DNA of 64,000 nucleotides from Sphingomicrobium flavum (GTDB lineage: Bacteria; Pseudomonadota; Alphaproteobacteria; Sphingomonadales; Sphingomonadaceae): assembly GCF_024721605.1 (NCBI RefSeq), contig NZ_CP102630.1, positions 62,001 through 126,000 of the forward strand, in the 5' to 3' direction. Positions 1-64,000 of the stretch are shown one piece after another (position 1 is the first letter of the stretch; each line of letters begins with the position of its first letter). The notes beneath the pieces are model-generated. The model was given only the letters and a program-made list of their open reading frames with translations. It did no database searches and was not told the DNA's origin. Position numbers and translations under genes: made by a program.

Positions 1-2
1 TT

Positions 3-320
3 GCCGGACCGCTGTTCCAGACGCCGGCGGAAGCGGCGAAGATGGCGGTCGATGAAGGCGTCGACGTGGTCGGCGCGTCCAGCCTGGCCGCGGGTCACAA
101 GACGCTGATCCCCGAACTGATCGGGCACCTGAAAGAGATGGGTCGCAGCGACATCAAGGTCATCGCCGGCGGCGTCATCCCGCCGCAGGATTATGCATTC
201 CTGCGCGATAAAGGAGTGCAGGCCATCTTCGGGCCGGGCACGAACCTCGCCGATGCGGCCGATGAGGTGCTGGCGCTCCTCGGCCACAACCGCCCGCCCA
301 AGGAAGAGGTGGCAGAGTAA
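3..320 (+). CDS. scpA: Methylmalonyl-CoA mutase, C-terminal part (partial)
   Basis: The open frame runs in from the left edge (first full codon at base 3) and ends with TAA at 318-320. The visible 105 residues are the end of the cobalamin-binding domain of methylmalonyl-CoA mutase: the segments [20 protein letters not shown] and [15 protein letters not shown], followed by AIFGPGTNL, are characteristic of that family. The enzyme interconverts (R)-methylmalonyl-CoA and succinyl-CoA using adenosylcobalamin. This fits with pccA (propionyl-CoA carboxylase alpha subunit) downstream on the same strand; together they would feed propionyl-CoA into the TCA cycle. The DxHxxG cobalamin ligand motif lies upstream of the window. 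Confidence 0.93.
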
Positions 321-766
321 TGGTAATGCTTAGAAAGCAAATCAGCAAAATTGCGGTCATATTAGTGGTTTTGTTGGCAATTGGCATCTCAGGTCCAACA
401 CCTGCATCTGCGTGCATCGTTATCCTAAAGGAAGGCGAAACATACGCCGAATATCGTGAGCGGCACTTGGCCACAGCCTTGGAGATTGATGGCAGTTTGA
501 AACTGCATGAAAGACCTACTTCGGCCAACGGTGTTGACGCAGGCGATCGCGTGATTGCTCCTCTATTCGCAGGCGTAGTAACAGGCGCCAATGGGCAGCA
601 ATACATGGTCAACTATCGTCCCGCCGGCACTTGGGTCGTGAATGATACCGCTTGTGGCATTTTTGCATTGCCCGAAAATGACATTGTCAGTGGCACCTTC
701 TATCTTATCCGCGAAGACGATAGCGCCTATCGTTTGATGCATTTCGTTCCGGTTTCGGAGGACTAA
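320..766 (+). CDS. Small secreted protein of unknown function, AT-rich insertion in the scpA-pccA locus
   Basis: This 148-residue protein begins with a signal peptide: basic MLRKQ, a hydrophobic stretch at about residues 11-24, and an AxA site (ASA) before Cys32, suggesting signal peptidase I export. A lipoprotein is less likely because the -3 position is Ala. The mature part has no motif I recognise; two further features are Cys112 and an acidic C-terminus. The ATG overlaps the scpA stop (TAATG at 318-322) and its own stop overlaps the pccA ATG (TAATG at 764-768), so it is translationally fitted into the operon. Base composition is visibly lower in GC than its neighbours, with AT-rich codons (ATA, TTA, AGA, CTA) that are rare around it, which suggests a recent arrival. 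Confidence 0.75.
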   Translation: MVMLRKQISKIAVILVVLLAIGISGPTPASACIVILKEGETYAEYRERHLATALEIDGSLKLHERPTSANGVDAGDRVIAPLFAGVVTGANGQQYMVNYRPAGTWVVNDTACGIFALPENDIVSGTFYLIREDDSAYRLMHFVPVSED

Positions 767-2775
767 TGTTCAAGAAAATCCTGATCGCCAATCGCGGGGA
801 AATTGCCTGCCGCGTGATGCGCACGGCCAAGAAGATGGGGATCGCCACGGTTGCGGTCTATTCCGATGCCGATGCCAAGGCGCCGCATGTCGAGATGGCC
901 GATGAAGCCGTGCATATCGGCCCTGCGCCGGCGGCGGAAAGCTATCTGATCGCGGACAAGATCATCCAGGCCTGCAAGGATACGGGCGCCGAGGCAGTGC
1001 ATCCGGGCTATGGCTTCCTGTCCGAACGCGCGTCCTTCGTGGAAGCGCTCGACAAGGCCGGCATCGCCTTTATCGGCCCGCCTGCACCCGCCATCGCGGC
1101 AATGGGCGACAAGATTGAATCCAAGAAATTGGCCAAGGAAGCGGGCGTCAATGTGGTGCCCGGCTATCTCGGTGAAATTGCCGATACCGATGAAGCGGTG
1201 AAGATCGCCAATGATATCGGCTATCCGGTGATGATGAAGGCCTCGGCCGGGGGCGGCGGCAAGGGCATGCGGCTCGCCTTCAGCGAAAAGGATGTGCGCG
1301 AGGGCTTCGAGGCGACCAAGCGCGAGGGGCTCGCCTCATTCGGCGATGACCGCGTCTTCATCGAGAAATTCATCGAGGAACCGCGCCATATCGAAATCCA
1401 GGTGTTGGGCGATAAACATGGCAATATCGTCTATCTGGGCGAGCGCGAATGTTCGATCCAGCGCCGCCACCAGAAGGTGATCGAGGAAGCGCCGTCCCCC
1501 TTCGTGAGCCCTGAAATGCGCAAAAAGATGGGTGAACAGGCCGTCGCACTGGCCCGCGCCGTCGATTATCATTCGGCTGGCACGGTGGAGCTGATCGTTT
1601 CGGGCAAGGACAAGACGGGTGACGGTTTCTACTTCCTGGAAATGAACACCCGTCTGCAGGTCGAACATCCGGTCACCGAAGAGATTACCGGCGTCGACCT
1701 GGTCGAACAGATGATCCGCGTCGCCTATGGCGAGAAACTGCCCTTCGCGCAGGACGACATCAGCTATAACGGTTGGGCGATCGAGGCGCGCGTCTATGCC
1801 GAGGATCCCTATCGCGGCTTCCTCCCCTCCACCGGGCGGCTGACCACCTATCGCCCGCCTTATGAACAGCGCGACGATGAAGGCGTGGTGCGCGTCGATG
1901 ATGGCGTGGCCGAAGGCGGCGAAGTGTCGATGTTCTACGATCCGATGATCGCCAAGCTGATCACCCATGGCGAGGACCGCGAAACCGCGATCGACCTGGC
2001 GGTCGAGGCGCTCGACGCGTTCGAACTGGACGGGCTTGCCGACAATGTCGATTTCCTGTCCGCGCTGCTGCAGCATGAGCGCTTCCGCAGCGGCAACATC
2101 ACCACCAAATTTATCGAGGAAGAATATCCCGAAGGCTTCCAGGGCGCGCCTGCCAGCGATGAATTGAAGCAGGATTTGGCCGCGCTCGCCGCTTTGGTGG
2201 CGATGACCGAAGAAACGCGCATGGCGCTGATCGACGGGCAGCTTGGTCATCCGGTCTTCCCCAGCCCCTTCCAGGTCGTGCTGCTGGACGGCGACGAATA
2301 TGAAGTCACCGTGCAGCCTGAAGAAGGCTCGACCCTGATCGCGGTGGACGATGACGAGCCGATGGACGTGGTCGCCGACTATACGCCGGGGCAAAGCCTG
2401 CTGGTGGCCGAGGTGGATGATCGCCGCCGCATCGTGCAGGTTCGCCGCAACGGGCGCGGGTTCAAGCTGATCACGCGCGGCGCGGTGCATGAGGCGCGCA
2501 TGCTGCCGCGCCATGTCGCCGACCTTGCCCATCACATGATCGAGAAGGAGCCGCCCGATCTTTCCCGCTTCCTGATGGCACCGATGCCCGGCCTGCTGAC
2601 GCGGCTGGAAGTGAAAGCTGGCGACAAGGTGGAGGCGGGCCAGCCGCTGGCCGTCGTCGAAGCCATGAAGATGGAAAACATCCTGCGCGCCGAAAAATCG
2701 GCGACGGTAAAGGAAATCCCGGCGGGCGAGGGCGAAAGCCTGATGGTCGACCAGGTCATCATGGAATTCGAATAG
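766..2775 (+). CDS. pccA: Propionyl-CoA carboxylase, biotin carboxylase/biotin carrier (alpha) subunit
   Basis: 669 residues with the fused architecture of acyl-CoA carboxylase alpha subunits. The N-terminal biotin carboxylase domain (about 1-445) begins KKILIANRGEIACRV, has the glycine-rich ATP-grasp loop KASAGGGGKGMR near 160-175 and the EMNTRLQVEHPVTE signature near 295. A linker follows, then a C-terminal biotinyl domain with EAMKMEN; Lys635 is the biotinylation site. It carboxylates biotin with bicarbonate and ATP for transfer to propionyl-CoA by a beta subunit not present in the window. Linkage to scpA supports propionyl-CoA rather than acetyl- or methylcrotonyl-CoA as substrate; methylcrotonyl-CoA carboxylase is the main alternative. 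Confidence 0.92.
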   Translation: MFKKILIANRGEIACRVMRTAKKMGIATVAVYSDADAKAPHVEMADEAVHIGPAPAAESYLIADKIIQACKDTGAEAVHPGYGFLSERASFVEALDKAGIAFIGPPAPAIAAMGDKIESKKLAKEAGVNVVPGYLGEIADTDEAVKIANDIGYPVMMKASAGGGGKGMRLAFSEKDVREGFEATKREGLASFGDDRVFIEKFIEEPRHIEIQVLGDKHGNIVYLGERECSIQRRHQKVIEEAPSPFVSPEMRKKMGEQAVALARAVDYHSAGTVELIVSGKDKTGDGFYFLEMNTRLQVEHPVTEEITGVDLVEQMIRVAYGEKLPFAQDDISYNGWAIEARVYAEDPYRGFLPSTGRLTTYRPPYEQRDDEGVVRVDDGVAEGGEVSMFYDPMIAKLITHGEDRETAIDLAVEALDAFELDGLADNVDFLSALLQHERFRSGNITTKFIEEEYPEGFQGAPASDELKQDLAALAALVAMTEETRMALIDGQLGHPVFPSPFQVVLLDGDEYEVTVQPEEGSTLIAVDDDEPMDVVADYTPGQSLLVAEVDDRRRIVQVRRNGRGFKLITRGAVHEARMLPRHVADLAHHMIEKEPPDLSRFLMAPMPGLLTRLEVKAGDKVEAGQPLAVVEAMKMENILRAEKSATVKEIPAGEGESLMVDQVIMEFE

Positions 2776-2839
2776 CCGCCAATTGCAACTTTCCGGCGCA
2801 TTACACCGTTCAGGGTGAAACGCGATTCACGGAGAGAGT

Positions 2840-3349
2840 ATGACCGACATTCGTGTCGAACGGGGGGACATTACCACCTATCGGGTCGATGCCATCGTCA
2901 ATGCCGCCAATGAAACGCTGATGGGCGGCGGCGGCGTGGACGGTGCGATCCACCGCGCGGCCGGCCCCGATCTGCGCGCCGAGTGCGAAACGCTGGGCGG
3001 GTGCAAGCGCGGCGAGGCCAAGATCACCCGCGGCTATAATCTGCGTGCACCCCATGTCATCCATACGGTCGGCCCGATTTGGCGCGGCGGCGACAATGGC
3101 GAGGCTGAAGCGCTGGCCAGCTGCTACGCAAACAGCCTCGACCTCGCCAAGAAATATAGTGCCTATACCATTGCCATCCCCGCCATCTCGACCGGCATCT
3201 ACGCCTATCCGCTCGAAGAAGCCGCGCACATCGCGACCAAGACCGTGAAGGATTGGGTCACCGCCAATGACGGGGCGTTGGACGAAATCATTTTCGTCTG
3301 TTTCAGCCAGGAAGCGGTGGAAGCTTTCGAGGCGGGGATGGCGGCCTAG
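2840..3349 (+). CDS. Macro-domain protein, O-acetyl-ADP-ribose deacetylase type
   Basis: A single macro domain fills the 169 residues. The start has the typical VERGDIT segment followed by [22 protein letters not shown], the ADP-ribose binding loop with the catalytic Asn/Asp, and a later phosphate loop [18 protein letters not shown]. This is the YmdB/MacroD subgroup, which hydrolyses O-acetyl-ADP-ribose and removes mono-ADP-ribose from acidic residues. A GGAGAG ribosome site precedes the ATG. It lies 64 nt after pccA but is a general housekeeping enzyme, so a shared function is not implied. Its TAG stop shares the tetranucleotide CTAG (3346-3349) with the stop of the convergent ligase gene. 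Confidence 0.9.
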
Positions 3350-4926
3350 CCGTTCCGCAACTCCACGCGGCGCAATTTCCCCGTCGCCGTTTTTGGCAGA
3401 TTTTCGCGAAATTCAATCTCGCGCGGATATTTATATGGCGCAATCTTTTCTTTGACGAAATTTTTGAGTTCGTCGATCAATGCGTCATCGGGCGTGACGC
3501 CTTCGGCCGGGACGATGAAGGCTTTGACGCGCTGGCCGCGTTCGTCGCAGGGCACGCCGATCACCGCACATTCGGCCACGGCATCATGGGCGAGCAGGGC
3601 ATTTTCCACCTCTGGCGCACCGATATTATAGCCCGACGAAATGATCATGTCGTCGCTGCGCGCGCGGTACCAGAAATAGCCATCGCCATCCTTGTGATAG
3701 GTATCACCGGTGACGTTCCAGCCATTCACGACATAGTCGGCCTGGCGCGGATCGTTGAGGTAGCGGCAACCGGTCGGCCCCTTGATGGCGAGGCGGCCTT
3801 CGCCTTCCTCCATCGGTTGGTCGTCTTCATCCAGCACGGTGGCTTCATAGCCGGGCACGGCCCTGCCGGTGCTGCCGGGGCGGATGTCGTCGCCCGATGC
3901 AGAGATGAAGATGTGCATCAATTCGGTCGAGCCGATGCCGTCGATCAGCTTGATGCCGGTGCGGTCATGCCAGGCATGCCAGGTGGCCTCGGGCAAATGT
4001 TCGCCGGCGGAGATGCACAGTTCCAGCGTCTGCAATGCCTCGTCCAAGCGGGGGTGGGAGAGCAATGCCTTATAGGCGGTCGGCGCGGTGGCGAGGTGGG
4101 TGACGCCCTGCTCGATCACCGCGTCCATCAATTGGTCGGGCGATTCGATCGTCGCTGCCGCCGCGCCGATGCGGAAGGGAAACAGCAATGTCGCGCCCAG
4201 CCCGAAGGTGAAGGCCAAGGGCGCGGAGGTGAGGAAGACCGAACCTTCGTCCGCCTCGATCACATTGGCGGCAAAACTGTCGCACGGGGCGAGGATATCG
4301 CGGTGAAACTGCACGCAGCCCTTGGGCACGCCGGTGGTGCCCGACGTGAAGGCGATGAGCGCAGGATCATCGCGGCCCGTATCGACGTGCGGCAGCGGTT
4401 CAAGCTCGGCGCAGCGTGTTTCCAGATGCCCTTTGCCATGATCGCCATCATAAGTGACGACGGATTTCATGAAGCGCGTCTGCTCCGCGCCTTCGCGAAA
4501 ATCGCCGATGAAGCGGCTGTCGACCAGCGCATGGCTGATCTCGGCCTTGTCGATGACGGTGGCGATTTCGCCGGGGCGCAGGATCGGCATGGTGGCCACC
4601 ACCACCCCGCCCGCTTTCAGGACGCCCAGCCAGCAGGCGAAGAGCGTATAGCCATTGGGCCCGCGCAGCAGCACACGATTGCCGGGCTGCAGCCCTTCTT
4701 CTTCCACCAGCAGGCGGGCGATGCGGCCGGAAAAGCGATCAATCTCGCCATAGGTCCAGCTGCCCATTGTGTTCATGACCGCGGTGGCTTCGGGAATCTT
4801 GTCAGCGAGCAAGGCGGCGGCGGCGTTCAGCCGCTCGGGATAGTCGAGCTCGGGCAGGGTGAAGAGGAAGTCGGGCAGTTCGGCTTCGGACGGGAGATTG
4901 TCTTGCACGAAGCTGTCGATGCTCAT
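3346..4926 (-). CDS. AMP-forming acyl/aryl-CoA ligase, benzoate/2-aminobenzoate-CoA ligase type
   Basis: 526 residues of the ANL adenylating superfamily. The phosphate-binding loop [10 protein letters not shown] is at 194-203, the adenine/hinge region with [16 protein letters not shown] is near 420-435, and the C-terminal catalytic lysine lies in [10 protein letters not shown] near residue 516. It would activate a carboxylic acid to its CoA thioester via an acyl-adenylate. The [10 protein letters not shown] segment and the surrounding genes suggest an aryl-CoA ligase of the benzoate/2-aminobenzoate group, but substrate cannot be read from sequence alone. It is last in a minus-strand operon after RidA, acyl-CoA dehydrogenase, crotonase and SDR, and overlaps the RidA gene by 4 nt (ATGA). 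Confidence 0.85.
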
Positions 4927-5318
4927 TCTTCGGGCACCACCGCTGTTGCTTCGATTTCGATGACGGCCGCATCCTCGACCAGACGGCTGACCTCGACCAG
5001 CGCCATGGCGGGGTAATTCTTTCCCAGCACTTCCTTCCAGGCCCAGCCAATCTGCGCGGCTTCGGCCAGATAGGTCTGCTTGTCGGTCACATAGCAGGTC
5101 ATGCGCACGATATGTTCGGGGCCGGCATCATCCTCGGCCAGGATGGCGACGATATTCTCCAGCACCTGTTTGAATTGCGCGGTGAGGCTGGTCGCCTCGA
5201 ACTGCTCATTCTCGTTCCAGCCGACGACGCCGGCGGTGAAGATCAGGCGGCCCTTGGCGCTGATGCCGTTGGCATAGCCCTTGGGGCGCGGCCAGCCGGG
5301 CGGGTGCAGGCGCTTCAC
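4923..5318 (-). CDS. RidA/YjgF/TdcF family protein (enamine/imine deaminase type)
   Basis: 131 residues matching the RidA fold: an N-terminal strand region with GWNENEQFEATSL replacing the usual GxxD motif, and the central HIVRMTCYVTD segment whose Arg is the substrate-carboxylate-binding arginine in active RidA enzymes. These proteins hydrolyse enamine/imine intermediates. The gene lies between an acyl-CoA dehydrogenase and an aryl-CoA ligase with 4-nt overlaps on both sides, so a dedicated catabolic role is likely. In 2-aminobenzoyl-CoA degradation, an enamine arising from the amino group is a logical substrate; that is inference from context. Confidence 0.87.
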   Translation of the reverse strand: MKRLHPPGWPRPKGYANGISAKGRLIFTAGVVGWNENEQFEATSLTAQFKQVLENIVAILAEDDAGPEHIVRMTCYVTDKQTYLAEAAQIGWAWKEVLGKNYPAMALVEVSRLVEDAAVIEIEATAVVPEE

Positions 5319-6457
5319 GTCACCATATCCTTGCCGATCACCTGGCGCTGTACTTCGGATGCACCTTCATAAATGCGCAGCGCCCGGATTTCGCGATAAA
5401 GCTCCTCCACCTTGCTGCCCAGCGTGACGCCCAGCCCGCCATGCAGCTGCAGCGCGGCATCGATCACCTTCTGCGCTTCCTCGGTCGCGTCCAGCTTGGC
5501 CATGGAGGCGGCGCGGCGATGATCATCATCGGGGGCGCGATCCTGTTCCCAGCCGGCGCGGGCAATCAGCAGGGCGCTGCGATCGACTGACAGCGCCATT
5601 TCGGCCAGCGTGGCCTGGGTGACGGGATGATCACTCAGCATGCCGCTGCCGAGCGGGCGCTGCTTGGCGAAACCCACCGCCTCGTCGAGCGCGCGGCGGG
5701 CAAAGCCCAGGGCGGCGGCGCCCACGGTGACGCGGAACATGTTGAGCGTTTCCATCGCGATCCGAAAGCCCTGACCCTCCTCGCCCAGAAGTGCGGAGGC
5801 GGGCAGGCGGACATTGTCGAGCTTGAGGCGGGCGAGCGGGTGCGGGGCGATCGTCTCAATCCGCTCCACCGCTTCCATGCCGGGCACGGCCATGGGCATG
5901 ACGAAGGCGCTGATCCCGCGTGCGCCCTCTTCCTCGCTGCCGGTGCGCGCGTAGAGGGTGATGACATCGGCGATGGTGCCGTTGGAAATAAAGCTCTTCT
6001 CACCGTTCAGCACCCAGCTGTCGCCATCGCGCACCGCTTTGGTCTTGATGGCGGCGGCGTTGGATCCGGTGTCGGGTTCGGTCAGCGCGAAGGCGGCAAT
6101 CGCCTCGCCCTTGCCGACCCGCGCGAGCCAGGTCTTGCGCTGCTCCTCGCTGCCATGAAGGCTGATCCCGCCCGATCCCAGCCCCTGCATGGCAAAGGTG
6201 AAATCGGCGAGCCCCGAATAATAAGCCAGCGTCGCGCGCGCGATCGACAGGGTCCGCACGTCGGGCTTGGTGCCGTTCTGCGCCACGCAATGTTCCAGAT
6301 ATCCGGCCCGGCCCAGCATCATCACCAGCGTGCGGCATTCGGCATCGACATCGCTGCCATGGGCATGATCGATGCTCTTGCGCGCCCAGCCTTCGACTTC
6401 TGCCGCGAAGGCGCGGTGGCGATCGTCGAAAAAGGGCCATTCAGTCCAGTCAGTCAC
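5315..6457 (-). CDS. Acyl-CoA dehydrogenase family protein
   Basis: FAD-dependent acyl-CoA dehydrogenase of about 380 residues. The FAD/substrate segment [17 protein letters not shown], the strand [13 protein letters not shown], and the C-terminal LHGGLGVT followed by [14 protein letters not shown] are diagnostic; the Glu in YEGAS is the usual catalytic base position. I place the start at GTG 6457 ([12 protein letters not shown]), which overlaps the crotonase stop. An upstream in-frame start at 6508 would add 17 Arg/Ser-rich residues that lie inside the upstream gene and do not resemble the family. It would oxidise an acyl-CoA intermediate in the beta-oxidation-like steps of this operon. Confidence 0.88.
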
Positions 6458-7265
6458 CCTTGAACTCCGGCTTCTGCTTCGCCGCGAACGCTTGATAGGC
6501 GCGGGCAAAGTCGTTGGTGGCCATGCAGATGGCCTGCGCCTGCGCTTCCATCTCCAAAGCGGTGTCGATCGCGACGGCCCATTCCATGTCGAGCTGGCGC
6601 TTGGTCATGGCATGGGCGAAGGCGGGGCCGGTCGCGATGGCATGGGCCATGGCCTGCGCCTCGGCCAGCGGGTCATCGGCGATGCGCTGATAGAAGCCCC
6701 AGTCATGCCCTTCGGCCGCCGACATGGAACGGCCCGTGTAGAGCAGGTCGGCAGCGCGGCCATGGCCGATCAGGCGTGGCAGGATGGCGCAGGCGCCCAT
6801 ATCCGCCCCGGCCAAGCCAACGCGGGTGAAGAGGAAAGCGGTCTTGGCATCCGCGCTGGCCACGCGAAGGTCGCTTGCCATCGCCAGGATCGCGCCCGCG
6901 CCCGCGCAAACGCCACTGACGGCAGCGACGATGGGTTGCGGGCAGGCGCGCATGGCGCGGACAAGATCGCCGGTCATGCGGGTGAAGGCGAGCAGCTCCG
7001 GCATCGCCATCTTGGTCAGCGGGCCGATAATCTCATGCACGTCACCGCCGGAACAGAAATTGCCCCCTTCGCCTGCCAGCACCACGGCGCGAACATCGCT
7101 ATTCACCACCAAGGCGCGGAAGGTGTCGCGCAGTTCGCCGTAGCTTTCGAAGGTCAACGGATTCTTGCGCTCGGGCCGGTTGAGCGTGATCGTCCCGACG
7201 CCGCTATCGCCGTCATAGCCCCATTTGAAATGGTCAGGCGCAAAATGGGGCGGGTGAAAGCTCAT
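6450..7265 (-). CDS. Enoyl-CoA hydratase/isomerase (crotonase) family protein, atypical active site
   Basis: 271 residues with the crotonase fold: the first oxyanion-hole segment [10 protein letters not shown] and the second [19 protein letters not shown]. In rat mitochondrial hydratase the two catalytic glutamates sit in ELAM and QPEI. By eye the corresponding positions here are Ile (AILAM) and Arg (FTRVG), so a standard hydration mechanism looks unlikely. An Asp in GLAGADMGA falls about where MenB-like crotonases keep a catalytic Asp. It may act as a hydrolase or ring-opening enzyme on a non-standard CoA ester. It overlaps the SDR gene upstream (4 nt) and the dehydrogenase downstream. Confidence 0.85.
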
Positions 7266-8029
7266 GCGTCGGTGCCGCCATCGATGGTCAGTGCCGCACC
7301 GTTGATATCGCGGCTAATCGGCAAGCATAGGGTCAGCACCTGCGTGGCGATGCCTTCGGGCGAGACCAGGCGGCCATGCGCGTTCATCTGCTTGATCGCA
7401 TTGCGGCCTTCATCCTCGCTGCGTCCGGTCTTTTCCTGGATGCGCGCGACCGACTGGTCGGTCATCGGCGTATCGACATAGCCGGGGCAGATGGCGTTCA
7501 CCGTCAGCGACTGCGTGGCATACTCGCGCGCCAGCGACCGGCTGAGACCCAGGAGGCCATGTTTCGATGCGCCATAATGGGCGGCGTAGGGAATACCGCG
7601 CAGGCTGGCGACAGAGGCAATGAAGATGAGACGCCGATCCTCGCCCGACAGCAGGTCGCCGATGGCGGCCTGCGCACAATCGAACGCGCCGGTCAGATTG
7701 ACGGCGATAATGCGGTCCCAATCTTCACGCTTCATCTTGTGGAAGGGGCTGCTGTCGGCGATGCCCGCATTGACGATCAGATAGTCGATCGGGCCATTGG
7801 CCGCGCGCGCCCTGGCATAAGCGGCATCGATCGCGGCGCGGTCGGTAATGTCGCAGCTGATCGCGGTGCCGTCGGTCTCGGCGGCGACAGCTTCTAACGG
7901 TTCGATCCGCCGGCCGAGCAGGCTGACTTTTGCGCCTGCCTCATGGAGAAGCCTGGCGCAGGCAGCGCCGATCCCGCTGCCCCCGCCGGTAATGACTGCG
8001 TGACGACCGTCGAGCTGACCCAACTTCAT
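7262..8029 (-). CDS. Short-chain dehydrogenase/reductase, 3-hydroxyacyl-CoA dehydrogenase-like
   Basis: About 255 residues of the classical SDR family. TGGGSGIG near the N-terminus binds the dinucleotide, NAG appears in VNAGIAD, and the catalytic set is Ser in [10 protein letters not shown] with Tyr and Lys in YGASK. Start chosen at ATG 8029 ([14 protein letters not shown]); the longer frame to 8062 adds 11 residues with no family resemblance. In the operon it is the natural candidate for the NAD(P)-dependent hydroxyacyl-CoA oxidation step. It is the first gene of the five-gene unit ending at 3346. Confidence 0.87.
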
Positions 8030-8083
8030 TCCCCTGCCTGTTCGGAGGCGAACTTGGCTCAAGCGCGGCTAGGGCGCAAGCCG

Positions 8084-9469
8084 CTAGGCGCCAGTGCGCA
8101 AGCTTTCCCACGGTCCCGTTATCGCAAAGGTGTATCCGGGCTGCTGTACGTTGACGAACAGGAAGCGCTGATCGGGGCTGAAGCAAGCGCCGCAAAACTC
8201 ATAGCGGCCGCGATGCGCATTGCGTGCGAAGTCGCGAATGTCGCCCTCGGGCGTGAGCAGCCGCAGATAATTGTCGCCGCGCCCGTCTTCGCAGATGAGT
8301 AAATCGCCCCAGCCGGTCATCGCCAGATTGTCGCAAAGGTCGAGCTTCCTGGCACTGCTGCTTTCATAGACCAGCTGGATCTCGCTCGACGCCGGGGTGT
8401 AGCGCCAGACCTGGCCGACGCGTTCGCGCCCGCCTTCGGTGCAATTGAAATAATGGTGGCCGACGCCCTGTTCGTCGCGTCCATAGGCCATGCCCTCGCC
8501 GCGGCAGAAGATCGCCGCGCCTTGCCTGGCGCCGCGCACGCGCAGCATCATTTGCCGCGCCTCGACATCGTCAAGGTCGATCCAGCGCGCTTTGAACGCC
8601 CGCCCCGGCACCACGCGCCGCGCGGTCCGGCGGCGAAAGTCGGCGGGGAAATTTCGCGTATCGGCGCCTTCCCAGCCCTCCATCGCGAGGGCTTGCAGCC
8701 GTCCGCCCTGCGCCAGCTGGCCGCGCACGTCGGGAATGAAACGATAAAACAGGCCCTCGTCATTGTCCTCGGTCATGTAGACGATGCCCTCGTCGGGATC
8801 GTGGCTGGCCGCTTCATGGCCAAAGCGGCCCATCGCCTTGAGCGGGACCGGATCGACAGGGCCCGTCGCGGCGGCGGAAACTTCGAAGATATAGCCATGG
8901 TCCTTGCCGGTATCCTTGCCCGCGCTGCTCATCTGCTCCTCGCAGCTCAGCCAGCTGCCCCAGGGCATCGCCCCGCCCGCGCAATTGCCGATGGTGCCGA
9001 CAAGGCTGAGATGGTCGCGTTCGAACGCGCCGGTTGCGGCATCGACGATCACATTGGTGGTGCCGCCGATGCAGGGCTTGCCCGAAGCGGTCCGGTCGTA
9101 AAGCTTGGCCGGGTCGAGCCGGCTCAGCCGTTCATGATCCTCCCCGAACGGGCCCCCCTCGCTGATGCTGAGAAATTTCTCATGATTGCGGACCAGCACC
9201 CATTTGGCGGGATCGTCGGGATGGGCGAAGCAGGCCATGCCGTCAAAATGGCCGGGGCGCAGGAAGCCATCGCTCATCTCCCCGCCCGCAACAGGGAAAA
9301 GCCGGTAGGAAAATCCCTCGGGCAGGTCGAGCAGCCGGTCGGGATCGCGGACCAGCCGAAGGCCCTTATTTCCGCTCCTGCCACTGGCCGCGCCGCCGCA
9401 GGCCAGTGCGGTGAAGGCGATGGTGGCGGCACCCCCGGTGCGCAGCATGGAACGGCGCGTAAACTTCAT
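8084..9469 (-). CDS. PhoX-family (DUF839) secreted phosphatase-like protein with Tat signal
   Basis: 461 residues. The N-terminus carries a twin-arginine signal (TRRSML then a hydrophobic Ala-rich stretch); a Cys follows ALA, but the box is not canonical for lipidation. The mature protein has the DUF839/PhoX beta-propeller features: WVLVRNHEKF, GGTTNVIVD, GSWLSCEEQM, GHEAASHDPDEGIVYMTED and a C-terminal CDNLAMTGWGDLLICEDG segment. PhoX enzymes are Ca/Fe-dependent alkaline phosphatases acting in the periplasm after folding in the cytoplasm. No Pho box was evident upstream. It shares strand with the following SDR operon but is probably a separate unit. Confidence 0.82.
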   Translation of the reverse strand: MKFTRRSMLRTGGAATIAFTALACGGAASGRSGNKGLRLVRDPDRLLDLPEGFSYRLFPVAGGEMSDGFLRPGHFDGMACFAHPDDPAKWVLVRNHEKFLSISEGGPFGEDHERLSRLDPAKLYDRTASGKPCIGGTTNVIVDAATGAFERDHLSLVGTIGNCAGGAMPWGSWLSCEEQMSSAGKDTGKDHGYIFEVSAAATGPVDPVPLKAMGRFGHEAASHDPDEGIVYMTEDNDEGLFYRFIPDVRGQLAQGGRLQALAMEGWEGADTRNFPADFRRRTARRVVPGRAFKARWIDLDDVEARQMMLRVRGARQGAAIFCRGEGMAYGRDEQGVGHHYFNCTEGGRERVGQVWRYTPASSEIQLVYESSSARKLDLCDNLAMTGWGDLLICEDGRGDNYLRLLTPEGDIRDFARNAHRGRYEFCGACFSPDQRFLFVNVQQPGYTFAITGPWESLRTGA

Positions 9470-9589
9470 GGCCTTCTCCCCAACAAGCTGGCGCCATGGT
9501 GCGGGCTGGAGGCGCGGCTGGCAAGCGTGTCGCGATAATTATCGTGCCGATGGAGCGGGCCTTTACGGCGGCGTGACGACCGCCTAGCC

Positions 9590-11038
9590 ATGCATGCCAT
9601 GGAAACAGGCACACTTTTCTCGCTCGCCCTCTATTTCATCGCCATGATCGGCATCGGCCTATGGGCCTGGAAGCGATCGTCGGGCAGCTCGGAAGGCTAT
9701 CTGCTGGCAGGGCGCAACCTGCCGCCCGCCGTCGCCGCCCTTTCCGCCGGCGCATCGGACATGTCGGGCTGGCTGCTGCTGGGGCTTCCCGGCGCGCTTT
9801 ATGCTGCCGGGCTGGTCGAAGCCTGGATCGGCATCGGGCTCTTCATCGGTGCCTTGATCAACTGGATCGTCGTGGCACCCCGGCTTCGCCAGCAGACCGA
9901 AGAATATGGCAATGCGCTCACCATCCCCGAATTCCTCGCAAACCGTTTTCCCGACAAGGCGACGGCGCTACGCCTTATCAGTGCGCTGATCATCGTGGTT
10001 TTCTTCGCGGTCTACACCGCAGCCGGGCTGGTGGGCGGCGGCAAGCTGTTCGAAACCAGCTTTGCCGGCATGCTCGATCTTGGGATGAGCGACTATATGA
10101 CCGGCATCTGGGTCACCGCTTTGGTGGTGATGGCCTATACGATGACCGGCGGCTTCCTCGCCGTCAGCCTGACCGATTTCGTCCAGGGGCTGATCATGGT
10201 GACCGCGCTGGTCGTCATGCCGCTAGTCGTCATGTTTGGCCCGGGCGGCAGCGCTGGCGGCTCACTGGCAGAGGTGCCGGTGGAAGGTTTTCTCGACATC
10301 ACCAACGGGCTGACACTGCTCGGCTTCGTCAGCCTGATGGCTTGGGGCCTGGGCTATTTCGGCCAGCCGCACATCATCGTGCGCTTCATGGCGGTGCGCT
10401 CGGTCGCGGAGGTGAAGACCGCGCGCACTATCGGCATGACCTGGATGGGCGTGGCCCTGCTGGGCGCGATCGGCATCGGGCTGGCCGGGCGGGCCTATGT
10501 CGAGCGCAACGGCATGACGATCGATGATCCCGAAACCATCTTCATCGTGCTCGCGAACACGCTGTTCCACCCGTTGGTGACCGGCTTCCTGCTCGCGGCC
10601 CTCTTGGCCGCGATCATGTCCACCATCAGCTCGCAATTGTTGGTCGCCTCCTCCTCGCTGACCGAGGATTTCTACAAGCTCTTCTTCCGCAAGGAAGCGG
10701 GCGAGAAGGAAAGCGTCAATGTGGGGCGCATCTGCGTCGCCCTCGTCGCATTGGTCGCCATCGTCATCGCCAGCGATCCTGACAGCAAGGTGCTGGGGCT
10801 GGTCTCGAATGCCTGGGCCGGCTTTGGCGCGGCCTTCGGCCCGCTCATCATCCTGGCGCTGACCTGGAAGAAGATGACGGGCGCGGGCGCGGTCGCGGGG
10901 CTGGTCACAGGCGCTGCCACCGTCATGGCCTGGATCGCGCTCGACATCGGCGTCATCTACGAAATCGTGCCCGGCTTCATCGCCGCCTGGGCCGCCATCT
11001 GGCTGGTCAGCAATATGACCCAGCCCAAAGGAGCATAA
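9590..11038 (+). CDS. putP: Sodium/proline symporter family (SSS) transporter
   Basis: 482 residues, polytopic, with many hydrophobic helices of the sodium:solute symporter family. GYLLAGRNLPPAVAALSAGASDMSGWLLLGLPG near the N-terminus and the GLGYFGQPHIIVRFMAV segment are characteristic of PutP. It would import L-proline with Na+. Start may be ATG 9590 or the in-frame ATG 9599 (METGTLFSLALYF). It is divergent from phoX across a 120-nt gap and is followed only 5 nt later by the formaldehyde dehydrogenase gene, with a GGAG near the junction, so read-through is plausible although the functions are unrelated. Confidence 0.88.
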   Translation: MHAMETGTLFSLALYFIAMIGIGLWAWKRSSGSSEGYLLAGRNLPPAVAALSAGASDMSGWLLLGLPGALYAAGLVEAWIGIGLFIGALINWIVVAPRLRQQTEEYGNALTIPEFLANRFPDKATALRLISALIIVVFFAVYTAAGLVGGGKLFETSFAGMLDLGMSDYMTGIWVTALVVMAYTMTGGFLAVSLTDFVQGLIMVTALVVMPLVVMFGPGGSAGGSLAEVPVEGFLDITNGLTLLGFVSLMAWGLGYFGQPHIIVRFMAVRSVAEVKTARTIGMTWMGVALLGAIGIGLAGRAYVERNGMTIDDPETIFIVLANTLFHPLVTGFLLAALLAAIMSTISSQLLVASSSLTEDFYKLFFRKEAGEKESVNVGRICVALVALVAIVIASDPDSKVLGLVSNAWAGFGAAFGPLIILALTWKKMTGAGAVAGLVTGAATVMAWIALDIGVIYEIVPGFIAAWAAIWLVSNMTQPKGA

Positions 11039-11043
11039 GCTAA

Positions 11044-12156
11044 ATGAAAACCCGCGCCGCCGTTGCTTTTGAAGCGAAGAAGCCGCTCGAAATCGTCGAA
11101 GTGGACCTTGAAGGCCCCAAGGAAGGCGAGGTGCTGGTCGAGATCATGGCGACGGGCATCTGCCATACCGATGCCTATACGCTCGACGGGTTCGATTCAG
11201 AGGGCATCTTTCCTAGCATCCTTGGCCACGAAGGTGCAGGGATCGTGCGCGAGGTCGGCCCCGGCGTCACCAGCGTAAAGCCCGATGACCATGTCATCCC
11301 GCTTTACACCCCCGAATGCGGCCAGTGCAAAACCTGCCTTTCGGGCAAGTCCAACCTGTGCACCGCGATCCGCGCCACGCAGGGCAAGGGCGTGATGCCC
11401 GATGGCACCTCGCGCTTCTCCTATAAGGGCGAGACCATCTACCATTATATGGGCTGCTCGACCTTTTCGAACTTTACCGTGCTGCCTGAAATCGCGGTCG
11501 CCAAGATCCGTGAGGACGCGCCCTTCAAGACCAGCTGCTATATTGGCTGCGGAGTCACGACCGGCGTCGGCGCGGTCACCAAGACGGCCAAGGTCCAGCC
11601 GGGCGACAATGTCGCCGTCTTCGGACTGGGGGGCATCGGCCTCAACGTCATCCAGGGCGCCAAGCTGGCGGGGGCGGGCAAGATCATCGGCGTCGATATC
11701 AACCCCGACCGCGAGGAATGGGGCCGCCAGTTCGGCATGACCGACTTCATCGACGGGCGCGGGTTGAGCCGCGACGATACCATCGCCAAGGTGCTGGCGC
11801 TGACCGATGGCGGGGCCGATTACAGCTTCGACTGCACCGGCAATACCGAAGTGATGCGCACGGCATTGGAATGCTGCCACCGCGGCTGGGGCACCAGCGT
11901 CATCATCGGCGTTGCCGAAGCCGGCAAGGAAATCGCCACCCGTCCCTTCCAGCTGGTGACCGGGCGCAACTGGCGCGGCACGGCCTTTGGCGGCGCCAAG
12001 GGGCGCACCGACGTGCCCAAGATTGTCGACATGTATATGGACGGCCAGATCGCCATCGATCCGATGATCACCCACGTCCTGGGCCTCGAAGACATCAACA
12101 AGGGTTTCGACCTCATGCATGCGGGGGAAAGCATCCGCAGCGTCGTGGTCTATTAG
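11044..12156 (+). CDS. frmA: S-(hydroxymethyl)glutathione dehydrogenase / class III alcohol dehydrogenase
   Basis: 370 residues, the standard length. Catalytic zinc ligands lie in [11 protein letters not shown] and GHEGAGIV with a later Cys, and the structural zinc loop is [16 protein letters not shown]. The NAD-binding motif GLGGIGL is near residue 200 with the Asp of the following strand ([10 protein letters not shown]) selecting NAD. It oxidises S-hydroxymethylglutathione, formed spontaneously from formaldehyde and glutathione, to S-formylglutathione; the family also reduces S-nitrosoglutathione. The S-formylglutathione hydrolase gene two positions downstream completes the pathway. Confidence 0.95.
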
Positions 12157-12168
12157 GGAGAAAAAGCC

Positions 12169-12543
12169 ATGTTCAGTCACATGATGGTGGGGTCGGACGA
12201 TCTCGACCGGTCCAAGTCATTCTATGATGCGACCTTCGCCGCCTTTGGTGGTCCGGAAGGGATTGTCGATCCTAAAGGGCGGCTGGTCTATCGCCACAAT
12301 GGCGCGGTGTTCCTGGTGACCAAGCCGATCGACGGCCAGCCCGCCAGCTGCGGGAATGGCATGACCGTCGGCTTCGGCATGACCCCCGAACAAGCCGATG
12401 CCTGGCATGCCGCAGGGATCGCCGCCGGCGGCACCGCTATCGAAGATCCGCCCGGCATCCGCGAAGGCGGCGGCATGAAGCTCTACCTTGCCTATCTGCG
12501 TGATCCCGACGGCAACAAGCTGTGCGCGCTTCATCGGATGTAA
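12169..12543 (+). CDS. VOC (glyoxalase/bleomycin-resistance fold) family protein
   Basis: 124 residues forming one vicinal-oxygen-chelate domain: an N-terminal FSHMMVGSDDLDRSKSFYD and a C-terminal YLAYLRDPDGNKLCALHR. The N-terminal His of the metal site is present in the SHMMVG strand and the matching acidic residue is absent from the usual C-terminal Glu position, so metal catalysis is uncertain. Proteins of this type commonly sit beside glutathione-dependent formaldehyde genes in alphaproteobacteria. An AGGGAGAAAAAGCC ribosome site precedes it, 12 nt after frmA. A glutathione-adduct role is inferred only from context. Confidence 0.85.
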   Translation: MFSHMMVGSDDLDRSKSFYDATFAAFGGPEGIVDPKGRLVYRHNGAVFLVTKPIDGQPASCGNGMTVGFGMTPEQADAWHAAGIAAGGTAIEDPPGIREGGGMKLYLAYLRDPDGNKLCALHRM

Positions 12544-12551
12544 GTCGTGCG

Positions 12552-13055
12552 ATGCGCGGTGAGGCAGGATTATTCGCTGATCTTGCCGCGCTGGGCATCG
12601 CCTTTGATCTGCATGAACATCGGGCGGTGTTCACCGTAGAAGAAAGCCGCGCCATCGATGGCGATATCCCGGGCGAACACACCAAGAATTTGTTCCTCAA
12701 GGATACGGGCGGCTGCTTCTGGCTGCTCACCGTCCCTGCCTTGGCGCGCGTGGACCTCAAGGCCCTGCCGCAAGCCATCGGCTGCAAGCGCGTGAGCTTC
12801 GGCAAGGCCGAGGATTTGGTGCGCTTGCTCGGCGTGGAGCCCGGATCGGTCACGCCGCTGGCGACCGTCAACGCAGCGCCGTCCACCATCCGCATTGTCA
12901 TTGATCAGCACATCGCCAAAGCGGACCGCACCAATGTACATCCGCTGCGCAATACCGCTACGGTCGGGCTTTCGGGGCCGGACCTGATGCGGCTGCTCGA
13001 ACATTGGGGGCATGAGGCGATTGTCGCTGCCATCCCGGCGAAGGACGAAGAATGA
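12552..13055 (+). CDS. YbaK/ProX-type aminoacyl-tRNA deacylase domain protein
   Basis: 167 residues of the prolyl-tRNA synthetase-associated (INS-like) domain: FDLHEHRAVFTVEES, then GEHTKNLFLKDTGGCFWLLTVPA with the conserved Lys, and a C-terminal DQHIAKADRTNVHPLRNTATVGLS. This free-standing family (ProXp-ala/PrdX) hydrolyses mischarged Ala-tRNA(Pro) and similar species in trans. The start is set at ATG 12552, just after the VOC stop; an upstream in-frame start at 12522 would overlap the VOC gene. It ends in a 4-nt overlap with fghA. Its position in a formaldehyde operon is probably incidental. Confidence 0.85.
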   Translation: MRGEAGLFADLAALGIAFDLHEHRAVFTVEESRAIDGDIPGEHTKNLFLKDTGGCFWLLTVPALARVDLKALPQAIGCKRVSFGKAEDLVRLLGVEPGSVTPLATVNAAPSTIRIVIDQHIAKADRTNVHPLRNTATVGLSGPDLMRLLEHWGHEAIVAAIPAKDEE

Positions 13056-13900
13056 CGATCGAGACGATTTCGGAAAATCGCAGCCATGGCGGCGTGCAGG
13101 GCGTCTATGCGCACGCATCGAGCGCGACCTCCACCAAGATGACCTTTTCCGTGTTCGTGCCGGAGCATCAGCCGGGCGTTCGGCTTCCAGTGCTGTGGTA
13201 CCTCTCGGGCCTCACCTGCACCCATGCCAATGTCACCGAAAAAGGCGAATTTCGCGCGGCCTGCGCACAGAATGGCATCATCTTCATCGCGCCCGACACC
13301 AGCCCGCGCGGCGAAGGCGTGCCGGACGACAGTGCGGGCGCATGGGATTTCGGGCTGGGCGCGGGCTTCTATGTCGATGCGACGGAAAAGCCGTGGAGCG
13401 CCAATTACAAGATGTGGTCCTATATGACCGACGAACTGCCCGCGCTCATCGCCCAGCATTTTCCGGTCGACATGGACCGCCAGTCGATCACCGGCCACAG
13501 CATGGGCGGCCATGGCGCGCTGACTGCGGCGCTGCGCCATCCCGGGCGCTACCGCTCCGTCTCCGCCTTTGCGCCCATCTGCCATCCGGTCATGGCGCCC
13601 TGGGGCAAGAAGGCCTTCCCGCTCTATCTGGGCCAGGACCAGGCCGAATGGCGCGCGCACGATGCCACCGCGCTGATCGAGGACGGGGCGCGGGTGGCGG
13701 AAATATTGGTCGATGTCGGGCTTGGCGATAATTTTCTTGAAGAGCAGTTGATGCCCGACGCCTTGGAAGCCGCCTGCGCCGCTGCCGGGATCGACCTTAC
13801 GCTTCGCCGCCAACCTGGCTATGATCACAGCTATTATTTCATTTCGACCTTCATGGCCGATCATGTCGCCTGGCATGCCGCGCGCCTGAACAGGGAGTAG
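13052..13900 (+). CDS. fghA: S-formylglutathione hydrolase
   Basis: 282 residues of the esterase D family. The nucleophile is Ser150 in the GHSMGGHGAL elbow, the oxyanion region is LWYLSGLTCTHANVTEKG, and the catalytic His is in PGYDHSYYFI near the C-terminus. It hydrolyses S-formylglutathione to formate and glutathione, the second step after FrmA. The start ATGA overlaps the preceding stop by 4 nt, so it is translationally coupled in the frmA-VOC-deacylase-fghA unit. Confidence 0.94.
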   Translation: MTIETISENRSHGGVQGVYAHASSATSTKMTFSVFVPEHQPGVRLPVLWYLSGLTCTHANVTEKGEFRAACAQNGIIFIAPDTSPRGEGVPDDSAGAWDFGLGAGFYVDATEKPWSANYKMWSYMTDELPALIAQHFPVDMDRQSITGHSMGGHGALTAALRHPGRYRSVSAFAPICHPVMAPWGKKAFPLYLGQDQAEWRAHDATALIEDGARVAEILVDVGLGDNFLEEQLMPDALEAACAAAGIDLTLRRQPGYDHSYYFISTFMADHVAWHAARLNRE

Positions 13901-13907
13901 CCTTTTG

Positions 13908-14735
13908 ATGAAAACCATCCTGCTGCACGTCCAGGACGATGAGCGCGTCGATATCCGCGTGGAAAATGCGCTCGCCATCGCGCGGGCGGCCAGCGCGCAT
14001 CTCGATGTGCTGCACGTCACACCTGAGGAAGCGATGGCGACCTTCGAAAGCTTCGGCGGCATCGATGTGGATGGCTCGGGCCGCAAGGCGCTCGAAAATG
14101 CCGAGGACGCTTTGGAAGCGCGCGTGCGCGATGAACTCAAGAATGAGGATGTGAGCTGGGATTATCACCGCGTCGTCGGCCCCACGCTCAATTCGCTGGC
14201 CAGCCGGGCGGCACTATCGGACCTGATCGTCACGGGGCGCACCGCGCATCGCCAGCATGGCCGCGCCACCCCGCTGCAGATGCTGGGCGACCTCCTCCAT
14301 GAATCGCGCACCCCGCTCTTCCTGCGCGGCGAGGAAAAGGAGCGCTTCGACCCTTGCGGCACCGCGATGATCGCCTGGGATGGCAGCTATGAAGCCGCCA
14401 ATGCGGTGCGCAACGCCGCCGGCCTGTTGCGGCTGGCGAGCGAGGTCCATGTCGTGCGCGTGACCGAAAAGGGCGAGGAAGTGCCCCCCGGCCTCTACCC
14501 GCTGACGCGCGTGCTCGAATATCTCTCGCGCCTTGGCATCCACGGCGAATATCACCGTATTGCCGAAGTGGACGGGCTGGTGACCGAAGCGCTCTACGAT
14601 CATGGCCGCAAGCATGGCGCCGGCCTCTTGGTCGCGGGCGGCTACAGCCATAGCCGCATCGGCCAATATTTCTTCGGCGGCGTGACGCGCACGCTCTTGC
14701 AGGACTGCCCCATGGGGCTGGCCATCGCGCATTAA
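13908..14735 (+). CDS. Universal stress protein with tandem Usp domains
   Basis: 275 residues containing two UspA-like units: residues 1-145 (MKTILLHVQDDERVDIRVENAL) and about 155-275 (AMIAWDGSYEAANAVRNAAGL). The second unit ends with GLLVAGGYSHSRIGQYFFGGVTRTLL, the G-x2-G-x9-G(S/T) nucleotide-binding motif in near-canonical form. Start taken at ATG 13908, with a GGGAG upstream. It immediately precedes ktrB and ktrA on the same strand. Usp domains frequently accompany ion transporters as nucleotide-sensing partners, so coupling to potassium uptake is possible but unproven. Confidence 0.87.
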   Translation: MKTILLHVQDDERVDIRVENALAIARAASAHLDVLHVTPEEAMATFESFGGIDVDGSGRKALENAEDALEARVRDELKNEDVSWDYHRVVGPTLNSLASRAALSDLIVTGRTAHRQHGRATPLQMLGDLLHESRTPLFLRGEEKERFDPCGTAMIAWDGSYEAANAVRNAAGLLRLASEVHVVRVTEKGEEVPPGLYPLTRVLEYLSRLGIHGEYHRIAEVDGLVTEALYDHGRKHGAGLLVAGGYSHSRIGQYFFGGVTRTLLQDCPMGLAIAH

Positions 14736-14753
14736 GGCCGGACCCCTCGCCAG

Positions 14754-16088
14754 ATGATATTGCGCGGCCTTCGCCACCCCACGCGGATCGTTCCGCTGGT
14801 CTTCCTCGCGACCATCCTCGTCGGCACGCTGCTGCTCGCGCTGCCCTGGTCGCGCGCCGGTGAGGGCGCAGCGCCGCTGCTGACCGCCTTTTTCACCGCC
14901 ACCTCGGCAGTCGCGGTCACCGGGCTCATCACGGTGGACACGCCGACCTACTGGTCGGGCTTTGGCCAGGGCGTCATCCTGGCGCTGATCCAGGTCGGCG
15001 GGTTCGGCGTCATGGCCGCTGCCACCTTGCTCGGCCTGCTGGTGGGGCGCGGCTTTGGCCTGTCCGACCGGCTGATCACACGGACCGAGCGCGGGCGGCT
15101 GGAATTTGGCGACGCGGCCGGGGTGCTCAAGCTGGTGCTGATGGTCACCGTCGTCGTCGAGACGGTGATCGCCATCATCCTGACGCTGCGGCTGCGCTTC
15201 GCCCATGGCGCCGAATGGGGCGAGGCGGCATGGCACGGCATCTTCCATTCGATCAGCGCCTTCAACAATGCCGGCTTCTCGACCTATTCGGACAGCCTGA
15301 TGGGATTCCAGGGCGATGGCTTCATCCTCTTGCCGGTCGCGCTTGCAGTGATCATCACTGCGCTTGGCTTCCCGGTGATGCAGGAATTGCGCGCGCGCCC
15401 GTTCGAATGGCACCGCTGGACGCTGCACAGCAAGATCACCTTGGCGGGCACGCTGGTGCTGCTGACAGGCGGCTTTTTCGGAATCCTGCTCGCCGAATGG
15501 GGCAATCCCGATACGCTGGGGCCCATGGCGGTGGGCGAAAAGATGCTGAACGCCTTCTTCCATTCGGTGATGCCGCGCACCGCCGGGTTCAACAGCCTCG
15601 ATGTCGGCTCCTTCCGTGTCGAGACGCTGTCGATGAACTATCTATTGATGTTTATCGGCGGCGGCAGCGCGGGCACCGCAGGAGGGATCAAGATCACCAC
15701 CTTCTTCCTGATCGGCATCGTGGTGTGGAGCGAGATACGCGGCCAGCGCGATCCCGCCATCTTTGGCCGCCGCGTCGGGCGCCATGTCGAACGCCAGGCG
15801 CTGAGCGTCGTCATCCTAGCCGCCAGCCTCATCATGGTCGGTACGCTCATCCTGCTGTCGACCACGCCCCTGATGCTGCAGGACGCCTTGTTCGAGGTCG
15901 TCAGCGCCTTTTCGACCGTGGGCCTGTCGACCGGCGTCACCGCCGACCTGCCGCCCGTCGCCCAGCTGACGCTCATCGTCCTGATGTTCGTCGGGCGCAT
16001 TGGAACCATCACCATCGCCACCGCGCTTGCCCTGTCGGCAGGACAGGTCAACTATCGCTATCCAGAGGAGCGCCCCATCATTGGCTAG
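14754..16088 (+). CDS. ktrB: Potassium uptake channel subunit, TrkH/KtrB family
   Basis: 444 residues, the size of KtrB. The four pore-loop filter sequences of the superfamily can be read in order: SAVAVTGLIT, AFNNAGFSTY, PRTAGFNSLD and STVGLSTGVT, each with the conserved glycine. Hydrophobic M1-P-M2 repeats surround them. It would form the K+ (Na+-coupled) translocating dimer in the inner membrane, gated by the cytosolic RCK protein encoded next. The ktrA start codon lies inside its last codons (16081 versus stop at 16086-16088). Confidence 0.92.
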   Translation: MILRGLRHPTRIVPLVFLATILVGTLLLALPWSRAGEGAAPLLTAFFTATSAVAVTGLITVDTPTYWSGFGQGVILALIQVGGFGVMAAATLLGLLVGRGFGLSDRLITRTERGRLEFGDAAGVLKLVLMVTVVVETVIAIILTLRLRFAHGAEWGEAAWHGIFHSISAFNNAGFSTYSDSLMGFQGDGFILLPVALAVIITALGFPVMQELRARPFEWHRWTLHSKITLAGTLVLLTGGFFGILLAEWGNPDTLGPMAVGEKMLNAFFHSVMPRTAGFNSLDVGSFRVETLSMNYLLMFIGGGSAGTAGGIKITTFFLIGIVVWSEIRGQRDPAIFGRRVGRHVERQALSVVILAASLIMVGTLILLSTTPLMLQDALFEVVSAFSTVGLSTGVTADLPPVAQLTLIVLMFVGRIGTITIATALALSAGQVNYRYPEERPIIG

Positions 16089-16743
16089 GAAGAAAAAAGC
16101 ACCCATCATGGTCATCGGGCTGGGCCGGTTCGGCACCGCCGTCGCCACCAGCCTGATGCAGATGGGCTATGAAGTGCTGGGCGTCGATGCCGATCCCAAG
16201 TCGGTGCAGATGATCGCCGACAGCATCACCCAGGTCGTCGAGGCCGATTCGACCGAGGTCGAGACGCTGCGACAGCTGGGCGCCAGCGATTGCTCGACCG
16301 TCGTCGTCGGGATCGGCACCGACCTGGAAGCCAGCGTGCTCACCGTGCTGGCGCTCAAGGACTTGGGCATCTCGCGGATCTGGGCCAAGGCCACCAACGA
16401 TCGCCATGGCCGCATCCTCGAACAGGTGGGGGCGACCCATGTCGTCTATCCTGAAGCGCGGATGGGCGAACGCGTCGCCCACATGGCGGTGGGCAAGATG
16501 ATCGATTATATCGAATTTGACGATAATTTCGCCATCGCCAAGACCCGCGCCCCGGCCGAAACTGCGGGCAAGACGCTCGATGAATCGGGGGTCAGGACCA
16601 AACATGGCGTGACCGTGGTGGGCGTCAAACGCCCGCGCACCGATTTCGACTATGCCACGCCCGAAACGCTGATCGACAAGGACGATCTATTGATCGTGTC
16701 GGGCCGGGTCGACCTAGTCGAGGCCTTCTGCGCGCTCGACTGA
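16081..16743 (+). CDS. ktrA: Potassium channel regulatory subunit, TrkA-N/RCK (KtrA)
   Basis: 220 residues, the usual KtrA length. The N-terminal Rossmann domain has GLGRFGTAVA and the acidic end of the next strand in GVDADPKSV, which binds NAD(H)/ATP/ADP; the TrkA-C domain follows from about residue 140. I choose TTG 16081 as start because it overlaps the ktrB stop, as in coupled ktrBA pairs, and the residues just after it (ARKKKAPIMVIG) lead directly into the first strand. The longer frame to 16000 adds 27 residues that are simply ktrB sequence read out of frame. Confidence 0.9.
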   Translation: MARKKKAPIMVIGLGRFGTAVATSLMQMGYEVLGVDADPKSVQMIADSITQVVEADSTEVETLRQLGASDCSTVVVGIGTDLEASVLTVLALKDLGISRIWAKATNDRHGRILEQVGATHVVYPEARMGERVAHMAVGKMIDYIEFDDNFAIAKTRAPAETAGKTLDESGVRTKHGVTVVGVKRPRTDFDYATPETLIDKDDLLIVSGRVDLVEAFCALD

Positions 16744-17082
16744 GCGGGGCTCGACGATCAGATAGATGACGGTGGTATCGCCCACGTTCAGCACTTCGTG
16801 CCAGGGCGTGCCTTCGCTGGCAAAATGGCTGCCGGTGGCAAGCTCGACCTCGTGCGTGCCCTTGTTATCGGTCAGCCGCATTGTCCCGCCCGACAGCGCA
16901 TAGCCGAAATGGCGGGCATGATAGTGGCGCTCATGGCCGACGCCCGGCGCGAATGTGCATTTGAGCACGCGCTGGGCGGCATCTTCGTGGAGGACTTCGC
17001 ACACGGGCTTGCCCTGCCATCCCGCTTCGAGCGGATCGGGGAGAGGTTGCGGGTGGAGCGCGGCAATGACGAGGCTCAACAT
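16714..17082 (-). CDS. Cupin-domain protein
   Basis: 122 residues forming a single small cupin barrel. Motif 1 is seen as GHERHYHARHFGYALSGG (metal-binding His cluster) and motif 2 around GSHFASEGTPWHEVLNVG with a further His. Function is not identifiable; such small cupins bind a divalent metal. It is convergent with ktrA and its last 30 nt lie inside the end of ktrA, a larger overlap than most pairs in this region. A shorter protein ending earlier is not possible in this frame. Confidence 0.75.
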   Translation of the reverse strand: MLSLVIAALHPQPLPDPLEAGWQGKPVCEVLHEDAAQRVLKCTFAPGVGHERHYHARHFGYALSGGTMRLTDNKGTHEVELATGSHFASEGTPWHEVLNVGDTTVIYLIVEPRSVERAEGLD

Positions 17083-17159
17083 CCGGGCTGCATTAACGGG
17101 GGTTCGGCGCGGTGCAAGTCTCGAAGTTTCACCATCCGGGCGCCAGTCACCATTCCAAC

Positions 17160-17183
17160 AAAAAAGCCGCCCGAAGGCGGCTT
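17160..17183 (-). terminator. Rho-independent terminator after tRNA-Glu
   Basis: Read on the minus strand this is AAGCCGCC-TTC-GGGCGGCTTTTTT: a GC-rich stem with a short loop followed by a T run, placed just 3' of the tRNA. Confidence 0.85.
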
Positions 17184-17191
17184 AGTTGGAA

Positions 17192-17267
17192 TGGTGACCC
17201 CTACGGGACTCGAACCCGTGTTTTCGCCGTGAAAGGGCGACGTCCTAGACCGCTAGACGAAGGGGCC
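17192..17267 (-). tRNA. tRNA-Glu (anticodon TTC)
   Basis: Read on the minus strand the 76 nt fold as a cloverleaf. The acceptor arm GGCCCCT pairs with AGGGGTC (one G-U), T8 follows, the anticodon loop is CTTTCAC with TTC, and the T arm is ACGGG-TTCGAGT-CCCGT. The gene encodes its own terminal CCA. It is the only RNA gene found in the window. Confidence 0.97.
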
Positions 17268-17284
17268 ACATCGGTGTGCGGGCG

Positions 17285-17313
17285 CGACTAGAAGAGACTC
17301 GAAGCCGCGTCAA
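17285..17313 (-). promoter_or_regulatory. Probable sigma70 promoter of tRNA-Glu
   Basis: On the minus strand TTGACG (17313-17308) and TAGTCG (17290-17285) are separated by 17 nt and lie 18 nt before the mature tRNA 5' end. The -35 box is strong and the -10 weak. It sits between the recJ stop and the tRNA. Confidence 0.5.
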
Positions 17314-17319
17314 CCCGTA

Positions 17320-19059
17320 TCAGGCAAAAGCCGCATCTTCGATGTGCATTTCCGCTGCATCGCCGCCGGTCCACTCGTCGCGCTTGACGGTCCCTGCCAA
17401 ATAGAAACGCTGGTCGGGCCCCGCTGCCAGCATGGCCTGGCCGAGCGGCGTGTCACCGGCGCGAAAAGCGATTCCCTTGAAGCTCTTGCCATCATCGCCG
17501 ATCGCGATGGTGCGGACATGCCCGTTGCCGACGATGGACGTGCGGTGCAGCCGCACCGGCCCCACCGCCATGCGCGGCGCAGGCCAGCCGGCGCCATAGG
17601 GCCCGGCCTGGTCGATCGTGTCGCAAAGCTTGCCCGCCACCCCGCCGGGCGACAGCAAAGCATCCAGCAGCAGCGCACGGCCCGCCAGCGCGGTCTCGAC
17701 ATCCTCGGCGACCCGCGCGGCCAGATAGTCGCGCAATGCCTCCACGCCGCCCGGCGGCACGGTAACGCCCGCCGCCATGGCATGGCCGCCGCCCGCCAGC
17801 AGCAGGCCTTCATCCTTGGCCGCCAGCACCGCCGCGCCCAGATCGACGCCAGAAATGGAGCGGCCCGAACCCTTGCCGGTGCCATTATCCTCCTCGGCGA
17901 TCACCAGCGTGGGGCGGTGGAAGCGTTCCTTCAGGCGGCTGGCCACGATGCCGACGACGCCGGGATGCCAGCCGGGGCCCGATACGGCGATCAGCGAGGC
18001 GCCGGCCTGTTTCTCCGCCTGCTCCATAGCGGCTTCGGTCACCGCCTGCTCGATGGCGCGCCGTTCTTCGTTGAGGCGATCGAGTTCGGCGGCGATGCGC
18101 TCGGCTTCGGCGGGATCGTTAGTGGTCAGCAGGCGCACGCCAAGGTCCGCCTTGCCGACGCGTCCGCCGGCATTGATGCGCGGGCCCAGCGCAAAGCCGA
18201 GGTCGCGCGATTGCGGGGCGCGGTTGAGGCTGGCGGCGCGGCCCAGCGCCAGCAGCCCGATATTTTGCCCCTTCGCCATGACTTTCAGGCCCTGCGTCAC
18301 GAAGGCGCGGTTCAATGTCTTGAGCCGCGCCACATCGGCGACAGTGCCCAGCGCGACCAGGTCGAGCAGGTCGATGATCGGCGGTTCGGGCTTGTCGGCA
18401 AAATGGCCGCGCCCGCGCAATTCGCGCAGCAAGGCGACGCCCAGCAGGAAGGCCATGCCGACCGCCGCCAAGTGACCGTGCGCTGCACCGTCCTCGCTTT
18501 CATCCAGCCGGTTGGGGTTGATCATGCTGTGCGCGGTGGGAAGGCGGCTCGAACATTGGTGATGATCGCACACGATCACTTCCAGTCCCGCATTGGCCGC
18601 TTCATCGAGCGCATCGAAGGCCTGCGCCCCGCAATCCACGGTGATCGCCAGTTCCGCGCCCTGCTCCTTCAACTGCACCAGCGCCGCGCCCGAAGGGCCA
18701 TAACCCTCCATCAGCCGGTCAGGAATGTAGAGCAGGGGTTCGCTGCCAAGGCGGCGGAAGACATGGGTCAGCAAGGCGCCCGACGTCGCGCCATCCACAT
18801 CATAATCGCCGAATACGGCGATCTTCTCGCCCTTCTCGATGGCATCGGCGATGCGATGGGCGGCCTTGTCCATATCCTGGAAGACCGATGGATCAGGCAG
18901 GAAATCGCGGATGCGCGGATCGCGCTGGCGCGCCAAGTCGGCCTCTTCAACCCCGCGCGCAATCAGCAGCTGGTCAATGAGGTCGCGTTCCAGATTGTCG
19001 GCCCCGGCATGGCGCCAGCGCCAAGGCTGGCCCGACAGGCTGTTGGCGATTTCGAACAT
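17320..19059 (-). CDS. recJ: Single-stranded-DNA-specific exonuclease RecJ
   Basis: 579 residues, as expected for RecJ. DHH-family motifs are present: FGDYDVDGATS with DYDVDG at 85-90, the DHH triad in CDHHQCSS at 165-167, and the later GPRINAGGRVG and GGGHAMAAG segments of the DHHA1 domain. It degrades single-stranded DNA 5' to 3' with Mn/Mg in recombination and repair. It starts just 1 nt after the upstream PH-domain gene stops, so the three genes 21095-17320 look co-transcribed. Confidence 0.94.
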   Translation of the reverse strand: MFEIANSLSGQPWRWRHAGADNLERDLIDQLLIARGVEEADLARQRDPRIRDFLPDPSVFQDMDKAAHRIADAIEKGEKIAVFGDYDVDGATSGALLTHVFRRLGSEPLLYIPDRLMEGYGPSGAALVQLKEQGAELAITVDCGAQAFDALDEAANAGLEVIVCDHHQCSSRLPTAHSMINPNRLDESEDGAAHGHLAAVGMAFLLGVALLRELRGRGHFADKPEPPIIDLLDLVALGTVADVARLKTLNRAFVTQGLKVMAKGQNIGLLALGRAASLNRAPQSRDLGFALGPRINAGGRVGKADLGVRLLTTNDPAEAERIAAELDRLNEERRAIEQAVTEAAMEQAEKQAGASLIAVSGPGWHPGVVGIVASRLKERFHRPTLVIAEEDNGTGKGSGRSISGVDLGAAVLAAKDEGLLLAGGGHAMAAGVTVPPGGVEALRDYLAARVAEDVETALAGRALLLDALLSPGGVAGKLCDTIDQAGPYGAGWPAPRMAVGPVRLHRTSIVGNGHVRTIAIGDDGKSFKGIAFRAGDTPLGQAMLAAGPDQRFYLAGTVKRDEWTGGDAAEMHIEDAAFA

Positions 19060-20556
19060 CTAGCGCACGTCCGCAAGCAACTGGTCGCGAAGGTCCATCG
19101 CCGCGCGCGCGGGCACAGCTTCCACGCCATGCGCGGCAAAGCCGCCGCCGCCCGCCACGCCCAGCTTGATCGAGGCGACGCCGAACCAGCGGTCGATGAA
19201 ATTGCGTTTGAGGTCGATGCTCTGCACCTTGGCCAGCGGCAGGATCACCAGCCGTCGCCGCCACCAGCCCGAACGGATAAGGAAGCGATCGCCATCCACG
19301 CGGTGCCGCCGCCAGCGCCAGTCGAGCAGCGTCAGGACGGAGAGCAGCGCCATCACGCCCGAAGCGATGAAGGCCCATGGCGTCAGCAGCAGGCCCGCTG
19401 CAATGCCGATGATGAAGATGGGGATGAACCAGATCAGCGACATCATCACCAGCGCCGGGCTGGGCCGGTCCCAGCTATCGTCGATGGGCGGCAGCGATCG
19501 CCAGTCCATCGCGCCCAATATCTCGTCACCCTCGACCGGACGGGCGAGCGGGGCGACGACATGGTCGCCCGAACCGCCACTATCCTGCGCCAGGCTCTGC
19601 AGCTTGAGGCTGGTCCAGCCGAAGCGGCGCTTGACTGGCCCGTTGATGAAAACGGCCGCCTGGACGCGCTTGGAAGGCAGCACCGTATCGGTAAGGGTCA
19701 GCAGCCCGCGGCGGCGGCGAAAGCCCGTCTGGGTCCGGTCGAGGCGGAAATTCCAGTCGCGCAGAACGGTGCGCACCACCCCGGTGGCGAGCCCGATGAA
19801 AATCAGGCTGATCACCCCCGCGAAAATGGCAACGATCTGGTGCGCGACGATATAGGAGATGAGCGGATTGCTGACATCGAACTGCTCAAGCCAGAATTGA
19901 CGCGAGAAGAAGTTCAAGTTCGCAACATCGCCCATGGTCTGCATCAGGCCGAAGACCGCGCCCACCACCGCCAGCGAGAAATTGAAGATGCCCGCCAGCA
20001 GCACGCGGCGCTGGTCCATCGCGAAGACGGGCGCGCGTTCTTCAGCGTCGTCCAGCACTTCGGCCTCTGCCCCGCCGCTCGCCGCCAGCGGGTTGGTCAC
20101 CCCCGCGCGGTGCGCCCGCACCCGGTCGCGCAGCGCATTCGCGCGATCGAGCGGGATGCTGTCGATGATGCCGTCCTCTTCGCCCTTGCCCGCCGATGCG
20201 CCCGTTTCCAGCTTGACCCGGGCCAGGCCGAAGGCGCGGTGCAGCGGGTTCTGCTCGATATTGACGTCCTGGATGCGGTCGAAGGGGATCGAACGGTGGT
20301 TGCGATTGACGATGCCGCTATTCATCAGCACTTCGTCATCATCGACCCGCCAGGAGAAACTGAGCCAGCGCAGGATCGGGGCCAGAAAGCCCGACACGAA
20401 GGCAAAGCCGATGATGGCGAGCGCGATATAGGTCCGCCCCGAATAGAGGAGGAAGGCGGCCGCCGCGATGGCGCCCCAGACCGATTTGATCACCGCGCCC
20501 AGCCCCGTGACCATGGTCAGCGGGTGCAGGCGCTCCATGACCGGCTCGTCGCTCAT
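19060..20556 (-). CDS. Bacterial PH-domain (DUF304/bPH2, YdbT-like) membrane protein
   Basis: 498 residues with several hydrophobic segments and repeated bPH2 modules. Each module has the signature seen here as DDEVLMNSGIVNRNHRSIPFDRIQDVN, FRRRRGLLTLTDTVLPSKRVQ, and RFLIRSGWWRRRLVILPLAKVQSIDLKR, so three copies. Family members (YdbT of Bacillus) are inner-membrane proteins linked to antimicrobial-peptide or envelope stress tolerance; biochemical role is not settled. It is preceded by a smaller single-module partner with 4-nt overlap, the same pairing as YdbS-YdbT. Confidence 0.85.
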   Translation of the reverse strand: MSDEPVMERLHPLTMVTGLGAVIKSVWGAIAAAAFLLYSGRTYIALAIIGFAFVSGFLAPILRWLSFSWRVDDDEVLMNSGIVNRNHRSIPFDRIQDVNIEQNPLHRAFGLARVKLETGASAGKGEEDGIIDSIPLDRANALRDRVRAHRAGVTNPLAASGGAEAEVLDDAEERAPVFAMDQRRVLLAGIFNFSLAVVGAVFGLMQTMGDVANLNFFSRQFWLEQFDVSNPLISYIVAHQIVAIFAGVISLIFIGLATGVVRTVLRDWNFRLDRTQTGFRRRRGLLTLTDTVLPSKRVQAAVFINGPVKRRFGWTSLKLQSLAQDSGGSGDHVVAPLARPVEGDEILGAMDWRSLPPIDDSWDRPSPALVMMSLIWFIPIFIIGIAAGLLLTPWAFIASGVMALLSVLTLLDWRWRRHRVDGDRFLIRSGWWRRRLVILPLAKVQSIDLKRNFIDRWFGVASIKLGVAGGGGFAAHGVEAVPARAAMDLRDQLLADVR

Positions 20557-21095
20557 TGCCAGTCGGTCTTGATGGTGGCGCGGATTTCATCGCGCATCGC
20601 GATGGCCTTCTCCGGGCTGAGGCCGGGCAGGGTGACGACGCTGTTATGCGTTCCCGCAGTGTGGACGATGAGGCTGGCGGTGCCGAGCAACTTGTCGAGC
20701 GGACCGCGCGCGACATCGATATGCTGGACGCGCACGAAGGGCACCACCGTATCGGTGTGAAACAGCCAGCCGCGCACCACGCGCAGCATCTTGTCGCCCA
20801 GCTTGTAGCCCAGCCGCCGATAGACGCGCTGCGGCACGAAGGTGATGATGGCAAGGCTGATCAGGCCGACAACCGCGCTGAGCGTCCCGCGCCAGGGGAA
20901 TTCTTCCAGCACCGTATTGTCCAGCACCAGGGCACCGACGAGCAAGGGGATCCAGGTCATCATGAGCCGGAGGCGCAGCACCCAAGCATAGGATCGCTCC
21001 ACCGGATGCATGCCCTCGGGCAAATGCGGGTGGAGCGGATCGATTGAGGGCGGCAGCGCCTGCTCCCCCGCAGGCTGGTCAACATCAGCGTTCAT
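20553..21095 (-). CDS. Bacterial PH-domain (YdbS-like) membrane protein
   Basis: 180 residues: a cytoplasmic N-terminus, two hydrophobic segments around 40-85, then one bPH2 module (KMLRVVRGWLFHTDTVVPFVRVQHIDVARG). It is the short partner of the triple-module protein encoded downstream, with an ATGA overlap (20553-20556). The role is inferred only from the YdbS-YdbT pairing. It heads the likely operon ydbS-ydbT-recJ. Confidence 0.83.
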   Translation of the reverse strand: MNADVDQPAGEQALPPSIDPLHPHLPEGMHPVERSYAWVLRLRLMMTWIPLLVGALVLDNTVLEEFPWRGTLSAVVGLISLAIITFVPQRVYRRLGYKLGDKMLRVVRGWLFHTDTVVPFVRVQHIDVARGPLDKLLGTASLIVHTAGTHNSVVTLPGLSPEKAIAMRDEIRATIKTDWQ

Positions 21096-21146
21096 GGAGA
21101 CACTTTAGCGGGTCAGGCCCCCGCGCAAAGGGCAAATCGACGAACC

Positions 21147-22127
21147 CTAGCTCGACTGGCCGGTGCGATGTTCGCCCTTCACATAGCGGATCGTGCCCGA
21201 CGAGGCGCGCATCACCACCGTCTCGGTCGTGACGGTGCCGTCCTTCAGACGTTTGACGCCTTCGAGCAGCGATCCGTCGGTAACACCGGTCGCGGCAAAG
21301 ATGCAGTCGCCCTTGGCCATGTCTTCAAGGTTGTAGATGCGGGTCAGATCCTCGATCCCCCACTTGGCGGCGCGGGCCTTTTCATCTTCGTTGCGGAAGA
21401 CCAGGCGCCCCTGCATCTGCCCGCCGACACAGCGCAGCGCAGCGGCGGCCAGCACGCCTTCGGGGGCGCCGCCGGTGCCGATATAGATATCGACGCTGGT
21501 GTCGGGATCGGTGGTGGCAATGACGCCGGCGACATCGCCATCGGGGATCAGCTTGATGCCGCAGCCAAGGCTGCGCAGTTCAGCGATGATGTCGGCATGG
21601 CGCGGGCGGTCAAGCACGCAGGCGATGATGTCGCCGGGTTCGACGCCCTTGGCGGCGGCCAGCGCCCTCACATTGTCGGTGACGGATTGTTCAAGGCTGA
21701 CCACGCCCCTGGGATAGCCGGGGCCGACCGCAATCTTTTCCATATAGGTATCGGGCGCATTGAGGAGACCGCCCTTCTCCGCAATCGCCAGCACGGCCAG
21801 CGCATTGGGGCCGGCCTTGGCGGTGATGGTGGTGCCTTCCAAGGGATCGAGCGCGATGTCGATGGCCGGGGCATCGCCCACCGCCTTGCCGACCTTTTCG
21901 CCGATATAGAGCATGGGCGCTTCGTCGCGTTCGCCTTCGCCGATCACCACGGTGCCGTCCATCGGCAGCTCATTGAGCGCGGTGCGCATGGCTTCGACAG
22001 CGGCAGCATCAGCGGCCTTTTCATCGCCGCGACCGATCAGCCGCGAGGCGCCGATGGCGGCAGCTTCGGTCACGCGGACCATTTCGAGGACGAGGACACG
22101 GTCGAGGACCGAACTGGCGTTGAACAT
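21147..22127 (-). CDS. glpX: Class II fructose-1,6-bisphosphatase
   Basis: About 326 residues of the GlpX family. The lithium-sensitive phosphatase motifs are present: GEGERDEAPMLYIGE and DPLEGTTITAKAG for metal binding, with GTGGAPEGVLAAAALRC further on. It hydrolyses fructose-1,6-bisphosphate in gluconeogenesis. Start chosen at ATG 22127 (MFNASSVLDRVLVLE); the frame extends to 22154 but those nine residues do not resemble the family. Confidence 0.93.
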   Translation of the reverse strand: MFNASSVLDRVLVLEMVRVTEAAAIGASRLIGRGDEKAADAAAVEAMRTALNELPMDGTVVIGEGERDEAPMLYIGEKVGKAVGDAPAIDIALDPLEGTTITAKAGPNALAVLAIAEKGGLLNAPDTYMEKIAVGPGYPRGVVSLEQSVTDNVRALAAAKGVEPGDIIACVLDRPRHADIIAELRSLGCGIKLIPDGDVAGVIATTDPDTSVDIYIGTGGAPEGVLAAAALRCVGGQMQGRLVFRNEDEKARAAKWGIEDLTRIYNLEDMAKGDCIFAATGVTDGSLLEGVKRLKDGTVTTETVVMRASSGTIRYVKGEHRTGQSS

Positions 22128-22251
22128 GAAAAAGCGGCTCCCTAATGCTGCCATAGCCCGCTCGATAGGGGGGCATTTGCGTCTTGTCGAGCCGCAGTTT
22201 TTGTGGGACGTTTAACTTGGATTTCAATATGCGGGGCGCGAGGGAGGGACC

Positions 22252-22506
22252 ATGTTCAAATTCATCACCATCCTGTTCGCGACCATCTATTTCGCCTGTG
22301 TCGGGGTGTGGACGGTGGCAAGTTTCCGCCTGTTCGGCTTCGATGAAAAGGAAGTTGCGCTTGGTGTCCTCCAGCCGCTCGGCTGGCCTTGGATCGACTG
22401 GTTCAAGGAGCAACTGGGCCCCTTCTCCGCGCCGCTTGTGACGCTGGCGATCCTGCTGCTTGCCACCTATCTGGCCAAGCGCAATACCAGGGGCATCGCG
22501 CGTTAA
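22252..22506 (+). CDS. Small two-helix membrane protein, unknown function
   Basis: 84 residues with one hydrophobic helix at about 4-25 and a second at about 60-75, linked by a loop containing several Trp and Phe. A strong GAGGGAGGG ribosome site supports translation. It is divergent from glpX and 68 nt before another small membrane protein gene. I do not recognise a named family. Confidence 0.7.
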   Translation: MFKFITILFATIYFACVGVWTVASFRLFGFDEKEVALGVLQPLGWPWIDWFKEQLGPFSAPLVTLAILLLATYLAKRNTRGIAR

Positions 22507-22574
22507 GCGGTTGATTTCAGGCGGTCGGCACGCCAACGCTACGACCGACAGCATCCAACAGGGCAAGGACCGAC

Positions 22575-22991
22575 ATGTTAAGGGAATTTTTCGGCGAATG
22601 GGGTAGCGGCCGCGTGGGTCGTCAACGCTATGTCATTCTGGCGGCAATCGTTTTCGGCCTGGCGCTGCTGCTCGGCTATGTGCTGCAGCAGGGCAATCTG
22701 CTGCCGGTCGACGATAGCGGTCGCATGTCGAATTCGGTCAACAGCGCATCGCCGCTGCTGGCGGGGATCCTCCTTCTCGTTCTCCTGGCCTTGCAGATCG
22801 CGCTTCTCAACCTCATCGGCAAGCGCGCGCGCGATGCCGGGCTTCCGGGCGTGCTGGTGATGCTGGCATTCGTCGTGCTCAGCGCTGTGAGCTTCGTCAT
22901 GCAGATGCCGGCGCTGGTGCTGGCCACTGCCGCCATCGTGGTGCTGCTGGCCTTCATCCCGACCGGGCAATTTTCCAAGAAAGCCGCCTAG
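22575..22991 (+). CDS. DUF805-like small inner-membrane protein
   Basis: 138 residues with four hydrophobic segments. The GRVGRQRYVILAA start and KRARDAGLPG after the third helix match the G-R-x-R-x-x-[YF] and KR-x-x-D-x-G-x-x-G pattern of DUF805 proteins. Function unknown. Its stop TAG forms CTAG (22988-22991) with the stop of the convergent DUF2721 gene. Confidence 0.72.
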   Translation: MLREFFGEWGSGRVGRQRYVILAAIVFGLALLLGYVLQQGNLLPVDDSGRMSNSVNSASPLLAGILLLVLLALQIALLNLIGKRARDAGLPGVLVMLAFVVLSAVSFVMQMPALVLATAAIVVLLAFIPTGQFSKKAA

Positions 22992-23452
22992 TCCTCGGCC
23001 TGATGTTCCAATATGTCCGCGGCGACGCGGATGGAGCGGATGGCCAAGCGGGTTTCCCACAGGAAGACGGCAAAGCCTGCACCTGTCGCGATCATCGCGG
23101 CGATGAAGAGCAATGCGATTTCACGGCCAAGGTCGAGCCCGGCCAACCCTGCGGCAAACAGCAGCACGACCACGCCCGACACCAGCACGGCAGCCAGCAC
23201 CGACAGCGAGATCGCCTGGTTGACGATGCGGATGCGCGTGTCGATCAGCCGCACCTCGTCGAGCAGTTTGTCATGCTCCGCCCCGCGCGCGGCCAGGATA
23301 CGCGGCTCGAGCTGCCGGGCGCGGTCGGTGATGCGTGCCAGACGCCCCGCGCTGACGTTGAGAAACGCGCCGATGCCGGCAAGCAGGAAGACGGGCGCGA
23401 CCGCCAACTGGATGTCGGCAGCGACCTGGGTGAGGGAGGGTGACAGGCTCAT
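22988..23452 (-). CDS. DUF2721 family membrane protein
   Basis: 154 residues. A hydrophobic helix at the N-terminus (PVFLLAGIGAFLNV) is followed by RLARITDRARQLE, a conserved amphipathic region, and then two further membrane helices, the DUF2721 layout. The function of this family is unknown. Confidence 0.82.
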   Translation of the reverse strand: MSLSPSLTQVAADIQLAVAPVFLLAGIGAFLNVSAGRLARITDRARQLEPRILAARGAEHDKLLDEVRLIDTRIRIVNQAISLSVLAAVLVSGVVVLLFAAGLAGLDLGREIALLFIAAMIATGAGFAVFLWETRLAIRSIRVAADILEHQAED

Positions 23453-23485
23453 GGCCCGCCTGATGCCAAAAAGCGGGCCGAGCGA

Positions 23486-24085
23486 CTAGCCCTCGACGAT
23501 CACCTCGTCGCCTACCTTGGTCAGCGCGAACAATTTGGCGGCATAAGGTTCGGGCAAGCGGATGCAGCCATGGCTGGCCGGATAGCCCGGATTGTGCCCG
23601 CCATGCAGACCGATGCCGAAACGGTCCATGCGCTGGAAATAGGGCATGGGGGCATTGTCATATTTGCGGCTGCGATAATGGCGATGCTTGGACATGATCG
23701 GCCAGAAGCCCAACTGCGTTTCCTTGCCCGCCTTGCCGGTGGAAATGCTGGCGGCGCCGACCAGAGCCTCGCCCTTCCATGCATAAGTCATCTGTTCCTT
23801 CAGATCGACGATGACGGTGACCTTGCCCTCTTCGGGGATGGTATCGGCCCAATGATATTTGTTGGCACCGATCTCGTTCACGCCGAAGACTTCGACCATC
23901 GCGGCATGGCTCTTGGGCGCATGGCCGTGGCTCCATTCATAGCCGGCGGGCATGACGAAGCCTTTGGGCTCCTCAGGCTTGGCGACTTCGACCACCGGTT
24001 CGGGCGCGGGCGTGGTCGAACAGGCGGCAAGGCCGAGCGCCAGCAGCGCGGCAAGGGAAAGACGGCGGATCATGATGTTTCTCAT
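23486..24085 (-). CDS. L,D-transpeptidase (YkuD) lipoprotein
   Basis: About 195-200 residues. The N-terminal signal ends in a lipobox (LGLAAC), predicting a lipidated envelope protein. The YkuD domain shows YHWADTIPEEGKVTVIVDL, a GxxI/S strand (STGKAGKETQLG), and the catalytic motif HGGHNPGYPASHGCIRLP with His and Cys. It would form 3-3 peptidoglycan crosslinks or anchor proteins. Start uncertain among ATG 24109, 24085 and 24073; the shortest gives a compact signal peptide. Confidence 0.88.
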   Translation of the reverse strand: MRNIMIRRLSLAALLALGLAACSTTPAPEPVVEVAKPEEPKGFVMPAGYEWSHGHAPKSHAAMVEVFGVNEIGANKYHWADTIPEEGKVTVIVDLKEQMTYAWKGEALVGAASISTGKAGKETQLGFWPIMSKHRHYRSRKYDNAPMPYFQRMDRFGIGLHGGHNPGYPASHGCIRLPEPYAAKLFALTKVGDEVIVEG

Positions 24086-24218
24086 TATTCTCGAACGTTT
24101 ATCGACCATTAGCCCTGATTGGGCGGCGGGTCTTTAGCGTGCGCGCGGGCAATCTGCGAGTTTCGTCGGCTCGTCGATAATGAGCTTTCCGAAATTGGGA
24201 TGAAGCGCGGGTAAACGC

Positions 24219-25397
24219 CTAGCCTGCCGCCAGCATCACTTTCACCCCTCGTGCGGCCTGGCGCAGGCGCTGTTCGTTCTCGACCAGCGCCAGGCGGACA
24301 TGACCTTCGCCTTCCTCGCCAAAGCCGATGCCGGGCGCGACGGCGACATGTGCATCGGTCAGCAATTTTTTCGAAAATTCCATGCTGCCCAAGTGGGCAA
24401 ACTGCTCGGGGATCGGTGCCCAGGCGAACATGGATGCGGCGGGGACGGGAATGTCCCATCCGGCGCGGCCGAAGGCTTCGACCATGACATCGCGGCGCTT
24501 CTTGTAGAGCTGGCGATTCTCCTCGACGATGTCCTGCGGGCCATTCAGGGCCGCGACGGCGGCGGCCTGGATCGGAGTGAAGGCGCCATAGTCGAGATAG
24601 CTTTTGACGCGCTTCAGGGCCGCGATCATCTTCTCATTGCCCACGGCAAAGCCCATGCGCCAGCCCGCCATCGAATAGGTCTTGGACATGGAGGTGAATT
24701 CGACCGCGATATCGCGCGCGCCCTCGACTTCCAGGATCGAAGGCGTGGGTTCGTCGCCAAAATAGATTTCGGCATAAGCGAGGTCGGAAATGACGGTGAG
24801 GTCGGCCTGCTTCGCAAAAGCAATGATGTCCTTGTAGAATTGCAGATCCGCGACATAAGCGGTGGGATTGCTGGGATAGCCGATGACCAGCACCTTGGGG
24901 CGCGGCACCGTATAGCGCATCGCCAGTTCCAGCTTCTCGAAGAAAAGCGGGCCGGGCGCGGCGGGGATGGAGCGGATCGCGGCGCCCGCAATGATAAAGC
25001 CGAAATGGTGAATCGGGTAGCTCGGATTGGGGGTCAGCACGACATCGCCGGGCGCGGTGATGGCCTGGGCGAGATTGGCAAAGCCTTCCTTGGATCCCAG
25101 TGTCACGCACACTTCGCGGTCCGGATCGAGCGTCACGTTGAAGCGGCGCTGATAATAATCGGCCTGTGCCTTCCTCAGCCCCTTAATGCCCATTGACGCG
25201 CTATAGCGATGCGCGGTCGGCGAATGGGCGACCTCGGCCAGTTTTTCGATGACATGGCGGGGGGGCATGCCGTCGGGATTGCCCATGCCAAGGTCGATAA
25301 TGTCCTCGCCCCGGGCACGTGCGGCGGCCTTCATCGCATTCACTTCGGCGAAGACATAAGGCGGCAGGCGGCGGATGCGATAATATTCTTCGGACAT
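24219..25397 (-). CDS. alaC: Class I/II aminotransferase, AlaC (alanine-pyruvate/glutamate) type
   Basis: 392 residues of fold-type I PLP enzymes. The N-terminal YRIRRLPPYVFAEVNAMK and DLGMGNPDGMPP segments are typical of the AlaC/YfdZ and LL-diaminopimelate aminotransferase branch. The PLP lysine is in TSMSKTYSMAGWRMGF and the substrate-binding Arg lies near the C-terminus (GHVRLAL). Most likely a glutamate-pyruvate aminotransferase; an LL-DAP aminotransferase role is an alternative. Its ATG overlaps the TAA of the TRIC gene (TAATG). Confidence 0.85.
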   Translation of the reverse strand: MSEEYYRIRRLPPYVFAEVNAMKAAARARGEDIIDLGMGNPDGMPPRHVIEKLAEVAHSPTAHRYSASMGIKGLRKAQADYYQRRFNVTLDPDREVCVTLGSKEGFANLAQAITAPGDVVLTPNPSYPIHHFGFIIAGAAIRSIPAAPGPLFFEKLELAMRYTVPRPKVLVIGYPSNPTAYVADLQFYKDIIAFAKQADLTVISDLAYAEIYFGDEPTPSILEVEGARDIAVEFTSMSKTYSMAGWRMGFAVGNEKMIAALKRVKSYLDYGAFTPIQAAAVAALNGPQDIVEENRQLYKKRRDVMVEAFGRAGWDIPVPAASMFAWAPIPEQFAHLGSMEFSKKLLTDAHVAVAPGIGFGEEGEGHVRLALVENEQRLRQAARGVKVMLAAG

Positions 25398-26020
25398 TAT
25401 TGGCCCTTATAAGATGGAAGTGAAATGCCGCGCGAAATGGCGGCGGCGCGGAGCGAAAAACCGAGCAGGCCCGCCACCAGCGCGGCTAGCAGCGGGGGCG
25501 TGCCGAAGACGGAAAGACCCACGAACAGGCCCGCGGCCAACGCGGCGGCGGTCACGTAAAGCTCGGGCCGCATCAGGATCGAGGGCTGTTCGGCAAGCAC
25601 GTCGCGGATGATGCCCCCGACACAGGCGGTCATGACCCCCATGAAGAAGGCCGGGACCGGCGCGACATCGTAGCGCAGCGCCTTGGACGCGCCATACACG
25701 GCGTAGGCGGCAAGCCCGACCGCGTCGAACCACAGGATCGCACGTTCGGCCAACCGCGCCTTGGAAAAGAACCAGACGATCAGCGCCGCCGCGATGCAGA
25801 CCAGCAGTGTGGCGTTGTGATTGATCCAGAATACCGGCGCGCCGATAATGAGGTCGCGCAGCGTTCCGCCGCCAACGCCCGTGATCACGGCAAAGAAGAT
25901 GAAAGTGACCAGCGTCTGCTTTTTTTCCGCCGCCACCAGCGCGCCCGACACGGCGAACACCGCGATCCCGACATAGTCGAGCGCGATCAGCGGACCGGGC
26001 GGGATCAGGTCGGGCGTCAC
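25397..26020 (-). CDS. Trimeric intracellular cation (TRIC/UPF0126) channel family protein
   Basis: 207 residues, seven hydrophobic segments in two homologous halves. GVGGGTLRDLI and CVGGIIRDVL are the duplicated glycine-rich kinked helices of the YadS/TRIC family, each GG-x-x-RD. Bacterial members form homotrimeric cation-permeable channels. It precedes and is coupled to the aminotransferase. It is divergent from phaC across 116 nt that contain an inverted repeat. Confidence 0.87.
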   Translation of the reverse strand: MTPDLIPPGPLIALDYVGIAVFAVSGALVAAEKKQTLVTFIFFAVITGVGGGTLRDLIIGAPVFWINHNATLLVCIAAALIVWFFSKARLAERAILWFDAVGLAAYAVYGASKALRYDVAPVPAFFMGVMTACVGGIIRDVLAEQPSILMRPELYVTAAALAAGLFVGLSVFGTPPLLAALVAGLLGFSLRAAAISRGISLPSYKGQ

Positions 26021-26031
26021 AAAATTTTCTT

Positions 26032-26120
26032 CCGTTCTTCCTGAGCCTGTCGAAGGACTGCTCTTCCTGTTAAAGGCGTTTGAAACAAAGACAGCCCTTC
26101 GACAAGCTCAGGGCGAACGG
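26032..26120. repeat. REP-like inverted pair in the phaC/TRIC intergenic region
   Basis: The 29-nt arm at 26032-26060 and the 29-nt arm at 26092-26120 are reverse complements with 25 of 29 positions matching; the core is CCTGAGCYTGTCGAAGG. Spacing is 31 nt. Elements with this core are widespread extragenic palindromes in many proteobacterial genomes. Here it occupies most of the 116-nt divergent promoter region. Confidence 0.85.
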
Positions 26121-26136
26121 TAGGTGAAGATTTTTC

Positions 26137-27858
26137 ATGACCGAGACGAAAGACTGGCAGGACTGGGCCGCCGTGATGGGCCGCACCCAGCAGATGTGGA
26201 TGAAGGCCTGGGCCGATTCGATGAGCGAGGGTGCTGCGCGCCCGGGCTTGGGCATGGGGCCACCGGTGGATGCCAAGGCGATGGGCCCCGATGCCACCCA
26301 ATGGATGGAAGCGGGCGCCGAGGCCTGGGCAAAGGGGCTGGATGCGTGGAGCCAGATGATGCGGCAGATGGAAGCGGCGGGCCAGCAGGCCGATCGCCGC
26401 TTTGCCGCCGAGGAATGGTCGGAAAATCCGATCTTCGAGGGAATGAAGAAAAGCTATCTCGCCTGGTCAGGCCAGATGCTCGACACGGTCGAGACGATCG
26501 ACGGGCTGGACGATGATGCGCGCGAGAAATTGCGCTTCGCGACCAAGGAATTCGTCGATGCGATGAGCCCCGCCAATTTCGCCATGACCAATCCCGAAGT
26601 GCTCAAGCGCGCCGCCGAGACGGGCGGAGAAAGCGTGGCCGCGGGAATGAAGAATTTCTTTGGCGATCTGGCCAAGGGGCAGATGACGCAAAGCCCGCAG
26701 GGCGCGTTCGAGCTGGGCAAGGACCTGGCCGTGACGCCGGGCAAGGTCATCTACGAAACGCCGATCTACCAGCTGATCCAATATACGCCGACCACCGACA
26801 AGGTGCTGGCGACCCCGCTGGTCATCTTTCCGCCTTGGATCAACCGTTTCTACATCCTCGACCTCACTGCGGAAAAAAGTTTCGTCAAATGGGCGGTGGA
26901 TCAGGGGCTGACGCTCTTCATGGTCAGCTGGAAATCGGCCGATGAGAGCATCGCCGACATCACCATGGACGATTATGTCGGCGCGCAGGTCGAGGCCATC
27001 GAGGTCGTGCGCGCGCTGCTGGAAGTGAAGCAGGTCCATACCATCGGCTATTGCGTGGCAGGCACCGTACTGGCGATGACGCTGGCCGGGCTGGCGGCCA
27101 AGAAGGAAGCCGCGCGGGTGGCGAGCGCCACCTTTTTCACCGCGCAGATCGATTTTTCCGAAGCGGGCGAGCTCACCGCCTTCATCGGCGATGAAACGAT
27201 GGCGACGCTGGAGCAACTGACGGCGGAAACCGGCGTGCTCGACGGGCGCGTGCTGGCGGCGACCTTCAACCTGCTGCGCGGGCGCGATCTGGTGTGGAAT
27301 TACGTTATCAACAATTATCTCATGGGCAAGGAGCCGCGGCCCTTCGATCTGTTGCACTGGAACAGCGATGTCACCAACCTGCCGGGCGCCTGGCACCGCG
27401 ATTATCTGGACCGGCTCTACCGCCGCAACCTGATGGTGGAACCGGGCGCGATCAGCGTGCTCGGCCAGCCGGTCGACCTCACCACCATCGAGACCCCGAT
27501 GTACATCCAGGCCGGCGAGCAGGACCATATCGCCCCGCCGTCGAGCGTGTGGAAAATGATGGATCATGCCAGCGGGCCCAAGCGCTTCGTGTTGGCCGGA
27601 TCAGGCCATATCGCCGGCGTGGTCAATCCGCCGAGCGCGGGCAAATATCATTATTCGATCAACGAAAAGGGTCCGACCAGCTTGGAGGCCTTCAGGAAAG
27701 GCGCAACCCGCCATGAAGGCAGCTGGTGGCCCGACTGGATCGAATGGATCAAGAGCGTGGACAGCGACGAGGTGGAAGCCAGCGGCGCGCGCATCCCCGG
27801 CAAGGGCAAGTTGAAAGCCATCGAGGATGCGCCGGGGCGCTATGTCAAAACCCGTTAG
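26137..27858 (+). CDS. phaC: Class I poly(R)-hydroxyalkanoate synthase
   Basis: 573 residues, the class I single-subunit length. The lipase-like box is GYCVAG with nucleophile Cys306; the catalytic Asp is in AGEQDHIAPP and the His in GSGHIAGVVNP. FPPWINRFYILDL is the conserved substrate-entry region. It polymerises (R)-3-hydroxyacyl-CoA into PHA granules in the cytoplasm. No phaA/phaB neighbours are present, but a phasin lies 6 kb downstream. The ribosome site is weak (AGGTGAAG well upstream) and the promoter region is largely taken up by a REP-like pair. Confidence 0.95.
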   Translation: MTETKDWQDWAAVMGRTQQMWMKAWADSMSEGAARPGLGMGPPVDAKAMGPDATQWMEAGAEAWAKGLDAWSQMMRQMEAAGQQADRRFAAEEWSENPIFEGMKKSYLAWSGQMLDTVETIDGLDDDAREKLRFATKEFVDAMSPANFAMTNPEVLKRAAETGGESVAAGMKNFFGDLAKGQMTQSPQGAFELGKDLAVTPGKVIYETPIYQLIQYTPTTDKVLATPLVIFPPWINRFYILDLTAEKSFVKWAVDQGLTLFMVSWKSADESIADITMDDYVGAQVEAIEVVRALLEVKQVHTIGYCVAGTVLAMTLAGLAAKKEAARVASATFFTAQIDFSEAGELTAFIGDETMATLEQLTAETGVLDGRVLAATFNLLRGRDLVWNYVINNYLMGKEPRPFDLLHWNSDVTNLPGAWHRDYLDRLYRRNLMVEPGAISVLGQPVDLTTIETPMYIQAGEQDHIAPPSSVWKMMDHASGPKRFVLAGSGHIAGVVNPPSAGKYHYSINEKGPTSLEAFRKGATRHEGSWWPDWIEWIKSVDSDEVEASGARIPGKGKLKAIEDAPGRYVKTR

Positions 27859-27861
27859 GGG

Positions 27862-28083
27862 CTAGATGATCCCGCCGCCCAGCATCAGGCGCACGACCAT
27901 GATGCCGCCGACGATGAGGTTGAGGTTGCGGCCCTTGGTGCTGCCCGAAAGCTGGCCGACGACCGCGCCGATGACGGGCACGATCAGCCAGATCCAGTTG
28001 GTCCAGCCCAGAAGGGGCACGAGGCCGATGACAGCGAGCACTGCGCCGATCAGGCCGATGATGATGGAGATGATGTTCAGCAT
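27862..28083 (-). CDS. Small hydrophobic membrane protein, unknown function
   Basis: 73 residues with a long hydrophobic N-terminus (LNIISIIIGLIGAVLAVIG), a second helix after WTNWIW, and a third Gly/Val-rich segment at the end. It is convergent with phaC, with 3 nt between stops. It has no recognised family; the Gly-rich helices are reminiscent of, but not clearly, GlsB-type proteins. Confidence 0.55.
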   Translation of the reverse strand: MLNIISIIIGLIGAVLAVIGLVPLLGWTNWIWLIVPVIGAVVGQLSGSTKGRNLNLIVGGIMVVRLMLGGGII

Positions 28084-28098
28084 AAGCTGAATATGGGA

Positions 28099-28998
28099 TC
28101 AGTCCGACTGTTTTGCAAGGCTAACACGCTCAGGCTTCACCAGCGCCCAGATGTAGAGCGCCATGGCGGTCCAGATGGCGGCAAAAGCGAACATGCGCAC
28201 GGGCGTGAATTCCTCCCCGAACAGCAGCACGCCGAGCAGGAATTGCAGCGTCGGCGCGATGAACTGGATGATGCCGATGGTCGAATAAGGCAGCCGCCGC
28301 GCGCCTTCGGTGAACAGGAGGAGCGGCAGCGCGGTGACCGCTCCCGACAGGATCAGCAACACGGTGTGGAAGGTCGTTGGCCCCATCAGCGGGTCGCCCA
28401 TGTCGCGGAATATGGCCAGCCACAGGAAGAAAAGCGGGCTGAGCAGGATGGTCTCAATGAAGAGGCCCGGCGCCGCGCCGACATTCACCTGCTTCCTGAG
28501 GTAGCCGTAAAAGGCGAAGGAGAATGCGAGGCTGAGCGTGATCCACAGATCACCCAGCGCACCGATCGCAAGCGCCGCCACGCCGACCCCCGCGATGGCG
28601 AGCGCGATCCACTGCCGCCGCGAGAGCTGTTCGGACAGCAAGAAGCGCCCGATCAGCACGTTGAGGAGGGGGTTGAGATAATATCCAAGGCTGGTCGCCA
28701 GCACCTGCCCGCCATTGACCCCGATCACATAGATCACCCAATTGATTGCGATCAGCACCGCGCTGCCCAGCAGCGTCAGCATCACCTTGCGGTTGCCAAG
28801 CGCGGCCTTCACTTCATCGAAACGCTTCATCACCAGCAGCAGCAGCGCCAGCGTCGGAATGGCGTAGAGCACCCGGTGCGCGACGATATCCATCGAATCG
28901 ACCGGGATCAGCGCCTTGAAGAAAAGCGGGATCACGCCCCACAGGCCGAAAGCGGCGAGCGCATAGAGGTAGCCATTGCGGGTTTCGGGGGCGCTCAT
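28099..28998 (-). CDS. rarD: EamA/RarD-type transporter
   Basis: 299 residues with ten hydrophobic helices. The N-terminal GYLYALAAFGLWGVIPLFFKAL and the YYLNPLLNVLIGRFLLSEQLSRRQWIAL segment are signatures of RarD within the drug/metabolite transporter superfamily. Substrate is unknown; RarD was named for a chloramphenicol-sensitivity association in Pseudomonas. Confidence 0.87.
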   Translation of the reverse strand: MSAPETRNGYLYALAAFGLWGVIPLFFKALIPVDSMDIVAHRVLYAIPTLALLLLVMKRFDEVKAALGNRKVMLTLLGSAVLIAINWVIYVIGVNGGQVLATSLGYYLNPLLNVLIGRFLLSEQLSRRQWIALAIAGVGVAALAIGALGDLWITLSLAFSFAFYGYLRKQVNVGAAPGLFIETILLSPLFFLWLAIFRDMGDPLMGPTTFHTVLLILSGAVTALPLLLFTEGARRLPYSTIGIIQFIAPTLQFLLGVLLFGEEFTPVRMFAFAAIWTAMALYIWALVKPERVSLAKQSD

Positions 28999-29078
28999 GG
29001 GACAAGGCGCTGCTGTCCCAAGGCGGGAATGTCAATCGCGGGGTTGAACTGCGTGCCATTATCAGCGTTCATTCGGTC

Positions 29079-29762
29079 ATGGACCGACGCCATTCTCCCT
29101 TGATTCTTTTGTTGCTGCTGGGCGGCTGCGAAACGGTCAGCGCTGACGAGCCGCTGCGCGACCTGCCACCGCCCGCCGTGGTGGTGGAAGACGATCCCGA
29201 CGGCGAATGGCAGGGTTATGCCAACATTGCCGATGCCGATCGCATCGGACTGCTTGGCGATGCCTGGGCTGAAGGGCTGGAGGCTGCGCGCAAGGCGGGC
29301 TTTACCAATGCCGTGGAACAGCAGGGCAATCTGCTTGATCCCGATGCCGGGCTCGCCAAGCCTGACCCGACGCCGGGCAGCTATGAATGCCGCCTCGTCA
29401 AGCTGGGACAGGCCAAGCCCAGCGATCCCATGTTCATCGCCTACAATCCCTTCTTCTGCTATGTCGAAGTGGAAGCGGTCGAGGGCGATGACGAAGGCCG
29501 CTTTACCATCGTCAAGCAGACCGGATCGCAGCGCCCCGCAGGCCGCCTGTGGGATGCAGGCGACCGCTATGTCTTCCTCGGCAGCCTGGCGCTCGGCAAT
29601 GAACGCGAACCGCTGGCCTATGGCGAGGATCCCGAACGCGACATGGCGGGCGTGTGGGAACGGATCGGGCCGTTTCGCTGGCGCCTCGTCATTCCCTATC
29701 CGCGCAATGGCGGGATTGTAGACGTCTTCGAATTGACACCGGTGGCCGACCAGCCCGGATAG
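29079..29762 (+). CDS. DUF4893-type lipoprotein
   Basis: 227 residues. A short signal ending LLLGGC gives a clear lipobox with lipidated Cys17. The mature domain shows ANIADADRIGLLGDAWAEGLEAAR, a YECRLVKLG strand and GDRYVFLGSLALGNE, a pattern I associate with DUF4893 proteins of sphingomonads. No activity is known. It is the first of a plus-strand run continuing to ATP12 at 32877. Confidence 0.7.
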   Translation: MDRRHSPLILLLLLGGCETVSADEPLRDLPPPAVVVEDDPDGEWQGYANIADADRIGLLGDAWAEGLEAARKAGFTNAVEQQGNLLDPDAGLAKPDPTPGSYECRLVKLGQAKPSDPMFIAYNPFFCYVEVEAVEGDDEGRFTIVKQTGSQRPAGRLWDAGDRYVFLGSLALGNEREPLAYGEDPERDMAGVWERIGPFRWRLVIPYPRNGGIVDVFELTPVADQPG

Positions 29763-29768
29763 GGTGTC

Positions 29769-30122
29769 ATGAGCGATTTATGGGATGCCGACGAGGTGCA
29801 TGCGCACCTCATCGCCTGCGCCAATGCAGGGCACCCCATCACCTATTCCGAATTGCTGGGCCATCTGGGCTATGCCTTTTCGCGGCCGAAGATGCGCGCG
29901 CTATGTGCCACGCTGGGCGATGTGGATGCTGCAGCGCACGGGCGCGGCGAGCCTGAACTGGCGGTGCTGGTGGTGCGCCAGTCGGACGGGCTGCCGGGGC
30001 AGGGCTGGTGGGTCGCCGAACAGCCACAGGACTATCGCGGGCCATGGGAAGGGCCCAAGGCCAAGCGCTATATCGACCAGCGGCAGCAACGAGTCTTCGA
30101 CTATTGGCGCGACAGGCGCTAA
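29769..30122 (+). CDS. Conserved small protein of unknown function
   Basis: 117 residues, soluble. PITYSELLGHLGYAFSRPKMRALCATLGDV resembles a winged-helix or alkyltransferase-like DNA-binding segment, and ELAVLVVRQSDGLPGQGWW is a striking conserved-looking core. The C-terminus is basic (YIDQRQQRVFDYWRDRR). Homologues are sometimes labelled ribose-phosphate pyrophosphokinase, but none of the PRPP-synthase motifs can be seen, so I do not adopt that name. It is 6 nt after the lipoprotein gene and 10 nt before the pseudouridine synthase. Confidence 0.7.
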   Translation: MSDLWDADEVHAHLIACANAGHPITYSELLGHLGYAFSRPKMRALCATLGDVDAAAHGRGEPELAVLVVRQSDGLPGQGWWVAEQPQDYRGPWEGPKAKRYIDQRQQRVFDYWRDRR

Positions 30123-30132
30123 GGGCCGCCCC

Positions 30133-31299
30133 ATGAGCAATGATGATGGCGTGCGCCAGTTCGTGGTGGACGAGGAGGATGATGGTATCCGCCTCGACCG
30201 CTGGTTCAAGCGGCACCAGCCCGACACCAGTTTCAACATGGTCAGCCGCTGGGCGCGGACGGGCCAGTTGCGCGTCGATGGCGCGCGCGCCAATCCGGGC
30301 GACCGGTTGCAGGAAGGCCAGGTCATCCGCGTGCCCCCAGCCGACAGCGCCGCCGCGCGCGGCCCCAAGCCGCAGGTTAAGGTCGACCTCAGCGATGACG
30401 AGATCGATTTCGTCAAGGATATGGTCATCGCCAAATTCCCGGACGCCTATCTCTTGAACAAGCCGCCGGGGTTGGCGACGCAAGGCGGCACCAAGACCAA
30501 CCAGCATCTCGACCGGCTGCTGCATGGGCTGGATGAAGAGGATAAGGGCAAGCCCAAGCTGGTCCACCGGCTCGACAAGGATACGTCGGGCGTGCTGCTG
30601 GTCGCCCGTTCGGCCCGCGCGGCGGGGCATTTCTCCAAATCCTTTTCGGGCCGCACCGCGCGCAAGGTCTATTGGGCGCTGGTCATCGGCGTTCCTGAAG
30701 TGAAGGAAGGCCTCATCGACCTGCCGCTCGCCAAGCAGCCTGGCACGGGCGGCGAGAAGATGCATGTCGACATGGAAGAAGGCGCGCCGGCCCGGACCCG
30801 TATCCGCGTCATCGACCGCGCCGGCACCCGCGCAGCCTGGGTCGAACTGCAACCGCTGACCGGTCGCACGCACCAGCTGCGCGCGCATATGGCGGCGGTC
30901 GGCCATCCCATCGTCGGCGATGCCAAATATGGCGGTGCGGAAAGCTTCCTGACCGGCGGAATCAGCCGCAAGATGCACCTTCATGCCCGCCGCCTCCGTA
31001 TCGATGCGCCGGGCGGCAAGACCATCGACCGCAAGGCCGAACTGCCGCCCCATTTTGCCGAAAGCCTGGTGACGCTGGGCTTTGAGGAAATGGATGGTGA
31101 CAATCTGCCTTTGAGCTCGCCCGATCCGGCCCAGTCGCTGGAGACCAAGGCCAAGCGCAAGGCTGCCTATGCCAAGGCTTATCGCAAGAGCATGAAGGGC
31201 GAGCGGCGCAATCGCGATCGCGGCGCCAGCGATGCCAAGGGCCCGCGCGGCGGTAAGCCAAGCAGGCCGAAGCGGGGCGGCCCCAAGAAGACCAAATGA
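30133..31299 (+). CDS. RluA-family 23S rRNA pseudouridine synthase (RluC-type) with basic C-terminal tail
   Basis: 388 residues. An S4-like RNA-binding N-terminus (DDGIRLDRWFKRHQP) is followed by the synthase domain with LLNKPPGLATQGG and the catalytic motif HRLDKDTSG (Asp148), then LTGRTHQLRAHMAAVGHPIVGD. The last 50 or so residues are highly basic and low in complexity (KAKRKAAYAKAYRKSM and beyond), an extension not found in E. coli RluC. ATG 30133 is the start; the open frame continues upstream to 29785 but that part is the preceding gene read out of frame. It overlaps the next gene by 4 nt. Confidence 0.9.
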   Translation: MSNDDGVRQFVVDEEDDGIRLDRWFKRHQPDTSFNMVSRWARTGQLRVDGARANPGDRLQEGQVIRVPPADSAAARGPKPQVKVDLSDDEIDFVKDMVIAKFPDAYLLNKPPGLATQGGTKTNQHLDRLLHGLDEEDKGKPKLVHRLDKDTSGVLLVARSARAAGHFSKSFSGRTARKVYWALVIGVPEVKEGLIDLPLAKQPGTGGEKMHVDMEEGAPARTRIRVIDRAGTRAAWVELQPLTGRTHQLRAHMAAVGHPIVGDAKYGGAESFLTGGISRKMHLHARRLRIDAPGGKTIDRKAELPPHFAESLVTLGFEEMDGDNLPLSSPDPAQSLETKAKRKAAYAKAYRKSMKGERRNRDRGASDAKGPRGGKPSRPKRGGPKKTK

Positions 31300-31958
31300 T
31301 CAAGCTCGCCATTTTCGATTGTGACGGCACGCTGGTCGATAGCGGGGACACGATCTACCGCGCGCTCGATGCTGCGCTGACCGCCCACGGCCTCATCTGC
31401 CCGCCCAAGCAGCAGTCGCAAAAGGTGATCGGGCTCAGCCTTGTCGAGGCGATGCAGCGGCTCGTGCCCGAAGGCGATCATGCGGCGCTGGCCGAGACGT
31501 ACAAGCAGGCCTTTTATGACATGCGCGGCGCTGGCCAGGTGGAAGAGCGGCTCTATGAGGGCATCGCCGACCTGCTCGACGTGCTGGAGGCGGATGCATG
31601 GGTGCTGGGCGTCGCCACCGGCAAGAGCGATCGCGGCCTTGCCCATGTGCTGGCGACCCATGGCTGGGAAAAGCGCTTCGTCACCCTGCACACGGCCGAT
31701 CGCCACCCGTCCAAGCCGCATCCCTCGATGGCGCTGGCGGCGATGGCCGATGTCGGGGCGGAGCCGCACATGACCATCCTGATTGGCGATACCGCGCATG
31801 ACATGGGCATGGCGCGCGCTGCCGGGGTTGGCGCGGTCGGCGCCACCTGGGGCTATCATGAGCGTGGCGAACTGGTGGATGGCGGCGCGCAGTTCATCGC
31901 CGATGCCCCGGCGCAGGTCGTCGCCGCTGCGCAGGAATGGACCGGGAGGCACGCATGA
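31296..31958 (+). CDS. HAD-superfamily phosphatase, phosphoglycolate-phosphatase-like
   Basis: 220 residues of HAD subfamily IA. Motif I is FDCDGTLVDS (Asp8, Asp10), motif II is GVATGKSDRG, the Lys of motif III is in SKPHPSMALAA, and motif IV is LIGDTAHDMGMARAAG. A cap domain lies between motifs I and II. Substrate is not determinable; phosphoglycolate or a sugar phosphate is likely. It sits between the pseudouridine synthase and a small membrane protein, with overlaps on both sides. Confidence 0.88.
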   Translation: MIKLAIFDCDGTLVDSGDTIYRALDAALTAHGLICPPKQQSQKVIGLSLVEAMQRLVPEGDHAALAETYKQAFYDMRGAGQVEERLYEGIADLLDVLEADAWVLGVATGKSDRGLAHVLATHGWEKRFVTLHTADRHPSKPHPSMALAAMADVGAEPHMTILIGDTAHDMGMARAAGVGAVGATWGYHERGELVDGGAQFIADAPAQVVAAAQEWTGRHA

Positions 31959-32191
31959 CCATGACCCCGGAAGAGGAAAAATGGGCCAATCGTGCAGGCG
32001 CGGTGCGCTGGATGCAGATTGGCGGGCTTATCATCGCGCTGGTCGGCCTGCTGATGGCGCGTGGCGGGGTCGTCACCGATGAGCCCTGGCCAATCCTTGG
32101 CAGCCTGCTCGTCGTCTCGGGGCTGATTGACGCGGCGCTCAGCCCCAAGGTGATGAAGCGCTATTTCGAGGCTGAGGACGCGAAGAAGTGA
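31955..32191 (+). CDS. Small two-helix membrane protein
   Basis: 78 residues from ATG 31955 (overlapping the HAD stop by 4 nt): an acidic start (MTMTPEEEKWANRAG), one helix around WMQIGGLIIALVGLLMARGG and a second around ILGSLLVVSGLIDAAL, then a charged tail ending EAEDAKK. Overlap with the ATP12 start suggests translational coupling. No family recognised. Confidence 0.72.
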   Translation: MTMTPEEEKWANRAGAVRWMQIGGLIIALVGLLMARGGVVTDEPWPILGSLLVVSGLIDAALSPKVMKRYFEAEDAKK

Positions 32192-32877
32192 AGCGATTCT
32201 GGAAAAATGTTTCTGCAGAGGCGGTGGAGGGAGGCTTTGCCATCCACCTCGATGGCCGCGCGGTAAAGACGCCGATGCGTGCAGACCTGGTGGCGCCGAC
32301 GCGGGCTCTGGCCGATGCCATTGTCGCCGAGTGGGAAGCTGTGGGCGAGAAGATCGATCCCGCTGCCATGCCCATGACGGGACTGGCCAATGCCGCAATC
32401 GACCGGGTGAGGCCCGATACCGCAGCCTTTGCCGCGAACCTGTCGCGCTATGCCGAAAATGAAATGTGCTGCTACCGCGCCGATGCGCCCGCCGAATTGG
32501 CGGGGCGGCAGGCCGATGCCTGGGATGCGCTGATCGACTGGGCGCAGCAGCGCTACGGCATCGCCTTTACGACGACGACGGGCGTGATGCATGTCGATCA
32601 GCCTGCCGAGACGCTCGAGCGGCTGGTGGCCGAGGTCGCTGGCGAAGACGCCTTTCACCTTGCCGGGCTGTCACCGTTGGTGACGGCCGGGCAATCCCTG
32701 CTGGTGGCGCTGGCCTTGCGACATGGCGAGATGGGCTCCGAAAAGGGCTGGTTGGCGACGCGGATCGAGGAAGACTGGCAGGCCGAACAATGGGGCCAGG
32801 ACGATGAAGCGGTGAAAGCCGGCGAAGCCCGACGCGCCGATTTCATGAACGGCGCGCGCTTCCTCAGCCTGCTTTAA
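32188..32877 (+). CDS. ATP12-family F1-ATPase assembly chaperone
   Basis: 229 residues matching ATP12: KRFWKNVSAEAVEGGFAIHLDGRAVKTP at the start, then TRALADAIVAEWEAVGEKIDPAAMPMTGLANAAID, and CCYRADAPAELAGRQADAWDALIDW. In mitochondria ATP12 protects the F1 alpha subunit before assembly; alphaproteobacteria are the main bacterial group carrying the family. Its stop shares the tetranucleotide TTAA (32874-32877) with the stop of gmk. Confidence 0.9.
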   Translation: MKRFWKNVSAEAVEGGFAIHLDGRAVKTPMRADLVAPTRALADAIVAEWEAVGEKIDPAAMPMTGLANAAIDRVRPDTAAFAANLSRYAENEMCCYRADAPAELAGRQADAWDALIDWAQQRYGIAFTTTTGVMHVDQPAETLERLVAEVAGEDAFHLAGLSPLVTAGQSLLVALALRHGEMGSEKGWLATRIEEDWQAEQWGQDDEAVKAGEARRADFMNGARFLSLL

Positions 32878-33515
32878 TCGTTGGGACGTTCGACCAGCTT
32901 GCGGGCAAGGTCGGCGACATAGGGGCGGCGATGCTTGCGCAGCCGTTCGGCGACGATGATCGCCTCGACCTCGGCAAGGCAGGTCTCCACATCGTCATTG
33001 ACCAGCACATAGTCATATTCGTTCCAGTGGACGATTTCACCCGTGGCGCGGCGCATCCGGCCCTGGATGACCTCCTCGCTGTCAGTGGCGCGGCTGCGCA
33101 GGCGGCGCTCCAGCTCGGCCATCGAGGGGGGCAGGATGAAGATGGAGACGAGATCGTTGCCGAACGCGGTCTCCAGCTGCTGGGTGCCCTGCCAATCGAT
33201 GTCGAACAGGATGTCGCGCCCAGCCTTTAGCGCAGTCTTGATCGGCTCCTTGGGGCTGCCATAGCGATGGTCGAAGACATAGGCCCACTCGGCCAGCTCG
33301 CCATCCTCGACCAGCTTTTCAAATTCATCGTCGCTGACGAAATGATAGTCGACATCATCGGTTTCGTTGGGACGCGGCGGGCGCGTCGTGGCGGAAACCG
33401 ACATGGTGATGGTGGGATCGGCTTCCATCAACTTGCGCGAAATGGTGGTTTTGCCCGCGCCCGAGGGCGAGGAGAGCACGATAAGAAGGCCGCGGCGGGT
33501 CGCTTGGTCTGGCAT
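32874..33515 (-). CDS. gmk: Guanylate kinase
   Basis: 213 residues. P-loop SSPSGAGKTT, then SATTRPPRPNE, DDVDYHFVSDDEFEKLVEDGELAEWAYVFDHRYGSP, the GMP-binding core, and DIDWQGTQQL. It phosphorylates GMP to GDP. Start set at ATG 33515 (MPDQATRRGLLIVLSS); the open frame to 33707 runs back through the phasin promoter and encodes no family sequence. It is divergent from the phasin. Confidence 0.93.
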   Translation of the reverse strand: MPDQATRRGLLIVLSSPSGAGKTTISRKLMEADPTITMSVSATTRPPRPNETDDVDYHFVSDDEFEKLVEDGELAEWAYVFDHRYGSPKEPIKTALKAGRDILFDIDWQGTQQLETAFGNDLVSIFILPPSMAELERRLRSRATDSEEVIQGRMRRATGEIVHWNEYDYVLVNDDVETCLAEVEAIIVAERLRKHRRPYVADLARKLVERPND

Positions 33516-33575
33516 GGAAGGGCCATGCAAAGGCGAGGCCCGCTCGTCAAGGCGTTTGCCATGTTCGACGAGCCG

Positions 33576-33638
33576 TTTGTGCAGTGCAACAAAATACTTG
33601 AAAGGCTTTGCTGCGGATGCTATGTTGCACTGCACAAA
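33576..33638 (+). promoter_or_regulatory. Phasin promoter bracketed by a perfect 16-bp inverted repeat (probable PhaR-type operator)
   Basis: The arm TTTGTGCAGTGCAACA (33576-33591) is repeated as its exact reverse complement at 33623-33638. Between and across them lie TTGAAA (33598-33603) and TATGTT (33621-33626), a sigma70-like promoter with 17-nt spacing. Arm 1 ends just upstream of the -35 box and arm 2 covers part of the -10 and the likely start point. Each arm contains the near-palindrome TGCAGTGCA. TGC-rich sites are the kind reported for the PHA regulator PhaR on phasin promoters, so repression by PhaR is the favoured reading; binding is inferred. Confidence 0.75.
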
Positions 33639-33658
33639 GAGAGAAGAAGGAGACGGCC

Positions 33659-34444
33659 ATGACTGCTGAAGCGACCAAAACCGAACTGACACCGGAGAAA
33701 CCGGCAAGCGAGGCCAAGGACGTTGCAGTGGCCAAAGTGGCAGAAGCGGTCAACGCCGCCGAGGCCAAGGCCGTCGAAGTAAAAAGCGAAGCGAAGACCA
33801 AGGTTGCCGAGGTGAAGACCAAGGCAGCGGGGCAGGCCCGGACCGCCAAGAAGGTTGCCAGGAAGGCAGCCGTCAAGACGGCTCCCAAGGCCACGAAGGT
33901 CACGAACAAAGTGAAAAAGATTGCCGCCAAGAGCGCGCCCAAGACGGCGCCGTTGGCAGCGAAGAAAGGATTTAGCATGTTCAATTTTGATGCCAAGCAG
34001 TGGACCGGTGGTTTTGAACTTCCGACCGCCGACAAGGTCGAAGCGATGATCGCCGAAACCACCAAGAAGAATGAAGAGCTGGTCAAGAAGACCCAGGCCG
34101 CGACCGAAGAGTTTGCGGAACTGGCCAAGGCCAACATCGAAGCCATCGTCGAAGCCGGCCGCATTGCGGCGCAGGGCGCCAAGGCGATCGGCACCAAGAT
34201 GGTCGAAGACAGCCGCGAAGGCATGGAAAAGTCGGCTGACACCGTGAAGGCGCTGGCCGAAGCCAAAAGCCCGACCGAATTCTTCCAGCTGCACAGCGAA
34301 TGGGTCCGTGCGAGCTTCGACCAGATGGTCGCCGAAAGCTCCAAGCTGACCGAAAAGCTGATCAAGCTTTCGGGCGATGCCGCTCAGCCGGTCACCAGCC
34401 AGGCGAGCGTCAACGCTGAAAAAGTTAAGGCTCTGATGGCCTAA
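33659..34444 (+). CDS. Phasin with histone-H1-like Lys/Ala N-terminal tail
   Basis: 261 residues. The C-terminal two-thirds (from about 105, FNFDAKQWTGGF) is an amphipathic helical phasin domain, with EFFQLHSEWVRASFDQMVAESSKLTEK typical of alphaproteobacterial PhaP. The N-terminal 104 residues are low complexity: 1-46 acidic/Ala-rich, 47-103 rich in Lys, Ala and Thr with about 18 basic and 1 acidic residue, like eukaryotic histone H1 or the DNA-binding tail of PhaF/PhaM. It should coat PHA granules and may tether them to the nucleoid. ATG 33659 has a strong GAAGGAGA site; the frame further up to 33608 lies inside the promoter. Confidence 0.9.
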   Translation: MTAEATKTELTPEKPASEAKDVAVAKVAEAVNAAEAKAVEVKSEAKTKVAEVKTKAAGQARTAKKVARKAAVKTAPKATKVTNKVKKIAAKSAPKTAPLAAKKGFSMFNFDAKQWTGGFELPTADKVEAMIAETTKKNEELVKKTQAATEEFAELAKANIEAIVEAGRIAAQGAKAIGTKMVEDSREGMEKSADTVKALAEAKSPTEFFQLHSEWVRASFDQMVAESSKLTEKLIKLSGDAAQPVTSQASVNAEKVKALMA

Positions 34445-34493
34445 CTTATCGTAGCGTTTGTCGGGCGGTGCTTATCATCCGCCCGGTGAGTTT

Positions 34494-34539
34494 GAAGCGG
34501 TCGTCCGGCCTCCCTGTGCCGGGCGGCCGCTTCCTTTTT
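34494..34539 (+). terminator. Rho-independent terminator after the phasin gene
   Basis: GAAGCGGTCGTCCGGC and GCCGGGCGGCCGCTTC form a 16-bp stem with two G-U pairs around an 8-nt loop, followed by CTTTTTC. It lies 50 nt after the phasin stop, ahead of clpS. Confidence 0.85.
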
Positions 34540-34600
34540 CGGGACAGTGGGGAGCCTCAACGCTTGAAGCACGTTCCGATCATGCCATATTTGAGCAGAC

Positions 34601-34951
34601 ATGATGATTCTTGACGATGCGATCCTGATGGCCGGCAAGGCCGATGATGGCGACGACCTTGATACGGGCGTTGCCACCAAGACGCGTGCCAAGACCAAGA
34701 AGCCCAGCAATTACAAGGTGTTGATGCTGAATGACGATTATACGCCGATGGAATTCGTCGTGCTCGTCCTGCAGCGTTATTTCAATATGGGCACTGAAGA
34801 TGCGACCCGCGTGATGCTGCAGGTCCATCAGCAGGGGGTCGCCGTTTGTGGCGTTTTCACCTATGAGGTGGCCGAAACCAAGGTTGCCCAGGTCATGGAT
34901 TTCGCGCGCCAGAACGAACATCCGCTGCAATGCACGCTGGAGAAGGCCTAG
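34601..34951 (+). CDS. clpS: ATP-dependent Clp protease adaptor ClpS
   Basis: 116 residues: a disordered, charged N-terminus followed by the ClpS core with [19 protein letters not shown], the N-degron pocket and ClpA-contact segment, and [23 protein letters not shown]. It delivers N-end-rule substrates to ClpAP. Start could be ATG 34601, 34604 or 34628; the disordered N-terminus gives no help in choosing. Confidence 0.92.
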
Positions 34952-34987
34952 TCTTGCGCTAAGCGGCGGGGGCGCTAAAGCCTCTTC

Positions 34988-36271
34988 ATGGACTCAATCT
35001 GGATACAAGGCGGCCAGCGGCTGGAGGGGAAGATCCCCATTTCCGGCGCCAAGAATGCCGTGCTCACCCTCATCCCCTGCGCGCTGCTGACGGAGGAAAA
35101 GCTTAGCCTTGGCAATCTGCCGCGGCTGGCGGACGTCGACAGCTTTTCGCACCTGATGAACGAATTGGGCGTGGCGACTGCCTTTGCCGGGCGTCGCAGC
35201 GGCGAGCACAGCCGCAAGATGACGCTGGATGCCAGCCATATCGACAGCACGGTCGCGCCCTACGAGCTGGTGCGCAAGATGCGTGCGTCCATCCTGGTGC
35301 TCGGCCCGATGCTGGCGCGCATGGGCGAGGCGACCGTCTCGCTGCCCGGTGGTTGCGCCATCGGCGACCGTCCGATCGACCTGCACCTGAAGGCGCTCGA
35401 AGCCATGGGGGCGGAGATCGAACTGGCGGCGGGCTATGTGAAGGCAACCGCGCCCAAGGGCAAATTGCCCGGCGGCGATTTCGAATTTCCCGTGGTCTCG
35501 GTCGGCGCGACCGAAAATGCGGTTATGGCGGCGACGCTGACCAGCGGCACGACCCAATTGTTCAATGCCGCGCGCGAACCCGAAATCATTGATCTGTGCA
35601 ATTGCCTGGTGGCGATGGGCGCGAACATCGAGGGAATCGGCTCTTCGCACCTCGTGATTACGGGCGTCGAGGCGCTGCACGGTGCCGATTATGACGTGAT
35701 GCCCGACCGGATCGAGGCGGGCAGCTATGCCTGCGCGGCGGGGATTACCGGCGGGTCGATCGAACTGGTCGGCGCGCGCGCTTCGGACATGCTGGCGACC
35801 ACCAATGCGCTGGCGGCGGCGGGGCTGCTGACCGAATTTACCGAAGAAGGGCTGAAGGTCACCGCGACCGGCAAATTGCGCCCGCTCGCCATTTCGACCG
35901 CGCCTTATCCCGGCTTTGCGACCGACATGCAGGCGCAGTTCATGGCGATGCTGACCATGGCCGAAGGCGACAGCTTCCTTGAAGAGACCATCTTCGAGAA
36001 TCGCTACATGCACGTGCCCGAATTGCGGCGGATGGGCGCGGTGATCGAAACGCGCGGGCGCAGCGCCATCGTGCGCGGGGTCGAAAAATTGACCGGCGCC
36101 GAAGTGATGGCGACCGACCTTCGCGCCTCGATGAGCCTGGTGCTGGCGGGCCTTCGCGCCGAGGGCGAGACCGAAGTGCTGCGCGTCTACCATCTCGACC
36201 GCGGCTATGAGCGGCTGGAAGAGAAATTGGCCGGCGTGGGCGCGACCATCGAGCGGCGCTCGAAGGGGTAG
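34988..36271 (+). CDS. murA: UDP-N-acetylglucosamine 1-carboxyvinyltransferase
   Basis: 427 residues of the EPSP-synthase fold. The N-terminal [19 protein letters not shown] and the catalytic-loop segment [18 protein letters not shown] are diagnostic, with Cys123 the residue that fosfomycin alkylates; further repeats include [10 protein letters not shown] and the C-terminal [14 protein letters not shown]. It transfers enolpyruvate from PEP to UDP-GlcNAc, the first committed step of peptidoglycan synthesis. It stands 36 nt after clpS. Confidence 0.95.
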
Positions 36272-36277
36272 TGCCCG

Positions 36278-36943
36278 GTGGCCTTCGAGAAGGTCGGACA
36301 TGCTCTTTTCCCGCAAGCGCTTAGCGCCGAAGCATTATCGGCGGCGCGGCAGCATTTCGATGCCTTGCAAGTTGGTGCCGGACGGCGACTTCACAATGCC
36401 TGCGCATTTGGCCAGCTGCTAGGCGCGGACGGAGACATTGGCCGGGTCGCCAAGGCTCTGCTGGGACAAGATGCGCGGCCCGTTCGCCTGGTCCTGTTCA
36501 ACAAAACTGGCGAGCATAATTGGGCGGTTGGATGGCATCAGGACCGCGTGATCGCTGTTCAACGGCGTGCGGACGTGGCGGGCTTTGACCATTGGACAGT
36601 CAAGGACGGCCAGCTGCATGTGAAGCCGCCTTTCGACTTGCTGAGCCAGATGGTCACCTTGCGGGTCCATCTCGATCCCGTCGATGGCGAGAATGCGCCG
36701 CTCAAGGTTGTCGATGGTTCGCACCGGCTGGGTGCGTTGACCAAGGCCGAAGTGGCTGTGCACGCGGCGCGCAGCAGCGTCACGACCTGCCACGCCGATG
36801 CAGGCGACATCTGGGCATATCGAACGCCTATCCTTCATTCCTCCGAAGTGAGCCGCTCGCTGGCGCCACGCCGGACGATCCAGATCGACTATGCTGCAAG
36901 CCAGCCGGGCGGCGGCCTTCAATGGGCATTTCCGGATAGCTGA
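36278..36943 (+). CDS. Phytanoyl-CoA dioxygenase (PhyH)-like Fe(II)/2-oxoglutarate oxygenase
   Basis: 221 residues. The facial triad can be read as His87 and Asp89 in GWHQDR with the distal His in TPILHSSEVS, and Arg about ten residues later (RRTIQIDY) to bind 2-oxoglutarate. GSHRLG lies between. It would hydroxylate an unidentified small molecule. Start is GTG 36278, 6 nt after murA. No pathway context is apparent. Confidence 0.8.
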   Translation: MAFEKVGHALFPQALSAEALSAARQHFDALQVGAGRRLHNACAFGQLLGADGDIGRVAKALLGQDARPVRLVLFNKTGEHNWAVGWHQDRVIAVQRRADVAGFDHWTVKDGQLHVKPPFDLLSQMVTLRVHLDPVDGENAPLKVVDGSHRLGALTKAEVAVHAARSSVTTCHADAGDIWAYRTPILHSSEVSRSLAPRRTIQIDYAASQPGGGLQWAFPDS

Positions 36944-37115
36944 GCGCGGCCCGACCGATCGAAAACGGGGGGTCGTCAACTTCGTCAACTTCAGCCGTCC
37001 GGCGCTGTGTCCGCGCCGTAGATTTTCGTGTTGGTGCTGGATCGACGAATCAAAGAACGGGACGCAGCCAAGCAGGTGAAATCCTACTTGTCTCCTACAA
37101 TCGGCTTCCCTTCAT

Positions 37116-37213
37116 CCGTCGCCCCTGCGCAGGCAGGTGCCTATGTCGGCGTGGCAGGTGGCGGCGTTGTGCAGGTGAGATGGCATGGGTCCCTGCCTGC
37201 GCAGGGACGACGG
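37116..37213. repeat. Second family of inverted repeat, intergenic
   Basis: CCGTCGCCCCTGCGCAGGCAG (37116-37136) and its reverse complement (37193-37213) pair with one mismatch; extending each arm by one base makes 22 nt. The 54-nt spacer contains GTGGCAGGTGGCGG and AGGTGAGATGG. It sits in the 281-nt gap between the PhyH-like gene and DUF445 (36944-37224). It differs in sequence from the repeat at 26032, so two extragenic palindrome families are present. Confidence 0.8.
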
Positions 37214-37224
37214 GGGGGGTAGGA

Positions 37225-38505
37225 CTACAACCCTAATACGTCGAGTGCATGAATGCAGGCGCCCACCAGGCCGCCCACCAGCGTACCGTTGATGCGGATA
37301 TATTGGAGGTCGCGGCCGACGGCGGCTTCGAGGCGGTCGGTGATGGTCTTGGCGTCCCAGCCGCGAATGGTGTCGCTGACCAGCTTGACGATATTGTCGC
37401 CATAGCTGGCGGCCAGGCCGACGATGGCGCGGCGGGCGAAGAGGTTGATGCCGGCCTTCAGGCGTTCGTCCGATTCCAGCGTGTGACCGGCATTGGCGAT
37501 GACCTTGCCCAGCTCGCCCGCCATGGCGGCATCGGGGTTCTTGGCGCCCTTGATGATGGCGGCGCGGGCCTGTTGCCACAGGCCGTCCAGCCATAGGCCG
37601 ACCGACTGGTTCTCGATGAGCTGTTCCTTCCAGCGCTCGACCTTGGCCATGGTTTCGGGGTTGGTCTGGAGATCGTTGGCCAGCTTGGCCATTTCCAATT
37701 CGGCTTTATGGCGCACCGGATGGGCGGGATCGGCCTCCATGTCGAGCGCGAGCTTGCGCAGCCCGTCCATGATGGCGTTGGCGAGCTTGTCATCGAGGCT
37801 GGCGAGGCGCAGCACCCAGCTGACGCGGTCGCGCACCATGTCGCGGATCATGCCTTCATTGCTGTCGAGCGTGCGCGCCAGCCAGCGGATGGCGGCCTCC
37901 AGCAGCGGCAGGTGGCGATCTTCATTGATGGCCTGGGCCAGCGCGCGGCCGATCAGCGGGGAGACCTGCATTTCCTTGAGGCGGCGCGCGGTGGCCGATT
38001 TGACGATGCCGCCAAGGCGTTCATCACCGAGGCTTTCGGCCAGGTCGGCGATCAGGCGGCTTGCGCCGCCGCGAATCCGGCTTTCCTGGCCTGCAGGGGC
38101 CTTGAGGAAGCGGCCAGCCGCGCCGGCAAGGTCGAGCCGGTGCATGCGCCGCGCAACGACGCGGGGGACAAGGAAATTGGTCCGGATGAAGTTGGCGAGC
38201 GTATCGCCGATGCGATCCTTGTTCTTGGGAATGATCGCGGTGTGCGGGATGGGCAGGCCGAGCGGATGGCGAAACAGCGCGGTGACCGCGAACCAGTCTG
38301 CCAGACCGCCGACCATCGCCGCTTCGGCGAAGGCCTTGATCCAGCCGAGCGCAGGATAAGCCGGTTCGTAGGCGCGCGCGGTGAAAAAGGAGATCGCCAT
38401 CAGCACCAGTAGCCCGGTGGCGATCAGCTTCATGCCCGCCGCGCCCTTTTGCGCGACATTGAACTTGCCGTTGGGTGCGGGGGCGGGGACGCTCATCGTC
38501 CCCAC
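37225..38505 (-). CDS. DUF445 family membrane protein
   Basis: 426 residues. Two N-terminal membrane helices flank YEPAYPALGWIKAFAEAAMVGGLADWFAVTALFRHPLGLPIPHTAIIPKNKDRI, the DUF445 hallmark; a long helical cytoplasmic domain follows and a final hydrophobic segment contains NGTLVGGLVGACIH. Function unknown; family members are suspected envelope-associated proteins. The 281-nt gap downstream contains the inverted repeat. Confidence 0.87.
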   Translation of the reverse strand: MGTMSVPAPAPNGKFNVAQKGAAGMKLIATGLLVLMAISFFTARAYEPAYPALGWIKAFAEAAMVGGLADWFAVTALFRHPLGLPIPHTAIIPKNKDRIGDTLANFIRTNFLVPRVVARRMHRLDLAGAAGRFLKAPAGQESRIRGGASRLIADLAESLGDERLGGIVKSATARRLKEMQVSPLIGRALAQAINEDRHLPLLEAAIRWLARTLDSNEGMIRDMVRDRVSWVLRLASLDDKLANAIMDGLRKLALDMEADPAHPVRHKAELEMAKLANDLQTNPETMAKVERWKEQLIENQSVGLWLDGLWQQARAAIIKGAKNPDAAMAGELGKVIANAGHTLESDERLKAGINLFARRAIVGLAASYGDNIVKLVSDTIRGWDAKTITDRLEAAVGRDLQYIRINGTLVGGLVGACIHALDVLGL

Positions 38506-38527
38506 CTTAGCGAGTTATGCCCTGCTG

Positions 38528-41500
38528 TCACTCGGAAGGCAGCGGTTTGTGACCCCCGTCGCCTTCGATATGGGCGCGCGGTCCGCCTTCGGGAAGCAGC
38601 GGATGCTTGTCCGAATTGACGAGGCCGCCCAACTTCTTACCGAGCCAGCGTTCGACATCGATGGCGAGGCTGAAGAAGGCAGGGACGAGGAGCAGCGTCA
38701 GCACGGTCGAGAAGACCAGCCCGCCGATCACGGTATAGCCCATCGGCGCACGCCAGCTGCCATCGCCGTGCAGCGACAGCGCAATCGGGATCATGCCCGC
38801 GACCATGGCCACCGTGGTCATCACGATGGGCTGGGCGCGCTTATGCCCAGCTTCCCAGATGGCCTCGTCCTTTTCCATCCCGCCATTCATCATCTCGAGC
38901 GCGAAATCGACCAGCAGGATCGAATTTTTGGCGACGATACCAAGCAGCATGAGCAGCCCGATATAGACCGGCAGCGACACGGCCATGCCCGCCAGGTGCA
39001 GCATGACGGCGGCGCCGATGGGAGCGAGGAGGAGCGAGCCCATATTGACGAAGGGCGCGAGGAAGCGGCGGTAGAGCAGGACCAGCACACCGAACACCAG
39101 GAGCACGCCCGAGAGGACGGCGATGACGAAGTTCTGGATCAGTTCCTGCTGCCATTTCTCGGCGCCCAGATTGAGGCGCTGCACGCCCTGCGGCATATTC
39201 TGCACCGACGGGAGCTCGTCGATCACCTTCCAGGCATCGGAGGAGACCAGGCCCGGCGCAAGATCGGCGCCGATCGCGATGCGGCGCAGCTGGTTGGTGC
39301 GCTGGATCGTGGTGGCGCCCGCGCCGAACCCAATATCGGCGACCGCGCGCAGCGGCACCGACCCGCCATTGGCGGTGGGAACCGGCAGGTTGGTCAGCGT
39401 ATCGAGATCGCGGCGATCATTTTCCGACAGCGCGACCTTGATCGGGATCTGGCGGTCCGACAGCGAGAATTTGGCGCTGTTCTGGTCAATTTCACCCAGC
39501 GTGGCGATGCGGATCGTCTGGCTGAGCGCGGTCGTGGTTACGCCAAGATCGGCGGCCAGGTCGAAGCGCGGGGTGATGGTGATTTCCGGACGGATATCGT
39601 CGCCCAGCACGCGCGGCGCGACGAAGGCGTCATTCTCGCTCATCTCAGCCGCGATCTTGTAGGCGGTGTCTTCGAGAAGCTCGGGGTTGGACGAGCCGAG
39701 GTAGAAGGTCAGCGCCTGACCCGACCCGCCCGGACCGCCGCCGCCCTGGCTCTGGAAGTTGACGCGTGCATCAGGAATCGCGGCAAGCTGCGGGGCGAGC
39801 TCGCGCTCGACCTCGGTCGAGGTCATGTCGCGATCCTCGATCAGCTTCACATTGACATAGCCCGAATTGGTGAAGGTGCGCTCGAACACGGTTTCGACCG
39901 CCGGGTGGGCGAGCACCATGTTGGCGGCCTCATGCACCACTTCCTGCGTCTGTTCGAGCGTGGCGCCCGGCGGCATGGAAATGCGCACGGTGCGCTCATT
40001 GAGGTCGAGATCGGGCTGGAACTGCTGGGGCAGGGTGGCGAACAGCACGATGGTGGCAACCAGCGTGCCGATGCCCCCCAGGACCGCAGCCCAGCGATGC
40101 TTCAGCGTCCAGCTGAGAATATCGAGATATTTGCGCATCCACACGCCATTGGCATGCTCGGCCTCGCCCTTGGCGCGCAGGAAATAGGCCGCCATCAAGG
40201 GCGTGATCATGCGCGCGACCAGCAGGCTGACGATCACCGCCAGCACCACGGTATAGCCGAAATTCTTGAAGAACTGGCCCGAAATGCCGGGCATGAGCGC
40301 CACCGGAAGGAAGACCGCGACGATGGTCATGGTGGTGGCGACCACCGCCAGCCCGATTTCATCGGCGGCGTCGATCGATGCCTGATAGGCGGTCTTGCCC
40401 ATGCGCATATGTCTGACGATATTCTCGATCTCCACGATCGCATCGTCGACCAGCACCCCCGCCACCAGCGCGAGCGCGAGGAGCGAGAGGAAATTGAGGT
40501 TGATGGACATCAGGTCCATGAAGAAGAAGGCCGGGATCGCCGAAAGCGGGATGGCGACGGCGGCGATGACCGTGGCGCGCAAATCGCGAAGGAACAGGAA
40601 GACGACGAGGACGGCCAGCAGTGCGCCCTCGATCAGCGCCTGCATGGACGAGTTATACTGGCCCTTGGTATAGACGACGCTGTTGTTGATTTCGTTGAAG
40701 GAGACGCGCGGGTCTTCCTCCGCAATCTTGTTCAGTTCTTCCCAGGCGGCATCATAAACGGTGATGTCGCTGGCGCCCTTGGCGCGGTTGAAGGCGAAGA
40801 CGACGACTTCCTGTCCGTTCATTCGTGCCAGACTGGTCTGTTCGGACGCGCCGTCGCGCACTTCGGCGATGTCGCGCAGGCGCACCACGCGGCCATTGCC
40901 CGCCGCGATCTGCTTGTCGCCCAGCTGGGCGGCGGTTTCGGCATTGCCGAGGACGCGGACCGACTGGCGCGACCCGGCAATTTCGGTGAGGCCGCCGGCG
41001 GCGTCGACATTGTTCTGGCGCAGCTGGGCGTTGACCTGCGCGGCGGTGAGGCCTTGGGCCTGCAGCGCTTCGGGGCGCAGGAGAACCCGGATTTCTCGGT
41101 TGACCCCGCCGAAGCGGCTAACTTCCGCCAGTCCGTCGATGCTGAGCAGGCGGCGGCTAACGGTATCGTCGACATACCAGCTCAATTCCTCGAGCGTCAT
41201 GTCGGTGGTGTTGATGGCGATAAAGGACAGGCTGTCACCGCTGATGTCGACGCGGCTGACGCGCGGCTCGAGGATGCCGCCGGGCAGGTCTCCGCGAATC
41301 TGCGCGATGGCATCGCGCACATCGTTGACCGCGCGGTCGGTATCGGTGCCAATGGCGAACTGGACGAAGGTATTGGACGAGCCTTCGTTGACGGAGCTGT
41401 TGATTTCGTCGACCCCGTCGACCCCGCGCAGCGCGGCTTCCACGCGCTGGGTGATCTGGTTTTCCATTTCCACCGGGGCAGCGCCCGGCTGGACGATGGT

Positions 41501-41650
41501 CACGCTGGCCGCGGGAAAATCGATATCCGGATTATCGGTCACTTCCATGGTGGCAAAGCTGATCAGCCCGGCCAGCGTCAGTGCCACGAACAGCACGATC
41601 GGCGGGACCGGGTTGCGAATGCTCCAGGCAGAGATATTCCGGAAATTCAT
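38528..41650 (-). CDS. RND-family efflux transporter permease
   Basis: 1040 residues, twelve transmembrane helices and two large periplasmic loops, the RND (HAE1) plan. FRNISAWSIRNPVPPIVLF starts the protein; the proton-relay helix 4 carries LALVAGVLVDDAIVEIENIVRHM and helix 10 GIVAKNSILLVDFALEM. RND pumps export drugs or metabolites using the proton gradient. The adaptor gene is directly upstream. No outer-membrane channel gene is in the window. Substrate unknown. Confidence 0.92.
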   Translation of the reverse strand: MNFRNISAWSIRNPVPPIVLFVALTLAGLISFATMEVTDNPDIDFPAASVTIVQPGAAPVEMENQITQRVEAALRGVDGVDEINSSVNEGSSNTFVQFAIGTDTDRAVNDVRDAIAQIRGDLPGGILEPRVSRVDISGDSLSFIAINTTDMTLEELSWYVDDTVSRRLLSIDGLAEVSRFGGVNREIRVLLRPEALQAQGLTAAQVNAQLRQNNVDAAGGLTEIAGSRQSVRVLGNAETAAQLGDKQIAAGNGRVVRLRDIAEVRDGASEQTSLARMNGQEVVVFAFNRAKGASDITVYDAAWEELNKIAEEDPRVSFNEINNSVVYTKGQYNSSMQALIEGALLAVLVVFLFLRDLRATVIAAVAIPLSAIPAFFFMDLMSINLNFLSLLALALVAGVLVDDAIVEIENIVRHMRMGKTAYQASIDAADEIGLAVVATTMTIVAVFLPVALMPGISGQFFKNFGYTVVLAVIVSLLVARMITPLMAAYFLRAKGEAEHANGVWMRKYLDILSWTLKHRWAAVLGGIGTLVATIVLFATLPQQFQPDLDLNERTVRISMPPGATLEQTQEVVHEAANMVLAHPAVETVFERTFTNSGYVNVKLIEDRDMTSTEVERELAPQLAAIPDARVNFQSQGGGGPGGSGQALTFYLGSSNPELLEDTAYKIAAEMSENDAFVAPRVLGDDIRPEITITPRFDLAADLGVTTTALSQTIRIATLGEIDQNSAKFSLSDRQIPIKVALSENDRRDLDTLTNLPVPTANGGSVPLRAVADIGFGAGATTIQRTNQLRRIAIGADLAPGLVSSDAWKVIDELPSVQNMPQGVQRLNLGAEKWQQELIQNFVIAVLSGVLLVFGVLVLLYRRFLAPFVNMGSLLLAPIGAAVMLHLAGMAVSLPVYIGLLMLLGIVAKNSILLVDFALEMMNGGMEKDEAIWEAGHKRAQPIVMTTVAMVAGMIPIALSLHGDGSWRAPMGYTVIGGLVFSTVLTLLLVPAFFSLAIDVERWLGKKLGGLVNSDKHPLLPEGGPRAHIEGDGGHKPLPSE

Positions 41651-41655
41651 GCTAC

Positions 41656-42888
41656 TTATTCCTCGGTTGCGGCGGCGCGCTGGGGCAGGACCTTCTGCCC
41701 CGGGGTCAGGAAGCTGCCGGCGCGGGCGACGACGGCCTCGGTGCCGTCAATGCCCTCGCGGATGGTGGCGCCGCGATCGTCGACATTGCCGACGACCACA
41801 TCGCGCCGCACGACCTCATTGTCGGCGTTGACGATATAGACATAATTGCCGTTGGCATCGGCGAGCACTGCCGACTGGGGCAGCAGCGGGGCGTTGGTTA
41901 CGCCGCTCTCGATGGTGGCTTCGGCAAAGCCTCCGGGGCGAATCGCGCCGTCGAACGGGATGGCAATGCGCACTTCACCCTGGCGCGTCTGCGGATCGAT
42001 GATCGGCGAAATCTGCCAGATGCGGCCTTCGAATACCTTGTCGGTACCGGTCGGGCGCACCACGGCGGGCATGCCGACCGCCAGGCTGGCCAGATCCTGC
42101 TGCGACAGCGAGGCGCGCATCTCCATCTCGCCGCCGCGGGCCATGCGGAACAGCGAGGGGGTGCCTGCGGACACGACCTGCCCGACTTCGACATTGCGGT
42201 CGAGAATCAGGCCGGAGGTGGGCGCACGCACATCGAGCTGGCCGATCTGCGCGTTGGTTGCGCCCAGCTGGGCACGGGCCACGCCGACGCGCGCGACGGC
42301 GGCCTGGTAGGCGGCCTGCTTGCGATCGATGTCGGCCTTTGAGACAAAGCCGCGTTCGACCAATTGCGCGGCGCGGTCGAGTTCGTTCTTGGCGAGATCG
42401 GCATCGGCCTGCGCAGCGGCGAGTGAGGCACGCAGCTGGGCCGCCTGCTGCGACTGGACCGAGCGGTCGATCGAGGCGAGGAGCTGGCCCTGGCGGACCC
42501 AGTCACCGCTGTCGACGAGGACGCGGGTTACGCGGCCACCCTGACCGGCAATGCCGACCGGCTGGTCGCGCCGCGCTTCGAGCGTGCCCGATGCGGTCAC
42601 CGCGCGCGACACTTCGCTGTTGCCGGGTACGATCACGGTAACGGTGGAGGCCTGGCGGTCTTCGTTGGCGCCTTGTGCGCCGCCGGCGGCCGCCGCATCG
42701 TCACCGCCGCGCATCATCATCGCGGCGATGACCACTGCAACCGCCACCAGCAGGCCGCCCACGATCAACGCCAGCCGCCGCCGTTTGCGCGCGGCAGCCT
42801 GCTGATCTTCGATGGCCATGTCGCCACCCTTGAAACTCGAAAACCGGTTCATGCTCATTTTCCGACCTGGCCCCATCTTGCTTCCCAT
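41656..42888 (-). CDS. RND efflux periplasmic adaptor (membrane fusion protein)
   Basis: Up to 410 residues. An N-terminal membrane anchor (RRRLALIVGGLLVAVAVVIAAMMM) is followed by the lipoyl/barrel-sandwich half (VGIAGQGGRVTRVLVDSGDWVRQGQLLASID), a coiled-coil hairpin rich in Ala/Gln/Leu, then NVEVGQVVSAGTPSLFRMA and the beta-barrel with C-terminal VLPQ. It links the permease to an outer-membrane channel. Start uncertain: ATG 42888, 42876, 42858, 42852 or 42819 are all in frame; GGAAG before 42876 is the best ribosome-site match. Confidence 0.88.
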   Translation of the reverse strand: MGSKMGPGRKMSMNRFSSFKGGDMAIEDQQAAARKRRRLALIVGGLLVAVAVVIAAMMMRGGDDAAAAGGAQGANEDRQASTVTVIVPGNSEVSRAVTASGTLEARRDQPVGIAGQGGRVTRVLVDSGDWVRQGQLLASIDRSVQSQQAAQLRASLAAAQADADLAKNELDRAAQLVERGFVSKADIDRKQAAYQAAVARVGVARAQLGATNAQIGQLDVRAPTSGLILDRNVEVGQVVSAGTPSLFRMARGGEMEMRASLSQQDLASLAVGMPAVVRPTGTDKVFEGRIWQISPIIDPQTRQGEVRIAIPFDGAIRPGGFAEATIESGVTNAPLLPQSAVLADANGNYVYIVNADNEVVRRDVVVGNVDDRGATIREGIDGTEAVVARAGSFLTPGQKVLPQRAAATEE

Positions 42889-43072
42889 TGGGAATAGGGG
42901 ACTGTGTTAACTGAATAAGTCACTTGGTGCAACAGAAAGGCCATCGCGTGCCCCATCTCCATCCCTATTCGACCAACGGTGACGTGCCACACCATGAGCG
43001 GCATGACGAGGGTGAAACGAAATCAACCGACGGGGGTTTTGCCAGTGGAACGGCCAATTTTGGGAGGCAGAT

Positions 43073-43339
43073 ATGGAATTCGTGCAGGACAATGGTGTCA
43101 TCGCCTGGATCGTCATCGGTTTGCTGGCCGGTGGTATTGCCAAATTGCTGATGCCGGGCAAGGATCCGGGCGGGTGCCTGATCACCATCCTGCTGGGCAT
43201 CGCGGGTGCCTTCCTGGCCGGATATCTGGGCCATCTTATCGGCTGGTACGAGCCGGGCGAGGGCGCGGGCTTCCTCGCTGCTATCGTCGGATCCTTCCTG
43301 ATCCTTCTGGTCTACCGCCTGTTCCTCAAGAAGCGCTGA
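43073..43339 (+). CDS. GlsB/YeaQ/YmgE-family small membrane protein
   Basis: 88 residues with three hydrophobic helices and the family glycine pattern (GLLAGGIAKLLMPGKDPGG, LLGIAGAFLAGYLG). Members are stress-induced inner-membrane proteins of unknown mechanism. A GGGAGG ribosome site lies 5 nt before the ATG. A second, diverged member is encoded at 44459-44205 on the other strand. Confidence 0.85.
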   Translation: MEFVQDNGVIAWIVIGLLAGGIAKLLMPGKDPGGCLITILLGIAGAFLAGYLGHLIGWYEPGEGAGFLAAIVGSFLILLVYRLFLKKR

Positions 43340-43409
43340 TATTCAGCCCTTGTGCAGGCAGGCGGGTCGACAGGTTTGCGATGAACCTGTCGTGTAGAGG
43401 AGACTTTCG

Positions 43410-44144
43410 ATGCGCAAGACTGCCCTGATTTGCAGCGCGCTGGCGCTGGCTGCCCCGGTGCCAGCGCTGGCCCAGTCGAGTGGAGCGGCGCCCGTCGCCG
43501 TGCCGGCAGGCGTGACCCGCCTCGACATTGCCGCCACCGGCAAGGTGCAAAAGGTACCCGACCTGGCCATCATCAGCACCGGCGTGACCACGCGGGCAAA
43601 AACCGCCGAGCAGGCGATCGCAGACAACGCCGATCGGATCGAGGCCGTCATGGCGGCGCTCGAGCGGGCCGGAATCGAGAAAAAGGATGTGCGGACCAGC
43701 AGCATCACGCTCAACCCCGATTATCAATATCGGGAAAATGAGCCGCCACTGCTGACCGGCTATAATGCTTCTAACCAACTGTCGGTACGCTTTCGCGATA
43801 TCGCCAAGGCGGGTGAGATATTGGATGCGCTGGTCAGCGTGGGGGCGAACCAGATTTACGGTCCCAACCTGACCTTTGAAAATCCCGATACCGCCTATGA
43901 CGAGGCGCGGATGCGCGCACTGGCCGAAGGGCAAAGGCGGGCCGAACAATATGCTGCTGCGCTGGGCAAGAGGGTCGTCGCCCTGCGGCTGGTGAGCGAA
44001 ACGGGCAGCGGCGGTTTCATTCCCCCGCCGCCGCCGCCGATGATGGAGCGGGGCAGCGATGAGATGATGATCTCGCGCACCCAGATCGTGCCGGGCCAGC
44101 AGGAATTGAGCGTCACGCTGAGCATGAGCTTCGACCTGCAATAG
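43410..44144 (+). CDS. SIMPL (DUF541) domain periplasmic protein
   Basis: 244 residues. Signal peptide (MRKTALICSALALAAPVPALAQ) with an ALAQ cleavage site, then the SIMPL domain: LDIAATGKVQKVPDLAIISTGVTTRAKTAEQAIADNA, ERAGIEKKDVRTSSITLNPDY, the CVRF-like SVRFRDIAKAGEILDALVSVGANQI, and DEARMRALAEGQRRAEQYAAALG. The family is envelope-located and implicated in oxidative-stress and signalling phenotypes, with no defined activity. A Pro-rich PPPPPP stretch lies near the C-terminus. It is followed by a bidirectional terminator. Confidence 0.88.
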   Translation: MRKTALICSALALAAPVPALAQSSGAAPVAVPAGVTRLDIAATGKVQKVPDLAIISTGVTTRAKTAEQAIADNADRIEAVMAALERAGIEKKDVRTSSITLNPDYQYRENEPPLLTGYNASNQLSVRFRDIAKAGEILDALVSVGANQIYGPNLTFENPDTAYDEARMRALAEGQRRAEQYAAALGKRVVALRLVSETGSGGFIPPPPPPMMERGSDEMMISRTQIVPGQQELSVTLSMSFDLQ

Positions 44145-44153
44145 GCACAAAAA

Positions 44154-44190
44154 AGGGCCGCTCCCGATATGGGGGCGGCCCTCTTTTTTA
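44154..44190. terminator. Bidirectional rho-independent terminator
   Basis: AGGGCCGCTCCC and the opposing GGGGGCGGCCCT form a GC-rich stem, with an A run before (44149-44153) and a T run after (44183-44189), so it can terminate both the SIMPL gene and the opposing GlsB-type gene. Confidence 0.88.
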
Positions 44191-44204
44191 GGTCGAACCT
44201 GGTC

Positions 44205-44459
44205 TTAGCGGACCTTGCCGCGGCGGATCAGGTTGACGATGCCGAGCAGCACGATGGCGCCGACCAGCGAGATCAGAACGCTCTGCAGCGTGATGCCGTC
44301 ACCGATCGATCCGCCCGAAACGACGAGACCGGCAAGGAAGGCACCGACGATGCCGACAATGACGTTGAGGATGATGCCCTGTTGCGCATCCGTGCGCATC
44401 ACGATGCTGGCAAGCCAGCCGAGAAGGCCGCCGACGATAAGGTAGACGATGAATCCCAT
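44205..44459 (-). CDS. GlsB/YeaQ/YmgE-family small membrane protein
   Basis: 84 residues, three hydrophobic segments with GGLLGWLASIVMRTDAQQGIILNVIVGIVGAFLAG, the family core, and a basic C-terminus (RRGKVR). It is a paralogue of the protein at 43073, more typical of the family. An AGGAG ribosome site precedes the start. The two paralogues flank the SIMPL gene. Confidence 0.87.
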   Translation of the reverse strand: MGFIVYLIVGGLLGWLASIVMRTDAQQGIILNVIVGIVGAFLAGLVVSGGSIGDGITLQSVLISLVGAIVLLGIVNLIRRGKVR

Positions 44460-44585
44460 GATGTTCTCCTGTTACTCAAGCGCCGCTCCCCTGATGGCGG
44501 CGTCTGGGGCATCAAGCGCATGATGCGCGCAGATTGTTCCGGCTGCGAACAGAAGAATCAAGGATATTGCGACTCCGAAACGAAT

Positions 44586-44620
44586 GCGGCCCCGCTTCCT
44601 GTTGGAGGGAGCGGGGCCGC
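44586..44620. terminator. GC-rich stem-loop 3' of sciP, possible terminator
   Basis: Arms GCGGCCCCGCTTCC (44586-44599) and GGGAGCGGGGCCGC (44607-44620) pair over 14 bp with one wobble and a 7-nt loop. The T-tract after it on the minus strand is poor, so efficiency is uncertain. Confidence 0.5.
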
Positions 44621-44643
44621 GCAGGGGATGGAAAACTTTTGTC

Positions 44644-44943
44644 TTAGTAGCGCTGCTGGCGCTCATACTGGTCGCGATATTGCTTGATACGGGTCACGCG
44701 AAGGCCCGGCATGCCCGAACGGTCGACCGCGCGCTGCCAGCTGGTAAATTCTTCCAGACTGATCGAATAACGCTCGCAGGCTTCGTCGACGGTGAGCAGG
44801 CCACCGGCGACCGCGGCCACCACTTCGGCCTTGCGGCGCACGACCCAGCGGGTCGTCGACGGGGGCGGCAACGAGTCCAGGGTGAGCGGTTCCCCGAGGG
44901 GGCCGACTACCTGGGCGGGCCGAATGTCCTGATTCTCAAGCAT
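44644..44943 (-). CDS. sciP: SciP-family (DUF1153) CtrA inhibitory protein
   Basis: 99 residues, a near match in length and pattern to Caulobacter SciP: VVGPLGEPLTLDSLPPPSTTRWVVRRKAEVVAAVAGGLL then DEACERYSISLEEFTSWQRAVDRSGMPGLRVTRIKQYR. SciP is a small helix-turn-helix protein that binds CtrA and blocks RNA polymerase recruitment at CtrA promoters, restricting their activity in the cell cycle; it also binds DNA near them. Start is ATG 44943 with GAGGA upstream (a TTG at 44946 is possible). A GANTC (CcrM) site overlaps the first codons (44931-44935). Confidence 0.93.
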   Translation of the reverse strand: MLENQDIRPAQVVGPLGEPLTLDSLPPPSTTRWVVRRKAEVVAAVAGGLLTVDEACERYSISLEEFTSWQRAVDRSGMPGLRVTRIKQYRDQYERQQRY

Positions 44944-44946
44944 CAA

Positions 44947-45325
44947 CTATCCTCAATCAAATCTTCACTTCGTCTGCTGAACCCATCTAGCCCCAAGGGG
45001 TTGAACATTTTCCAACGGGGCAAGGTTAACGCCGCAGTTAAATTTCTTTCCCTTCGGTTAAAGCCGCAGAGGCAAATGCCCCACCCAGCGACTCGCCATG
45101 ATCTTCACCCGAAAGGAAGCGTGCCAAGGCGGCAGAGCGGCTTCCTTCCAACGGGATTTTGGTCCCTCCCGCGAGGGAGCGGATCAGCTCGGCCATATCG
45201 AAATATGTCTCGTCGGCCGCTTCGAAATCTGTCTGGTGACGCGCCAACACGCACCCCTTCATTTATTGCCACACGAGAATCCATCTATGCGAACAGGGTG
45301 AATTTCCGGTAAAGATCGCATCATC
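44947..45325. promoter_or_regulatory. sciP-mnmA intergenic region with three TTAAC motifs
   Basis: This 379-nt gap lies upstream of sciP (minus) and mnmA (plus). It holds three GTTAA/TTAAC motifs at 45025-45030, 45037-45041 and 45057-45061, spaced TTAA-N8-TTAA for the first pair. CtrA sites are TTAA-N7-TTAA, so it is close but not exact. A GANTC methylation site is at 45277-45281. The only possible coding sequence is the uncertain frame listed at 45038-45262. Confidence 0.5.
45038..45262 (-). CDS. Possible small protein upstream of sciP (uncertain)
   Basis: A 74-residue open frame on the sciP strand: FDMAELIRSLAGGTKIPLEGSRSAALARFLSG, with an acidic mid-section. It lacks a good ribosome site, and its stop coincides with one of the TTAAC motifs. 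Composition is protein-like, but I have no homology evidence; it could be noncoding sequence of a regulatory region. Confidence 0.3.
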   Translation of the reverse strand: MKGCVLARHQTDFEAADETYFDMAELIRSLAGGTKIPLEGSRSAALARFLSGEDHGESLGGAFASAALTEGKEI

Positions 45326-46432
45326 ATGTCCCCATATTTCGATCTTCCCTGTGCGCCCGAGGCGGCGCGGATCGTCGTCGCCATGTCCGGCGGCGTGGAT
45401 TCTTCGGTGGTCGCAGCGCTCGCCGCGAAGACCGGCGCGGAGGTGATCGGCGTCACCATGCAGCTTTACGACCATGGTGAAGCGGTAAAGCGTTCGGGCA
45501 GCTGCTGCGCCGGCCAGGACATCTATGACGCCAAGACCGTGTGCGACGAGCTGGGCATTCCCCATTATGTGCTCGATTATGAAACCCGCTTTCGCGACGG
45601 GGTGATCGAGCAGTTCGTCGACGAATATGCGATGGGTCGAACGCCGGTGCCATGCAGCAAGTGCAACCAGGGCGTGAAGTTCGTCGATCTCATCGGCTTT
45701 GCCAGGGATCTGGGCGCGACCTGCCTGGCGACCGGCCATTATGTCCGCCGCATCATGGGCGAGGATGGCAAGCCGCAGTTGTGGAAGGGGCGTGATCCCC
45801 GGCGCGACCAGAGCTATTTTCTTTATGGCACCACGCTGGAGCAGCTTAATTTCCTGCGCTTCCCGCTGGGCGACCTGCCCAAAAGCGAGGTGCGGCGGCT
45901 GGCCGAGGAAGCGGGGCTGGAAGTGGCGGGCAAGCCCGACAGCCAGGATATCTGCTTCGTGCCCGATGGCGATTATGCTTCGTTGGTGAAGCGGCTGCGC
46001 CCCGCGACGGCGGCGCCGGGGGATATTGTCGATCTTAACGGCAACCGGTTGGGCGGCCATGAAGGCGTGGTGCATTTCACTATCGGCCAGCGCCGCGGCC
46101 TTGAAATTGGCGGGCAGGCCGAGCCGCTCTATGTCATCCGCATTGAGCCCGACACGCGCCGCGTCGTCGTCGGCCCGCGCCGTGCCCTGGCGATCCGCGC
46201 TGCCAGCGTGGAAGAGGTGAACTGGCTGGGCGAGGACCAGCGCGAAATGGTCGCCAAGGTGCGCAGCCTGGCGCCGCCGGTTCCGGGCCGCTGGGACGGC
46301 ACGCGCTTTACCTTCGACACGCCCGAATATGGCGTGGCGCCGGGGCAGTCGGCGGTCTTCTATAACGGGGAGCGCTGTCTTGGCGGCGGAACGATCTGCG
46401 CGACGGAGGCCGCGGAACTGGAAACCGCCTAG
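45326..46432 (+). CDS. mnmA: tRNA-specific 2-thiouridylase MnmA
   Basis: 368 residues. The PP-loop [10 protein letters not shown] near the N-terminus binds [19 protein letters not shown] is the conserved region, the two catalytic cysteines lie in [11 protein letters not shown] and [13 protein letters not shown], and a C-terminal barrel follows. It makes 2-thiouridine at position 34 of tRNA-Glu, -Gln and -Lys, and so acts on the tRNA-Glu encoded at 17192. Its stop shares CTAG (46429-46432) with phzF. Confidence 0.94.
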
Positions 46433-47217
46433 AGGCGGAATTCGCCCTCGATCACCGTGGTGCATTTGCCGCCGATCAGGACGCGGTCGCCTTGCAGCGT
46501 GCAATCGAGCTGGCCGCCCCGCGCACTGGTCTGGAAGGCGGAAAAGCGGGTCTTGCCCAGGCGGTCGGCCCAATAGGGGGCGAGCGCGGCGTGCGCTGCG
46601 CCGGTCACCGGATCCTCGTCAATGCCGAAGCCGGGGGCGAAGACGCGGCTGGCGACATCGCTGCGCACGCCCGGCGCGCTGACGATGATCAGCTGTTCGA
46701 TCGATTTCAGCGCGCCGAAATCGGGGCGACAGGCGCGCACTGCGGCTTCATCGGGAAGGATGACGAGATAGCTGTCCTCGGCGCCCGAAGTGTAGAGTGT
46801 TTCTTCCGGATCGACGCCCAACGCCTCGATGAGTTCGGGCATGGCGTGCGGATCGGTTGCCCTGGAGGCGGGCACGTCGAGCAACAGGCGATCGCCATCG
46901 CGCGCGACCGACAGGATGCCCGAGCGGGTGGAGAAGGTCACCTTGTCCCTATCCCCGATAAAGATATGGCCGGTGGCAATGGTGGCATGGCCGCACAGAT
47001 CGACTTCGCATCCCGGCGTGAACCAGCGCAGCGCATAATCGGCCTTGTCGCCATCCTTCACGATGAAGGCGGTTTCCGACAGGTTGTTCTCGACCGCGAT
47101 GGCCTGGAGCAACTTGTCATCCAGCCACGCATCGAGCGGCATGACCGCGGCCGGATTGCCGGTGAGGGGGCGATTGTCGACGGTGAAGGCGTCGACCTGG
47201 AAGAAGGGGATGTTCAT
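46429..47217 (-). CDS. PhzF-family isomerase-like protein
   Basis: 262 residues in the two-lobed diaminopimelate-epimerase fold. [24 protein letters not shown] opens the protein, with [10 protein letters not shown] carrying the conserved catalytic Glu and [11 protein letters not shown] in the first lobe; the second lobe has [19 protein letters not shown]. Members are mostly of unknown substrate; only PhzF itself is a phenazine enzyme. It is third in the pdxH-CDF-phzF operon with 4-nt overlaps. Confidence 0.86.
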
Positions 47218-48167
47218 TGCTCGCCTGCGGTTTCGGGGGTGGTGTCCTGCCCGGGTTCGGGAAGGCCCTTGGGGTCGGGATGGATCAGCAGTTCGACGCC
47301 CGGAAACTCCTTTTGGATTTCCTGCTCGATTTCATCCATCACTCGGTGCGCGCGTTCGACCGTCATCTGGGGATCGAGCCAGATGTGGAATTGCGCGAAA
47401 TCGATCCCGCCGGAGGTGCGGGTCTTGAGTTCATGGATGCCGTGCATTTCGGGGTGGGCATTGACCATGGCGAGGAAGCGGTCGCGCTTTTCGGGCGCCC
47501 ATTCCTTGTCCATCAGCTGGTCGATGGCATAGCTCGCCCCCTTCCAGGCACCGAACAAAAGCCAGGCGGCGATGGCGATGCCGAAGATGGGATCGGCAAG
47601 CCCGAAACCCAGAACCTGATCGAGCACCAGCGCCGCAATGACCGACAAGTTGAGCAACAGGTCGGACTGGTAATGGACATGGTCGGTCATGATCGCGACC
47701 GATCCGGTGCGCTTGATGACCATGCGCTGGTAGGCAAGCAGACCGACCGTGACCGCCATGGCGACGAGGCTGACGCCGACGCCCAGTTCCAGCCCTTCGG
47801 TCTGCGCGCCGCTGTTGAAGCGGTCGATGCCGCGCCAGGCGATGCCGATGGCTGAGACGGAAATGAGGACGACCTGGAAGAGGGCAGCGATGGCTTCCGC
47901 CTTGCCATGGCCGAAGCGATGTTCGTCGTCGGCGGGGCGCGCGGCAAGGCGCACGCCGAAGAAGGTGATGAGGCTGGCGATGAGGTCGAGGCTGGTATCG
48001 GCCAGGCTGCCGAGCATGGCGACCGAGCCGGTATCCCAGCTGGCCCAGACCTTGAGCCCGACGAGGAAGATCGCGACCGAGACCGAGGCCATGGCGGCCT
48101 TGGCCGTCAGGCTTGCGCGCTCATCGCCATGCGCATGGTCATGGTGGTGATGGTGGATGCCGCTCAT
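47214..48167 (-). CDS. Cation diffusion facilitator transporter with His-rich N-terminus
   Basis: 317 residues, six transmembrane helices of the CDF/ZIP-exporter family: VGLKVWASWDTGSVAMLGSLADTSLDLIASL with the conserved Asp of the metal site in helix 2, DDEHRFGHGKAEAIAALFQ, and helix 5 MTDHVHYQSDLLLNLSV. The N-terminus HHHHHDHAHGDE is a cytosolic zinc-binding candidate. It would export Zn2+, Fe2+ or Mn2+ by proton antiport. It overlaps pdxH upstream and phzF downstream by 4 nt. Confidence 0.9.
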   Translation of the reverse strand: MSGIHHHHHDHAHGDERASLTAKAAMASVSVAIFLVGLKVWASWDTGSVAMLGSLADTSLDLIASLITFFGVRLAARPADDEHRFGHGKAEAIAALFQVVLISVSAIGIAWRGIDRFNSGAQTEGLELGVGVSLVAMAVTVGLLAYQRMVIKRTGSVAIMTDHVHYQSDLLLNLSVIAALVLDQVLGFGLADPIFGIAIAAWLLFGAWKGASYAIDQLMDKEWAPEKRDRFLAMVNAHPEMHGIHELKTRTSGGIDFAQFHIWLDPQMTVERAHRVMDEIEQEIQKEFPGVELLIHPDPKGLPEPGQDTTPETAGEQ

Positions 48168-48742
48168 GGATAAAGCAGGGTCTCGGCCCAGCCACCATGC
48201 CCGTCGGCAAGCAAGAGCCGGCGGTGGTGCATGCGATCCTGCGTACCCTCCCAGAATTCGAACCGGTCGGGGATGACGCGCACGCCCGTCCAGTGCGCTG
48301 GTCGCGGCGGCCTCTTCTCGGCATGAAGCGCATCGAGCGCCGCGACCTTGTCTTCCAAGACGTCATAGCTGGGAAGGGGGCGGCTCTGCTGCGACGCGAT
48401 CGCTGCAAGTTGCTTGGAGCGTTCGCGGCTTGCGAAATAGGCGTCGGCTTCTGCATCCGAAACGAGGGTGATGGGACCCTCGATTCGGACTTGCTTGTAG
48501 GTCGATTTCCAATGAAAACAGAGCGCGGCGCGGGGATTGGCGGCCAGCTCCTCACCCTTGCGGCTTCCCAAGTTGGTATAGAAGACGAAGCCCTCCGGCC
48601 CATGCTCCTTCAGCAGCACCATCCGCACCGAGGGGACGGCATCGCGCGTCGCCGTGGCCACCGCCATCGCATTGGGATCCGAGGTCTCGCTCGTCCGTGC
48701 TTCTTGGTACCAGGCGTCGAACAGGGAAAGCGGATCGGTCAT
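48164..48742 (-). CDS. pdxH: Pyridoxamine 5'-phosphate oxidase
   Basis: 192 residues, somewhat shorter than E. coli PdxH (218) through a reduced N-terminus. FMN-binding segments include VPSVRMVLLKEHGPEGFVFYTNLGSRKGEELAANP and HWKSTYKQVRIEGP, and the C-terminus has WEGTQDRMHHRR with the conserved RxH. It oxidises pyridoxamine/pyridoxine phosphate to PLP with FMN and O2. First gene of the minus-strand trio. Confidence 0.92.
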   Translation of the reverse strand: MTDPLSLFDAWYQEARTSETSDPNAMAVATATRDAVPSVRMVLLKEHGPEGFVFYTNLGSRKGEELAANPRAALCFHWKSTYKQVRIEGPITLVSDAEADAYFASRERSKQLAAIASQQSRPLPSYDVLEDKVAALDALHAEKRPPRPAHWTGVRVIPDRFEFWEGTQDRMHHRRLLLADGHGGWAETLLYP

Positions 48743-48805
48743 GGCGGGGGAATAGCCAAGCTTTGCCGGGCGGTCACCCCCTCATGGACAGTCGGACTGG
48801 GATGG

Positions 48806-48837
48806 TTGACTCCGCAATGCACTTTAAAATACAAAGT
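48806..48837 (+). promoter_or_regulatory. Promoter and palindromic operator of the DUF2141 operon
   Basis: TTGACT (48806-48811) and TACAAA (48830-48835) form a promoter with 18-nt spacing. Overlapping the -10 is the inverted repeat ACTTT-N7-AAAGT (48821-48837). A winged-helix regulator is the last gene of the operon downstream and is the obvious candidate to bind here; binding itself is inference. Confidence 0.6.
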
Positions 48838-48864
48838 ACATTGTTCGAATCGAAGGAGATGGAC

Positions 48865-49308
48865 ATGAGAATGGTGAAAATGATTGCCGGTGCAGCCCTC
48901 GTCGCCGCCGTGTCGCCCGCGCTTGCCGGCGATGTCACGGTTACGCTTGAGGGTGTGCGCGCCGGTGCCGGACCGCTTTATGTGGCGCTTCAGACCGAAG
49001 AGCAGTTCATGGGCGATGCCAGCGTGGCGGGCACGCTTGTCGACAATCCCGATAGCGATCGCGTGAGCGTGACGCTGAGCGATGTGCCGAGCGGCGCTTA
49101 TGGCCTGGCCGTTTGGCACGATATCGACCGCGACGGCCAGTTCGGCATGGGGCCGATGGGGCCGACCGATGGCTGGGCGATGATCGGCGGCGCGTCGATG
49201 CGCGGCGAACCCACGTTCGCACAGGCCAGCTTCACTGTCGACGAGGATGGTGCCACACTGGTCGAGACCATGATCTACCCGCGCAAGGATGATGACCGTG
49301 ACCGATAG
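48865..49308 (+). CDS. DUF2141-family secreted protein
   Basis: 147 residues. A signal peptide (MRMVKMIAGAALVAAVSPALAG) ends with an ALA-G site, followed by a DUF2141 domain: VTLEGVRAGAGPLYVALQTEEQF, DVPSGAYGLAVWHDIDRDGQFGM, with the conserved HD-x-D-x-(D/N)-G Ca-binding-like loop. Function is unknown. ATG 48865 has AAGGAG 6 nt upstream; ATG 48859 also fits but lies inside the ribosome site. It is the first gene of a three-gene operon and overlaps the second. Confidence 0.87.
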   Translation: MRMVKMIAGAALVAAVSPALAGDVTVTLEGVRAGAGPLYVALQTEEQFMGDASVAGTLVDNPDSDRVSVTLSDVPSGAYGLAVWHDIDRDGQFGMGPMGPTDGWAMIGGASMRGEPTFAQASFTVDEDGATLVETMIYPRKDDDRDR

Positions 49309-49915
49309 GCTGGACCAAGGCGACCTGGCGCGATTGCGCGCGCTTGCCGAGGAGGGACGTCGCCGCCCGCTCCTCGGGGGCGACGAGATGATCGTCTACG
49401 GAATCGCAATTGCCGTGGCGGCAAGCGTTCACGGCCTTATCGCGTTGCGCATCCTCGATTGGCCCGGCATGGCGATCGCGGGCACCTGGTTCGGCGTCAT
49501 GCTGGTGGCGAGCTTCCTGGCGCGGTTGCGCGCGCCGCGCGGCACGAACGGGCTGGAAACCGTCAGCAGCCGGGTGGAACGCGATGTGTGGAAAGTTTCG
49601 GGCCTGTTCTTTGCCGTCCTGTCGGTCTCGCTCTTTGCGTGGGCGCTGCTGTCGGGCGACCCGGCAAATTATGTCATGCTCGCGCTGATGCCGCCCATCG
49701 TTTTTGGGGTCTATGCGATCGCGATGGCAGCGAGCGCGGCCGCAGCGCAGGCGGCGTTCTTCCGACCCTATGCCGTCCTGGCGATGGCATTCGTTTCGCT
49801 GACCGCCTTCCTCGTCGGCTCGCCATGGCAATATGGTGCGACCGCACTGGGTGCGCTGCTCGTCTCGGTGGTCCCCGGGCTGGCGCTCAAACGGCGCGAG
49901 CGGACCGATGGCTGA
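49289..49915 (+). CDS. Membrane protein of unknown function in the DUF2141-regulator operon
   Basis: 208 residues with about six hydrophobic segments after a charged N-terminus (RLRALAEEGRRRPLLGGDEMIVYG). The loop after the second helix has RAPRGTNGLETVSSRVERDVWK, and the C-terminus is basic. Not assignable to a named family. Its start lies 20 nt inside the DUF2141 gene (ATG 49289 or 49292), and its stop overlaps the next gene, so translation is coupled. Confidence 0.77.
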   Translation: MMTVTDRLDQGDLARLRALAEEGRRRPLLGGDEMIVYGIAIAVAASVHGLIALRILDWPGMAIAGTWFGVMLVASFLARLRAPRGTNGLETVSSRVERDVWKVSGLFFAVLSVSLFAWALLSGDPANYVMLALMPPIVFGVYAIAMAASAAAAQAAFFRPYAVLAMAFVSLTAFLVGSPWQYGATALGALLVSVVPGLALKRRERTDG

Positions 49916-50213
49916 TCCGCCGCTCGACTATAGGGCGATCGACGATGTCATCCATGGGCGCGTGCGGCTGGCGGTGATGGCCTATCTGTCGGGGGCCGAA
50001 AGCGCGGACTTCGCGACACTACGCGCCAAGACCGGGGTGACCGACGGCAATCTGTCGGTGCACCTCAGAAAGCTGGAGGATGTGGGATATGTCGCGATCG
50101 ACAAGGCCTTTGTCGACCGCAAGCCCGTGACCAGTTGCACGCTGACCGACGCAGGCCGCGAGGCATGGATCGCCTATCTCGACCGCATGAAGTCGCTGCT
50201 GTTCGACGACTGA
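49908..50213 (+). CDS. Winged-helix transcriptional regulator (HTH_34 type)
   Basis: 101 residues. DYRAIDDVIHGRVRLAVMAYLSGAESADFATLRAKTGVTDGNLSVHLRKLEDVGYVAI is a classic winged-helix domain with the recognition helix at GVTDGNLSVHLRKLE and a wing at VDRKPVTSCTLTDAG; similar to PF13601-type regulators. No sensor domain is attached. ATG 49908 overlaps the membrane-protein stop by 8 nt. It probably autoregulates the operon through the ACTTT-N7-AAAGT site. Confidence 0.88.
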   Translation: MADPPLDYRAIDDVIHGRVRLAVMAYLSGAESADFATLRAKTGVTDGNLSVHLRKLEDVGYVAIDKAFVDRKPVTSCTLTDAGREAWIAYLDRMKSLLFDD

Positions 50214-50319
50214 TCGTCCCCGCACCCTCGCCAAAGCGCGGCGCCTTGCCGCGCGGGACCGTGACGCACGATGTGCAAGCCACTGGCAATTTGCCCGCGA
50301 TTGCGCTTAGAGGTGCCTT

Positions 50320-51258
50320 ATGGACCTATATCAGCAATTGGGGGTGCAGCGCGGGGCGAGCGAGGCCGAGATCAAGAAGGCCTATCGCAGCTTGGCCAAG
50401 CAGCTGCATCCCGACCGCAACCAGGATAATCCCAAGGCTGCCGACCGCTTCGGCAAGGTGACGCAGGCCTATGACATCCTGTCCGACAAAGGCAAACGCG
50501 CCCAATATGATGCCGGCCAGATTGACGAAGAGGGCAATCCCCGATCGCCTTTCGGCAGCGGCTTTGGCGGAGGCGGTAGTCCCTTCGGTGGCGGTGCGCG
50601 TCAAGGCGGTGGCGGCGGCGGGTTCGATCCCGGCAGTATCGATCCCGACCTTAGCGACCTGTTCGAAGGCCTGTTCGGCGGCGGCCAGCCGCGGGGTGGC
50701 CGTTCGGGCGGATTTGGCGGTTTTGGCCGGTCAAAAGCCAAGGGTACGGACCTTAGCTTTCGCCTGACAGTGCCCTTCATCGATGCCGCCAAGCGCGAGC
50801 CGCAACGGGTCAAGCTGGGATCGGGCAAGACGATCGACATGAAGCTGCCCGCAGGCGTCGAGGACGGCACCAAGATCCGCCTGAAGGGGCAGGGCGGTGA
50901 CGGGCCGGGCGGCAAGGGCGATGCCATCGTCACGATCCATATCGCCAAGCATAAGTTTTTCGAACGCGATGGGCACCATATCCGGCTGGACCTGCCGATC
51001 ACGCTGAAGGAAGCCGTTTTGGGGGCCAAGGTGAAGGTGCCGACGGTCGATGGTAATGTGATGATGAGCATTCCCAAAGGCTCGTCATCGGGAACAACGC
51101 TGCGTCTGAAGGGTAAGGGCTTTGTCGCCAAGAATGGCGTCAGGGGCGACCAGCTGGTACGCCTAGAGGTGCAATTGCCCAAAGGGGATGCCAAGTTGGA
51201 GACATTCGCCGAGACATGGGATGGCGGCGGCAATGTGCGGGCTGACCTAGGCTTATAG
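50320..51258 (+). CDS. DnaJ-class co-chaperone, CbpA type (no zinc finger)
   Basis: 312 residues: an N-terminal J domain with HPD at 30-32 (AKQLHPDRNQ), a Gly/Phe-rich linker (GSGFGGGGSPFGGGARQGGGGGGF), and the two C-terminal beta domains (VKLGSGKTIDMKLPAGVEDGTKIRLKGQGG). The CxxCxGxG zinc repeats of DnaJ proper are absent, so it is the CbpA/DjlA-like type B. It would stimulate DnaK. It is followed 1 nt later by the BrkB gene. Confidence 0.88.
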   Translation: MDLYQQLGVQRGASEAEIKKAYRSLAKQLHPDRNQDNPKAADRFGKVTQAYDILSDKGKRAQYDAGQIDEEGNPRSPFGSGFGGGGSPFGGGARQGGGGGGFDPGSIDPDLSDLFEGLFGGGQPRGGRSGGFGGFGRSKAKGTDLSFRLTVPFIDAAKREPQRVKLGSGKTIDMKLPAGVEDGTKIRLKGQGGDGPGGKGDAIVTIHIAKHKFFERDGHHIRLDLPITLKEAVLGAKVKVPTVDGNVMMSIPKGSSSGTTLRLKGKGFVAKNGVRGDQLVRLEVQLPKGDAKLETFAETWDGGGNVRADLGL

Positions 51259-51259
51259 G

Positions 51260-52282
51260 TTGAGCGGACGCTCCCCCCATTCCCCCGAAGCCCGCCGCAA
51301 ACGGCTGGCCGCCCTCCATGCGCGGTTCGGCAGCGATGCCATCCGTAAATTGCGTGAAAGCGAGCGGCCGCTCGAAATCGTGAAGCGCGTCGGCATCGGC
51401 GTCTATAATGACGGCTTCATCCATGCCGGCAACCTGGCTTACGTCTCGCTTCTGGCGCTGTTTCCCTTCATCATCCTGGCGACGGCGGTCGCGACCCTGT
51501 TCGGTCGCGGCGGGGATTCGGAAGCGGCGATCTTCACCATCCTCTCGCGCCTGCCGCCCAATGTCGCCGAGGTGCTGGCCGAGCCGCTGCTGCAGGTCTC
51601 GGACGGACGATCGGGCTCGCTTCTCTGGTTCGGCGCGCTGATCGGGATGTGGACGGCGGCCAGTTTCATCGAGACCATCCGCGAAATCCTGCGCCGCGCC
51701 TATGGCATGAAATATTCGGCACCTTTCTGGGAATATCGGCTGGCCTCGATCGGACTGATCGTTGGCTCGGTCATGCTGCTGATGCTGGCTTTTGCCACCA
51801 GCGTCACGATTTCATCGGTCGAACATATCTTTACCGAATATCTGCCCATTTCCGGCCAGGACGGGCTGGGGCTGGGGCTGTTTCGCCTGATCCCCGCGCT
51901 GACGCTGTTCGGCACCATTTACATCATCATCTTCGCACTGACCCCGCTGCGCTATCGCAAGCGGGGGTGTCGCAAATGGCCGGGCGCGCTGCTGATCACC
52001 TTATGGTGGCTTTTGACCGTGCAGTTCTTGCCGCAGGCGGTCGGGGCGTTCGGCGGCTATGGCCTGACCTATGGCAGCCTGGCGGGCGTGATGGTGGTGC
52101 TGATCTTCTTCTACATCATCGGTTTTGGCGTGGTGATCGGCGCGGAGTTGAACGCGGCCCTAGCGGATGCGGGCGATACCGCGCTAAAGGGCGAGAAATA
52201 TGAGGGGCCCTATTCGGCCGAGCTGGAGGTGGAGGCCCCCGGCGAGGATGAAGACGGCAAGGCAACAAGGGAAGACACATGA
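51260..52282 (+). CDS. YihY/BrkB-family membrane protein
   Basis: 340 residues with six membrane helices. DGFIHAGNLAYVSLLALFPFIILATAVA and the C-terminal GLTYGSLAGVMVVLIFFYIIGFGVVIGAELNA are the family hallmarks. The N-terminal 50 and C-terminal 45 residues are cytoplasmic and charged. Start is TTG 51260, right after the DnaJ stop. Function unsettled; it was once mislabelled ribonuclease BN. It overlaps fabI by 4 nt. Confidence 0.87.
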   Translation: MSGRSPHSPEARRKRLAALHARFGSDAIRKLRESERPLEIVKRVGIGVYNDGFIHAGNLAYVSLLALFPFIILATAVATLFGRGGDSEAAIFTILSRLPPNVAEVLAEPLLQVSDGRSGSLLWFGALIGMWTAASFIETIREILRRAYGMKYSAPFWEYRLASIGLIVGSVMLLMLAFATSVTISSVEHIFTEYLPISGQDGLGLGLFRLIPALTLFGTIYIIIFALTPLRYRKRGCRKWPGALLITLWWLLTVQFLPQAVGAFGGYGLTYGSLAGVMVVLIFFYIIGFGVVIGAELNAALADAGDTALKGEKYEGPYSAELEVEAPGEDEDGKATREDT

Positions 52283-53082
52283 CGGGGATCATGAAGGGCA
52301 AACGCGGGCTCATCATGGGGCTAGCCAACAACAAGTCGCTGGCCTGGGGCATTTCGAAAAAATTGGCGGACGAAGGCGCTGAGCTCGCCTTCTCCTATAT
52401 GGGTGACGCGCTTGAGAAACGGGTGCGCCCGCTGGCGCAGGAACTTGGCAGCGATTTCCTGATCGAATGCGATGTCGCCGACATGGATAATCTCGATGCC
52501 GCCTTTGCTACCCTGAAGCAGCGCTGGGACAGCCTTGATTTCGTGGTTCACGCGATCGGCTTTTCCGACAAGAATGAGCTGCGCGGCAAATATCTCGACA
52601 CCAGTCTCGAGAATTTCCTGATGACCATGAACATCTCCGCCTACAGCTTTGTCGCGGTCGCCAAGCGCGCGAGCGAGATGATGAGCGCGGGCGGCAGCAT
52701 GCTGACGCTGACCTATTATGGCGCGGAAAAGGTCATCCCCCATTATAACGTGATGGGCGTTGCCAAGGCGGCGCTGGAAACCAGCACCCAATATCTGGCC
52801 GCCGATCTTGGCCCCGAAGGCATTCGCGTCAATGCGATCAGCGCCGGGCCGATCAAGACGCTGGCCGCCAGCGGCATCGGCGATTTCCGCTACATCATGA
52901 AATGGAACGAATATAATGCGCCGCTGCGCCGCAACGTTACGATCGAGGATGTCGGCGGATCGGCGCTTTACCTCTTGTCCGACCTGGCTTCGGGCGTGAC
53001 GGGCGAGGTGCTGCATGTCGATGCCGGCTACCATGTCGTGGGCATGAAGGCCGAGGATGCGCCCGATATCACGGTTGAGTGA
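52279..53082 (+). CDS. fabI: Enoyl-[acyl-carrier-protein] reductase FabI
   Basis: 267 residues of the divergent SDR family. GLANNKSLAWGISKKLADEGAELAFSY is the NADH-binding start, GFSDKNELRGKYLDTSLENF follows, and the catalytic Tyr-x6-Lys is in HYNVMGVAKAALE. It reduces trans-2-enoyl-ACP in the last step of each fatty acid elongation cycle and is the triclosan target. Start overlaps the BrkB stop (ATGA 52279-52282). Confidence 0.93.
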   Translation: MTGIMKGKRGLIMGLANNKSLAWGISKKLADEGAELAFSYMGDALEKRVRPLAQELGSDFLIECDVADMDNLDAAFATLKQRWDSLDFVVHAIGFSDKNELRGKYLDTSLENFLMTMNISAYSFVAVAKRASEMMSAGGSMLTLTYYGAEKVIPHYNVMGVAKAALETSTQYLAADLGPEGIRVNAISAGPIKTLAASGIGDFRYIMKWNEYNAPLRRNVTIEDVGGSALYLLSDLASGVTGEVLHVDAGYHVVGMKAEDAPDITVE

Positions 53083-53133
53083 CGCGCGCTTCGGGCGGCG
53101 CGGCGTGACGGGCGCCTTGCCACGTTTAACAGT

Positions 53134-53502
53134 ATGCTGATGGAAAGGCTGCGCGGCTGGGCCCGGCGGCTGAAGCGTGATGCGCTGATCGTCTGGCTGG
53201 CGGCGCGCCATCCTGCAGTGCCGCTTGCGGCCAAGGCGGTGGCGGCGCTGGTCGCGGCCTATGCCTTCAGCCCGATCGACCTCATCCCCGATTTCATTCC
53301 CGTGCTGGGACTGCTCGATGACCTGCTGATCGTGCCGGCGGGACTTTGGCTCGCCTTTCGCCTGATCCCCGCGCCGCTGCAGGAGGAATTGCGCGCGGCT
53401 GCTGCCGGGATGGCGCAGCGACCGGTCAGCCGGGTGGGTCTGATGCTGGTGATCGCCATGTGGGCGCTGGCAGCGCTGCTGGCCTGGCGCTGGCTAGCCT
53501 GA
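53134..53502 (+). CDS. YkvA-family (DUF1232) small membrane protein
   Basis: 122 residues. The DUF1232 core is clear: AAYAFSPIDLIPDFIPVLGLLDDLLIVPAGLWLAFRLIP. One or two further hydrophobic segments follow at the C-terminus. Family function unknown. Its last 9 nt overlap the end of the convergent methyltransferase gene. Confidence 0.85.
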   Translation: MLMERLRGWARRLKRDALIVWLAARHPAVPLAAKAVAALVAAYAFSPIDLIPDFIPVLGLLDDLLIVPAGLWLAFRLIPAPLQEELRAAAAGMAQRPVSRVGLMLVIAMWALAALLAWRWLA

Positions 53503-54231
53503 CTTCCTGCCGATGAGCGTGCCCTTTTCGCCGCCTTTCCACAGGTGGAAGGCGATGTCCGGGTGCATGGCTTTCCATTTGCGCGCGATGAGGCGTTCGC
53601 CCGGACGGCTGGCATCGTCGAGGAGGATCGTGGCGCCCGGTGCCAGGCAGCTGAATAGGGTCTCCGCCGCGCCGCGGGTCATCGGGTGGATGGTCCAGGG
53701 CGGGCCGTCGATCAGCATCAGGTCGACCCCCGGTTCGATCGCGCCGGTATCGTAAAAGAGGCCGGGCCAGCCGCCGGGAGCGGGGGCGAGCGGGGCGTGG
53801 CGAATATGGGCATCGAGGCCATGGCCCTTGAGCCAGTCCGAGGTCTGCGCGACGAATTCGGCATGCTGGTCGTAGCTGGTGAGATGACCGCCGCCCGCCT
53901 TTTCCAATGCTTTGGCGATGATCAGCGAGGAGGCGCCGCATCCGAATTCGACGACGCGCTGCGGCTGTCGTTCAAGGATGGTATCGACGATGAGGTGCAG
54001 GAGGCCGGTATCGGCCTTCCAGCTGCCGAGGTTGGGCAGGGCGTCCTGCGGCAGGCCCAGCCTATCCAGCAGTCGCTGTTTTTCCGCCTTTGATCCGCCC
54101 CGCAGCGATTTCAGCAGGAAGGGCGCGGTGATGGGGGCGAAAAGCGCGAACATCGCCCGATCTTTCCAGCCGACATGCGCGTCCGACGCATGACTCTTCG
54201 GCCAGAACCCGGTCTGCTCGCGCGAGGTCAT
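53494..54231 (-). CDS. Class I SAM-dependent methyltransferase-like protein
   Basis: 245 residues. [21 protein letters not shown] is the SAM-binding motif I, and LMLIDGPP gives a motif II/post-I equivalent followed by [14 protein letters not shown]. Substrate unknown. It overlaps purA by 4 nt (ATGA 54228-54231) and so is coupled to it. Convergent with ykvA. Confidence 0.78.
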
Positions 54232-55517
54232 TGGGCGAAGGGGTCGGAGACCAGGATGGTGTCTTCGCGCTGCGGGCTGGTCGAGACGAGCGCGACCGGG
54301 CAGCGGATCAATTCTTCGATGCGGCGGACATATTTGATCGCGCGCGCGGGCAATTCGGCCCAGCTCCTGGCGCCGGCCGTCGTGCCTTCCCAGCCCTCCA
54401 GCTCTTCATAAATGGGCTCGACCCGTTCCTGGTCGAGCGCATGGGGCGGGAGATAGTCATATTCCTGATCGCCGATGCGATAGCCGACGCAGATCTTCAC
54501 CTTGTCCATGCCATCCAGAACGTCGATCTTGGTCAGCGCGATCCCGGTGACGCCCGAAACTGCGGCAGACTGGCGCACCAGCACGGCGTCGAACCAGCCG
54601 CAGCGGCGCTGGCGGCCCGTCACGGTGCCGAATTCATGCCCGCGCTCGCCCAGCCGCTGGCCGATCTCGTCATTGAGCTCGGTCGGGAAGGGACCGGCGC
54701 CGACGCGGGTGGTGTAGGCCTTGACGATGCCGAGAACGAAGCCCGCCGCGCCCGGCCCCATGCCGCTGCCCGCACCCGTGGTGCCGGCGACGGTGTTGGA
54801 GGAGGTGACGAAGGGGTAGGTGCCATGATCGACATCGAGGAGGACGCCCTGCGCCCCTTCGAACAGGATGCGCCGGCCGGCACGTCGCGCTTCGTCAAGA
54901 TCGCGCCAGACCGGGCGGGCAAAGGGCAGCACGAAATCGGCGATTTCTTTGAGGTCGTTCAGCAGGCGCTGGCGATCGACCTTGGGCTGGCCGAAGCCCG
55001 CGCGCAGATGATCATGATGCGCGCACAGGCGGTCGATCTGCGGTTCGAGATCATCGAGATGGGCAAGGTCGCACACTCGGATGGCGCGGCGGCCGACCTT
55101 GTCTTCATAGGCGGGACCGATGCCGCGCCGCGTGGTGCCGATCTTGCCCTTGCCCGAAGCGTCTTCGCGTAGCGCATCGAGATCGCGGTGGATGGGCAGG
55201 ATGAGCGGGGCATTTTCGGCAATCCATAACAGGTCGGGTGTGATGGTGACGCCCTGGCCGCGCAATTTCTCGACCTCGGCCTGGAGCGCCCAGGGGTCGA
55301 GCACGACGCCATTGCCGATGACCGACGGGGTGCCGGTGACGATGCCCGAGGGCAGCAGCGACAATTTGTAGACATTGTCGCCCACGACAAGCGTATGGCC
55401 GGCATTGTGGCCGCCCTGGAAGCGCACGACGAGATCGGCGCGGCTGGCCAGCCAGTCGACGATCTTGCCCTTGCCTTCATCGCCCCATTGCGCGCCGATG
55501 ACCGTGACATTGCCCAT
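54228..55517 (-). CDS. purA: Adenylosuccinate synthetase
   Basis: 429 residues. The P-loop-like GDEGKGK at 12-18 in [53 protein letters not shown] and the C-terminal guanine site [10 protein letters not shown] with preceding TKIDVLD are all present. It joins IMP and aspartate with GTP in the first dedicated step of AMP synthesis. Confidence 0.95.
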
Positions 55518-55659
55518 GCTGAAAATACCCCTTGGAAGTTCGTTCGACGCCTAGGGGGCGGCAGAGGATTCGTCCAGCCTCGACAAGGCGACGATTTGCG
55601 ACAAATGTTCACGCCATGGCATGCGCGGTGCCGCTAGGCTGTCTGCCAAGGAGATGGCG

Positions 55660-56463
55660 ATGATGACGATGATGACGATGATGGCAATGCTGGCATGGGC
55701 CGCGCTAGCGCAGGAGAGCGTCAGCTATGGCGAGCATCGGCGGCAAAGCTATGACTTGAGCGTGCCACAGGCCGCGCAACCCGCGCCGGTGGTCCTTTTC
55801 GTCCATGGTGGGGGCTGGGTTCTGGGTGACAAGAAGAGCGGTGCGGGGCGCAAGGCCGCGCATTTCACCGCGCAGGGCTGGGCCTTTGCGACGACGGGAT
55901 ACCGGCTGGTGCCCGAGGTAACGGTCGAGGAGCAGGCTGCCGATGTGGCGGCGGCGATTGCCGACCTTATCGGCCGCGATGATGTCGATGGCCGCACCCT
56001 GGTCTTGATGGGGCATAGCGCGGGCGCGCATCTCGCCGCGCTGGTGGCGACCGATCCGCGTTATCTCGCGGCCGAGGGACTGGGCATGGACGCGGTGGAC
56101 GGCGTCGTGCTGCTTGACGGCGCCGGCTATGACGTGCCGGCGCGGATGCAAAGCAACGGGCGCGGCGCGCGATTGTTCGCGCGGGTATTCGGCGACGATC
56201 GAGCCCGGCAATGGGCGCTGCCCCCGCAGGCGCATGTGGCCGCGCCGAATGCGCTGCGCTGGCTGATCCTGCCGATCGCCGACCGTTCGGCCAGCAATGG
56301 CCAGTCCAAAGCGCTGGGCGATGGCCTGCGCAGCGCCGGCAATTCGGTGACCATCGCCGCGATGGAAGGCGAAACGCATAGCAGCATCAATCGCGGCTTC
56401 GGCGAACCCGGAGACGAGGCGACGCGGCTGGTCGATGCGATGCTGGCGGACAAGAAGGACTGA
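55660..56463 (+). CDS. Secreted alpha/beta-hydrolase (esterase/lipase family)
   Basis: About 267 residues. Oxyanion motif HGGGW in LFVHGGGWVLGDKKSG, nucleophile elbow GHSAGAHLAAL, catalytic Asp region (LPIADRSASNGQ) and His in EGETHSSINR. It resembles the kynurenine formamidase/carboxylesterase group, but substrate is unknown. The N-terminus is a signal peptide whose coding sequence begins with a nonanucleotide repeat giving several possible ATG starts; ATG 55660 has AAGGAG at 6 nt. Nearer or longer starts at 55654 and 55621 are possible. Confidence 0.83.
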   Translation: MMTMMTMMAMLAWAALAQESVSYGEHRRQSYDLSVPQAAQPAPVVLFVHGGGWVLGDKKSGAGRKAAHFTAQGWAFATTGYRLVPEVTVEEQAADVAAAIADLIGRDDVDGRTLVLMGHSAGAHLAALVATDPRYLAAEGLGMDAVDGVVLLDGAGYDVPARMQSNGRGARLFARVFGDDRARQWALPPQAHVAAPNALRWLILPIADRSASNGQSKALGDGLRSAGNSVTIAAMEGETHSSINRGFGEPGDEATRLVDAMLADKKD

Positions 56464-56531
56464 TCAAGAACGCTTGCATTGCGACGCGATTGGAGCATGA
56501 ATTGCCCATCCATATGATGGGGGAGAAGGCG

Positions 56532-57269
56532 ATGCGTTTCTTGTTTGCGGCCCTGGCATTGGGCCTGGCGATTCCGACCGGTGCGGCAGCGCAGGATTTC
56601 GAGGTCGAGGAAGAGGAAATCGACTTTAACGAAGCCAATATCGTGGTCACCGGAACGCGCATTCGCTCCGACTTTGAAGGCTATAGCGATAGCGTCCCGC
56701 TGGTTGGCTATCAGCGGCAAGCAGATTTCCTGTTGCAGCCGATCCGCATCACCGGCGACACGCGCGACGCCGGGCAGCGCGTGCGCGAGGTCTACCAGAC
56801 CATTGAGCGCTTCCTGCGCGCCGCCAATGCCCAGGGCATCGCGCTGGCTTATGGCGATGTGGTCACGACCGATGTGACCTCGGCCAATGTGCGCGACCTT
56901 CCGCTGCGCGGGGCCGGTCGTCCGGATACGAGCGGCATCACCCTTTATGCCACCACCAAGCTGTCGGAAATGAATGTCGCAACCGCGCAGGAGCGGCTGT
57001 CGGCCTTGATGAACGACTTCAATCCGGTCGGACGCGCACTGGTTGAAAGCGGGGGGAGCCCCAGCCTTTCGATCGTCGGGCCCGACCGCTATCGCCCGCA
57101 AATCGTCGAAGCGGTCGCCGCCGATGCCAATGCGATGGCCGCGCGCTTTGGCGATGGCTATGCGGTCGAGGTGACCGGGCTGGAAGGCACGGTGCAATGG
57201 CAGCGGCGGGGGACGACGGACCTGTTCCTCTACATCCCCTACCGGCTGACCATTACGCCCAAGCCCTAA
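56532..57269 (+). CDS. Secreted SIMPL-like (divergent DUF541) protein, unknown function
   Basis: 245 residues from ATG 56532, with a signal peptide (RFLFAALALGLAIPTGAAAQ). The mature start has an acidic run then NEANIVVTGTRIRSDFEG, which matches the opening of TonB-dependent receptor plug domains; the rest, with paired repeats such as REVYQTIERFLRAANAQGIALAY and QIVEAVAADANAMAARFGDGYAVEV, follows the helix-strand order of SIMPL proteins like that at 43410. No barrel is present, so it is not a receptor. Assignment is tentative. Stop interlocks with serA (57266-57269). Confidence 0.72.
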   Translation: MRFLFAALALGLAIPTGAAAQDFEVEEEEIDFNEANIVVTGTRIRSDFEGYSDSVPLVGYQRQADFLLQPIRITGDTRDAGQRVREVYQTIERFLRAANAQGIALAYGDVVTTDVTSANVRDLPLRGAGRPDTSGITLYATTKLSEMNVATAQERLSALMNDFNPVGRALVESGGSPSLSIVGPDRYRPQIVEAVAADANAMAARFGDGYAVEVTGLEGTVQWQRRGTTDLFLYIPYRLTITPKP

Positions 57270-58840
57270 AAGCGCAGCGGCACGACCTGGCGCACGCCGT
57301 CGAGGGCGCACAGCTTGTCGACGGTGGCCTTGTCGGGCTCGCTGTCGATGGCGATCAGCGCAACCGCGGCGCCGCCGACCTTGCGGCGGCCAAGGTTGAA
57401 GGTCGCGATGTTGATATCGGCTTCGCCCAGCGTGGTGCCCAACTTGCCGATGAAGCCCGGCGTATCGGTGTTGGTGATATAGAGCATGGGGCCGGACAAT
57501 TCGGCCTCGATGCCGACGCCGAAGATGTGGACGAGGCGCGGATTGTTGTGGCCGAACAGTGTGCCGGCGACCGCGCGCGGGCCCTTTTCGGTCTGTGCGG
57601 TGACGCGCACCAGCGTGTGATAATCGCCTTCATGATTGTGCCGCACTTCGGAAACGTCGAGGCCGCGATCCTTCGCCAGTACCGGGGCATTGACCATGTT
57701 CACGCTGTCCGAGTAGCTGCCCATCAGCCCGGCCAGCACCGCGCCTGAAATCGGCTTGATATTGAGCTCGGCAGCATCGCCTTCCACTTCGATGGCGAGG
57801 CTTTCAATCTTGTCGCCCAGCGCCTGGCCGATCAGTTTGCCGAGATTTTCGGCCATGCCCATATAGGGTTTGACGCGCGGCGCTTCCTCGGCGCTGAGGC
57901 TGGGCATGTTGATGGCGTTGGTGACCGCGCCCGTCAGCAGGAAATCGGCCATCTGTTCGGCGACCTGGATGGCGACATTGACCTGCGCCTCCTGGGTCGA
58001 AGCGCCCAGATGCGGGGTGGAAACGAAGCCCGGCGTGCCGAACAAGGGACTGTCAGTGGCAGGCTCGGTCTCGAAGACGTCCAGCGCCGCGCCCGCGACC
58101 TGGCCGCTGTCGAGCGCGTCCTTCAACGCCGCCTCGTCGATCAGTCCGCCGCGCGCGCAGTTGATGATGCGCACGCTTTTCTTGGTCTTGGCCAGCGCGT
58201 CGCGGCCCAAAATGCCGCGGGTCTGATCGGTCAGCGGGGTGTGCAGCGTGATGAAATCGGCGCGCGCGAGCAAAGCGTCGAGATCGACCTTCTCCACGCC
58301 CATCTCGACCGCGCGTTCGGGGGTGAGGAAGGGATCATAGGCGATCACCTTCATTTTCAGTCCCAAGGCACGGCTGGCGACGATCGAACCGATATTGCCG
58401 GCACCGATGAGGCCCAGCGTCTTGCCGGTCAGCTCGACGCCCATGAATTTGGATTTTTCCCATTTGCCGGCCTGGGTGGAGGCATCTGCGGCGGGAAGCT
58501 GGCGCGCCAGCGCGAACATCATCGCGATGGCATGTTCGGCGGTCGTGATCGAATTGCCGAAGGGCGTATTCATGACCACGATACCGCGCTGGGTGGCGGC
58601 AGCGATATCGACATTGTCGACGCCGATACCGGCGCGACCGATGACCTTCAGATTGGTAGCGGCCGAAAGAATGTCTTCATTAGGCTTGGTCGCCGAGCGC
58701 ACGGCAAGCCCGTCATATTGACCGATCACGGCCTTCAATTCTTCGGGGGTCATGCCCGGCTTCTCGTCGACCTCCAGACCGCGTTCGCGGAAGATTTCGG
58801 CGGCGCGGGGGTCCATCTTGTCGGCAATCAGAATCTTCAT
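57266..58840 (-). CDS. serA: D-3-phosphoglycerate dehydrogenase
   Basis: 524 residues, the long form with a regulatory C-terminus. The NAD-binding motif GLIGAGNIGSIVASRALGLK, catalytic Arg in NCARGGLID, Glu and His in STPHLGAST are all found in order; the last 150 residues contain the intervening domain and an ACT-like end (FNLGRRKVGGAAVALIAIDS). It oxidises 3-phosphoglycerate in the first step of serine synthesis. ATG 58840 overlaps the serC stop (ATGA); the frame to 58855 is upstream serC sequence. Confidence 0.94.
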   Translation of the reverse strand: MKILIADKMDPRAAEIFRERGLEVDEKPGMTPEELKAVIGQYDGLAVRSATKPNEDILSAATNLKVIGRAGIGVDNVDIAAATQRGIVVMNTPFGNSITTAEHAIAMMFALARQLPAADASTQAGKWEKSKFMGVELTGKTLGLIGAGNIGSIVASRALGLKMKVIAYDPFLTPERAVEMGVEKVDLDALLARADFITLHTPLTDQTRGILGRDALAKTKKSVRIINCARGGLIDEAALKDALDSGQVAGAALDVFETEPATDSPLFGTPGFVSTPHLGASTQEAQVNVAIQVAEQMADFLLTGAVTNAINMPSLSAEEAPRVKPYMGMAENLGKLIGQALGDKIESLAIEVEGDAAELNIKPISGAVLAGLMGSYSDSVNMVNAPVLAKDRGLDVSEVRHNHEGDYHTLVRVTAQTEKGPRAVAGTLFGHNNPRLVHIFGVGIEAELSGPMLYITNTDTPGFIGKLGTTLGEADINIATFNLGRRKVGGAAVALIAIDSEPDKATVDKLCALDGVRQVVPLRF

Positions 58841-59961
58841 TTGGTTTCTTCCCATGCCCAGTCGAGCCAGGGGCCGAGGGCTTGAATGTCAGCGGTATCG
58901 ACGGTGGCCCCGCACCAGATGCGCAGCCCCGGCGGGGCGTCGCGATAGCCGGCAATGTCATAGGCGACGTCTTCGGCTTCGAGCAGCTTGGTCATGCGCT
59001 TGATGCGATCGGCATCGGCACCTTCAAGCGTCAGGCAGACGCCGGTGCGGCTGCGGATGGCAGGGTCCGCGCACAGGTGATGGAGCCAATCGCGTTCCTC
59101 GACCAATTGGTTCACGGCTTCGGCATTGGCGGTGCAGCGCGCGATCATGCCTTCGAGCCCGCCAATGCTTTCCGCCCACTCGAGCGCGAAGATGGCGTCT
59201 TCGACCGCCAGCATCGACGGCGTGTTGATCGTCTCGCCGCGGAAGATGCCTTCGATCAGCTTGCCATCCTTTGTCATGCGGAACAGCTTGGGCAGTGGGC
59301 GATCGGGGGTGTAGCTTTCGAGCCGTTCGACCGCACGGGGGCCCAGGATCAGCACGCCATGCGCGGCTTCCCCGCCCAATACCTTTTGCCAGCTGAAGGT
59401 GGCGACATCGATCTGGTTCCACGGCAGGTTGTGGGCAAAGACCGCGCTGGTGGCATCGGCGAAGCTGAGGCCCTGCCGGTTGTCGGGAATCCATTTGCCA
59501 TCGGGCACGCGCACACCGCTGGTGGTGCCGTTCCACGTGAACAGCACGTCATGGTGCCAGCCGACCTTCTTGAGGTCGGGCAGCTGGCCGTAATCGGCTT
59601 CCATCACATGGGTATCGAGCTTGAGCTCCTTGGTCGCATCGGTGACCCAGCCCTTGCCAAAGCTTTCCCAGGCAAGCGCGGTGACCGGGCGCTGGCCCAG
59701 CATCGTCCACATCGCCATTTCATAGGCACCGGTATCCGAGCCCGGCACGATACCGATGCGGTGGGTATCGGGCAGTTCGAGGACGGCGCGCATCTTGTCG
59801 ATGCAATGTTGCAGCCGTGCCTTGCCCAGTGCCGAACGGTGCGAGCGCCCGAGGCTTTCCACAGGAAGTTTGTCGGCGGACCAGCCCGGCGGCTTGGCGC
59901 AGGGACCGGAAGAGAAATGCGGCCGCGCAGGGCGCACGGCAGGTTTGTTCGTCACGTTCAT
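58837..59961 (-). CDS. serC: Phosphoserine aminotransferase
   Basis: 374 residues of the alphaproteobacterial SerC type. The start RPHFSSGPCAKPPGWS and SHRSALGKARLQ are typical, and PLP Lys lies in TFSWQKVLGGEAAHGVLILGP. It converts phosphohydroxypyruvate and glutamate to phosphoserine and 2-oxoglutarate, the step after SerA. Upstream is a 390-nt intergenic region. A GGGGAG ribosome site is just before the ATG. Confidence 0.94.
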   Translation of the reverse strand: MNVTNKPAVRPARPHFSSGPCAKPPGWSADKLPVESLGRSHRSALGKARLQHCIDKMRAVLELPDTHRIGIVPGSDTGAYEMAMWTMLGQRPVTALAWESFGKGWVTDATKELKLDTHVMEADYGQLPDLKKVGWHHDVLFTWNGTTSGVRVPDGKWIPDNRQGLSFADATSAVFAHNLPWNQIDVATFSWQKVLGGEAAHGVLILGPRAVERLESYTPDRPLPKLFRMTKDGKLIEGIFRGETINTPSMLAVEDAIFALEWAESIGGLEGMIARCTANAEAVNQLVEERDWLHHLCADPAIRSRTGVCLTLEGADADRIKRMTKLLEAEDVAYDIAGYRDAPPGLRIWCGATVDTADIQALGPWLDWAWEETK

Positions 59962-60351
59962 ACTCCCCTTACAGAGAGGCGCGCCGCGTTGGGACGGCGT
60001 GGCCCACTGACAGTGCTAGTTGATAGGGGAGACGGATGACAGGCTGAATCGCTCCGACATCAGGTGAAAAATTCGCGAACTTCCGCGGATTACCGTTTAC
60101 TTTGCGTTAAATGGTTAACGTATCGCAAGACTATCGTGCGGTTTATCGCATCGATTTGGCATTTCGTCTCTATTACCGGAACAGTTGGTTGAATTGCTTA
60201 ACTTTTCCGGCTCAGTCTCACTCCAGCGACTTCGAGGGGCACATTTTTGGTCGCAGGAGAGCGAGGACGGGGGTCCTCATATTGGGAGTTTTAGTTCGAC
60301 CGCCGCATTTTTAGGCGCGATGGCCGAACTAATAGAGCGGGTGAGGCAAAT
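59962..60351. other. serC-M23 divergent intergenic region
   Basis: This 390-nt gap lies between two divergent genes. It is visibly richer in A and T than its surroundings from about 60070 to 60220. A short palindrome GTTAA-ATGG-TTAAC is at 60106-60119, and a GANTC methylation site is at 60046-60050. I see no riboswitch-like structure or convincing promoter, and no credible gene. Confidence 0.5.
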
Positions 60352-61248
60352 ATGTTCATTTCGGCGATCCGAAATATCGTGAGGGATCGAGAGATCATCG
60401 TGCGCGATGGCGACACGGCGAAGATCGTGCGTATTCCTGCGTTGATGCAGTTTGCCGTCATTGCGATCCTGCTCTGCCTTACCGCCTGGTCCGGCTATGC
60501 CGCTGCCCGTCTTGCCACCGCCCATTCGGCGGTGCTTTCATATCAGGCCCATGAACGTGCCGAACATGCCCGCCTGGCTGAACGCCAGGAAGTCCTCGCC
60601 GCGCTGGGCGCCCAGCTGCTGGAAGAGCGCTATCAGGCCAAGCTGGCCGAGCTGAAAGAAATGGGCGTCGACATGCCCGCCATGGGCGGCCCGTTCGAGG
60701 AAACCGACAAGGGCGACGAGAATTTCCGCGAGCTGTTCAATAATTGGAAGAAACTCGACAGCCTGCATTCAGGCGCAATCGCGGTGCCTTCGGACAAGCC
60801 GGTGAAGTCGGCCACGCTGACGTCGGCTTATGGTACCCGTACCGATCCCTTCAAGGGCAGCCGCGCGCGCCATGGCGGGATCGATCTTGCCGGCCCGGTG
60901 GGCACGCCCATTTATGCGACCGCTGACGGTGTTGTGCTGCGCGCGGGTTGGAACAGTGGCGGCTATGGCAATTTGGTCGAAGTCGACCATGGCAACGGTA
61001 TCGTCACCCGCTATGCCCATATGTCGAAGATTACGGTGAATGCGGGCGACCGCGTCAATCGCGGGCAGAAGGTCGGCCAGATGGGTTCGACCGGCCGTTC
61101 GACCGGCAGCCACCTTCACTATGAAGTCCGCATCGACGGCAAGGCCGTCAATCCGATCCCCTTCATGCGCTCGGCCGATTATCTGGTCGCGCTCAATGAC
61201 AAGGCCGAAGGCAGCGAAGAAGTCGGCCTCGGCGGCGGCGGGCGCTAA
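60352..61248 (+). CDS. M23-family (LytM) peptidase-like protein
   Basis: 298 residues. One membrane anchor near 30-55 (ALMQFAVIAILLCLTAWSGYAAA), an alpha-helical, Ala/Glu-rich coiled region (60-140), and a C-terminal M23 domain with SAYGTRTDPFKGSRARHGGIDLAGPVGTPI and GSHLHYEVRIDG. Zn ligands His and Asp in the first and HxH in the second motif are present, so it could be an active endopeptidase of peptidoglycan. Such proteins act in cell separation or envelope maintenance. ATG 60352 is the only start near the end of the intergenic region. Confidence 0.87.
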   Translation: MFISAIRNIVRDREIIVRDGDTAKIVRIPALMQFAVIAILLCLTAWSGYAAARLATAHSAVLSYQAHERAEHARLAERQEVLAALGAQLLEERYQAKLAELKEMGVDMPAMGGPFEETDKGDENFRELFNNWKKLDSLHSGAIAVPSDKPVKSATLTSAYGTRTDPFKGSRARHGGIDLAGPVGTPIYATADGVVLRAGWNSGGYGNLVEVDHGNGIVTRYAHMSKITVNAGDRVNRGQKVGQMGSTGRSTGSHLHYEVRIDGKAVNPIPFMRSADYLVALNDKAEGSEEVGLGGGGR

Positions 61249-61299
61249 TCACGCCAGGAGCGCTTGCTCCGCCCCCGCATCATCCCTATCTCGCTCGTC

Positions 61300-61623
61300 G
61301 TGAGTGACATTATCCTGACCCCCAACGCTGCGGCCCGTGTGGCCGCGATTGCCGCCAAGCAAGGCGCGCCCGCCGTGCTGCGTCTGTCCGTCGAGGGCGG
61401 AGGCTGTTCGGGGTTCACCTACAAGTTCGAGCTTGGCGAAGTCGAAGAGGGTGACAGCCGCGCCGAGGAAGGCGGGGTCACGCTGGTGGTCGATCCGGTC
61501 AGCATCGACCTCATTCGCGGCTCGGCCGTCGATTTCGTCGAAAATCTGGGTGGGGCCAGCTTCCAGGTGACCAATCCCAACGCGGCCAGCGGCTGCGGCT
61601 GCGGCGCGAGCTTCTCCGTCTGA
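61300..61623 (+). CDS. erpA: Iron-sulfur cluster carrier/insertion protein (A-type, ErpA-like)
   Basis: 107 residues from GTG 61300. The A-type carrier cysteines are Cys35 in EGGGCSGFTYKF and Cys99 and Cys101 in ASGCGCGASF. It binds a [2Fe-2S] or [4Fe-4S] cluster and hands it to apo-enzymes. The frame is open to 61264, but that adds a Pro/Arg segment foreign to the family. The stop TGA overlaps the xth ATG by one base. Confidence 0.87.
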   Translation: MSDIILTPNAAARVAAIAAKQGAPAVLRLSVEGGGCSGFTYKFELGEVEEGDSRAEEGGVTLVVDPVSIDLIRGSAVDFVENLGGASFQVTNPNAASGCGCGASFSV

Positions 61624-62405
61624 TGGTCAATATCGTCAGTTTCAACATCAATGGCCTGCGCGCGCGCCTGCCCCGCCTGATCGAGTTTCTCGACAAGGAA
61701 AAGCCGGACATTGTCTGCCTCCAGGAAATCAAGGGCCTGCCCGAAGCCTTGCCGACCGATGAGGTGGAGGCTGCCGGCTACAAGGCGCACTGGCATGGCC
61801 AGAAAGGCTTCAACGGCGTTGCCATCCTGTCGCGCAGCGAGGGGGAACTGACGCTGCGTCGCACCGGGCTGCCCGACGATCCCAACTCCGACCAGGCCCG
61901 CTATATCGAGGCCGAAGCGCATGGCGTGGTGGTAGGCTGCATTTATCTGCCCAACGGCAATCCGGTGGGCACTGACAAGTTCGATTACAAACTGGCCTGG
62001 ATGGACAAGTTGGCAGCACATGCCCAGACGCTGCTGGCGGAGGAAAAGCCGGTGGTATTGGCCGGGGACTATAATGTCATCCCCGAGGATCGCGACACGT
62101 TCAGCGTCAAGGCGATGGCGAGCGACGCGCTGATGCAGCCGGAAAGCCGCGCGGCCTTGCGCAAGCTGGCCTATCAGGGCTGGACCGACGCGCTGCGGCA
62201 GGTTCATCCCGACGAGGACAAGCTCTACACCTTCTGGGATTATCAGGCGGGAGCCTGGCAGCGCGATGCGGGTTTCCGGATCGACCATTTCCTGCTGTCG
62301 CCGCAGGCGGCCGACCGGCTGGCGGGCGCGGGCGTCCACAAATGGGCGCGCGGCGAGGAGAAGGCGTCGGACCATGCGCCCGTCTGGGTGCAGTTGCACG
62401 ATTAG
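61623..62405 (+). CDS. xth: Exodeoxyribonuclease III
   Basis: 260 residues of the exonuclease/endonuclease/phosphatase fold. FNINGLRARLPRLIEFL, the metal-binding Glu in CLQEIKGLPE, YLPNGNPVGTDK, the AP-endonuclease GDYNVIPEDRD and the C-terminal DHAPVWV (with Asp-His pair) are present. It acts on abasic sites and 3' ends in base-excision repair. Start overlaps erpA. Confidence 0.93.
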   Translation: MVNIVSFNINGLRARLPRLIEFLDKEKPDIVCLQEIKGLPEALPTDEVEAAGYKAHWHGQKGFNGVAILSRSEGELTLRRTGLPDDPNSDQARYIEAEAHGVVVGCIYLPNGNPVGTDKFDYKLAWMDKLAAHAQTLLAEEKPVVLAGDYNVIPEDRDTFSVKAMASDALMQPESRAALRKLAYQGWTDALRQVHPDEDKLYTFWDYQAGAWQRDAGFRIDHFLLSPQAADRLAGAGVHKWARGEEKASDHAPVWVQLHD

Positions 62406-62502
62406 ACGAGCGCCGTTGGTAGAAAGTTGGTTGGTCGCGGCACCCCTCATGCGCACAAGGCGTTCAGGGGCAATCGCAACAGTGCAAGCGAGTAGAGAAA
62501 CG

Positions 62503-63435
62503 ATGGCCAAGTCATATATTCGAACAATTCTGGCGATGGGCAGCCTTGCCCTGCTTGCCCCCATCTGCGCTCATGCGCAGGACAGCGATCCTGAAGAAAC
62601 CATCGTCGTCGAAGGCGCACCCGAGGTGGATGGCAGCGATGCCCGCCAGCAGGCGCGCGACATCACCCATCCGCTCGACGGTTTTGCCGAGCCGCTGGCG
62701 CGCTTCCAGGGCCCGATCTGCCCGGGAGTCTGGGGAATGCGGCCTCAAAATGCGCAGCTGGTCATCGACCGCATCTACTTCAACGCAGAATATGTCGGCG
62801 CGCCGGTGAATATCGAGGAAAATTGCGGTGCCAATGTCTGGGTCATCGTGGTCGACAATCCGGCGGTCGAATTCGAGAAGCTGGTCGAAAAGAGCGACTC
62901 CCTCGTTCGCCCGCTGACGCCGTTCGAGCGCAAGCGCGTGCGCCAGCAGAAAGGGCCGGTGCGGGCCTGGCAATTGATCACCACGCGCGACGAGAATGGC
63001 GAGCGGGTGGCGACGGGCCACGAGGTTGCCGGAGCATTTGCCGAAGCCAAGGTGATGGGCACCCCGCCGCCATCCTTGCCCACCACCAACATGTCGCGAC
63101 TGCGGCTACCCATCCGGCAGGATATCGAAGTCGCCATCGTGATGGTCGAGCGCAAGGCGCTGGCCAGCCTCGATGCGGTCGCGCTGGCCGACTATGCCAC
63201 GATGCGCAGCCTGGCGCGCACCGAAGAGCCCGAAGATGGCGAAGTCGGCGAGGGCGACGTCTATGATACGGTGCTGTCACTGTTCGGCGAGGAGTCGCCC
63301 AACGACCGGCTGACCGTGTTCGATCGCGCATATCTGCGCGGGGTCTATCGCAGCGGTCCCTATCGGCCCGCGCGCATGGGTGTCGCCAGCCTCAAGCCCT
63401 TGATGGAAGAGGAGCTTGCCAAGGGCGGCTACTAG
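62503..63435 (+). CDS. Secreted two-cysteine protein of unknown function, first of a tandem pair
   Basis: 310 residues. A signal peptide (MAKSYIRTILAMGSLALLAPICAHAQ) is followed by DPEETIVVEGAPEVDGSDARQQARDITHPLD, a short domain with Cys73 (GPICPGVWGM) and Cys108 (EENCGANVWVIVVDNP), then an RKRVRQQKGPVRAWQLIT segment and a C-terminal half ending YDTVLSLFGEESPNDRLTVFDRAYLRGVYRS. The two cysteines may pair as a disulfide in the periplasm. I find no named family. ATG 62503 is followed by good coding sequence; the frame upstream is xth read out of frame. Confidence 0.8.
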   Translation: MAKSYIRTILAMGSLALLAPICAHAQDSDPEETIVVEGAPEVDGSDARQQARDITHPLDGFAEPLARFQGPICPGVWGMRPQNAQLVIDRIYFNAEYVGAPVNIEENCGANVWVIVVDNPAVEFEKLVEKSDSLVRPLTPFERKRVRQQKGPVRAWQLITTRDENGERVATGHEVAGAFAEAKVMGTPPPSLPTTNMSRLRLPIRQDIEVAIVMVERKALASLDAVALADYATMRSLARTEEPEDGEVGEGDVYDTVLSLFGEESPNDRLTVFDRAYLRGVYRSGPYRPARMGVASLKPLMEEELAKGGY

Positions 63436-63508
63436 GCCGCTTCGCCCAAGGCAGGGTTTTGTGTTATCCTGGCCGCAGTTTCGCTGGATAAGGGGGACTG
63501 AGTCGGTG

Positions 63509-64000
63509 ATGTTGAAACCTGCAATGGCGATGGCACTGCTTGTTTGCGCTGCGTCACTATGGCCCGCCCAAGCTGGGGCCCAGCAAAGCCCGGTCGAACC
63601 CGACCGGACCATCATCGTCCAAGGCAATCCCGAGGTCGACGGCGACGCGGCGCGGCGGCAAGCGCGCGGCATCACTTTCCCGACCGATGACTATGCCGAT
63701 TCGCTGGCGCGTTTTCATCGTCCCGTCTGTGTCGGCCTGTACGGGCTGCGGGCTGCCGCGGCGCAGGACGTGATCGACCGCATCTATTTGAATGCCGAAA
63801 AGGCCGGTGTCGCGACCAACCAGGAGGAAGGCTGCGCCGCCAATTTGTGGGTGATGATTGTCGACGATCCAGCGGCAACCTTCGAACGGCTGGCTGACGA
63901 AAGCAGCTGGATGGTGCGCGACTTGAGCCGCTTCGAGCGCAGGCGCATCCGCGAGCAGCAGGGTCCGACGCGGGCATGGCAGATCACCAGTGCGCGCGAC
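63509..64000 (+). CDS. Paralogue of the preceding secreted protein (3' part missing)
   Basis: 164 codons run out of the window. The signal peptide is followed by DRTIIVQGNPEVDGDAARRQARGITFPTD, Cys74 in RPVCVGLYGL, DRIYLNAEKAG, Cys109 in EGCAANLWVMIVDDP and FERRRIREQQGPTRAWQIT, matching the protein at 62503 along its whole visible length. ATG 63509 or GTG 63506 (better distance to AGGGGG) could start it. The gap of 73 nt between the two genes suggests co-transcription or a recent duplication. Confidence 0.78.
   Translation, partial: MLKPAMAMALLVCAASLWPAQAGAQQSPVEPDRTIIVQGNPEVDGDAARRQARGITFPTDDYADSLARFHRPVCVGLYGLRAAAAQDVIDRIYLNAEKAGVATNQEEGCAANLWVMIVDDPAATFERLADESSWMVRDLSRFERRRIREQQGPTRAWQITSARD

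Follow-up and report, generated by a model that had tools for sequence, protein, structure and literature searches.

Two predicted PhaR operators bracketing the phasin promoter of Sphingomicrobium flavum and related site pairs in other bacteria

The phasin locus and its promoter

The phasin gene phaP of Sphingomicrobium flavum, encoding a protein of 261 aa (33659..34444, plus strand; Phasin_2 PF09361, E 1.4e-23; TIGR01841 above the cut-off), lies in the 64-kb stretch of DNA analysed here, referred to below as the window, which sits in a one-contig genome of 2.34 Mb. Downstream of the promoter, AAGGAG precedes the phasin ATG at 33659, and a terminator-like hairpin is present 3′ of the gene (34494..34533, plus strand), a weak candidate, as one was found and 2.5 are expected in shuffled sequences. 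Further 3′ lies clpS (34601-34951), matched in 27 of 30 loci of the host family, Sphingomonadaceae (L029-L058, some cut by contig ends). The divergent neighbour, outside the system discussed here, is gmk, encoding guanylate kinase (32874..33515, minus strand), 60 nt from the left arm of the repeat described below. A class I PHA synthase gene (TIGR01838) occupies 26137-27858, about 6 kb upstream of the phasin gene, and a second PhaC_N match is located at G000:C1:288180.

Between gmk and phaP there is a 16-nt inverted repeat (33576-33591 / 33623-33638), whose arms, re-checked with a script, are 100% complementary and separated by 31 nt; the window holds no second inverted repeat that is perfect over at least 16 nt and whose loop does not exceed 60 nt. 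It brackets a sigma-70-type promoter, TTGAAA-17-TATGTT with TG before the −10, assigned by consensus, with the −35 hexamer TTGAAA at 33598..33603 and the extended −10 hexamer TATGTT at 33621..33626, both on the plus strand. This is the only match of its type in 33400-34700, where shuffled sequences are expected to give 0.3, and the transcription start expected from it, about 7 nt after the −10, falls at 33632..33634 on the same strand. Each arm holds a near-palindrome, TKKTGCANTGCAMMA, with a TGCA-N-TGCA core and a one-nucleotide centre, and each is a predicted PhaR site with no strand assigned. The upstream site, BS1 (33576..33591, TTTGTGCAGTGCAACA, 25.6 bits), has its core TGCAGTGCA at 33580-33588; its dyad, at 33584, precedes the −35 by 14 nt, counted to the first base of the hexamer, and the gap between site and hexamer is 6 nt. 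The downstream site, BS2 (33623..33638, TGTTGCACTGCACAAA, 27.7 bits), with its core TGCACTGCA at 33626-33634 and its dyad at 33630, lies over the last bases of the −10 and the predicted transcription start, and ends 20 nt before the phasin gene. The core dyads are 46 nt apart. The sequence-only reading had described a perfect 16-bp repeat flanking a TTGAAA-N17-TATGTT promoter, one arm upstream of the −35 and the other over −10/+1, with a near-palindrome inside each; all of this was borne out by the coordinates, +1 being the start inferred from the promoter, and the distance of 47 nt that it gave between arm centres is true of the arm midpoints.

When scored with a position weight matrix built from host-family loci (262 arms, the window's own two included), BS1 and BS2 are the top two 19-mers of the window, the next reaching 9.4 bits. 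The pattern TKNTGCRNYGCANMA occurs at 7 places in the whole genome, two of them BS1 and BS2, and its reversed control at none, whereas TGCRNYGCASMA returned 46 genome rows against 13 for its control, so that the shorter consensus is much less specific than TKNTGCRNYGCANMA. A further pattern, TGCANTGCA, was found at 29 genome places, 26 of them outside the window; all 26 were scored, and the 19 inside predicted reading frames were given no further weight.

PhaR as the probable regulator

Both arms match without mismatch the consensus TGCRNYGCASMA, derived from footprints of PhaR in Bradyrhizobium diazoefficiens USDA110 according to the available part of PMC6201568, BS1 doing so on the minus strand. 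BS1 also matches the Ralstonia PhaR consensus YTKNTGCRNYGCANMAR without mismatch and the right arm matches it with one (by eye); the shorter of the two consensuses has one further match in the window, at 29927. The arms resemble, in addition, the extended palindromes of Sinorhizobium meliloti as presented in the accessible text of PMC12542648. The genes phaR, phaC, and phaZ are all present in the genome. The single PhaR match of the whole genome, a reading frame of 169 aa at G000:C1:1166977-1167483 (stop codon excluded) on the minus strand (TIGR01848 equivalog, E 2.1e-44, above the cut-off), lies 1.07 Mb away, in keeping with the earlier statement that the window contains no phaR. In a sequence comparison with PDB chains this protein gave no match at E up to 1. 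PhaR was found in 144 of 149 host-family genomes, several of which are incomplete or fragmented; phasin and PhaR occur together in 141 of them, phasin only in 2, PhaR only in 3, and neither in 3 (Fisher p 3.6e-4). Upstream of the organism's own phaR (locus L005) one relaxed core lies 168 nt before the domain, accompanied by near-matches, and the best 19-mer scores −6.8 bits; of 30 relatives, 15 have TGCRNYGCA in the 700 nt that precede the PhaR domain.

The motif is also associated with phaZ, the PHA depolymerase gene. Among 30 loci scanned, drawn from the 143 host-family genomes with a phaZ match, 27 carry it at more than 10 bits, 668-780 nt before the C-terminal domain and hence near the gene start, the site of S. 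flavum itself being weak (11.6 bits). In comparison scans the same threshold was exceeded in 4 of 30 TonB-receptor loci, the organism's own included, and in 5 of 85 stretches of 1500 nt from its own genome, chosen for containing TGCANTGCA. No PhaR-like site before the window's phaC is among the window's 12 best 19-mers. Three strong PhaR-like sites were recorded elsewhere in the genome, one of 22.7 bits before a TonB-dependent receptor gene (G000:C1:1896079, L025), one of 20.8 bits before the gene of a small outer-membrane beta-barrel protein (G000:C1:309754, L208), and one of 19.8 bits before that of a large outer-membrane protein (G000:C1:1176558, L015).

These features have counterparts in PhaR systems known from experiment, cited here as far as the text of each source was available. 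In S. meliloti, gel shifts of PhaR (AniA) at phaP1 and phaP2 are abolished by point mutations, accumulated PHB sequesters PhaR and relieves repression, and phaZ is a PhaR target while the biosynthesis genes are not (PMC12542648), in agreement with the motif before phaZ and with the lack of any of the 12 best 19-mers before the phaC of the S. flavum window. Each phasin promoter of S. meliloti likewise has two palindromes, but the copies closely flank the −35 (18 bp apart by the phaP1 coordinates), whereas the S. flavum pair flanks the whole promoter (PMC12542648). B. diazoefficiens USDA110 has two footprinted sites at phaP1 and a single one at phaP4, and PHB abolishes PhaR binding; its sites are placed on both sides of the −35, at a distance of 6 bp, and, unlike in S. 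flavum, not over the −10 (PMC6201568). A further likeness is to phaP1 of Ralstonia eutropha H16, a sigma-70 phasin promoter with degenerate palindromes around a one-nucleotide centre, BS1 being directly upstream of the −35 and BS2 around the transcription start, for which steric hindrance was proposed by the authors; in S. flavum, however, the downstream site overlaps the −10 itself (PMC12849132). Taken together, the consensus match, the single phaR gene, the conservation described below, and the motif before phaZ strongly support PhaR as the probable regulator acting at the site pair, as had been suggested.

Conservation and spacing of the site pair

A phasin was found in 143 of the 149 host-family genomes searched, and the DNA upstream of the best hit was taken from all 143, four weaker second hits being left out of the set. 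The sequence-only reading had made its proposal depend on conservation of the arms before orthologous phasins: two TGCRNYGCA cores 35-60 nt apart are present in 132 of the 143 loci, as against 0-1 per 143 in each of 20 first-order Markov shuffles, and the spacing is 44-50 nt in 131 of the 132 and 58 nt in one. Three of the 11 loci without a pair are cut by contig ends; of the eight uncut ones, four have a degenerate partner (10.6-18.1 bits) 44-47 nt away and four (L106, L113, L122, L125) have a single good site only, so the second site is not indispensable. TTG stands at the −35 place, within a 13-nt search range, in all 131 pair-bearing loci analysed. The distance from the −35 to the upstream dyad is 14-15 nt in 95 of these and to the downstream dyad 32-33 nt in 110, the best −10 is TATTGT, TATTTT, TATATT, or TATGTT in 101, and in 123 the downstream dyad comes 9-11 nt after the start of the fitted −10, which therefore runs into the operator.

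The perfect inverted repeat was considered as the functional unit and rejected. Although present and perfect in S. flavum, it is itself conserved (15/15 core positions complementary) in just 5 of 131 loci, which points to two separate operators as the unit; near-palindromic arms are alike in either orientation, with a mean arm-to-arm identity of 12.2/15 inverted and 11.2/15 direct. A third weak site in the spacer was likewise discarded, the best 9-mers scoring −9.5 bits against −14.4 bits in shuffled spacers but exceeding 10 bits in only 4 of 131 loci. In one genome, G145 (L031), a further relaxed core, the third, stands between the two of the pair.

For the comparison with other lineages, a class-wide model search built on the host-family operator was biased to its spacing, so the spacing claim is based on scans for exact patterns in 385 class genomes, for which that operator was not used as a model. 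Outside the family, at least 72 pairs from 60 genomes are among the matches listed at 46-76 nt: 48 are at 55-61 nt, 6 at 46-54 nt (none at 46-48), and 18 at 62 nt or more. At 15-45 nt, 34 pairs are listed, 22 of them at 15-25 nt and one of the 34 from the host family. Reversed-pattern controls gave rows listed for 6 and 4 of the 385 genomes in the 46-76 and 15-45 nt scans, respectively. A scan of named genomes yielded at least 120 stretches, 80 of them with titles, by which they were grouped. Among the matches listed there, 32 labelled as sphingomonads are at 45-49 nt; of 12 betaproteobacterial ones, 11 are at 55-59 nt, compared with 46 nt in S. flavum, and one is at 37 nt. The remaining titled matches listed comprise 15 from other alphaproteobacteria at 46-67 nt (three at 46-47), 8 gammaproteobacterial at 37-61 nt (one at 47), 7 of the Legionella group at 65-66 nt, and 6 others at 47-64 nt, while the 40 listed without titles divide into 27 at 46-49 nt and 13 at 54-62 nt. 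The 47-type spacing is therefore not strictly confined to family-labelled records, some labels being those of unclassified MAGs. Many pairs of the named and class scans precede phasin-like reading frames, as judged by eye from the translations.

Of 42 class loci outside the family to which promoters were fitted, 34 have the upstream site 14-16 nt from the −35 and 31 have the downstream site at 42-46 nt, compared with 32-33 nt in the family; some of the 42 were found with the host-family model, and at least four are duplicates. Most pairs outside the family thus owe their spacing of 55-61 nt to a downstream site that is about 10 nt further from the −35; the host-family pair is about one DNA turn closer than is usual elsewhere, with its downstream site about 10 nt nearer the −35. 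In the Legionella-group loci L344, L352, L359, L363, L372, L385, and L391, with pairs 65-66 nt apart, it is the upstream half that differs, with 24-26 nt to the −35; steps of one turn therefore do not hold in general. Five loci of other families (L240, L241, L254, L258, L259) have a third core 17-23 nt from one member of the pair, and three genomes of one family (G503:C25:267752, G426:C27:14147, G333:C109:15839) have in common a second pair, which lies in AT-rich DNA with a spacing of exactly 66 nt.

It is tempting to see in the host-family geometry a distinct, phase-set class of PhaR operator, in which, compared with the majority of the other proteobacteria sampled, the downstream site would have moved one turn (about 10-11 nt) onto the −10, the upstream site staying in place, so that each dimer would keep its face towards the polymerase; this is, however, a tentative idea and rather unlikely. 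If it were true, PhaR would make a stereospecific contact with the polymerase or with the partner dimer, beyond mere obstruction.

Repression by PhaR and alternative explanations

The two arms are most probably two operators for the PHA-responsive repressor PhaR, which would close the phasin promoter when no polymer is present; on the sequence and comparative evidence, a probability of about 0.9 is given to this reading. That PhaR binds and represses here, with one dimer on each site, and that PHA titrates it away is carried over by analogy from published PhaR systems. Without polymer, one PhaR dimer would occupy each near-palindrome, the upstream one just 5′ of the −35 (dyad near −49) and the downstream one over the −10 and the transcription start (dyad near −3), and jointly they would exclude RNA polymerase from the promoter. 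One dimer per arm, as already suggested, fits the palindrome view in the accessible text of PMC12849132. Once PHA granules form, PhaR would be drawn onto the granule and the promoter would open; the phasin then made would coat the granule, and displaced PhaR would return and shut the promoter.

The arms could instead be bound by another regulator whose preference for TGCA-N-TGCA resembles that of PhaR, and the strong matches before outer-membrane protein genes of the same genome would suit it, but the arms carry the consensus of footprinted PhaR sites (available part of PMC6201568), phasin and PhaR co-occur in host-family genomes, and the motif is common to phasin and depolymerase promoters, which leaves such a regulator very improbable. 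Still less credit is due to two single operators standing back to back, the upstream arm serving gmk and the downstream one the phasin gene. The gmk start does lie 60 nt from the left arm on the opposite strand, yet gmk is matched in 3 of 30 host-family loci (L029-L058) and in none of 113 upstream stretches, whereas almost every locus has the pair; since gmk is so rare where the pair persists, neither site belongs to it, and the left site holds its distance of 14-15 nt to the phasin −35 in 95 of 131 loci. The least probable of all, with next to no weight, is that the repeat acts as RNA, as an attenuator, riboregulator, or terminator hairpin. A 91-nt stretch folds better than shuffled sequences (z −3.27), but a transcript from the phasin promoter cannot hold both arms, the left one being located 5′ of the −35; arm-to-arm complementarity is kept (15/15) in 5 of 131 loci, and an Rfam search of 33400-34700 at gathering scores returned no match.

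As for the way in which PhaR on both arms would repress, the sequence-only reading had left looping and double occlusion side by side. A short DNA loop of the lac/ara type as the main cause of repression is improbable, even with two strong operators, one each side of one promoter. DNA loops below 50 bp are mechanically costly, and the operator spacing does not amount to an integral number of helical turns at a distance open to looping: 46 nt corresponds to 4.4 turns and the host-family mean of 47.06 nt to 4.5 turns (174 degrees), so the dyads face opposite sides, and the family range of 44-50 nt exceeds half a turn, both of which make looping less likely. The standard deviation of the spacing, 1.20 as against 1.85 if the half-distances were independent, would suit a loop, though misplacement of the −35 would mimic this. 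In the accessible text on Ralstonia, two-site phaP3 fragments are bound at lower concentration than single-site ones, and dimer-dimer contacts and loops are discussed (PMC12849132); in S. meliloti, on the other hand, either site alone sufficed for binding (PMC12542648, as far as available). Double occlusion is backed by the geometry: a dimer would be in the way of the polymerase on BS2, which reaches over the last bases of the −10 and the predicted start, as well as on BS1, 6 nt from the −35, and steric exclusion of RNA polymerase by PhaR thus appears to fit better than looping.

That a phasin promoter can have two PhaR sites around it is known from earlier work, and what is mildly new here is the host-family spacing, with the downstream site on the −10. 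Downstream placement as in S. flavum is not described in the available parts of PMC6201568, PMC12542648, PMC12849132, and PMC3570403, and no operator study of phasin genes in Sphingomonadaceae stood among the open-licence papers listed by literature searches. With comparative support across 143 loci, the site pair would be the switch through which the phasin genes of a large family respond to PHA. The comparison of spacings offers a handle on how two PhaR dimers repress, and the S. flavum promoter may serve as a compact PHA-responsive promoter part of known geometry.
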